NCBI GenBank assembly: GCA_012729725.1
Contig: JAAYCO010000067.1
Span: 1 to 37,734, forward strand
Length of the DNA: 37,734 nt
From: Planctomycetota bacterium
Lineage (GTDB): Bacteria > Planctomycetota > Phycisphaerae > SM23-33
Reading direction: 5' to 3'
Below the pieces are notes generated by a model that was not told the origin of the DNA, did no database searches, and saw only the letters and a program-made list of their open reading frames with translations. A program made the position numbers and the translations under genes. The first letter of the stretch is position 1; each line of letters begins with the position of its first letter. Shown piece after piece: positions 1 through 37,734 of this stretch.

Positions 1-800
1 ACCCAGGGCCTGTCGTGCAGCCGCGTGGCAAGTTTCGCCACGTCGAAGAACTGCTCGTAATGATGCAGATCCTCCGGGCGGATCCACGTTGCCTGCAGAA
101 TCGCCGCCCAGTTTTCGCGGTCCTTCATCAGCCGCCAGCACGCGTACGGCATGAAGTCGGGTATGTTGTCCTCGGCGCCGACGTCGCGTTCGTGCGCCAC
201 AAGGTTGTCGTGGAATGTCTGGGCGGGGCAGAACCGCAGGCAGCCGCTGTTGGCAAGCAGGTGAAGCGTCTTGCCATGTAAGAATGTCCACGACTTCATG
301 CGGTCAATATGCTCAAGGTCGCGATTGTAGTCGCGTTGAAGATAGTACCCGTCGAACGTGTCGCCGAGGTACTGCATGGCCTGCACGCTTCCGATTCGCA
401 TGTTCACCGACGCCCTGACGTGCAGGCCCGGCCGGAGGCGCTTGATAATCTCCGCGGCGGCGGGGGAGGTGGTCGTCACTGAATCGATCCCGCCGGCGAT
501 CCGGTCAAGATTATCAAGCTCTGCGCCGAGGCACCGCTCGAGTGTGCGGCTCATGGCCAGGTGTCCGAAACAATTTGCGTTGACCAGCAGGTTGAGCTTT
601 ATGCCCATCGCCTTAAGCCGGGCCATGTCATGTTCATAGCGCTCGATGGACGCCGGATCATCCGGTAGCGGCGAGCGCCCCGAGGGCATGCCGGGCGCGG
701 CGAAATACACCTCGCACACGCAGTCGCCGAAGTCGGCCGCTATATCCGAAAACGGCGGATCCTCGACCGATGTAAGCTGATAGCCTATTGAGAACTTCAT
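1..800 (-). CDS. U32-family-like protein, 3' end cut by the window edge
   Basis: An open frame starts at ATG 800 and runs off the left edge after about 266 codons with no stop. It begins MKFSIGYQLTSVEDPPF. The layout of paired cysteines, with a run like NSGCLRFCPAQTFHDNL near residue 188 and further cysteines around PYACWRL, resembles the peptidase U32 / UbiU-UbiV group. Those proteins are TIM-barrel-like and can bind an iron-sulfur cluster. I infer only the family; the substrate is unknown and true peptidase activity is doubtful in this group. It starts 14 bases after the stop of the QueG-like gene, with a weak GGATG ribosome site, so it is probably the third gene of the IclR-led operon. Confidence 0.6.
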   Translation of the reverse strand, partial: MKFSIGYQLTSVEDPPFSDIAADFGDCVCEVYFAAPGMPSGRSPLPDDPASIERYEHDMARLKAMGIKLNLLVNANCFGHLAMSRTLERCLGAELDNLDRIAGGIDSVTTTSPAAAEIIKRLRPGLHVRASVNMRIGSVQAMQYLGDTFDGYYLQRDYNRDLEHIDRMKSWTFLHGKTLHLLANSGCLRFCPAQTFHDNLVAHERDVGAEDNIPDFMPYACWRLMKDRENWAAILQATWIRPEDLHHYEQFFDVAKLATRLHDRPW

Positions 801-814
801 GGGTGCATCCGGTT

Positions 815-1825
815 TTAGTCCGTTTCGGACTTGTCGATATCGTCCTGTTGCGTCGGCTCGTAGGGCTTGGTCCAGTCCACGCTCCATGGCTTGCGGCGGC
901 GGAAGGGCTTGGCGAATTTGTTCGTCACCACTCCGCGGGCCTCCATCGAGATCATGCATGCCCGCGTGCATCCTCTGCTGCCGCAGACGGCCTGACCGGT
1001 GTTGTAGAGGCTGCGAGGTTTCTTGTAGAACGGCGACCAGTTGCCGGGCCGGCTTCGGTGTCCGTCGCCGAAGTTGTGGTAGCTGTCTTCGGCGGATACG
1101 CTGTCGTCGATGATCGCGCCGCGGAAGGCGATGTCGCACGCCTTGCAGTCGATATCCATCCACTCGACCTCATGACCGGCAAGGGTCACCTTCACAGTCT
1201 TGGACGGGTCGAACGCCTTGCCTGGACACTCTCGCACGCACGCCAGGCAGCGGTTGCACAGCGGCGGGCCGGAGTAGATCGGATCCGGCTCAAGCTCGGC
1301 CTCGGTGATGATTATGCCTACGCGCTGCCTTGGCCCGAATTGCGGGGTGAGCAGCATCTTAGAGAAGCCGATCTCGCCCAGCCCGCAGAGGTAGGCGGCG
1401 ATTCGCTGGTGGACCATGACATCCGGCTCTGCCCTGCCCGGCGCGACGGGACGCGACTTGCCGGTCGTCTCGCCGACGGTGTTAACCGCCCGCCAGTCGC
1501 TCTGGTGGCCGTAGGGAATGGCCTCCAGGCCGGCGTCTTCTATAAACCGGCTCAGGCCGATAACAGTCATTGGCATATAAAGATAGGTGAGTCCACCGTA
1601 TCCCATCGCCGAGTAATTGCTGAAGAACGTGCCTTCCTCGACGCCGCGCAGGCTGCCCCGCATCACGCGGAACGCCATGGCGATTACCGAACGGGCCTCG
1701 GGCATGATCTGACGCGGATCCTGCTGGATGGGCGCGCCCTCCCAGCGTTCAATGTTGCCGATACCAACCGCATCCGCTCCAAGTTCAAGCGCGCGGGCCT
1801 TCACCATCTGGGCCGTTAACTGCAT
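815..1825 (-). CDS. QueG-like double-[4Fe-4S] cluster protein
   Basis: A 336-residue cytoplasmic protein. Residues 190-200 carry a ferredoxin motif (C190, C193, C196, C200 in CNRCLACVREC). More cysteines at 227, 230, 281, 286 and 290 (CGSRGCTRAC) look like a second cluster. The arrangement resembles epoxyqueuosine reductase (QueG) and the iron-sulfur part of reductive dehalogenases. It is shorter than QueG (about 370) and I see no cobalamin signature I can vouch for. It is therefore more likely one of the many uncharacterised QueG-like oxidoreductases of anaerobes than QueG itself. Its first 41 bases overlap the end of the IclR gene, implying translational coupling, and the U32-like gene follows 14 bases on. 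Reductive chemistry on an unknown substrate is inference. Confidence 0.72.
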   Translation of the reverse strand: MQLTAQMVKARALELGADAVGIGNIERWEGAPIQQDPRQIMPEARSVIAMAFRVMRGSLRGVEEGTFFSNYSAMGYGGLTYLYMPMTVIGLSRFIEDAGLEAIPYGHQSDWRAVNTVGETTGKSRPVAPGRAEPDVMVHQRIAAYLCGLGEIGFSKMLLTPQFGPRQRVGIIITEAELEPDPIYSGPPLCNRCLACVRECPGKAFDPSKTVKVTLAGHEVEWMDIDCKACDIAFRGAIIDDSVSAEDSYHNFGDGHRSRPGNWSPFYKKPRSLYNTGQAVCGSRGCTRACMISMEARGVVTNKFAKPFRRRKPWSVDWTKPYEPTQQDDIDKSETD

Positions 1826-2588
1826 CAGTTTGTCCTTTAAGCATGTCGTGGCCCATTTCCGTGGAGGGCCAACTGGTAATTTGCCTGCATCTTGTGATTA
1901 CGGCGTCGCCGTCCATGCCGGCTGCACTATTTGGATCGATGGACACGCCGAATATGCCGTAGAGGTAGTTGCCTTTGTCGAAGATCGGCATGGCGAGCCG
2001 AAAACCGTTGTGAGTCATCAGCGAATACCCGTTGCGGCGCGACTGCTTCACAACGTCGTCGAGGCGCTGTCGCGAGGTCCAGGTTGCGGCGCCGTACTCG
2101 TCAAACGGGTGCATCCGCTCGTAGTCCGCGACGCTGTCGTCCGGGCCGAAGGCGAAGAACGCCACGCCGCTTGCGGAGGTGTAAGGCGAGAAGAACCGCT
2201 GCACCGGATACTGCATCTCGCCGCTGCCCGAAGGGGCGCGAAGCACGACCACCAGCTCATTGCCCAGCGGCAGCGCCAGCGTGACTGTAGCGTGTGGAAA
2301 CTCCTGGGCCGCCTGTCTCACCGCGGCCTCGGCGCGAGTCCTCAGCCGCATCGAAGAATTGGTCGCCAGCAGCGACTGCACCGCCGGTCCAAGAACATAC
2401 CGCACCGGCTTGCCGCGAATCGTCACCCAGCCTCTGTTGGCCAAGGTGGAGACGATGTTGTGAACAGTGCCCTGAGGAAGGGCAAGCCGGGCGCCCAGAC
2501 GCTGAAGCGTGATCCCATCGCCCTCGCCGGCGATTGCCGACAACACATCCAATGCTCTGTCAACGGACTGAATTATCGTCTTGGCCAT
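1785..2588 (-). CDS. IclR-family transcriptional regulator
   Basis: A 267-residue protein with the two-part IclR layout. Residues about 5-60 form a winged helix-turn-helix (QSVDRALDVLSAIAGEG, then LPQGTVHNIVSTLANRGW). Residues about 75-245 form the GAF-like effector domain (SASGVAFFAF, FDKGNYLYGIFGVSI). IclR proteins are usually dimers that bind small carboxylates or aromatics; the ligand here cannot be read from sequence. The 3' end overlaps the QueG-like gene by 41 bases, so regulator and enzymes are co-transcribed. The upstream gap carries several TGGAA-type palindromes (2599-2692), which suggests autoregulation. The ATG at 2588 has only a weak GGAT ribosome site. Confidence 0.9.
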   Translation of the reverse strand: MAKTIIQSVDRALDVLSAIAGEGDGITLQRLGARLALPQGTVHNIVSTLANRGWVTIRGKPVRYVLGPAVQSLLATNSSMRLRTRAEAAVRQAAQEFPHATVTLALPLGNELVVVLRAPSGSGEMQYPVQRFFSPYTSASGVAFFAFGPDDSVADYERMHPFDEYGAATWTSRQRLDDVVKQSRRNGYSLMTHNGFRLAMPIFDKGNYLYGIFGVSIDPNSAAGMDGDAVITRCRQITSWPSTEMGHDMLKGQTDAVNGPDGEGPRA

Positions 2589-2598
2589 GAATGACTAT

Positions 2599-2692
2599 CC
2601 ATTAGGTGGAATAGATCTTCCATGTAATAGAATATCCAACTCTGGCGAGGCAGTCAAGCGCAGAACATCCACCTAATGGGAAAAATATTCCA
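2599..2692. promoter_or_regulatory. Probable IclR operator array upstream of the IclR gene
   Basis: Two 16-base near-palindromes, TGGAATAGATCTTCCA (2607-2622) and TGGGAAAAATATTCCA (2677-2692), match the TGGAA-N6-TTCCA pattern of E. coli IclR sites (TGGAAATNATTTCCA). A weaker third copy lies at 2623-2638 (TGTAATAGAATATCCA). In addition CCATTAGGTGGA (2599-2610) is an exact inverted repeat of TCCACCTAATGG (2668-2679), so the two main sites sit in opposite arms about 70 bases apart. The array occupies the gap between the kinase gene and the start of the IclR gene. Binding by that IclR is inferred. Confidence 0.6.
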
Positions 2693-2725
2693 CGAACGTG
2701 CCGGGGCCGCACCCTGGCCGCTGGA

Positions 2726-4351
2726 TCAGCGTTCCTGCGATTCTGGAATTGTGAATGATATGGTAGTGCCCTCGCCGGGGGCGGAAGTGGCCCAGATTCT
2801 GCCACCGTGGCGTTCGACGATCTTCTTGCACATCGCCAGCCCAATGCCCGATCCTTCGTACTTGCCACGCTGGTGGAGGCGCTGGAAAAGCATGAAGATG
2901 CGATCAGTCTGCAAGGGGTCCATGCCGATGCCGTTGTCAGCCACGGAGAAAACCCACTCGGAATCTTCCTTCTTTGCCGAGATGCGCACAACCGCTCTGC
3001 GGTCCGGGTGGCGGAACTTCAGGGCGTTGCCGATGAGGTTCTGGAACAACTGATGCATCTGCGCCGCATCGGCGAAGACCATGGGCAGGTTCTGGTGCTC
3101 GATCGTCGCGTTCGTTTCTTCGATTTGCGCCCGCAGATTGGCCTTGGCGTACTCGATCACATCTCCTGAGTCGATCATCGTGGGCTTCCAACCCTTTGTG
3201 CCCACTCGGGAATAAGCCAGCAGGTCGGTAATCATCCTTCGCATGCGAATGGCGCCGTCGACGGCGAACGCGATGTACTCGCCCGCTTCCTTATCCAGCT
3301 TCGGGCCGTACCGCTGTGAAAGCAGGTTAAGGAAGCCGCTGACCATCCTCAGGGGCTCCTGAAGATCATGGCTGGCGGCATAGGCGAACTGCTCAAGATC
3401 GCTGTTGGACCGTTCCAGTTCTCTTGCGGTCTTGATCAGTTCTTCCTGGTTGCGCTTGCGGTCGGTGATGTCCCTGACGACCGAAAGATGTCTGCCGGGC
3501 TGGATGTTGGCGACCCACGTGCATTCGATGTCGCGGATTTCGCCGTCGCCGCGCAGAAGTTTGGTCTCGTATGCGGCGCATCCGTCCTGCACAAACCTGC
3601 GCCACATTGGTGTGAAATCGTAGTCCTTCAGTGCGAACTTTGCGACGTGAGAGCCGATGATCTCTTGGACCGGCAAGCCCAGGATTAGGGCTGCCGCGGG
3701 ATTGGCCTCTGTGTACACGGCGTTGTTGTCGGCGATAAGCAGGGCGTCCTGCGACGAGAGAAACACGGCCTTGAACCGGCTTTCGCTGTCGCGCAGGGCT
3801 TCCTGCTGCCGGCGAAGCTGTTGTATCAGCTCTGTGGAATTCTCAAGCTCTCGCAGGTCCGTCGCAACAACGCATATGCTGACGCTCTCGGGCTGGTTAA
3901 GAAGGCTGGCCGAGATATGCACGGGGACCAGCCGCTTCTCACTATCCATCAGCACAAGGCGTCGCTTGGTGGGTTCACCGCGAACGTCATGCAGCAGGCT
4001 CCTGGCGGCTGCGGCGTCAACGGGTGCGACGAATTCGGCAAGCGGACGTCCGATTATCTTGTCTAGCGGGCGCTTGACGAAGTCGCCGAACTGGGCGTTG
4101 CAGTAAAGAATGCTGCCGTCAAATGCCAGCGTGAACGCCGCCTCTTTCATCGTCTCGACGATCAACCTGTATACCGAATCCTCGCTGACCAGCGAGAAGA
4201 CCTGTTCGCCCTTGCTGCCGGTGACGATAACCGCGTCAACCTCTCCCTCGCGTATAGCGCGGAGAGTTTCCTGGCATTCCTCCAACTGCGTGCGCAGTTC
4301 GAGATTCTCGCGCAGCAACTCGTCCAGAGAAGGTTTTTGAGGCGGCTTCAT
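2726..4351 (-). CDS. PAS-PAS sensor histidine kinase of the kai operon
   Basis: A 541-residue soluble kinase with no membrane segment. Residues 8-40 look coiled-coil and end in the REGEVDAVIV motif common before PAS domains. PAS-like domains fall at about 58-170 and 188-300 (the latter ends VVRDITDRKR). The dimerisation domain carries the phospho-acceptor His328 in AYAASHDLQEPLRM. The ATPase domain follows: N box around 438-446 (LIGNALKF), DNGIGM at 472-477 and GSGIGL at 500-505. There is no receiver domain, so a separate response regulator is needed and none is in the window. Its ATG overlaps the upstream kaiB stop (ATGA), so it is the last gene of the kai operon. It probably plays the output or input role that SasA/CikA play in cyanobacteria (inference). 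Confidence 0.9.
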   Translation of the reverse strand: MKPPQKPSLDELLRENLELRTQLEECQETLRAIREGEVDAVIVTGSKGEQVFSLVSEDSVYRLIVETMKEAAFTLAFDGSILYCNAQFGDFVKRPLDKIIGRPLAEFVAPVDAAAARSLLHDVRGEPTKRRLVLMDSEKRLVPVHISASLLNQPESVSICVVATDLRELENSTELIQQLRRQQEALRDSESRFKAVFLSSQDALLIADNNAVYTEANPAAALILGLPVQEIIGSHVAKFALKDYDFTPMWRRFVQDGCAAYETKLLRGDGEIRDIECTWVANIQPGRHLSVVRDITDRKRNQEELIKTARELERSNSDLEQFAYAASHDLQEPLRMVSGFLNLLSQRYGPKLDKEAGEYIAFAVDGAIRMRRMITDLLAYSRVGTKGWKPTMIDSGDVIEYAKANLRAQIEETNATIEHQNLPMVFADAAQMHQLFQNLIGNALKFRHPDRRAVVRISAKKEDSEWVFSVADNGIGMDPLQTDRIFMLFQRLHQRGKYEGSGIGLAMCKKIVERHGGRIWATSAPGEGTTISFTIPESQER

Positions 4352-4692
4352 GATTTCTTCCGCGGCTGAAGATCAAGCCCTACAAGCATCCGTTCCTTGT
4401 TAGCCATGTCACCGATGAACCTTCGCAGCGGCTCGGGCAGCGCCTTTATCAACGTGGGGGCCGCGATGATCTGCTCGCCCTTGGCCAGCGTGGGCTGCTG
4501 ATAGATATCAACAACCTCCAGTTCATATCGGCCCTGAAGGTGCTCTTCGCACAAGGCTTTGACGTTCCTGATGGCGGCTTCGGATCGCCTGTTGATGCCG
4601 GCGACGTAAAGCCTCAGGACATACGTCTCCCGGCGGCGATCCGCCGCTGCCTTCTCGAACGCCGCACACTGATTAACCGGCTTTTTCTTCAT
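4348..4692 (-). CDS. kaiB: KaiB-family protein, second copy
   Basis: About 114 residues with a recognisable KaiB fold: YVLRLYVAG at the first strand, then [22 protein letters not shown], then [24 protein letters not shown]. KaiB is a thioredoxin-like protein that changes fold and binds the CI ring of KaiC. I place the start at ATG 4692, preceded at good spacing by AAGGG; ATG 4701 and 4719 are possible earlier starts. The 5' end overlaps the stop of the upstream kaiB (4673) and the 3' end overlaps the kinase start by four bases. It diverges from canonical KaiB more than its neighbour does (Met-Ala-Asn-Lys where KaiB usually has Leu-Ser-x-x), hinting at a separate role. Confidence 0.88.
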
Positions 4693-5011
4693 TCGCGGCA
4701 TCCCTTGCACGCAGGTCAAGCCCGACGAGCACCTTTTCGACGTTGCTTAGGTCGCCGATAATCTTTCTTACCGGCTCTGGCAGCTTGCGAACCAACGTCG
4801 GCAGGGCAAGGATCTGGTCGCCCCTGGCCAGTTGGGGCTGCTTGAGCAAATCTATCACTTGTATACGATATTGGCCGGGCAGGTGCTCTTCGCAGATCCG
4901 CTTGAGATTTGCGAAAGCCGTAACTGATCTGGCTGTCTGGCCTGCAACATAAAGGCGCAGATCCCATTTGGGCGGTTTGGCTTGATGGGTCTGCCTTTTG
5001 GCGGGTGTCAT
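4673..5011 (-). CDS. kaiB: KaiB, canonical copy
   Basis: 112 residues, very close in pattern to cyanobacterial Kai[14 protein letters not shown] at the first strand, [22 protein letters not shown] across the fold-switching region, then [24 protein letters not shown]. The start is taken at ATG 5011, which has GGAG nearby and follows the kaiC stop by 31 bases; a longer frame to 5173 would run inside kaiC and is unlikely. In cyanobacteria KaiB binds the KaiC CI ring and recruits SasA/CikA; the same partners, KaiC upstream and a histidine kinase downstream, are encoded here. Two kaiB genes in tandem suggest one or two kinds of KaiBC complex (inference). Confidence 0.93.
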
Positions 5012-5042
5012 AGATGCTCCAGTATAGTGCAGGCATTCCGGT

Positions 5043-6743
5043 TTAATCGGCCTGCCTGCTTCTTGACAAGCTTCGGCGTCTCTGCCCAAGAGTCTCGATA
5101 CGCGTGGTTTCTCCTCTTTGAGCAAGGTTCTGTTCCGCTTCGATATTGGCCAGCCTCGCCTTGAGCGCATCAAGGTCGGCCCTGAGATCGGCCTTCTCTA
5201 TGTCCAGTTCTCTCTTTCTGCGCGCCGCATCGGCGGCAGCAACTTCAGTCTGGACGCGATCCTGCATCTCCTGCAGCATTCTTGCCGAGCCTGTCAGAAC
5301 CTCGCCGCCGCCAAGGTACACATCCGTCAGCACGATTCCGTCGTCAGTAAGCCTGAACTCGCGCACCTGGTTGCTGTGCGACATTCCGCGGGACTTGAGC
5401 ACATAAAGCAGGCGGTTTCGTTCGCCGTTTCGCTCCACCATTTTTACAAGCAACCACGTATCCATAAGCGACGAAACGCCTTCTTCGGTTTGTTCCAGTT
5501 CCAGGCCCCCGGTGGTGAGGCTTGTGAAAACCGCAGTAATTCCCTGGTTTTTGAGAAAGTCTATCAGCCGCATCAGCATGGCCTTCGTGTCGATACGGTC
5601 GCTGACAGAAATGAGATTCGAAATCGGATCCATAACAATAGCGTGAGGCTTGAAGGCCTTCACCATCTTGCGAATCATGGCCAGGTGCATCTCCAGCCCC
5701 TGCAGGGTGGGCCTGACTGTGTTGAAAACCAGGTTCCCCTTCTCGCGCCACTGCTTAAGGTTCACCCCGATCGACTGCATGTTGCGGATAATCTGGTCTG
5801 CTGATTCCTCGAATGACAGATAGATAATCCTCTTGCCCGACCGGCAAATGCTGTCGGCGAAGGTGGCCGCCAGGCTGCTCTTGCCCGTGCCCGCCGAACC
5901 CGAGAGCAGGACGGTGCTGCCGCGATAGTAGCCTTTGCCGCCCAGCATCGCGTCCAGGCGCGGCACGCCGGTTGACACCCTGTCGCGGGAAACCGGGTAC
6001 GACAAGCCCAGCGAGGTGATGGGCAGCACCGACAGCCCGTCCTCATCTATCAGCGTTGGATACTCGTTCGTGCCGTGCTTCGAGCCGCGGTACTTCACAA
6101 CCCTCAGCCGGCGCGTTGCGATCTGGTTGTTCACGCGATGGTCAAGAAAGATCACGCAGTCGCTGATGTATTCCTCTATACCGTACCTGGTGAGCGTTCT
6201 CTCGCCGGTTTCGCCGGTGATAACTGCCGTCAGGCCCCTGGTCTTGAGCCACCGGAAAAGTCGCCGAAGCTCTGCTCTAAGAATGGCCTCGTTGGGCAGC
6301 CCGCCAAAGAGGGCTTCAACCGTGTCAAGCACCACGCGCTTCGCGCCCACCTCGTCGACGGCAGCCCCAAGTCGCACGAACAGGCCTTCGAGATCGTACT
6401 CGCCGGTCTCTTCTATCTCGCTGCGCTCGATTCGCACATGATCGATTAAAAGCTTCTTGCGGGCGATAAGGCCGGGCACGTCAAAACCAAGCGACGCGAC
6501 ATTTTCCGCCAGCTCCTGGGCCGACTCTTCAAACGCCATGAACACGCCGGGCTCGTTGAACGATGTGATGCCGCGGATGAGGAACTCCATGCCCAGCAGC
6601 GTCTTGCCGCTACCCGCGCTCCCGCACACCAGCGTCGGCCTGCCGCGGGGCAAGCCGCCTTCTGTTATCTCGTCAAGACCGCTGATCCCTGTTGGGCACT
6701 TCTCCAAAGGCTCAAGCTTCCCGCGACGAACCCGTTTGGCCAT
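5043..6743 (-). CDS. kaiC: Double-domain KaiC ATPase
   Basis: 566 residues, with both RecA-like domains of KaiC. CI has Walker A GSAGSGKT at 41-48 and the glutamate pair FEES at 71-74 (E72, E73). CII has GSAGTGKS at 282-289 and E312/E313 in [11 protein letters not shown]. The position of the cyanobacterial phosphosites Ser431/Thr432 is occupied by Ser424-Ser425 (GVSSLMDTW). The C-terminal 75 residues are charged and heptad-like ([18 protein letters not shown] onward), unlike the A-loop tail bound by KaiA. The start is ATG 6743 (AAAGG seven bases upstream); the frame is open further upstream but those residues look non-coding. It leads the kaiC-kaiB-kaiB-kinase operon. Confidence 0.93.
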
Positions 6744-6817
6744 GTTGTTGCCTTTCAAAGAACATGAAATCTTACCCAGGTCCGATGCCTGCCCGCAAGC
6801 ACCCGCCTGTCGATAAC

Positions 6818-7636
6818 CTACCGCCACGTCAGGCTTAAGGGGCTTCGCGGAGGCACGCGGCGGTATTGCTCCGCCGGATACCCGATCATCAACGCCCCGT
6901 GCATCACGCATCCGTCATCGAGGCCAATCGCCTCTCGCGCCGGCGGGTGCAGCATCGCCGCCATGTGCAGAAAACCAGCCCAGCACGTGCCGAGTCCGTG
7001 CGGGATTGCGGCAAGCTCAGCCGTGGTCAGCGCGGCGATGCAGGCGCCGGCAGCCATCGGATTGTCCTGCCTGCCGTAGGCGATGATCACGTGAGGGCAG
7101 GCTCGCAGGATCAAGTCAACGCCCCCGTCCCACGCCATGACAAGCGGTGACGGATCGTACTTGCCCGCCACCAGCTTGCCCTCCGCGACCACCGCTCGCA
7201 TCCAGTCGATGGTCGCCGCCGCAAGCTTGCGAACCTCCGCTGCCTCATACACTACGAGCCACTTCACCGGTTGAGTGTTCATTGCGGTGGGGGCGTAGCG
7301 CGCCGCCTCCAGCACCGCCGTCAGCACCGAACGATCCACCTGCCGCTGCTGGTATTTACGAATAGATCTACGTCCCTTGATCATCTGCTCGACGCCGTGA
7401 ACATCGCCACGCCACGCCTCGTCCAGCGGCGCGAAGTGCTCCGCAAGGCGCGAGTGCGACAGCGCCCCGGCCGGGCATGCCGCGACGCAGTGCCCGCAGA
7501 GCATGCACGCCTCCTGGGCGGCGGGAACTGTCCGCGGGCCCTTTGCCCCGATGCGTATGAACGCCATGGGGCAGGCGGCAGCGCATGAGCCGCATCTGGT
7601 GCACGTATTCGATTCAACAGACAAGATGCTCGCCAT
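6818..7636 (-). CDS. Ferredoxin-nitroreductase fusion protein
   Basis: 272 residues. The N-terminus holds two [4Fe-4S] motifs (C12, C15, C18, C22 and C44, C47, C50, C54). From residue 88 there is a nitroreductase domain starting with the FMN-contacting RRSIRKY, followed by APTAMNTQPVKWLVV and a GLGTCWAGF segment. Members of this fused family pass electrons from the clusters to flavin and are common in anaerobes; the substrate cannot be told. ATG 7636 has GGGAG five bases upstream. It ends 74 bases before kaiC on the same strand. It could be co-transcribed with the kai genes, though a weak TTGCGG-N18-TAAGAT promoter-like pair lies in the gap. Confidence 0.88.
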   Translation of the reverse strand: MASILSVESNTCTRCGSCAAACPMAFIRIGAKGPRTVPAAQEACMLCGHCVAACPAGALSHSRLAEHFAPLDEAWRGDVHGVEQMIKGRRSIRKYQQRQVDRSVLTAVLEAARYAPTAMNTQPVKWLVVYEAAEVRKLAAATIDWMRAVVAEGKLVAGKYDPSPLVMAWDGGVDLILRACPHVIIAYGRQDNPMAAGACIAALTTAELAAIPHGLGTCWAGFLHMAAMLHPPAREAIGLDDGCVMHGALMIGYPAEQYRRVPPRSPLSLTWR

Positions 7637-7788
7637 GACTTCTCCCTGAAAAGGCCGTCAGAAAAAAAGAATGATGCAGTCGAAACCACCCGCACCGGCC
7701 TTCAAAGACCAGATGCCGCCAATGATCGCATGACAGTTCATGCTGGTCAATAGTCATGGGTTCGATACAATGCCAGGCTGAATCGAAA

Positions 7789-8997
7789 ATGAATAAACGA
7801 CGGAAAAAAGGAGCGCTGTTCGCGCTCAAGATAGTTATCGCGGCCGGGCTGCTTGGATGGCTGCTCTCGAAGGTTCACTGGAGCGACTACGTCGTGCAGT
7901 CCGGAACCGGCCGAAGCTACTCTGTTGTTTCCGCCTTGCCGTCGCGGGACGATCCGCAAATCGTCACCGTCTCGACGGGAATTTTTGGGCAGGGCGGGAC
8001 GCTGCAGATTGCCGCCGAGCAACTCGACGCCCCATCCGACGGCGGGGTGATCCGGCCGGGCTTCGCAACGACGCTGACGAGGATGGATCGCACGCTGTTC
8101 GCCTTCGCAGTCGCGGGGTTCGCGCTGTCGGCGGTGGTGGTCGGCGTTCGGTGGTGGTTGCTGTTGGTGCTCCAGAGCATCAAGGTCCGGCTGTGGGAGG
8201 CGATTCGCCTGACGTTCCTTGGCCAGTTCTTCAACTCGGTTGTGCCCGGCACGGTTGGCGGCGATGTGATAAAGGCTTACTACGTTGCCCGCCACACCCC
8301 GCGCAAGGCGGGCGTGGTGCTGAGCATCTTTGTTGATCGCGTGCTTGGACTTGCCGAGATGGTTCTTCTTGCGGGCGTGATGCTGGCGATTGTCATCTTC
8401 GGCGGGCTTGAACAACCGGCGATGCTCAAATCCGCTGCGATCATGGTGGCGATTGTGACGTGCCTGGTGATCTTCCTTCTGGCGATGATTCTCAGCCGGC
8501 GCTTCCGCAAGGTGCTGAGGTTGGACAAGCTTTACAGCCGCCTGCCCCTGAGCCAGCACATCGAGGCGGCGGGATACGCCGCCAGAATCTACCGCCGCCG
8601 AGTCGGCGGGCTGGCGCGGGCGGTGATCATCACGCTGGGGGCGCAGATCATCTGGATGTCGTCGATTGCGATGCTCGGAATGAGCCTTCACATCGCGACG
8701 CCGCCGCACACGTACTTCATATTCGTGCCGGTGATCTACATCATCGGCGCGCTGCCTCTGACGCCGGGCGGCATGGGCGTTGTCGAGGCGGGATACGTCG
8801 AGTTCTTCTCGTCCGCGCAGTGCGGGCCAAGCACGGTGCTGGTGCTGGCGATGCTGGCCAGGCTTGTGCCTATGCTGATATCGCTGCCGGGCCTGGTGGT
8901 GGCCGTGACGGGGCCGAAACTTCCCCCAGCCGACAAGATTCAGGCCGAGCTTGGCCTCAATGACACGCCCCAGCCGCCGATGGCTGAAACAGACTGA
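7789..8997 (+). CDS. LPG-synthase-TM / UPF0104 family membrane protein
   Basis: About 402 residues of polytopic membrane protein of the family related to the flippase half of MprF and to AglD. A charged start (MNKRRKKG) precedes TM1. A loop of roughly 70 residues, probably outside the membrane, separates TM1 from TM2. Family hallmarks include FLGQFFNSVVPGTVGGDVIKAYY and the late LPLTPGGMGVVEAGYV. These proteins are thought to move or handle lipid-linked molecules. ATG 7789 is preferred over 7756 because a TACAAT -10-like hexamer at 7766-7771 lies just upstream and the family starts at this charged stretch. The last 41 bases overlap the 3' end of the convergent polymerase gene. Confidence 0.85.
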   Translation: MNKRRKKGALFALKIVIAAGLLGWLLSKVHWSDYVVQSGTGRSYSVVSALPSRDDPQIVTVSTGIFGQGGTLQIAAEQLDAPSDGGVIRPGFATTLTRMDRTLFAFAVAGFALSAVVVGVRWWLLLVLQSIKVRLWEAIRLTFLGQFFNSVVPGTVGGDVIKAYYVARHTPRKAGVVLSIFVDRVLGLAEMVLLAGVMLAIVIFGGLEQPAMLKSAAIMVAIVTCLVIFLLAMILSRRFRKVLRLDKLYSRLPLSQHIEAAGYAARIYRRRVGGLARAVIITLGAQIIWMSSIAMLGMSLHIATPPHTYFIFVPVIYIIGALPLTPGGMGVVEAGYVEFFSSAQCGPSTVLVLAMLARLVPMLISLPGLVVAVTGPKLPPADKIQAELGLNDTPQPPMAETD

Positions 8998-11935
8998 TCG
9001 TGTCGGCGCTGATGGTGACGGCGTCGTACTGCTCCTCAACCTGTCCGCTTATGACGTACGGGCCGTACCTGTCAAACGAAGCGTCCATGCGGGCCATTGC
9101 GTCGGGAAAGATGGTCGCCTCGAAAAGCCCCCATTCATCGTCGAACGTCGCGAAGACCATGGTCTGGCCTCGCTGAGTCGTGACAGGCCGGCGCGCCTCG
9201 ACGACGCCGGCTATTTTCACCCGCCTGCCGTTGAGTCGCGGCAGGTCTCTGCTGTCGGCGTCCGTTTCATTTGTCATAATTGATCGCCATACCTTCATAA
9301 TATGCGGGCCCGGCGTCAGGCCGAGGATTGTCCGCTCGTCGAAGTATTTGCGATGCGGGCTGTAGTCGCCCGGCGCGTGGGGCAGCGTCGGCAGGGCCGG
9401 CAGAAGAGTGGCGCCGCCCTTGAGCCTGCGCGGGCCGATGCGGTGGAAGAGGTTAAGCTCCATCATCAGCATCGGGCGGCTTCTGCCGGTCCAGTCGAAC
9501 GCGCCGCACAGGATGAGCGATCGGGCCTCCTGTTCGCCGATGCTCGTGCGTGAAAGAAAATCGCTGAGCCCCTCGAACGGAGCCCTGGATCGGCAGTTGA
9601 TAATCTCTTGGACGCCGACAGGACCCAGGCCCGATACGCGATCGAGCCCGATGCGGGCGGCGCCGTCCTCGATCGCGAACTCGGCCAGTGACCGGTTCAC
9701 GTCGGGCAGCAGGAACTTTATTCCGTCGCGTTTGGCCTGCTCGACGTACACGCGGTGGGGGTACATGCTCTGATTGTTGTTCAGGGCAGAGACCCAGAAC
9801 TCCAGCGGGTAGTGCGTCCGCAGGTATGCGCCGGCGTAGGCAAGCAGGCCGTAACTTGCGGCGTGGGCGCGGCAGAACGAGTAGGCGTTGAATTTGGCCA
9901 TCTGCACCCAGATGCCCTTTGCGTAATCGAGGTCCAGCCCGTTGGCGCGACAGCCGGCAAGGAACTCGCGTGAAAGCTCGAGCCTGGCGCGGTCGTCGCG
10001 GCATTTCTGCACGCTGCGGCGGAATCGGTCGGCCTTCGCCATGGGAATGCCGAGCATCGCAGCCGCCATGCTGAGCACGTCGTCCTCGTAAAGCATTATG
10101 CCCAGCGTGTCGTCCAGCACGCCGGCGACCTGGGGCGGCGGCGGCTCGACGGGCTCCAGCCCGCGAAGTCGGCGGATGAACGTCTCCTTCATGCCGATTC
10201 CGGCGGCGCCTGGCCTTATCATGGCCAGCGCCTGCATCACGCCCGCGGCGTTTCTCGGCTGCATCATCCGCAACAGGCGGCGCATGGCCGGGGATTCAAG
10301 CTGGTTGCAGCCGACCGTGTCGGCCCGCTGCAACAGGCCGACCGTCGCCGCGTCATCGCATGGAATAGTTTCAATATCAATTTCTTGCCCGCCGGCGCGA
10401 ATCAGGTCGATGGCGTAGCGGACAGTTGAGAGATTGCGGTTTCCAAGCAGGTCCAGCTTGACCAGTTGGATGTCCTCCACGCCGTTCTTGTCGTACTGCG
10501 TGATGTTCACGCCCTTGTGGGCCGGCTGGATCGGGGCGTAGTGGTCGATGGGCTTGGGGCCGATGACGATGCCGCCGGGATGCACCGACAGGTTGTGCGG
10601 AAGGTCGATTATCTTCCCCGCCAGGCGGGCGATGGCGGCAGGGGCGTGCGCGCCGCCGTCGGCGTCGTCGATAAGCTCGTCCATGCGGGATATCTGCGAA
10701 TCGGAATAACCCATGGCCTTGGCGGTTTCACGCAACGCCGAACGAGCCTGAAACGTGCCGTGCATGCTGACCATCGCCACGTGATCGACGCCCCAGCGCT
10801 TGAAGGCGTAGTCGATTACCTCATCCCTCAGCCGCCAGCAGAAATCAACGTCCAGGTCGGGAAAATCCTCCCGTCCTTCGTGCAGGAACCGCTCGAACGG
10901 AATGGCATGCCGCAGCGGGCAGACGTTGGTTATCCCCAGCGAATACGCCACGATGCTGCTTGCGCCGCTGCCCCTGCCCGCGACGGGCGCTCCGCGACGA
11001 CGGGCGTATTGGACAATGTCCCACACGACCAGAAAATATGCACTGAACCCCATGCGTTGGATGACCGCAAGCTCGCTGTCCATCCTCGCAAGAGCGCGGG
11101 GCAGCATGTCGGCATCGTAGCGCCGCCCAAGCCCCTCAACGCACAGCCGGCGCAGATACGAACGAGCATCCGTCCCGGCGGGGCAGGCAAAGTCCGGAAA
11201 CACCGGCGAGCGAGGAAGCAACTTGAAGCACGAACACCGCCGGGCCAGAAGCATGTTGTTGTCGATCGCCGAGGCGAACTGCGCAGCCGCCAGGCGGATC
11301 TGCTCGCCGGGGCGAAGGAACGACGATCGCGGGGGAATCGCGCCGCCTTCCACGCTGTCGAGCGTTCTTCCGGTGCGAATCGCCGCAAGCAGCTTCGCCG
11401 CCTCGATGTCGCCTTCCTCCGCAAGCAGGGCCCTGCCCGATACGACGGGGCGAAGACCCAATGATTCGGCGCAATCCATCAGCCTGAGGTTGTGCATCTC
11501 ATCCGGGCCGAAGGGATCTATCGCAACCCACAGTCGCCGTCCAAGCCGCCTGGCCAGAGCCCCGGCGGCGGATGGGGCGTCTACGAGCAGCTCAAGCCCG
11601 TCGCTCAATTCGGCAAGATCGTCGATCAGGTTCTCGCCCTCGCCCCGGCCGCAATGAATGCGGGTGATCAGCCGGCAGAGGTTTTCGTATCCCGTCTCGT
11701 CGGCGCACAACGCAACGACAGACAGGCCGCCATCCAAAAGCTCCGCGCCGATGATCGGCGAAATGCCCGCTGCCGCGGCCTTCTTCCAGAAAACCGTCGC
11801 ACCGCAGAGATTGTTCACGTCCGTCATGGCCAGCGCGCCATGCCCCAGGCGCGCCGCGACGTTGACCAGCCGATCCGGAAGCGCCACGCCCCGGCAGAAC
11901 GAATAGCCGCTGCGAACATGCAGGGGAGTTATCAT
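8957..11935 (-). CDS. dnaE2: Error-prone DNA polymerase III alpha subunit (DnaE2/ImuC type)
   Basis: 992 residues. It has an N-terminal PHP domain (LHVRSGYSFCRG at 5-16, ALAMTDVNNLCG at 34-45), the C-family polymerase motif GRGSGASSIVAY at 320-331 and the catalytic aspartates in FPDLDVDF (D360, D362). A C-terminal OB-fold follows (RVKIAGVVEARRPV). Length, the divergent PHP residues and the position directly after dinB point to the DnaE2/ImuC class of translesion polymerase rather than the replicative DnaE (about 1,160). It probably extends past lesions after the Y-family partner has inserted. It starts six bases after the dinB stop, and its 3' end overlaps the convergent UPF0104 gene. A housekeeping DnaE elsewhere in the genome would be expected. 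Confidence 0.87.
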   Translation of the reverse strand: MITPLHVRSGYSFCRGVALPDRLVNVAARLGHGALAMTDVNNLCGATVFWKKAAAAGISPIIGAELLDGGLSVVALCADETGYENLCRLITRIHCGRGEGENLIDDLAELSDGLELLVDAPSAAGALARRLGRRLWVAIDPFGPDEMHNLRLMDCAESLGLRPVVSGRALLAEEGDIEAAKLLAAIRTGRTLDSVEGGAIPPRSSFLRPGEQIRLAAAQFASAIDNNMLLARRCSCFKLLPRSPVFPDFACPAGTDARSYLRRLCVEGLGRRYDADMLPRALARMDSELAVIQRMGFSAYFLVVWDIVQYARRRGAPVAGRGSGASSIVAYSLGITNVCPLRHAIPFERFLHEGREDFPDLDVDFCWRLRDEVIDYAFKRWGVDHVAMVSMHGTFQARSALRETAKAMGYSDSQISRMDELIDDADGGAHAPAAIARLAGKIIDLPHNLSVHPGGIVIGPKPIDHYAPIQPAHKGVNITQYDKNGVEDIQLVKLDLLGNRNLSTVRYAIDLIRAGGQEIDIETIPCDDAATVGLLQRADTVGCNQLESPAMRRLLRMMQPRNAAGVMQALAMIRPGAAGIGMKETFIRRLRGLEPVEPPPPQVAGVLDDTLGIMLYEDDVLSMAAAMLGIPMAKADRFRRSVQKCRDDRARLELSREFLAGCRANGLDLDYAKGIWVQMAKFNAYSFCRAHAASYGLLAYAGAYLRTHYPLEFWVSALNNNQSMYPHRVYVEQAKRDGIKFLLPDVNRSLAEFAIEDGAARIGLDRVSGLGPVGVQEIINCRSRAPFEGLSDFLSRTSIGEQEARSLILCGAFDWTGRSRPMLMMELNLFHRIGPRRLKGGATLLPALPTLPHAPGDYSPHRKYFDERTILGLTPGPHIMKVWRSIMTNETDADSRDLPRLNGRRVKIAGVVEARRPVTTQRGQTMVFATFDDEWGLFEATIFPDAMARMDASFDRYGPYVISGQVEEQYDAVTISADTISLFQPSAAGACH

Positions 11936-11941
11936 AGCCGC

Positions 11942-13186
11942 CTATTTCGTCAGCGATGGTGTTCTGAGGATGAATCCGTACTCGTTTCGTCCCAGCTTGC
12001 CCAGCAGGTCGATTGACGCGCCCGTCACCACCGCGGCGTGTCCGAAGCGGTCGCGGATTCCATCCACCGCCTCGCAAAGCTCGCGCTGGCGGGCCGCCGG
12101 CGCGGTTTCGAACAATCGCCCGTGCATCGCCGCCGGCGAAAACTTCGACAGCGTCACGCCCACGTGCCGCAACGACACCCTTCGCCGATACAGCCGCCCA
12201 AGCAAATCCCTGGCCGCGGCGAAGGCCACGTCGTCGCGCTGCGTCGGCGCCGCCAGTGTGTGTGATGCGTCGACCTGCTTCCAGTCGTCGTAGCGGATGC
12301 GGGTTTCAATCGCGCCGACGTACAGGTCAAGCGACCTGGCGCATCGCATCGCCCGCTCAAGCAGGTAGAACAGCATGCCCTCGATGTGCACGGCGTCGCA
12401 CGTTGGATGATGGAACGTGGTTTCACGCGAGATGGTTTTTGGTTTTCTTGCGGGGGGCGTGCTCGATTTCTGGTCCGCGACGTTGACCGCAGCCACCTTT
12501 CTGCCGCGATCGTCGATGCCGCGGCAGCGGTCGTACAGCTCCGAGCCGCGCATGCCGAACATTCCTTCAAGCGTGGCTCGCGGCAGTTCGCAGAGCCGGC
12601 CGATGGTGGTGATGTTCATGTCCCGCAGCACCTGCTCGGTTCTTCCGCCCACGCCTGGGAGCTTTCGCACCGGCAGCGGGGCGAGATATTCGCGGGCCTT
12701 GCTTGCGGGAATCCACTTTACGCCCCCCGGCTTGGCGGCGCTTGAGGCTATCTTCGCCATCATGCGGTTGGCGCCAAGCCCTACCGAAACAGGCAGGCCG
12801 ACCTCGCGGGCGACGGATCGCCGCAGATCCTCGCCCAGTTCCGGCGGCGAGTTGACGGATACGCCGGTGGCGTCGCCGTATGCCTCATCCAGATAGGTCT
12901 CCAGGGCGGGCATATAGCGGCGGCAAACCTCCCACACGTGCTCGGCGAAGCAGCGGTAGATCTGCGCATCTCCTTTAAGCACTTCAACTCGCGGGCACAG
13001 TCGGCGAGCCTCGCGCAGCGGCATGCCCGCCTTGAGGCCGAATCGCCGCGCCTCGTAACTGCACGACGCGATGACCCCGCTGCCCACAATCACCGGCCTT
13101 CCTCGAAGCGCAGGTATGAGCAACTGCTCCACCGATGCGAAGAACGCGTCGATGTCAACGTGAAGGATGAGGTTTTCCAATTTCAT
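11942..13186 (-). CDS. dinB: Y-family DNA polymerase (DinB/Pol IV-like)
   Basis: 414 residues. The catalytic carboxylates are intact: D11 in HVDIDAFFASVE, D100 and E101 in YLDEAYGD. The palm/fingers motif SCSYEARRFGLKAGMP and the helix-hairpin-helix LPGVGGRTEQVLRDMNI are present. The little-finger region follows (KTISRETTFHHP), ending in a poorly conserved tail. In the classical ImuA-ImuB-ImuC mutasome the Y-family member ImuB has lost these catalytic residues, so this is an active-type DinB in the ImuB position. ATG 13186 has AGGGGCGG upstream and lies eight bases after the stop of the small upstream gene. dnaE2 follows six bases on. Induction by DNA damage is plausible, but I see no clear LexA site. 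Confidence 0.9.
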   Translation of the reverse strand: MKLENLILHVDIDAFFASVEQLLIPALRGRPVIVGSGVIASCSYEARRFGLKAGMPLREARRLCPRVEVLKGDAQIYRCFAEHVWEVCRRYMPALETYLDEAYGDATGVSVNSPPELGEDLRRSVAREVGLPVSVGLGANRMMAKIASSAAKPGGVKWIPASKAREYLAPLPVRKLPGVGGRTEQVLRDMNITTIGRLCELPRATLEGMFGMRGSELYDRCRGIDDRGRKVAAVNVADQKSSTPPARKPKTISRETTFHHPTCDAVHIEGMLFYLLERAMRCARSLDLYVGAIETRIRYDDWKQVDASHTLAAPTQRDDVAFAAARDLLGRLYRRRVSLRHVGVTLSKFSPAAMHGRLFETAPAARQRELCEAVDGIRDRFGHAAVVTGASIDLLGKLGRNEYGFILRTPSLTK

Positions 13187-13194
13187 GGCCGCCC

Positions 13195-13440
13195 CTATAC
13201 GACAACCTGGTCGAGCCGCCATTGAACGTCATGAATGTTCAGGTGCAAAAGCCATGTTTGCCCCGCCGCCTGAACGCTATAATGCAGGCTCAGGGTTCCG
13301 CCTTCGCGGTCGATCCACTGGCCGTTGACGGTGCTGACGTCATACGAGCGGCTCTTCCACATGAACCGCACCGGCCGGCATTGCCCGCCCGAGAAATCGG
13401 CCAGCATGCCGATAGGCTCGTCGATCTTCTCGATGTTCAT
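13195..13440 (-). CDS. Small DUF6504-like protein of the translesion cassette
   Basis: 81 residues, with a pattern (CRPVRFMWKSRSYDVSTVNG, a middle acidic-glycine stretch, then WLLHLNIHDVQWRLDQVVV) like the small beta-rich DUF6504 proteins I recall beside imuB/dnaE2 genes in actinobacteria. That assignment is from memory and needs a profile search. It has GGAG at good distance before ATG 13440, ends eight bases before dinB, and is driven by a clear promoter at 13476-13504. It is therefore the first gene of the cassette. Its function is unknown; an accessory or scaffold role for the polymerases is inference. Confidence 0.68.
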   Translation of the reverse strand: MNIEKIDEPIGMLADFSGGQCRPVRFMWKSRSYDVSTVNGQWIDREGGTLSLHYSVQAAGQTWLLHLNIHDVQWRLDQVVV

Positions 13441-13475
13441 TGCTACTCCGATAACTACCTAACAGATACCAAACA

Positions 13476-13504
13476 ACTATAGCAGCATGAACAACCCCAA
13501 TCAA
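13476..13504 (-). promoter_or_regulatory. Sigma-70-type promoter of the dinB-dnaE2 cassette
   Basis: On the minus strand TTGATT (13504-13499) and TATAGT (13481-13476) are separated by exactly 17 bases, a good match to TTGACA/TATAAT. Transcription would start near 13469, giving a leader of about 30 bases before ATG 13440. A direct repeat GTTGTT occurs at 13494-13489 and 13477-13472, overlapping the promoter, and could be a regulator half-site. It does not match the LexA boxes I know. Confidence 0.6.
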
Positions 13505-13517
13505 GCAAAAAGTACGA

Positions 13518-13534
13518 CGCCGCCTTCGGCGGCG
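13518..13534. other. GC-rich hairpin in the gap between divergent genes
   Basis: CGCCGCCTTCGGCGGCG forms a perfect 7-bp stem with a TTC loop. It lies just upstream of the cassette promoter and has no T-run on either side, so it does not look like a terminator. The rest of the gap (13535-13637) holds short GTAGATA/GTAGACA repeats and nothing else I recognise. Confidence 0.4.
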
Positions 13535-13636
13535 AGATAGCAGAAAGTAGATACCAGATAGTAGACACAGCACATATCTACATCGCTTCCAACACTTCGC
13601 ATCGCACCCGGTAACCGAAATCAGCACATTGCTAAA

Positions 13637-13674
13637 ACCCGCATTGCCATGCGGGACTTCGTCCGTCGTGCTGG
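13637..13674 (+). repeat. Dispersed hairpin repeat, copy A (half element)
   Basis: CCCGCATTGCCATGCGGG (13638-13655), a 7-bp stem with a TGCC loop, followed by a tail ending CGTGCTGG. About 33 of 38 bases match the copy at 17250-17291. It lies immediately before, and in the open upstream frame of, the broken DUF4838 gene, which lacks a signal peptide. Its insertion may have removed the original 5' end. Confidence 0.65.
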
Positions 13675-13692
13675 TTTCGATTCCTGGGAGTT

Positions 13693-16049
13693 ATGCGGGG
13701 GATTAGCGCTTGGCGCAAGTGCGCTGGCGGGGCGGCGGCGGCTGGAATTGTCGTGCCTGACGATGCATCGCTACAGGAGCAGACGGCTGCGGAAGAACTT
13801 CAGGATTACCTGCTGAAGATCACGTCGGCCAAATTCACCATCATTAAAGAGAGCTCCACGGAAATCAGCGGTCCGCGTCTGTTCGTCGGAAGGACACAGA
13901 AGGCCCGTGAACTGAATCTTCTTCCCGACGGCGACGAGGCGTGGAGGATCAAGACGTGCGAGGGCGGGGTGGTTCTGTGCGGCGGTGCTGGGCGAGGAAC
14001 CCTCTACGCGGTTTACCATTTCCTGGAGGATCATCTCGGCGTTCGCTGGTGGAACCCGCAGGAAGAGTTTGTGCCGCATTCGCAAGACTTGTCCGTCGGG
14101 CCGATCGACCGCTGCGGCCGGCCCGCGTTCGCCAGGCGCGCGATGAATATGAATATGACGGGTTATGATCCGCCCATTGACGGCGCGGCGTTCGTCAGCC
14201 GAAGTCGCATGAACGCCCGCGGCCCCGGGGAAGGCGCCATTGCGCCCAAGTACGGGTGCAACGAGAGCATGCTGCTGAGTTCTCGTCCCTGGTGCGCGCA
14301 TAGCTTTGATTCCTACATCCCGAACCGGGAGGGGCTGTTCAAGGAACACCCGGAGTACTTCGCGCTTCGCGGCGGGAAGAGAACCAAGGCGACGTACGAT
14401 CTGACGGCCGGGGGTTGCGGGATCTGTTCGCCGAGAAGCTCAAGCAGTTGATCCTGCGAGACCAGGCGGCTTCGAATGAGCGAGGGACCCCAAGGCCCCT
14501 GGTCTACCATTTCTCCAAGGAAGATGAGCCCAACCTGTACTCGGAGAGTCCCGAGAGCACGGCTATTCGCATGCGCGAGGGGTCGGAATCCGGCGTGATG
14601 CTGGACTTCGTGAACGATCAGGCGCGGCGTGTGGCGGAATATGACGGCGATGTCGTCATCGAGACGCTCGCGTATCAGAACACCGAAGAGCCGCCCAAGC
14701 GAATGCGATGCGACGACAACGTCCTGATCACGCTGTGCGACACGCAGAGCCTGGTCACGCTTCCGGCAACTCATCCGAGAAACGCGGGTTTCCTGAACAA
14801 ACTGCGAGGCTGGGCCAAGATCACCCGGCATCTTCGCATATGGGACTACGGGTACTGCCACATGCCCGATTCCATGGAGTACCCCATACCGACCGAGTTC
14901 ACGTATCAGCCTGACTACCAACTGTTTCTGGACCACCGGGTGCAGGGGATATTCACCCAGTATGAGACGTTCCCAGGGGTGGTTCTTGGGGATATGGCCG
15001 ACATGAAGCGGTGGCTGATCTGCAAGCTGATGGAAGACCCTGGTCTGGATTTCGATGCTCTGTCGGCCCAGTTCATGGACGGGTATTACGGCCCGGCGGG
15101 GAAGGTCATCGCCAGGTATCGCAACGATCTTATGCAGTCGGCGAGACGGAATCCGCCGGGGTACACGATACTCTGCGGCACGGAACACACCACGCTTCAT
15201 TACCTGGACACGGACTTCATCGTGAGAGCCAAGAAGTACTTCCAGGAAGCACAAGACGCCTGCAACGGCGATTAGGTGCTGTTGAGACGCGTGCGTCACG
15301 CGAGAGCTTCTCTGGATGCGGCCGAGATTGCGAGATACTCGCTGCTGAAACGCCGGTATCTGCTGGAGGGCGGGGAGCCCGCGACCTTTCCTTTGGATCT
15401 TGTGTCTGCCGTTGAACGGCTGAAACAGACGATGACGGAGCAGGCCCAACAAAGGCTGGACAAGGCTAAACTCGACAAGACGGTTGGGCGGATGGCGGAG
15501 AAGCTGGACCTTTATGCATCGATGAACCGCGATTGGCCGCTCCCCGAGCAATTCCGCGGCTACAAGGCGCATGAACTGGTCGAATTCACGCCGCCCGCGA
15601 TCCCCAGAGTGGTGGCGCCCGCACAGGTGGTGGGCGATCCAACGTCGGAATGCGGCCTGGCGATTCGAGTACCGTTGGCAGACTCGCTTGAGCCGGATTC
15701 GATCATTCTCAAGGCCGGGATTCACCAGCAAAGCGGCATGCCCACGAAGGTGGTGGTGAGCGAGGGCCTGCCTCTGAGCTACAAGGATGCAACCAGCAGT
15801 CCGGGGTACCACTGGCGCAAACTACTGGGCAACGCCCAGGTTCAGAGTGACAGCAAGTTCTTCGTGGCGATGCCGACATGCTGGAATGTGCAGTTCCAGT
15901 GCGATCGGCCGATGTCGAGCGGGAAGTCGGGGCAGTATGACTTCTGGGGAAGGGTGAAGGTGGAGAGATCTACAACCCAGGATGAGAATGGCGCGAACGA
16001 AAAAGAGTATCTGTATCTCGAGCGGGTCTTGATGGTCCGCACGAGATGA
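13693..16049 (+). pseudogene. Broken DUF4838 / glycosidase-like gene
   Basis: Three consecutive reading segments together make one DUF4838-type protein. The first (13693-about 14414) has a GH20/GH67-like N-terminal domain (AAEELQDYLLKI, GTLYAVYHFLEDHLGVRWW) and HPEYFALRGGKR. A missing base in a run of five G (14410-14414) then shifts the frame; the sequence continues as LRDLFAEKLKQLI in another frame (14415-15272). A TAG at 15273-15275 interrupts the conserved stretch DACNGD/VLLRRVRHARASLD, which resumes in the same frame to TGA 16047-16049. There is no signal peptide, although relatives are normally exported. Two independent lesions argue for a true pseudogene over one sequencing error. In life the family probably acts on complex glycans. 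Confidence 0.82.
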
Positions 16050-16108
16050 GACGGCAGAGGCTCGTTGCCTGTGCTGTTCATATCAGGAAGAGGAAAGGAA
16101 GGTGCAAT

Positions 16109-16870
16109 GTGAGATGGCTACGTGGCGGCTTGAGCGTTGTGCTGACGGCATGCTTGTGCTGGTGGGCGTCAGAGGCATCGGCGGCGGTTCTGTTGACCGA
16201 CAATTTCTCGGACAACAATTACACATCCAATCCCGCATGGACTGTTGGTTCAGGTGTTTTCGCTGCTGACGGTTCAAACATTGGGAATTTCTATGGCGAT
16301 GAGGCCGGCGCCGGGATGTTGGCGTTCGGGACGGCTGCCGGGACGAAGATCTACCTGGGTCTTCCGGAAGTGGCGCCGGAGTCGACGATGACAATCGACT
16401 TCGATTTGTTCCAATCGAACTATGCGGCGCCAAACGATTATAGGTTTACGGTTGCGCTGTACAACCGCGAGAAGGACAGCTACTATTACATCACCGGGTA
16501 TCTTTATGTTGGCGCATTCGGCACTGGTGGCGGAGCCTCGGGATTCAATAGCTGGACGACCACCGGGCAGATCAAGGCGGGGGCCGCGGGAAGAGCAATG
16601 CTCAACGGATGGCAGCACGTGCAACTGACATTCAATCCGTCCGAGGGAGTTTCGATGTACTACGGAGGGAACCTGGTAAGCAGTTTCACGAACTATGGTG
16701 GATTCGACAGCATCGACGAGCTGCGATTGGCCAATTCGAGCGGCACCCTGAGCTGGTTTGCGGATAACGTGGTTGTGAGCGGCACCCCTGTTCCAGAGCC
16801 ATCAAGCATGGCGATTGTACTCGGCGGTGGCGCAGTGGCGGCATGCCGCAGGAGACGCGGCCGGCGCTGA
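16109..16870 (+). CDS. PEP-CTERM sorting-domain surface protein
   Basis: 253 residues from GTG 16109, which has GGAAGG six bases upstream; the frame extends to 16046 but that start would spoil the signal peptide. Residues 1-25 are a classical signal peptide (MRWLRGGLSVVLTACLCWWA, then SEASAA). The body looks like an all-beta, concanavalin-like lectin/glucanase fold (LLTDNFSDNNYTSNPAWTVG, WQHVQLTFNPSEGVSMYYGG). The C-terminus has the sorting signal VPEPSSMAIVLGGGAVAA followed by CRRRRGRR. Such proteins are cleaved and sorted by exosortase, which is not in the window. It follows the broken DUF4838 gene by 60 bases and is closed by a strong terminator. Confidence 0.88.
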   Translation: MRWLRGGLSVVLTACLCWWASEASAAVLLTDNFSDNNYTSNPAWTVGSGVFAADGSNIGNFYGDEAGAGMLAFGTAAGTKIYLGLPEVAPESTMTIDFDLFQSNYAAPNDYRFTVALYNREKDSYYYITGYLYVGAFGTGGGASGFNSWTTTGQIKAGAAGRAMLNGWQHVQLTFNPSEGVSMYYGGNLVSSFTNYGGFDSIDELRLANSSGTLSWFADNVVVSGTPVPEPSSMAIVLGGGAVAACRRRRGRR

Positions 16871-16924
16871 AATGGTGGAGAGGCGAGTTCAGTAGCATTC
16901 TCCGCAGGGAACTGTAATCAGGGG

Positions 16925-16969
16925 AACTGGGTTTCGGTGATTGTGCGCCGGAACCCAGTTTTGCTTTCC
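16925..16969 (+). terminator. Rho-independent terminator after the PEP-CTERM gene
   Basis: AACTGGGTTTCGG (16925-16937) pairs with CCGGAACCCAGTT (16948-16960) in a 13-bp stem with one G-U pair and a 10-base loop. It is followed by TTTTGCTTT. The stem lies about 55 bases after the PEP-CTERM stop. Confidence 0.82.
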
Positions 16970-17098
16970 GGGCATTCTTGCTCGTCGAATGTGGGGATAG
17001 ACTAAGGTTCCCAACACACGAAGGCGGGCAGTTCAACAACCTCGCGCAGCGAAACCACTCAGTGGAATTTGGTTCGAATTACACTCAGTAACCAAGAG

Positions 17099-17291
17099 CC
17101 AGCCCAACGTGCGGAGCCCCGCAGGGCAATGCGGGGACCTGACTTTACGTCGCGTAGCGACACATCGCCGTTGTATTTGTTTCTTCGTGCGATAATCACG
17201 ACGCAAACCAGAACAGCAAACGGCGAGGATTCGCTGCGCGATAACAGTTAGGTCCCCGCATTGCCATGCGGGGCTCCATTCGTCGCGCTGG
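17099..17291. repeat. MITE-like long inverted repeat (copies B and C)
   Basis: The outer 42 bases (17099-17140 and 17250-17291) are inverted repeats with about 36 of 42 matches; the similarity continues inward to 17172 and 17219. The arms are therefore about 74 bases around a 46-base centre. Each arm holds two small hairpins: TCGCTGCGCGA (or TCGCGTAGCGA) and CCCCGCATTGCCATGCGGGG. No open frame fits inside and I see no target-site duplication. Related single copies lie at 13637, 17338 and 24924. Confidence 0.72.
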
Positions 17292-17337
17292 TCCCGCCGC
17301 ATGGATCTGGTTGCGCGGCATGGGGTGTTACCCGAGC

Positions 17338-17363
17338 GAAAACGGCGAGGATCGCTGCGTGAT
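17338..17363 (+). repeat. Dispersed hairpin repeat, partial copy E
   Basis: AAAACGGCGAGGATCGCTGC and the following GTGAT repeat the inner part of the right arm of the 17099-17291 element, without the CCCCGCATT hairpin. Confidence 0.5.
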
Positions 17364-17445
17364 TTCACAAAACGTTGTCGGATAAGGCTTTTGGGGTGCA
17401 ACTGGGGCGGGGCTGAGAGTATCATTCTGGCGGAAAGGAAGTGGC

Positions 17446-18396
17446 ATGAGGGTTGTTTTCTGCGGCAGCGGCGAGTTTGCGACGCCTTCGCTGCGCGCAT
17501 GCCGCGACGCTGGGCACGACATCGCCATCGTGGCGACCCAACCGGCCAGGCACGCGGGCAGGGGCGGTCAACTGCGCCCGACGCCGGTGGCTGTGGCGGG
17601 GGCGGAACTTGGGCTGAATGTGGTCGAATGCCCCAACATAAACGACCCCGCCATGATCGAACGTCTTCGCGAGGCGGCGGCGGATGCGATGATCGTCGCG
17701 GACTTCGGCCAGATGGTGCGGCTGGAGGCCAGAAAGTCCGTTCGCATCGATGCCTTCAACCTGCACGGGTCGCTTCTGCCGGACCTGCGGGGGGCGGCGC
17801 CGATAAACTGGGCCATCATTAAAGGATATGAAACGACCGGCGTGACCACGTTCTCGCTTGTGGACAGGATGGATGCCGGCGACGTGTACCTTCGGCTCAG
17901 CACGCAGATCGCTCGGCGTGAAACGGCAGGGGAGCTCAAGGCGCGGCTTGCCCAGCTTGGCGCGCAAGCTGTGCTGCAAACGCTTGATATGCTTGGGGGG
18001 AATCCGCCGGCGGTTCCAACGCCGCAGGATGATTCGCTTGCAACCAAGGCGCCGGGCCTCAAGAAGTGCGACGGCGTGATAGACTGGAATTTGCCGGCTG
18101 CGACGATACGCAATCTTGTTCACGGAACCTGGCCCTGGCCGGGCGCTCGGACATTGTTCGTCAGCGGCGAGCGTCGCATCGAGGTTACGCTTGCTCGGTG
18201 CGATGCATCCGGCGGCCACGGCGGCGATGCGCCGGCAGGGCAGTTGCGCGACGATCTGTCGGTGCAGACCGGCGAGGGCAGGTTGACTGTGCTGGAGATC
18301 AAGCCCGCCGGCAAGCGCCTGATGGAATGGCATGATTTTGCGAACGGATACCGCGTCCGGCAGGGCGACAGGTTCGTTTCATTGGAACAGGCATGA
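17446..18396 (+). CDS. fmt: Methionyl-tRNA formyltransferase
   Basis: 316 residues, the usual length. It formylates Met on initiator tRNA using 10-formyl-tetrahydrofolate. The catalytic triad is visible: N105 and H107 in FNLHGSLLPDLRGAAPINWA and D143 in MDAGD. The C-terminal tRNA-binding domain follows (GVIDWNLPAATIRNLVHG, PWPGARTLF). ATG 17446 has AAAGGAAG upstream. Its 3' end overlaps rsmB by four bases (ATGA), so the two are translationally coupled; this is the first gene of a housekeeping run. Confidence 0.95.
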   Translation: MRVVFCGSGEFATPSLRACRDAGHDIAIVATQPARHAGRGGQLRPTPVAVAGAELGLNVVECPNINDPAMIERLREAAADAMIVADFGQMVRLEARKSVRIDAFNLHGSLLPDLRGAAPINWAIIKGYETTGVTTFSLVDRMDAGDVYLRLSTQIARRETAGELKARLAQLGAQAVLQTLDMLGGNPPAVPTPQDDSLATKAPGLKKCDGVIDWNLPAATIRNLVHGTWPWPGARTLFVSGERRIEVTLARCDASGGHGGDAPAGQLRDDLSVQTGEGRLTVLEIKPAGKRLMEWHDFANGYRVRQGDRFVSLEQA

Positions 18397-19763
18397 ACGT
18401 TTACACTGCAAGGGATATAGCTGTTGAAGCGCTGCGGGACCGCGGCGGGAACGTCACCGCGCATCTGGACCGCCTGATCGGCCAATCTGTGCTTTCGCCG
18501 GCGGACCGCAGCCTCGCCCGCGAACTGGCGCTGGGCGTGCTTCGTCGAAGGGAAACGCTGCGGACCGTCATTCGCGCGTTTCTGCGTCAGCCAAACCACA
18601 CCATGCCCGGGCCGGTGAACGAGATTCTGCTGCTTGGCGCATACCAGATACTCTTTCTCGAACGAATTCCTGATTTCGCCGCGGTTAACGAAGCGGTCGA
18701 GCAGGCGGACCGGTTTCATCACCGCCGCCAGCAGGGGTTCGTCAACGGCCTGCTAAGAAGCATTACCCGCGAGATAGGCCCTGTCGAGACCGGCCCGTTC
18801 GTTCCCGCCGGAGACGTGCTGCCGATGACGCCGGATTCGTGGCGCAGGCTCAAGCGGCCGATCTTTGCGGACCCGCAGAGAATGCCGCAGAGATACATCG
18901 CCGATGCGTTTTCTCTTCCAATCGACCTGGCTGAGAAATGGCACGCCCAGTTCGGCATGAAGACGACCATCAACCTTGCATTCCATGCCAATTCGCGGGC
19001 GCCGATGATTTTGCGAGTCAACACGCTTAAGACCACGGTCACCAAGGCGATTGAATCGCTGGCGGCGTCAGGCCTCGAGGCCCAGCCGCACGCAAACGGA
19101 CTGAGCATTGTCGCTCGGGACGGCGTCAACATGCTCGCCGGCGACGAATTCAAGGCCGGCCTGCTTCAGCCGCAGGACCCGACCGCCACGCAGGTTTCAC
19201 TTGCCCTTGATCCCAGGCCGGGAATGAATGTGCTGGATTTCTGCGCTGCGCCTGGCACGAAAACCACGCACATCGCCGAGCTCATGGCCGACAAGGGCTC
19301 GATCACCGCGCTGGACGTAAGCGAAGACAAGCGGCTGCGGATCACCGAAAACGCCCGGAGAATGGGCATTGGCATCATTAACGTAATGCCATCTGAGGCG
19401 GCGGGCGGGCTTGAAATCGGCTCGTTCGACCGCGTGCTGGTGGACGTTCCGTGCAGCAACACCGGCGTGCTGGCGCGCAGGCCCGAGGCCCGGTGGCGGT
19501 TCGATCTTCGCTCGCTCAACCAGGTTGCCGCCGATCAGCGAACGCTGGCGAGCATGGCCGTGATGTTCACCCGGCCCGGCGGAAGGCTGGTGTACAGCAC
19601 GTGCAGCATCGAACAGGAAGAGAACCAGCAGAACGTCCGCTGGCTGCTCCAGAAACACCGCAACCTCGAACTGATTAAAGATGAATTGACGCTTCCCGGC
19701 GGCGCTTCCGACGCCACCCAATGGCATGACGGCGGCTACTACGCTATATTCGCCCTCAGGTGA
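18393..19763 (+). CDS. rsmB: 16S rRNA (cytosine-967-C5)-methyltransferase
   Basis: 456 residues. The N-terminal NusB-like RNA-binding domain spans about 1-130 (ALREL-type SLARELALGVLRRRETL, FVNGLLRSI). The SAM-dependent methyltransferase domain has motif I LDFCAAPGTKTTH (281-293), the motif VDVPCSNTG with Cys354 and YSTCSIEQEEN with the catalytic-type Cys404. It methylates C967 of 16S rRNA in E. coli. The start overlaps the fmt stop, a common fmt-rsmB pairing, and smpB follows seven bases later. Confidence 0.95.
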   Translation: MNVYTARDIAVEALRDRGGNVTAHLDRLIGQSVLSPADRSLARELALGVLRRRETLRTVIRAFLRQPNHTMPGPVNEILLLGAYQILFLERIPDFAAVNEAVEQADRFHHRRQQGFVNGLLRSITREIGPVETGPFVPAGDVLPMTPDSWRRLKRPIFADPQRMPQRYIADAFSLPIDLAEKWHAQFGMKTTINLAFHANSRAPMILRVNTLKTTVTKAIESLAASGLEAQPHANGLSIVARDGVNMLAGDEFKAGLLQPQDPTATQVSLALDPRPGMNVLDFCAAPGTKTTHIAELMADKGSITALDVSEDKRLRITENARRMGIGIINVMPSEAAGGLEIGSFDRVLVDVPCSNTGVLARRPEARWRFDLRSLNQVAADQRTLASMAVMFTRPGGRLVYSTCSIEQEENQQNVRWLLQKHRNLELIKDELTLPGGASDATQWHDGGYYAIFALR

Positions 19764-19770
19764 CAACGCC

Positions 19771-20238
19771 ATGTCAAAGGACAAACCAAACACCCCCAGA
19801 ATTTCCAACCGCAAGGCGAGGCATGAGTTTCATATCCTCGAAGTGGTTGAGTGCGGCCTCGAACTGTTTGGCACCGAGGTCAAAAGCCTGCGCGAGGGCA
19901 ACGCGATGCTGGACGACGCATTTGCAGCCATCCGCAACGGACAGGCGTATCTTGTCGGCATGACCATCGGGCCGTACAAGCAGGCCGGGCCGGGAATGCA
20001 GCACAACCAGACCCGCGACCGCAGGCTCCTGCTGCATCGCCGGCAGATCGAGGCGCTGGAAGGGCATGTTCGCCAGAAGGGCAAAACGCTGGTTCCGCTT
20101 GCGGTTTATTTCAAGCACGGCTGGGCGAAGTGCGAGATCGGCGTCGCTATCGGCAAGAAGCAATACGACAAGCGGCAGGACATAAAGAAGCGGGACGCCA
20201 CGCGCGACATACAACGCGAGATGCGCCGCAGACGCTAA
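19771..20238 (+). CDS. smpB: SsrA-binding protein SmpB
   Basis: 155 residues. It binds tmRNA and delivers it to stalled ribosomes. Diagnostic stretches are ISNRKARHEFHI, GLELFGTEVKSLREG, NARYL-type AFAAIRNGQAYLVG and the C-terminal basic tail KRDATRDIQREMRRRR. The ATG at 19771 fits the family start; the frame is open to 19726 but that part lies in rsmB. It sits seven bases after rsmB and 65 bases before glmM. No ssrA gene is seen in the window. Confidence 0.95.
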   Translation: MSKDKPNTPRISNRKARHEFHILEVVECGLELFGTEVKSLREGNAMLDDAFAAIRNGQAYLVGMTIGPYKQAGPGMQHNQTRDRRLLLHRRQIEALEGHVRQKGKTLVPLAVYFKHGWAKCEIGVAIGKKQYDKRQDIKKRDATRDIQREMRRRR

Positions 20239-20303
20239 AGCCATGGCCCGGGGCTTTGCCGATATAGAGTAACCACGGCTTCTGGCCGGAAAGGCAAGGA
20301 ATA

Positions 20304-21692
20304 ATGGAAGATCGGCTGATGGTGAGCGTCTCGGGCGTCAGGGGAACAATCGGCGGAACGCTTACGCCGCACATTGCGTGCGATTTTGGCCTGGCGTTCG
20401 CCAGGATGCTCAAGGCAGGCGCTGCCGGCGCCCGCCCAACGGTTGCCGTCGGCAGAGACACGCGCCGTAGCGGCGACATGATGTTCAACGCGGTGGCTGC
20501 GGGACTGACCGCCGGCGGCGTGGACGTGATCGACCTGGGCGTCGTCACCACTCCGGGGGCAGCGCTTGCAACCAGCAGGCTTAAGGCTCAGGGCGGCGTT
20601 GTTATCACCGCCTCGCACAATCCTATCGTCTACAACGGAATCAAGTTTCTTCAGCCAAACGGGGCGGGGCTTGCGGCGCCGGCTGCCCAGGAGCTCAAGA
20701 AGATATGGGAGGCGGGGCAATTCGATCTCTCTGCCGTCGAAAACGTCGGCGTGCAGCGGGCCGAAACCCGCACGCACGGCTGGCATGTCGATGCCGTGTG
20801 CGAGATGGTCGATCTGAAGACAATCGCCTCGCGCAGGTTCAAGGTGGTTGTCGACAGCATCAACGGCGCGGGTTGTGCCGTCACGCGGCTGCTGATGGAA
20901 AAGCTCTGCTGCAAGCTTGATCAGATAAACGGAGAGCCCACCGGCCAGTTCGCCCACACGCCCGAGCCCATCCGCGAGAATCTCGACCAGCTTTGCCAGG
21001 CCGTACGTAAACACGGCGCCGATGTTGGATTTGCGCAGGATCCCGATGCAGACAGGCTTGTTGTCGTTGACGAAAACGGCGTTTTCATCGGCGAGGAGTA
21101 CACGTTGGCGCTCGCCACTGCGTTTGCGCTTTCGCATCGCAAGGGCAAGGTGGCGACAAACCTGTCAACATCCCGCATGATAGACGACATCGCCGCGGCG
21201 GCAGGTCAAAGCGTTGTCCGAACGCCCACCGGCGAGGCCAACGTTGCGGCAGCGATTATCAAGCACGGCTGCGTTATCGGCGGCGAGGGCAACGGCGGCG
21301 TTATCGATCCAAGAGTGGCGCCCGTGCGAGACAGCCTCGTTGGAATGGCCCTGATTCTTCAGTACATGGCCCAGACCGGCAAGAAACTCAGCGAACTGGC
21401 CGCGATGATTCCGCACTACGTCATGGTGAAGACGAAATTCCCATGCCCCGCGGGCGTCGCCCCCGCCGTGGCCGAGGCGCTGATGCGAGAATTCTCGTCG
21501 CGAAAAGACGCCGCTTTCAATACCGACGACGGCCTGCGAATCGACCTGCCAGAGGCGTGGGTCAACGTCCGGGCTTCAAACACCGAACCTATCATGCGGA
21601 TCATGGGCGAGTCAAAAGACCAGGCGGTTGTGGACGCGCTTGTGGCGCAGGTGCGGCGGGTCGCTGACGCGGTGATAGCCTCAGCCGACTAG
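20304..21692 (+). CDS. glmM: Phosphoglucosamine mutase-type phosphohexomutase
   Basis: 462 residues. The phosphoserine is S104 in TASHNP, the metal site is D246/D248/D250 in QDPDADRLVVVD, and the phosphate-binding loop near the C-terminus is RASNTEPIMRI. The family interconverts sugar 6- and 1-phosphates; GlmM makes glucosamine-1-phosphate for cell-wall precursors. The choice of GlmM over phosphomannomutase/phosphoglucomutase rests on length and the start VSVSGVRGTIGG, and is not certain. ATG 20304 has AAGGA five bases upstream. ndk follows 21 bases after the stop. Confidence 0.85.
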   Translation: MEDRLMVSVSGVRGTIGGTLTPHIACDFGLAFARMLKAGAAGARPTVAVGRDTRRSGDMMFNAVAAGLTAGGVDVIDLGVVTTPGAALATSRLKAQGGVVITASHNPIVYNGIKFLQPNGAGLAAPAAQELKKIWEAGQFDLSAVENVGVQRAETRTHGWHVDAVCEMVDLKTIASRRFKVVVDSINGAGCAVTRLLMEKLCCKLDQINGEPTGQFAHTPEPIRENLDQLCQAVRKHGADVGFAQDPDADRLVVVDENGVFIGEEYTLALATAFALSHRKGKVATNLSTSRMIDDIAAAAGQSVVRTPTGEANVAAAIIKHGCVIGGEGNGGVIDPRVAPVRDSLVGMALILQYMAQTGKKLSELAAMIPHYVMVKTKFPCPAGVAPAVAEALMREFSSRKDAAFNTDDGLRIDLPEAWVNVRASNTEPIMRIMGESKDQAVVDALVAQVRRVADAVIASAD

Positions 21693-21713
21693 CAAACCTT
21701 CACGGAAAGAACA

Positions 21714-22184
21714 ATGGAACGAACACTCGTACTGTGCAAGCCGGATGCTGTTCAACGCCGCATCGTCGGCAGGATTATTGACCGCTTCGAGCAGAAGGGC
21801 CTCAAGATCGTCGGTCTGAAGCTCGTGAAGTTCTCGCAGCAGCTCGCGGGCGAGATGTACCTGATGCACAAGGGCAAGGATTTCTACGGGCCGCTGGTCG
21901 AGTTCGTTACGTCCGGGCCCCTCGTCGCGATGGTGCTTGAAGGCAATTCGGCCATCGCCGTGGCGAGGAAGATTTTGGGAGCGACCTTCGGTCCCGACGC
22001 CGATCCGGGCACGATTCGCGGTGACTTTGGAATGTCAAAGCGATACAACGTTGTGCACGGCAGCGATTCGCCGGAATCGGCCAGGCGGGAAATCGGCCTG
22101 CTGTTCGACAATTCGGAACTGATTGACTACCAGATCGCCGGCGACGAGTGGGTTTACGCGCGGTCACCCGAAGGCATGATTTGA
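21714..22184 (+). CDS. ndk: Nucleoside diphosphate kinase
   Basis: 156 residues, slightly longer than the usual 137-152. It transfers the gamma-phosphate from ATP to other NDPs through the phospho-histidine H115 in NVVHGSDSPESA. Also visible are the N-terminal LVLCKPDAVQRRIVG with the nucleotide-contacting Lys and the loop MVLEGNSAIAVARKILG. A GGAAAG ribosome site precedes the ATG. It lies 21 bases after glmM and six bases before ligA. Confidence 0.96.
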   Translation: MERTLVLCKPDAVQRRIVGRIIDRFEQKGLKIVGLKLVKFSQQLAGEMYLMHKGKDFYGPLVEFVTSGPLVAMVLEGNSAIAVARKILGATFGPDADPGTIRGDFGMSKRYNVVHGSDSPESARREIGLLFDNSELIDYQIAGDEWVYARSPEGMI

Positions 22185-24185
<2,001 letters not shown>

Positions 24186-24193
24186 TTATCGCC

Positions 24194-24265
24194 TCAGCAC
24201 ATGGCTGCGAAGCTCAGGACGATGAAGAAGACCATCTTAATTTTTCTGCGGTATTCATTTGTCAT
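24194..24265 (-). CDS. 23-residue small membrane-type ORF with a consensus ribosome site
   Basis: A 24-codon frame begins MTNEYRRKIKMVFFIVLSF and ends AAMC. It has a basic N-terminus followed by one hydrophobic segment. AGGAGGTG (24278-24271) lies at ideal distance from ATG 24265, the strongest ribosome site in the window. That site is enclosed in a hairpin (24269-24286). The ORF is convergent with ligA, whose stop is eight bases beyond. I do not recognise the peptide; a small inner-membrane peptide is the natural guess. The combination of a perfect ribosome site and a sensible peptide makes it more than chance, but there is no homology evidence. Confidence 0.45.
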   Translation of the reverse strand: MTNEYRRKIKMVFFIVLSFAAMC

Positions 24266-24268
24266 TTG

Positions 24269-24286
24269 AGCACCTCCTGGGGCGCT
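24269..24286 (-). promoter_or_regulatory. CCAGGA-loop hairpin over the ribosome site of the small ORF
   Basis: In the minus-strand transcript AGCGCC-CCAGGA-GGUGCU folds into a 6-bp stem (one G-U pair) with a hexaloop containing AGGA. Part of the AGGAGGUG ribosome site lies in the stem and the rest in the loop. A GGA in a hexaloop over a ribosome site is the layout of CsrA/RsmA repression sites. Confidence 0.5.
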
Positions 24287-24307
24287 GAAGCAACACCATT
24301 ATGATAC

Positions 24308-24326
24308 CGCGCCGTCCTGGGGCGCG
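24308..24326 (-). promoter_or_regulatory. Second CCAGGA-loop hairpin, 40 bases upstream
   Basis: CGCGCC-CCAGGAC-GGCGCG is a perfect 6-bp stem whose loop repeats the CCAGGA of the hairpin at 24269-24286. The 11 bases GCGCCCCAGGA are identical in both (minus strand 24325-24315 and 24285-24275). CsrA often binds two such sites at once. Confidence 0.45.
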
Positions 24327-24377
24327 AAGGGGGCAAGAGGCGACTTTAATAAAAAACCGGCCCGAAATCAGTATTTT

Positions 24378-24692
24378 TTAAGTTGGGCAAGCTGTTGCGC
24401 CTGTGCGGGCTGTGACGATTAATCCAGCCGCCGGCTTCACGTCGTTATTTGACTGTGGAATGTCACGATATTTTGCCCGATTTGTGATCGGAACCGTGTC
24501 TCGGCCCATTGCATGCGATAACCCCAATGCGAAGTAGATAGCCATGTCTGGTTTGCCGGTGTAGTGAGTGACGTCAACCACAAAGACTTTGGAAGTCGAC
24601 AGCACGTTTGGCAGTTCCTCGTACATCCTGCCCCAGTGCGCCTGGATCTGTTTGTCAAAAATGCACTCCCGGTTAGTCATAAAGCATCTCAT
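24378..24692 (-). CDS. Small orphan resembling deoxyribosyltransferase/TIR-like nucleotide-binding domains
   Basis: About 104 residues from ATG 24692, preceded by GGAG. The core STSKVFVVDVTHYTGKPDMA followed by IYFALGLSHAMGRDTVPITN has the shape of the nucleoside 2-deoxyribosyltransferase / TIR-like fold, in which an (I/V)xDVT strand is followed by a (Y/F)ELGxAHALGKPVI helix. Those proteins act on nucleosides or NAD. Here the usual catalytic Glu of ELG is Ala (FALG), and the C-terminus is short and diverges after IPQSNNDVK. It may be an inactive fragment. It lies on the guaA strand, after a repeat-rich gap. Base composition is lower in GC than its neighbours, which would fit acquisition. Confidence 0.42.
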   Translation of the reverse strand: MRCFMTNRECIFDKQIQAHWGRMYEELPNVLSTSKVFVVDVTHYTGKPDMAIYFALGLSHAMGRDTVPITNRAKYRDIPQSNNDVKPAAGLIVTARTGATACPT

Positions 24693-24839
24693 GCTCGCTC
24701 CATTCCGTTGCCTCTGATGCGTGTGGCGCACGATACGGCAAATGACTATATCAAGATACGATAGCCTGTGAATCAAGCAGGCGGATTATATGCTGACATG
24801 CCATCCATGACAAACACATTTCAACTATAGAAAAGCATA

Positions 24840-24871
24840 CCTGCATGTGGGCAAAAGCCCTTTAATGCAGG
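24840..24871 (-). terminator. Bipartite stem-loop, possible guaA terminator
   Basis: CCTGCAT (24840-24846) pairs with ATGCAGG (24865-24871), and inside it GGGC (24849-24852) pairs with GCCC (24857-24860) around a four-base loop. On the minus strand it is followed by TATGCTTTTCT, a modest U-rich tail. It lies about 140 bases after guaA. It could also be a structured RNA element. Confidence 0.42.
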
Positions 24872-24923
24872 ACGAGGAAATATGCATGGCAATCATGTGC
24901 GTCAGATGAGTGCATTGCATGCG

Positions 24924-24981
24924 AAAATGGTGAGGTGTCGCTGCGCGATAAATTTCTGTCCCCCGCAGTTTCCACCGGGGC
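24924..24981 (+). repeat. Dispersed hairpin repeat, copy D
   Basis: It aligns to the right arm of the 17099-17291 element: GAGG, then TCGCTGCGCGATAA (24938-24951, exact), then GTCCCCCGCAGTTTCCACCG and GGG, with the CCCCG/CGGGG stem kept but the loop changed. The kept stem with changed loop suggests selection for the hairpin or simple decay. Confidence 0.6.
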
Positions 24982-25011
24982 TTTACATCCTCACGTGTCC
25001 GCGACGGTTCC

Positions 25012-26571
25012 TCATTCCCATTCGATGGTGGCGGGGGGCTTTGAGGAAATGTCGTAGACAACCCGGTTCACGCCGCGGACCTCGTTGATGATTCTGTTGG
25101 AGATCATCGCCAGCACGTCGTAGGGAATTCGAGACCAGTCCGCCGTCATGAAGTCGCTGGTGTCGACGCTGCGAATGGCGATGACGTTGTCGTAGGTTCT
25201 TCCGTCGCCCATCACGCCGACGGACTTGACCGGCAGCAGCACGGCGAACGTCTGTGCTGTCTTGCGGTAAAGGTTGTTGGCGGTGATTTCCTCAAGCAGG
25301 ATGTTGTCGGCCTGGCGTAGCACCTCCAGGCGCTCGGGCGTCACCTCGCCGATGCATCGCACGGCCAGGCCGGGCCCGGGGAACGGATGCCGCCAGACGA
25401 CGTTTTCGCCAAGCCCCAGCAGTTCGCCCGCCTTGCGCACCTCATCCTTAAACAGGTCGCGGAGCGGCTCGATAAGGTCGAAGCCCAGTTCCGCCGGCAG
25501 TCCGCCGACGTTGTGGTGCAGCTTGATGTTCGCAGCCTGTCCCGCAAGCGAGTGGCCGCTCTCAATCACGTCGGGATAGAGCGTGCCCTGCGCCAGCCAC
25601 CTTGCGTTCTTGATGGACTTGGCGGCGGTTTTGAAGATGTCGATGAACGTGTGTCCGATGATGCGGCGTTTCTCCTGCGGTTCCTGGACGCCCTTGAGCC
25701 TGCCAAGAAACTCATCCGCTGCCGACACCACCGTCAGGTCGATCTTGAAGTTGTCGGCGAACGTCGTGCGAACAAGCTGGGCCTCGTTCATTCGCAGCAG
25801 CCCGTTGTCGACGAAGATGCACGCCAGCCTGTCGCCAACCGCTTGGTGCAGCAGGGCGGCTACAACGGATGAATCAACGCCGCCCGAGAGCCCGCAGATC
25901 ACCCGCTCGTCGGGCGCAACTCGCCCGCGGATATCGCTGACGACTGCCTCGATGAACGAGCCCATCTTCCACAGGCCGTCGCAGCCGCAGATCTCGTAAA
26001 GGAAGTTCATGAAGATCTCGTTGCCGTGCGGAGTGTGCGTGACCTCCGGATGGAACTGCACGCCGTAGAACGGGCGGGTGGCGTGCTTGACGGCGGCGAT
26101 AGGGCACGACTGCGTCGCAGCCAGTGTGATGAAGTCGCCGCCGAGTTCCTTGACCTGGTCGCCGTGGCTCATCCACACGGTGGTTTGTGCCGGGATGTTC
26201 CGCAGCAGTTCGTTTGGCTGGGCCACTTGCAGCATGGTTCGGCCGTACTCTCTGCTGGGGGCGGGGCGGACGTTTGCGCCGAGTATCTGGCAGGCGATTT
26301 GCATTCCGTAGCAGATGCCCAGCACCGGAACGCCCAGGTCAAGCAGTGCGGGGTTGCATCGCGGCGCCTTGCTTTCGTACACGCTGCTTGGGCCGCCCGT
26401 AAAGATCAGTCCCTTGGGATTGAGGGCCTTTACTTCATCGATCGAGACGTCCGGACACGCCAGCACGCTGTACACGCCGTTCTCACGAACTCGCCGGGCA
26501 ATGAGCTGCGCGTATTGGCTTCCGAAATCGAGAATAACTATCGTCTGAGATTGTCCTGAGGCGGTTGTCAT
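25012..26571 (-). CDS. guaA: GMP synthase (glutamine-hydrolysing)
   Basis: 519 residues, full length. The N-terminal class-I glutamine amidotransferase has Cys87 in GICYGMQ and H174/E176 in FHPEVTHT. The ATP-pyrophosphatase domain has the P-loop SGGVDS at 229-234. The dimerisation domain ends with the typical KPPATIEWE. It converts XMP to GMP, the last step of de novo guanine nucleotide synthesis. The ATG at 26571 follows the alpha/beta-hydrolase gene by 41 bases on the same strand, so the two may be co-transcribed. Confidence 0.97.
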
Positions 26572-26612
26572 GTGTCATCCTTGATACGATCAACGGGCGT
26601 CGGCGGTATGTC

Positions 26613-27539
26613 CTATTGCATCTGCGTCGCGGGTTGTGTTTCCCTCGGCGTAAGTCCATCACGGGCGAAGGCGTCCATTTCATCGGCGATCCAGTCTTCA
26701 AGAATCGCGACTATGCCAAGCTGGTCGAGCCCCATGACGCGGAGGCGCTTGGGGTCGCCGGCTGCGGCGAGAATCTGCCTGCTGGCGTCGAGCGGAACGA
26801 TCGGGTCGAGCAGTCCGTGCACCAGGTAAACCGGGCATTTGATGGCTGCGGCCGCGGCGAGGGCGGAGGTTTCGGATGCATCGAATCCGGCGATCGTGGC
26901 AGCCTCTTTAATGATGGCGTCTTCCTGTGCTGCCGACAGCAGCAGCCCCCGCAGTTGCTGCCTGGCGCTGGTGGCGAAATCGACATGCGGCGCAACAGCC
27001 ATGACGCCTTGCACGCGCTGGTCTATCGCTGCGTATTGCAGGGCGACGTCAGCGCCATAGTTGACGCCGAAGACATACACCTTGCCTTCGATCTTGCCGG
27101 TGCGTTTAAGATCTGTCACCAGCGACTTGATGTCATGCTTTTCCTTGACGCCGTAGGTAATGTGCTCGCCGGTGCTGTCGCCGTGGGCTCGCAGGTCGGG
27201 CAGGACCACGTCGTAGCCCTTTTTCGCCAGTCGCTCGCCGGCGCCAAGGTATGGCCAGCTTGCCTTGCTTTCGTTCAGGCCGTGCAGCAGCACCATCGTT
27301 CCAAGCGGCGGGCGGGTTTGCGAGCGGATGACCCAGGCGTCGATAGTGACGCCGTCGTCTGTTTCGAAGGCGACGCAGTCTATGCCCTGACGCGCGGCGG
27401 AAGAATCGGTCCACAGCAGATTATCCATCAGGCTGTGATCCGCTTGAGGAGTGACAAGCTCCGCGGCGTATTTGGAATGCCCGCAGCCGGCGCAGGCGGC
27501 AACGACCATCAGGCCCGCGACAAAGGTTCTTGAAATCAT
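26613..27539 (-). CDS. Alpha/beta-hydrolase-fold lipoprotein lacking the nucleophile serine
   Basis: 308 residues. The N-terminus (MISRTFVAGLMVVAACAGCG) is a lipoprotein signal with VAAC as lipobox (Cys16). The fold is clear: LLHGLNESKASWPYLGAGER at about 84-103, DLRAHGDSTG at 115-124 and the acid-loop VHGLLDPIVPLDAS. At the nucleophile elbow, where GxSxG is expected, the sequence is FGVNYGAD with Asn160. The usual C-terminal histidine is also missing (VMGLDQLGI). It is therefore probably a non-hydrolytic, envelope-anchored member of the prolyl-oligopeptidase/bem46-like group. ATG 27539 with GGAGG upstream is preferred over 27554. It lies upstream of guaA on the same strand. Confidence 0.82.
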   Translation of the reverse strand: MISRTFVAGLMVVAACAGCGHSKYAAELVTPQADHSLMDNLLWTDSSAARQGIDCVAFETDDGVTIDAWVIRSQTRPPLGTMVLLHGLNESKASWPYLGAGERLAKKGYDVVLPDLRAHGDSTGEHITYGVKEKHDIKSLVTDLKRTGKIEGKVYVFGVNYGADVALQYAAIDQRVQGVMAVAPHVDFATSARQQLRGLLLSAAQEDAIIKEAATIAGFDASETSALAAAAAIKCPVYLVHGLLDPIVPLDASRQILAAAGDPKRLRVMGLDQLGIVAILEDWIADEMDAFARDGLTPRETQPATQMQ

Positions 27540-27725
27540 AACGCCTCCGCTCATTCTTTCGGCATCCGTGCCCGCGGCGAGTCTACCACAACCGCTATAG
27601 ACAGAATAGCCGCCAGATGCACAAAAACAAGCAGGCTCTCGATCTTCCGTTTCGGGCGGGCCGGGTGGAGGACAGGTCGTGGCTGCGGGCCGGGGAGAAT
27701 AGCCAAATACTTGCCCCGGTTATTC

Positions 27726-27755
27726 TTGACTGCGCCCATGGCCAGGTGGCATAGT
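27726..27755 (+). promoter_or_regulatory. Possible promoter directly before the permease start
   Basis: TTGACT (27726-27731) and CATAGT (27750-27755) are 18 bases apart. Transcription would start at about 27762-27763, which is the ATG itself, so the message may be leaderless. The rest of the 27540-27725 gap holds nothing I recognise. Confidence 0.35.
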
Positions 27756-27762
27756 GCCCGCC

Positions 27763-29043
27763 ATGAATATCGTCTTGGTTGCAGGCATTACGGTTCTCGC
27801 TTACGCGTTGATTTCGGTGTTTTCCAACAAGAAGGCATGGATAAGCCTTGGGGCGGCAGCCCTGCTGATTATCATCGGGGCTGCGCCTTTCGTCGAAGCT
27901 CTGCGGGACTACATCAACTGGAACGTCTTGGCCATTTACGTCGGTTCGCTGATATTGGCCGAGTTGTTCATATACTCCAGAGTTCCGGCGGTTATTGCCG
28001 AGTGGATCGCCAACAAGTCGCCAAGCGCGGCCATCGCCATTGCGCTGATAGCCTTGTTCGCGGGGCTGGTTTCGGCGTTCGTGGAGAACGTCGCCACAGT
28101 GCTGGTGGTCGCGCCGATCGCCATCGAGATATCGAGGAAGGTGAAGGTTCCGCTCGGCCCGGTAATGGTTTTGCTGGCGGTTAACGCCAACCTTCAGGGC
28201 ACTGCAACGCTGGTGGGCGATCCGCCGTCGATGCTGTTCGCCGGCGCCGCTGGTTTCTCGTTCAACGATTTCTTCTTCTACAACGGCAAGCCGAGCATAT
28301 TCTTCTTTGTGGAATTTGGCGCTATTATCGGGGCGGCATATAGCTTCTTCGTCCTGCGAAAGCACACGCACAAGGAGCCCGTCCCCCGCGACAGCAGGGT
28401 GATATCCTGGGTTCCGCTGCTGCTTCTGACCGCCATGGTCGCCGGCCTTGCCGTCAACAGCATATATGAAACGGGCGTTGGGGCCCGGGCGGGCATGATC
28501 TGCCTGCTCGCCGCCTTGCTTGGCCAGGTGTGGTTCGTGCTCTTCCGCAAGGAAAAGCTCAGCGAGGCCATGCGCATCATGAGACAGCTTGACTGGGAAA
28601 CACTGTTCTTCCTTGTGGGCATATTCATAATGCTTGGCGCGTTGAACAGGTCGGGCGCCATCGGCGTGTTGGCCAATGGCATGCAATCGGCGTTTGGCTC
28701 GAACGTGCTGGCGATATACGTGTTTCTGGTGGTCGTTTCGGTGCTGGTATCGGGCTTTGTCGACAACGTGCCGTACATCGCGCTGATGCTGCCGCTAATA
28801 GCCGATGTTTCGTCCAGGCTGGGCGTCGAACCAACCGTGCTGTACTTCGGCCTGTTGATCGGCGCGTGCCTCGGCGGCAACGTTACGCCGTTCGGGGCCT
28901 CAGCCAACATCGTGGCGATGGGATTGGCCAAGAAGAACGGCGACAACATGGATTTCAGCGGGTTCGTTCGCATCGGCGCCCCATTTACATTTGTTACAAC
29001 CGCCCTCACAGCCACCGCGGTGTGGCTTGTGTGGGGGACGTGA
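27763..29043 (+). CDS. ArsB/NhaD/CitM-superfamily permease
   Basis: 426 residues, about 11-12 membrane segments, of the ion-transporter superfamily. The two inverted halves each show the family's re-entrant loop: VSAFVENVATVLVVAPIAIE in the first and VSGFVDNVPYIALMLPLIAD in the second, with GTATLVGDPPSMLF and GGNVTPFGASANIVAMG as the ion/substrate loops. Related proteins move Na+/H+, arsenite or dicarboxylates; the substrate here is undetermined. The start could instead be GTG 27754, which has AGGTGG at good spacing, but that GTG overlaps the likely -10. The serine dehydratase gene begins 14 bases after the stop, suggesting co-transcription. Confidence 0.85.
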   Translation: MNIVLVAGITVLAYALISVFSNKKAWISLGAAALLIIIGAAPFVEALRDYINWNVLAIYVGSLILAELFIYSRVPAVIAEWIANKSPSAAIAIALIALFAGLVSAFVENVATVLVVAPIAIEISRKVKVPLGPVMVLLAVNANLQGTATLVGDPPSMLFAGAAGFSFNDFFFYNGKPSIFFFVEFGAIIGAAYSFFVLRKHTHKEPVPRDSRVISWVPLLLLTAMVAGLAVNSIYETGVGARAGMICLLAALLGQVWFVLFRKEKLSEAMRIMRQLDWETLFFLVGIFIMLGALNRSGAIGVLANGMQSAFGSNVLAIYVFLVVVSVLVSGFVDNVPYIALMLPLIADVSSRLGVEPTVLYFGLLIGACLGGNVTPFGASANIVAMGLAKKNGDNMDFSGFVRIGAPFTFVTTALTATAVWLVWGT

Positions 29044-29057
29044 ATAATGAGTCCAGT

Positions 29058-30263
29058 ATGAAGGGCATGCCCAGCATTCGCGAGCTGTATCGCATTGGCC
29101 ACGGGCCATCCGCCAGCCACACCATGGGGCCGCGGAAGGCAGCGGAGGATTTTCTCGCTGCCCACCCCTGTGCCGCGCGGATGCGAGTGACGCTTCACGG
29201 CAGCTTGGCCGCGACGGGCAGGGGGCACCTGACGGACAAGGCGATAATGGATGCACTGTCGCCCGTCGAGGTCACCATTGAATGGCGGCCGAACGAGCCG
29301 TTAAGCGAACACCCCAACGGCATGACGTTCGAGGCCTTCGATTCAAACCAGAAGCTCATTGGTGCATGGAGAGGCTACAGCATCGGCGGCGGAGAGATTC
29401 GTGCTGAGAACTCGCCGCCCCCGGCAAGCGGACTGAATTACGAAAACTCCACCATGGCGGGTCTGCTCGAATGGGCGCAGCGCGAAAACCAGCCGCTCTG
29501 GGCAATGGTTGAGGCTCGCGAAGGCGTTGAGATTTGGGACTACCTCTCGCAGGTCTGGACTGTCATGGAGGCGGCGATATCGCGCGGGCTTCGCGCCCAG
29601 GGCGTTCTTCCGGGCGGCCTTGGCCTTAGCCGAAAAGCCCGAGCGTACTACTCCGCCGGGTCGAGACTACCAGAGGCCAGATCAGCTAGAATCTCGGCCT
29701 ACGCGCTTGCCGTCGCCGAGGAAAACGCCTCCGGTGGCGAGGTCGTCACCGCGCCTACCTGCGGATCATGCGCCGTGCTGCCCGCGGTGCTTCACTTCTA
29801 CGGCCTTAACAACGGGCAGGAAAGAATCAGGCTTGAGGCGCTGGCAATCGCAGGACTCGTCGGAAATATGGTCAAGACCAACGCTTCGATCTCCGGCGCG
29901 CAGGTCGGTTGCCAGGGCGAAATCGGGACCGCATGCGCCATGGCCGCTGCCGCCGGCGCCTATATCATGGGCGCCACCAACAGGCAGATCGAATACGCCG
30001 CCGAGATGGGCCTCGAACACCACCTGGGCCTCACATGCGACCCCATGGCCGGACTCGTGCAGATTCCATGCATCGAACGCAACGCCATGGCCGCCATGCG
30101 GGCCGTGAACTGCGCCGAGTACGCCATGCTGGGCGACGGAAACCACGTCGTGTCGTTCGACAACGTCGTCGCCGTGATGAATCAGACCGGCCATGACTTG
30201 CCCTCGATGTACCGCGAAACCGCAATGGGCGGCCTGGCGAACATCAACCTCTCACGCACCTGA
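29058..30263 (+). CDS. sdaA: Iron-sulfur L-serine dehydratase, single chain
   Basis: 401 residues, with the fused beta and alpha domains of the oxygen-sensitive enzyme (E. coli about 454). The start SIRELYRIGHGPSASHTMGP is the family signature. The [4Fe-4S] cysteines lie in APTCGSCAVLPA, GCQGEIGTACAMAA and LTCDPMAGLVQIPC. It deaminates serine to pyruvate and ammonia. The start is ATG 29058, fixed by homology as the ribosome site is weak; the frame is open upstream into the permease gene. Following the permease by 14 bases, it may share its promoter, which would hint at amino or organic acid transport (inference). Confidence 0.93.
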   Translation: MKGMPSIRELYRIGHGPSASHTMGPRKAAEDFLAAHPCAARMRVTLHGSLAATGRGHLTDKAIMDALSPVEVTIEWRPNEPLSEHPNGMTFEAFDSNQKLIGAWRGYSIGGGEIRAENSPPPASGLNYENSTMAGLLEWAQRENQPLWAMVEAREGVEIWDYLSQVWTVMEAAISRGLRAQGVLPGGLGLSRKARAYYSAGSRLPEARSARISAYALAVAEENASGGEVVTAPTCGSCAVLPAVLHFYGLNNGQERIRLEALAIAGLVGNMVKTNASISGAQVGCQGEIGTACAMAAAAGAYIMGATNRQIEYAAEMGLEHHLGLTCDPMAGLVQIPCIERNAMAAMRAVNCAEYAMLGDGNHVVSFDNVVAVMNQTGHDLPSMYRETAMGGLANINLSRT

Positions 30264-30315
30264 CCGCCGTCGCAAATGCCTCCGACGCCGTATAGTTTAA
30301 CAGGAGGCGACGGCA

Positions 30316-32481
30316 ATGACGAAGGTCGTGGATTTCAGAATCATTGGCTTGGACTGCGCCGAAGAGGTGGCAGTGCTTCGATCGGCGCTTGCCGCGCGAG
30401 AGGGCGTGCTTAACCTCGATTTTGATGTCCTGCATGCCAGGATGTCGGTCAGCTTCGAGACCGATCTCATATCAGAATCCGACATTGTCAGCGCCGTCGC
30501 CGCAACCGGTATGAAAGCCCGGCCATGGGACCGCCAGGCTGTGCGCGAAGACTTCTGGCCCCGCCGCGGAAGGGAAATCATGACGCTGGCCAGCGGTGTG
30601 CTGCTGGCGACGGCGTTCGCCGTACACTGGGTGAGCCACGGGTTCATCGACGCCCTGACGGCGGGCGGAGGGCATGCTGATCACGTTTTTCCGCCCGCCG
30701 TTTTGTTGCTGTATATCGGGGCAATTGTCGCCGGCGCGTGGTTTGTCGCGCCTCGGGCGATATGGGCGGCCCGCAGACGGCGGGCCGACATGAACCTGCT
30801 GATGATGATCGCCGTCATTGGGGCAGCCGCCATCGGAGAATGGTTCGAGGCCGCGGTCGTCGCGTTCCTGTTCTCGCTGGCCTTGCTACTTGAGCAATGG
30901 AGCGTCGGAAGGGCGCGAAGGGCGATTGGCGCGCTGCTCGACATCTCGCCGCCAACCGCCAATGTCATCGGCCTCGCCGACCATAGCCTTCACGAAACGC
31001 CGGTTGCCCAGGTTCCCGTTGACTCGATTGTTCTTGTTCGGCCCGGCGGGCGACTGCCGCTTGACGGTGTCGTGCATGCCGGACACACCGCCGTCAACCA
31101 GGCTCCGATCACCGGCGAGTCGATGCCCGTCGAAAAGCAGCCCGGCGATGACGTGTTTGCGGGAACCATCAACGGCGACGGCGCCATAGAGGTGCGCGTC
31201 ACGCGAGCCTCTGCCGATTCCGTCCTGGCGCGAATCATCCACATGATCGAGCAAGCGCACGGCCGCCGGGCCCAGGCCCAGCAGTGGGTGGACCAGTTCG
31301 CAAGGTACTACACGCCGGCGATGATTGCCGTGGCCCTTGCAATCGCTGTCGTGCCGCCGCTGGTGTGGGGCGGCTGGGGTATATGGCTTTACCGGGCGCT
31401 GGTGATACTGGTTATCGCCTGCCCGTGCGCGCTAGTGATTTCCACGCCGGTGTGCATCGTGTCGGGGCTTACGTGCGCAGCCAGGAACGGCGTGCTGATA
31501 AAGGGGGGCGTGTTTCTTGAACTCGCCGGCAGCCTCAAGGCAATGGCGATGGACAAAACCGGCACCCTGACCGCCGGTCACCCGCGGGTGCAGACGGTCG
31601 TTGCGATTGATTCGCTCGATGAGCGCGAGCTGACGGCAATAGCAGCGGCGCTGGAATCGCACAGCGAGCACCCGATCGCACGTGCGATCACGCGTTATGC
31701 AAGCGAGACTGGCGTTTCAGCGCCAGCCGTCGAGCGTGTTCGCGCAGTCCTCGGCAGGGGTGCGCAGGGGCGAATAAACGGGCGCGATTACTGGCTTGGA
31801 AGCCATCGGCTGGTTGAAGAAAAGGGCCTCGACACGCCGCGAGTTCACGCCGAGGCGCTGCGGCTTGAAGACGCCGGGCACAGCGTTGTGATTATCGGCG
31901 ACGATGCGCAGGTGCACGGACTGATCAGCGTCGCCGACCATATCCGGCCCGAAAGCCGATGCGCCGTGCAGGACATGAAGGATGCAGGACTTCGGGAAGT
32001 TGTCATGCTTACCGGCGATAACGAGGCCACCGCGCGCGCGATCGCCGCCCAGGCGGGCGTTGACCGCTTCGCCGCGGAACTGCTGCCAGAAGACAAGGTC
32101 TCGGCTGTGGAGGCGATGGTCATTAAACACCGCAGGGCGGGCATGATTGGCGACGGCATAAACGACGCCCCTGCCATGGCTGCCTCCACGCTGGGCATAG
32201 CGATGGCGACAATGGGCGCTGACGCCGCGATTGAAACCGCTGACGTCGCGCTGATGTCTGATGATCTTGGCAAGGTTGGGTGGCTCATCAGGCACTCGCG
32301 ACGAACGCTGACCGTGATTCGCCAGAACATAGGGTTTGCGCTGGGCGTCAAGGCGGTCTTTATCACGCTTGCATTCATGGGCCTGGCCACGTTGTGGATG
32401 GCTATTGCCGCCGACATGGGCGCATCGCTTCTGGTTATCTTCAACGGCCTTCGCCTGCTGCGGGGCGCTTCGCCGCGATGA
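30316..32481 (+). CDS. Heavy-metal P1B-type ATPase (Zn/Cd/Pb class)
   Basis: 721 residues. A degenerate N-terminal HMA domain (GLDCAEE, only Cys14 of the usual CxxC) leads into the transmembrane region. The actuator TGES is at 267-270, the metal-site motif CPC at 369-371, the phosphorylated Asp413 in DKTGT, the P1B HP motif in SEHPIA and the hinge GDGINDAPAM. The C-terminal ADMGASLLVIFNGLRLL is the ZntA-type last helix with its metal-binding Asp. It should export Zn2+, Cd2+ or Pb2+. AGGAGG lies just upstream of ATG 30316 and a TATAGT -10-like hexamer at 30291-30296. No metal-responsive regulator gene is adjacent. Confidence 0.93.
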   Translation: MTKVVDFRIIGLDCAEEVAVLRSALAAREGVLNLDFDVLHARMSVSFETDLISESDIVSAVAATGMKARPWDRQAVREDFWPRRGREIMTLASGVLLATAFAVHWVSHGFIDALTAGGGHADHVFPPAVLLLYIGAIVAGAWFVAPRAIWAARRRRADMNLLMMIAVIGAAAIGEWFEAAVVAFLFSLALLLEQWSVGRARRAIGALLDISPPTANVIGLADHSLHETPVAQVPVDSIVLVRPGGRLPLDGVVHAGHTAVNQAPITGESMPVEKQPGDDVFAGTINGDGAIEVRVTRASADSVLARIIHMIEQAHGRRAQAQQWVDQFARYYTPAMIAVALAIAVVPPLVWGGWGIWLYRALVILVIACPCALVISTPVCIVSGLTCAARNGVLIKGGVFLELAGSLKAMAMDKTGTLTAGHPRVQTVVAIDSLDERELTAIAAALESHSEHPIARAITRYASETGVSAPAVERVRAVLGRGAQGRINGRDYWLGSHRLVEEKGLDTPRVHAEALRLEDAGHSVVIIGDDAQVHGLISVADHIRPESRCAVQDMKDAGLREVVMLTGDNEATARAIAAQAGVDRFAAELLPEDKVSAVEAMVIKHRRAGMIGDGINDAPAMAASTLGIAMATMGADAAIETADVALMSDDLGKVGWLIRHSRRTLTVIRQNIGFALGVKAVFITLAFMGLATLWMAIAADMGASLLVIFNGLRLLRGASPR

Positions 32482-32526
32482 TGTTCATGTCAATGTATAT
32501 GATGCGTGCTCATCCAGGAAGACCTG

Positions 32527-33660
32527 TTACGTAGCGGGGCTCCTGACTTGTTTGCCCATTGTCCGCAACCAGCGGTAGTGCGCGGCAATGCCAGCCGCGA
32601 ATGAGCGGTGTTCGTGATACGGAACGCCGAACTCGCGGCAGGTCTGTTCGACCGTCGCAGCCATCGCAGGATAGTTCACGTGGCAGATCACGGGGAAGAG
32701 ATGGTGCTCTTTGTGGTAATTCAGGCCGCCAAGCAGCCATGTCAGCACGCCTTTGCGTCTGGCGAAGTCGACCGTCACACTCGCCTGATGCACCGCCCAG
32801 GAGCGGTCCATCCGACCGGTCGGCCCGGGCAATGGAAACTGGGCCTTGTCCACAAGATGCGGGGTCACAAAGACCAGAACCATGGTCAGTCCAAGCACCC
32901 ACCCCGCAACAACGTAGTAAAAAAGCACCACCAGCACCGGGTGAAAGAGCATCGGAACGACGAACGCAATGCACGCGAACGCCGTCTTGCCGATGACGAA
33001 GTTGACCATCTCCCACCGCATTGGGCGGTCTATCCGATGGCGGCCGATGCGCCCCATCGTGATGTATCGAAAGTCATCGAACAGTTGCAGTTTGAAGGCT
33101 TCCAACCCATAGAACACCCACATGTAATAGTGCTGCCACCGGTGAAACCACAGGCGCTTCTGGTGGGGCGAAAAGCGTCCCAGCGGGGAGATGTTGATGT
33201 CGTTGTCCTGGCCGGTGATGTTGACGTACATGTGGTGAATGATGGTGTGCTTCCATCGCCAGGTGTAACTGCTGCCTCCGATCAGGCCCAGTGTTCCTGC
33301 CGCTATCCGGTTGATCCATGCGTGGTCTGAATACGCATTGTGGCCGCCGTCATGCTGAATGTTGAAGCCGATTAGAGCTACAGACACTCCCAGCAGTGCG
33401 GCAAGGGCCAGACCCTCCGCAAGCGTATCGGCCTTGAAAACCAGAAGCCACCATGCAACGCCCGCCGTCGCGAGTATGAGTATGGATTTGAGGTACATCT
33501 GCCAGCAATCGCGTTTGCGCATGCGGGTTGTGAGGAAAAGCTCGTTCACGCGCCGGCGAAGTTCAGCATGAAAGCCTTGGTCCTTGGCATACTCCACCCG
33601 GACGGCGACAGACCCAGCGGGCCGCGAAGAGGCGTCACCATCAGCCTGACCTGATGACAT
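32527..33660 (-). CDS. Membrane fatty acid desaturase
   Basis: 377 residues. The three diiron histidine boxes are present: HDGGH at 103-107, HTIIHH at 138-143 and the third, NYHKEHHLFP, with His316/319/320. Membrane segments lie around 58-75, 84-100, 222-240 and 243-266. The box spacing suits the acyl-lipid/linoleoyl-CoA (front-end-like) desaturase group, but without a cytochrome b5 domain. The reaction needs O2 and an electron donor. AGGAG is three bases before ATG 33660, a tight spacing. It stands alone between the P-type ATPase (convergent) and a gap with a small ORF on the other strand. Confidence 0.9.
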   Translation of the reverse strand: MSSGQADGDASSRPAGSVAVRVEYAKDQGFHAELRRRVNELFLTTRMRKRDCWQMYLKSILILATAGVAWWLLVFKADTLAEGLALAALLGVSVALIGFNIQHDGGHNAYSDHAWINRIAAGTLGLIGGSSYTWRWKHTIIHHMYVNITGQDNDINISPLGRFSPHQKRLWFHRWQHYYMWVFYGLEAFKLQLFDDFRYITMGRIGRHRIDRPMRWEMVNFVIGKTAFACIAFVVPMLFHPVLVVLFYYVVAGWVLGLTMVLVFVTPHLVDKAQFPLPGPTGRMDRSWAVHQASVTVDFARRKGVLTWLLGGLNYHKEHHLFPVICHVNYPAMAATVEQTCREFGVPYHEHRSFAAGIAAHYRWLRTMGKQVRSPAT

Positions 33661-33753
33661 AGTCTCCTGTTCTCCAGATCCCTCTTGGCCGATGAAGTCG
33701 TGCCGGCCACGCGGGCTATACTCACATTATTTCCAGGCGGATATGGAGAGTCA

Positions 33754-33769
33754 AATCGGAGGACCGATT
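33754..33769 (+). promoter_or_regulatory. AGGA-tetraloop hairpin upstream of a 19-residue ORF
   Basis: AATCGG-AGGA-CCGATT is a perfect 6-bp stem with an AGGA loop, 51 bases before the small ORF at 33821. A TATACT -10-like hexamer lies at 33717-33722 but without a good -35. The loop sequence recalls the two hairpins at 24269-24326. Confidence 0.35.
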
Positions 33770-33820
33770 CACCAACGAATCACACCAACATCAAAAACCA
33801 GCAAGACGAAGGAGCCCGGC

Positions 33821-33880
33821 ATGGAAAATGCGGCAATGGAACGCCTGCGCAGCGAAACACTGTCGTTGCTTCCGCGATGA
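33821..33880 (+). CDS. 19-residue small ORF with a good ribosome site
   Basis: MENAAMERLRSETLSLLPR followed by TGA. AAGGAG (33809-33814) lies six bases before the ATG, ideal spacing. It ends four bases before the stop of the convergent glycosidase-like gene, so there is no downstream gene for it to lead. It could be a genuine small protein, or the 5' stub of a gene whose remainder was replaced by the glycosidase block. The peptide is amphipathic and charged, with no membrane segment. No homology is known to me. Confidence 0.3.
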   Translation: MENAAMERLRSETLSLLPR

Positions 33881-33883
33881 ATG

Positions 33884-35971
33884 TTATTCAGCAGGATCAT
33901 CGAACGTCAGTTGCACAACCAGTAATGTCCGGATCGCCGGGAATATGAAGGTCGCCGTCTTGCCATCAGGCGAAATCTGGCCCGAAACTGGTTCTGTCAA
34001 CTGGGGGCTGAACAACTTGGCGTCGCACAGGGGCCGTGGGCTGGTGATCTTTACGGACTGGGCAAATTGCGAATATGTAAGTTTCTCTATGATTGGCGGA
34101 TTGCCCATGCCCAGAGTGAACTTCTTGCTGAAAGTGGGCGTGACGTTTGCATTCAGCGCCACCAGCACCTGGCTGTTCTTGGTGCGGTAGCGGCGGACCT
34201 GCCAATTCTTGAGCCCGTGCATTTCTGTCCCCTCGGGCATGACGTCGGCGACGAGGCTTGCCAGGCGGGGCGTGTTGTTCGTGATGTCCATCGCGGGCGT
34301 CCACCACACCTTGCCCTTGCCGAAAGAGAAGTCGATCCACTCGCTGGCCTTGACAGGCTTCGACTGGAACTGCCCGCGGCATTCGATTCCGGGCAGCTTG
34401 TAAGGATCTTCGCTCGGCTGGTACCCGGCGGGCAAGGCTGGTTGCTCGACCTCGATGTGCAGGCCCTGCCGCAGGAAGAACTCTTCCGCCGGTTGGCCGA
34501 ATTCGTCTCGCAGACCGGCAGGGCCGATGACGATAGCTGCGCCGCCGTCATTAAGGAAGTCGGTGAACACCTCTCGCTGCCGAGCAGACATGCACGTCGC
34601 CGCAGGCAGAACCAGGACCTTGTAGCGCTTTATTTCCTTCACGTCGTACACAACGTCGAAGGTGATGTTGGCCTTGAACAACTCGCAGCACGCCTGCCTG
34701 TAGACGTTCTCAAAGTCGAGATACGACCTGCCGAAATGGTCGCGCGTATGCCGCGAGAAGAACACGCAGGCTTGTGCGTCGGCATCGCCGCGGAAGAGAT
34801 GCTCGTTGGCCTTTTCCCAGTTGAAATAGCCGCCCAGGAGTTGCTGGTCCTCGGGCATCGCGTCGGCCTCGGGGCCTTTGGGGTTAAGCCGGCCCTTGAG
34901 CGTGGACAGCCAGGTGTCCGCTCCCAGAAGGCGGTTTATGGCCCAGCCGAGTTCGAACATATCCGGGTCGAATCCGTAGTGCATCCCCAGACAGCCTTTG
35001 AGACCGGTGGTTCTGGTAATCGCCAACTGCATCATCGCGCGATGCAGCGTTCTGCCCGTCCAATCGCCGTCGGCATCAATGGCGACGCCGCATATCTCAA
35101 GCATCGACAAATCGGCGTGAGGCGCAAAACCCTCGTATGAAATTGCGTGGGCGTTGCACACCTGGCTGCATGACGTGCTTGAACAGCTCATCAGCGGCAG
35201 CGAACCTACGACCTGGCGAACAGTACCGAAAAACTCGCTGGTGCTGGCGTAGCGGAAGTCGATCCAGTCGATAAAGGCCTTGTTGGAGCGGTTGAACCAG
35301 AAGGTCGAATCGCTGACGGGAGGCAGGTCTCTGCCGAACATGGCGCGGAACTTCTCGCGGCAGTGCCCGCAGCCGCAGGCTCTCCAGCCCGGATAGTAGA
35401 CGCCGTCGTCGCTCATCAGCCCGTCAAGCGGAACATCCTTCATGAGCTGGCGCAGATACGCATGATACCCGGCCCTGAAGTCCGGATTGTTCATGCAATA
35501 CTGCTCGCATTGATAGGTATTTATAAATATTGGCCTGCCGGTGTCTACGTCAATCATCCGCCAGTCGTTGAGATACGTGCCGTTGTACTTCATCTGCGCG
35601 GCGAAGTGCGGATCGGGATAAAACGGCAGATGATGGTGATTAAAGCAGCGAATGTGCTCGCGCTGCGCGCCTGTCGAGGCCCTGTGCGTCAGGACCGACG
35701 AATGGTGGTCAAAGAACCTGATGCCGCGCAGGCGGTGCTGCTCGGCGATGTGCGCCAGCAGGTCGTGCAGGCGGGACATAATCGGCAGGAAGTCCCACCG
35801 GAAATGCGCCCCGAACAGGATGGACATATTCACGCCGGCGCCGGCCATTTCGTCGCAGCGCCGGGCGATGAGTTCTTTTATGCGGTTATTGGGCCAATCC
35901 AGAAAACTCCAGTCGATCCAGAAACTGACAGATCTGTTCAATTCGCGGCTGCCTCCAACTGTTTGGCCCAT
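33884..35971 (-). CDS. Glycoside-hydrolase-like TIM-barrel protein
   Basis: 695 residues, cytoplasmic by sequence (no signal peptide seen). The first 330 residues look like a TIM barrel (SFWIDWSFLDWPNNRIKELI, then DGLMSDDGVYYPGWRACGCG, then HCREKF). The cysteine cluster CGCGHC is typical of uncharacterised GH-like proteins related to GH42. From about 430 a Rossmann-like domain (RYKVLVLPAATCMSARQREVF, FLNDGGAAIVIGPAG) resembles the beta-galactosidase trimerisation domain. A beta-rich end follows. The substrate is unknown. Its start overlaps the previous gene by 34 bases, so the two are coupled. Confidence 0.72.
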   Translation of the reverse strand: MGQTVGGSRELNRSVSFWIDWSFLDWPNNRIKELIARRCDEMAGAGVNMSILFGAHFRWDFLPIMSRLHDLLAHIAEQHRLRGIRFFDHHSSVLTHRASTGAQREHIRCFNHHHLPFYPDPHFAAQMKYNGTYLNDWRMIDVDTGRPIFINTYQCEQYCMNNPDFRAGYHAYLRQLMKDVPLDGLMSDDGVYYPGWRACGCGHCREKFRAMFGRDLPPVSDSTFWFNRSNKAFIDWIDFRYASTSEFFGTVRQVVGSLPLMSCSSTSCSQVCNAHAISYEGFAPHADLSMLEICGVAIDADGDWTGRTLHRAMMQLAITRTTGLKGCLGMHYGFDPDMFELGWAINRLLGADTWLSTLKGRLNPKGPEADAMPEDQQLLGGYFNWEKANEHLFRGDADAQACVFFSRHTRDHFGRSYLDFENVYRQACCELFKANITFDVVYDVKEIKRYKVLVLPAATCMSARQREVFTDFLNDGGAAIVIGPAGLRDEFGQPAEEFFLRQGLHIEVEQPALPAGYQPSEDPYKLPGIECRGQFQSKPVKASEWIDFSFGKGKVWWTPAMDITNNTPRLASLVADVMPEGTEMHGLKNWQVRRYRTKNSQVLVALNANVTPTFSKKFTLGMGNPPIIEKLTYSQFAQSVKITSPRPLCDAKLFSPQLTEPVSGQISPDGKTATFIFPAIRTLLVVQLTFDDPAE

Positions 35972-37734
35972 ATTTCAATCTCGCTCAGCGTCAGCAAATT
36001 TCCTTGCGACCGGCCGGCGAAGCCAATGCGGAGAAAACGCGCCGGCTTGCCGCTCAGTGGTATCTCAAGGTCCCGAACATCATGCGCACTTTCGTCATTC
36101 TGCGCGACCGAGCCCATGGTTGTCCAGACCGTACCGTCGGATGAACCTTCAACGGTCACTGCCGGCCTCTGGCCGCCATGCGAGTAGAACAACTCGACGC
36201 TCTTGAGATCGTACTCTCCGGCCAGATCGAAAGTAATGGCGAAGGGCTCGGTCGTCTTGTAGCTCACTACCCAGTCGTCGAGCTTGCTCTTGCCGAACTC
36301 GACGTTTCCCGCGGTGGGGGCCTTTGTGCGGTTGGTCAGATCGCCTGCCGAGAACGGCACGTTGCTTGCGCCGCCGGCATCGGCAAAACCGTCCGGGGCG
36401 ATGCTGTAGGTGTACGTGCCCGCAATCGCGACATTGTTGATCAAAAGCGGCTTGAAGCCTTCCCAGTGTATGTAATTGCCGGTAAGGCAAATGCCCGAGG
36501 GCGTGCCAATGGGCTTGATCAAATCCATCGGGAACTGGAATCGCCAGATGTCGTGGCCGGTCTTGAGGCCGAGCATCTTCTGGAAGTCGCGGAAGAACGC
36601 CTGGTAATCCTTGCGGATTACGAGCTTCTTCTCGAACGGGTTATCGCTGAAATAGTACACGTGGCCTTTGCCCAGCTTGACTCGGCTGGGCTTGAGCGCG
36701 GTGGTGCGGCGCCGGCGGGCGTCGCTGTCGTTCAGGTGGCGGGCGTTCTTGCCGAACAACTCGTCGCGTGCGCCGGCATAATCCTTTCCGTGCACGTCGA
36801 AGCTGAAAGCCAGCGGATCGGCGCACACCAGCTTGCCGCCGCCCTTGACGTAGTCGACGAGTTTCTCAACGACCTCTCGCCGCTGATACGGCGCATAGGG
36901 CACGTACACGGCCTTGAAGTCGTCCAGGTTGATCGTGCCGCGGGCGATCTGGTTGTCATCGATGAACTTGAACCAGCTTCCGACATACGGCCCGAGAATA
37001 AGGTAGGCGAATTCCGCCTGCTCGCCGGGAATGGCGCCCGCAATGTCGGCGCCGTAGCTGTCGCAGGAGTACATGATCGCGAAATCGGCCTGGGGCAGGC
37101 GGGGCCTGTTCATTTGGGTTATCTCACGCACCAGGGCAGTCTCGATCTGCCACCTGTCCGGCGCGCCGTAGTATTCCATCTTCAAACATTTAACTTTAGC
37201 CCGCTTGCCGACTGTGTCGTCGGGATAGTAGTTCAGGCCCGTTGCGCCGTTGCGGAAGATCTGGCTCACAAGCTCCAGAACCTCCTGCGGAGTGAAGGAC
37301 GCGGCGTATTCCTCCACATGCGCGCACGGCCAGACTTCGATGCCGCTCAGGTCGACGATGAGCTTGGTGATGAAGCCGAACCTCGTATACTGGCCTTCCC
37401 GCCGCGGATAGAGCTGATGGTTCACAATGTCGCAATACTCGCGGGCCCTGCTGAAATCATAAGGGTGGTGGAATGCTATCGGGTCGAACGAGAACATCTT
37501 GAAGTCGCCGCGCGACTTGACGTTCTTGTACATGCGGGTGAGCATTTCGGCGTACTTGTCGTTGAGCCAGCGGCGGTAGGCGATCCAGCGGTAGGGGTTG
37601 TCGTCCTTAAGGCTAAGCGGAATGCCATACACGCCGCCGCCGTATGTTTTCTTGACTTCTTCATCCGCCTGGCGAATGAACTCGTAATCGTTCTTTCTGG
37701 TTTCGAACAGCTGCACGCCGCGTTTCTCGTCGTG
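35938..37734 (-). CDS. Glycoside-hydrolase-like protein with discoidin domain, 5' end cut by the window edge
   Basis: At least 598 residues; the frame is open to the right edge, so the N-terminus is missing. The first part is barrel-like (FKMFSFDPIAFHHPYDFSRA, YPRREGQYTRFGF, IEVWPCAHVEEYAAS). Next is a trimerisation-like Rossmann domain (DFKAVYVPYAPYQRREVVEK, DYVKGGGKLVCADP). The last 150 residues form an F5/8-type-C (discoidin, CBM32-like) sugar-binding domain: VSYKTTEPFAITFDLAGEYD, then SVELFYSHGG and EIPLSGKPARFLRIGFAG. It probably binds or processes a glycan. It overlaps the next gene by 34 bases; both belong to one operon that begins beyond the window. Confidence 0.75.
   Translation of the reverse strand, partial: HDEKRGVQLFETRKNDYEFIRQADEEVKKTYGGGVYGIPLSLKDDNPYRWIAYRRWLNDKYAEMLTRMYKNVKSRGDFKMFSFDPIAFHHPYDFSRAREYCDIVNHQLYPRREGQYTRFGFITKLIVDLSGIEVWPCAHVEEYAASFTPQEVLELVSQIFRNGATGLNYYPDDTVGKRAKVKCLKMEYYGAPDRWQIETALVREITQMNRPRLPQADFAIMYSCDSYGADIAGAIPGEQAEFAYLILGPYVGSWFKFIDDNQIARGTINLDDFKAVYVPYAPYQRREVVEKLVDYVKGGGKLVCADPLAFSFDVHGKDYAGARDELFGKNARHLNDSDARRRRTTALKPSRVKLGKGHVYYFSDNPFEKKLVIRKDYQAFFRDFQKMLGLKTGHDIWRFQFPMDLIKPIGTPSGICLTGNYIHWEGFKPLLINNVAIAGTYTYSIAPDGFADAGGASNVPFSAGDLTNRTKAPTAGNVEFGKSKLDDWVVSYKTTEPFAITFDLAGEYDLKSVELFYSHGGQRPAVTVEGSSDGTVWTTMGSVAQNDESAHDVRDLEIPLSGKPARFLRIGFAGRSQGNLLTLSEIEIWAKQLEAAAN

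Follow-up and report, generated by a model that had tools for sequence, protein, structure and literature searches.

On the minus strand of the window, the whole 37,734-nucleotide stretch of DNA analysed here, an open reading frame (ORF) of only 23 residues begins behind a ribosome site that is folded into a hairpin. Is this ORF a gene, and if so, how might its translation be controlled? An earlier note, made from the sequence of the window, described it as a small membrane ORF under CsrA-like control by two hairpins with the same loop. The frame is present as claimed, being small, hydrophobic and coding, with conservation among homologues that includes a codon-level signal. It runs from the ATG at 24265..24263 to the end of the stop codon at 24194 (24194..24265, minus strand, stop codon included; 23 amino acids, MTNEYRRKIKMVFFIVLSFAAMC), and a Shine-Dalgarno (SD) sequence, AGGAGG (24273..24278, minus strand), lies 7 nt 5' of the ATG. 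Judged from its homologues and codon pattern, the ORF is a genuine gene from a family, so far without annotation, of tiny and probably membrane-bound peptides.

The extent of this family was followed outward from the window's relatives. Matches in a DNA search of relatives begin in or span the micropeptide ORF in several genomes, and a profile search within its own family recovered the peptide from 24 of 35 genomes at E-values up to 1, about 19 of the 24 being strong. With a wider alignment, the profile matched 54 of 397 genomes across the class (E 0.001); grown further, it matched 288 of 396 genomes that were at least 90% complete (E 0.01), nearly always with a single match. A phylum-wide draw of 394 genomes, of which about 290 are inferred to lie outside the class and serve as a negative control, gave 80 matches, all 80 inside this same class. 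In the window's genome, PF07596, sought as a marker of Planctomycetota, gave matches that are weak and merely suggestive. About three quarters of the sampled class genomes carry the gene in one copy each and, with its near-invariant C-terminal cysteine, it likely matters to the cells. A scan of 46 members gave no matches in NCBIfam and one marginal match in Pfam (E 0.098), and a PDB profile search with the micropeptide returned chance matches only. That no curated family exists is attributed to the length of the peptides, which is only 22-33 residues.

Members of the family share a common build in which a basic N-terminus is followed by about 13 hydrophobic residues and then by [ST][FY][AVIL][ASV][LM]C-stop. 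The cysteine is succeeded at once by the stop codon in 20 of 20 further members from nine other families, and the exceptions without a cysteine are two weak members, G189 and G331. Among members from f1, the window's family, and its sister family f2, differences at codon positions 1, 2 and 3 number 971, 560 and 1508, and each of the four Ala codons, the two Cys codons and the three stops is used. Since third codon positions are the most variable, selection acts on the peptide, and throughout the class this selection is purifying. As in other small membrane proteins, a conserved, translated-looking short ORF is found together with a hydrophobic segment; at about 13 residues, this segment is short for spanning the membrane in full, which counts against the membrane reading. 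The closest likeness is to YohP and other small single-span bacterial membrane proteins (PMC7549839, PMC12719787), which also have fewer than 35 residues, one hydrophobic segment, a stand-alone gene and probably conditional expression. Unlike them, the micropeptide has a near-obligate cysteine directly 5' of the stop and a shorter hydrophobic stretch, shows no sequence relation to them in the libraries searched, and has so far been found in one class only.

Turning to the ribosome site, the earlier note had placed it inside a hairpin with a CCAGGA loop, and the sequence bears this out: AGCGCC-CCAGGA-GGTGCT forms 6 pairs at 24286..24269 on the minus strand. Throughout much of f1 and f2, the SD lies within a covarying hairpin of 4-7 bp with a loop of mostly six bases, as in the leaders GATTGCC-CCAGGA-GGTAATC (G008), GATTACC-CCGGGA-GGTAATC (G034) and GATTGCC-TTTGGA-GGTGATC (G009). 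Contiguous pairs in the f1/f2 hairpin number 98, as opposed to 85.3 ± 3.5 with shuffled 3' arms (2/20000). In alignment A4, 83.3% of cells are paired versus 76.8% after shuffling, with 0 of 500 shuffles as high, and the covariation score stands at 5 of 500 shuffles; pairs with double changes are within the shuffle range, so the covariation signal is moderate. Of the 14 micropeptide GGAGG sites, 7 have six or more pairs, versus 1 of the 399 GGAGG sites elsewhere in related loci, and a 6-pair hexaloop hairpin over GGAGG would be found in about 0.5% of random sequence. The single-sequence stability of the leader is ordinary (z = -1.0; 28 of 200 shuffles fold equally well), and the MFE fold of the putative full transcript has pairs other than those of this hairpin. 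What establishes the hairpin at the ribosome site is comparison with relatives, in which it is conserved with compensatory changes, and not its own stability. The hairpin is absent from some f1 members and outside f1/f2.

In 9 of 10 genomes, the micropeptide ribosome site scored highest with a covariance model of the hairpin, which had been built from these same sequences. When the model was used to search for a regulon, none was convincing, those of the weaker matches that could be read lying mostly inside other sequence, and an Rfam search gave no matches at gathering score and one chance match (E 4.6). One of the weaker matches in the window's genome (G000:C20:23807-23830, L220) lies just 5' of a 387-aa glycosyltransferase-like ORF that starts with TTG, and is probably due to chance.

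The second hairpin that had been described 40 nt upstream, with the same CCAGGA loop and 11 identical bases, is also present in the sequence as the inverted repeat CGCGCC-CCAGGAC-GGCGCG (24308..24326). It shares GCGCCCCAGGA (11 nt) with the hairpin over the ribosome site, at a GGA-to-GGA distance of 40 nt. Promoter comparison predicts a -35-like element, TTCGCG (24323..24328, minus strand), and, after a 16-nt spacer, a -10 element, TATCAT (24301..24306, minus strand), in an arrangement common to many relatives; upstream of the gene, most f1/f2 members have a TTCGCG-like and a TATAAT-like hexamer separated by 16-17 nt. If this predicted promoter is used, the RNA would start near 24294 and the upstream repeat would lie outside the transcript; because of its position between the -35-like and -10 elements, it is probably left out of the RNA. 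Of the two hairpins that the earlier note expected to be kept in relatives, only the one over the ribosome site is, since the GGA loop of the upstream repeat was not seen in them. Bridging of two sites by CsrA is therefore not supported, given the position of the upstream copy within the predicted promoter spacer and the lack of conservation in its loop. In G009 (L090), as in the window, the -35-like and -10 elements enclose a CGCGCC...GGCGCG inverted repeat, which could be an operator.

The reading preferred here, and considered probable on these comparisons, is that a conserved membrane micropeptide is encoded by a stand-alone gene and that its translation is tuned in the f1/f2 lineage by an RNA hairpin. 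Transcription from a sigma-70-type promoter would begin about 30 nt 5' of the ATG, and the 5' hairpin would pair the GG of GGAGG and lower translation until something opens it, be it the ribosome, a protein, temperature or another RNA. Inserted in the membrane, the peptide would have its basic n-region in the cytoplasm, and through its terminal cysteine it may serve a membrane protein as a small partner or as a modulator. Both the terminal cysteine and the hairpin are directly testable targets.

Binding of CsrA to the hairpin at the ribosome site is possible but not indicated; that CsrA binds the loop GGA there and blocks the ribosome, at a single site with no bridged pair, is judged unlikely. 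A csrA gene encoding an ordinary CsrA was found in the window's genome (E 1.2e-24), as the earlier proposal would have it, and in 57 of 63 genomes of relatives; with csrA almost everywhere in the class, finding it does not discriminate. The loop GGA is kept in most f1/f2 members over a conserved stem, but the SD GGAGG includes this GGA, which would be retained in any case. The sites that CsrA binds with high affinity are hexaloops of the form ANGGAX (PMC4005645). Loops vary among the relatives, and the CCAGGA loop departs from this form, with no A two before the GGA, no X after it and the GGA abutting the stem, a mismatch that concerns the high-affinity form and is still compatible with weaker CsrA binding. 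Among the relatives, only G015 has an A two before the GGA, G032 (GCGAGA) and G019 (ATGCGA) keep the stem without the loop GGA, and G028 has the hairpin while no csrA was found in its genome, which is 92% complete. Furthermore, the hairpin is common to no other gene, and the second site is not conserved and, given the predicted promoter, probably untranscribed. A precedent for such control is the flaA leader of C. jejuni (PMC4894983), where the loop of a hairpin covering the ribosome site likewise contains a GGA and compensatory changes in relatives support the 5'UTR hairpin. However, flaA has two transcribed ANGGA hairpins, while the micropeptide gene has one that is predicted to be transcribed, lacks the ANGGAX form and has lost the GGA in two relatives that keep the stem. 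CsrA-specific control, as the earlier note suggested it, is not upheld by these comparisons.

The peptide itself invites a further explanation, namely that it is a bare signal peptide of the lipoprotein type that would tune lipoprotein processing, its terminal cysteine being lipidated or occupying Lgt/LspA. A basic n-region, a hydrophobic h-region and a near-obligate final cysteine are shared with lipoprotein signal peptides, yet in each of 39 cases L or M precedes the cysteine, instead of the G, A or S of a lipobox, the cysteine is the last residue with no mature chain following, and a link to lgt or lspA was not seen; the idea is considered improbable. Less probable still is a hydrophobic peptide akin to type I toxins that is silenced by RNA structure. 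Its size, hydrophobicity and occluded ribosome site would resemble those of Ibs/TimP-like toxins, but the gene is single-copy, vertically inherited and set among conserved neighbours, its C-terminus is strongly conserved, no antitoxin RNA was identified and a plasmid search for the micropeptide found no relative.

The micropeptide gene stands alone between its neighbours. Immediately downstream is a convergent gene (22191..24185, plus strand) taken from family knowledge of its sequence to be ligA, encoding an NAD-dependent DNA ligase, and the same arrangement is found in 14 loci in f1/f2. A scan of named genomes with this LigA gave no near relatives. Several f1 genomes with ligA have no micropeptide ORF beside it, some of the contigs stopping early. 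In 10 loci from several families, the upstream neighbour is a divergent glycyl-tRNA-synthetase-like gene, and in five f5/f22 loci a ribosomal protein S1-like gene lies downstream, both names being the authors' own reading of the sequences. A short ORF with a conserved C-terminus preceding its stop could be a leader or arrest peptide controlling a downstream gene; with the next gene in f1/f2 usually being the convergent ligA, and the genes downstream varying from family to family, this is very improbable. The chance of an accidental ORF with accidental hairpins, for which the ordinary single-sequence folding might speak, is negligible and is ruled out by class-wide conservation at the codon level and by the hairpin enrichment. 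The earlier note had remarked on a nucleotide-binding orphan next to the small peptide. This 132-aa ORF (24378..24776, minus strand), which has a TTG start and lies upstream of the micropeptide gene, had no match in a Pfam search and falls outside the conserved context, whereas ligA and, in some loci, the glycyl-tRNA-synthetase-like gene fall inside. In 13 loci of f5, f16, f19, f22 and f24 (L098, L100, L106, L110, L114, L252-L255, L266-L269), a divergent protein of 570-722 aa, assigned to no family, adjoins the micropeptide.

Outside the families with the hairpin, the micropeptide gene appears to have another kind of promoter. Sigma-54-like sites scoring at least 14 were found in 13 of 31 loci where the hairpin is absent, against 0.09 expected from random windows of the same loci; the scan used a hand-made matrix built after some sites were seen, so the result is a strong lead and no clean test. 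At the same threshold, 0 of 28 loci in f1, f2, f17, f21 and f23 had such a site. Of 75 genomes, 73 have an rpoN gene, f1/f2 being represented among them. Sites of the form TGGCAC-N5-TTGC/TTGAT/TTGTT occur 15-60 nt upstream of the micropeptide start in L099, L100, L101, L106, L112, L252, L254, L255 and others. The family would be an example of one gene whose control has apparently been rewired between sigma-54-like and sigma-70-like promoters. A more far-reaching and doubtful proposal is that the family constitutes a new class-wide kind of micropeptide, a bare signal-peptide-like helix with an obligatory end cysteine that acts through its thiol, whether lipidated, metal- or haem-binding or disulfide-forming; its gene would depend on sigma-54 in many families and would have been rewired in the window's order to a sigma-70-type promoter with a hairpin switch at the ribosome site. 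Leader structures of another kind were also seen upstream of the micropeptide gene. Three f17 members (L263, L264, L265) have a UUCG-capped hairpin, CATGGC-TTCG-GTCATG, and the f21 leader contains a related motif, GGCTTCGG.
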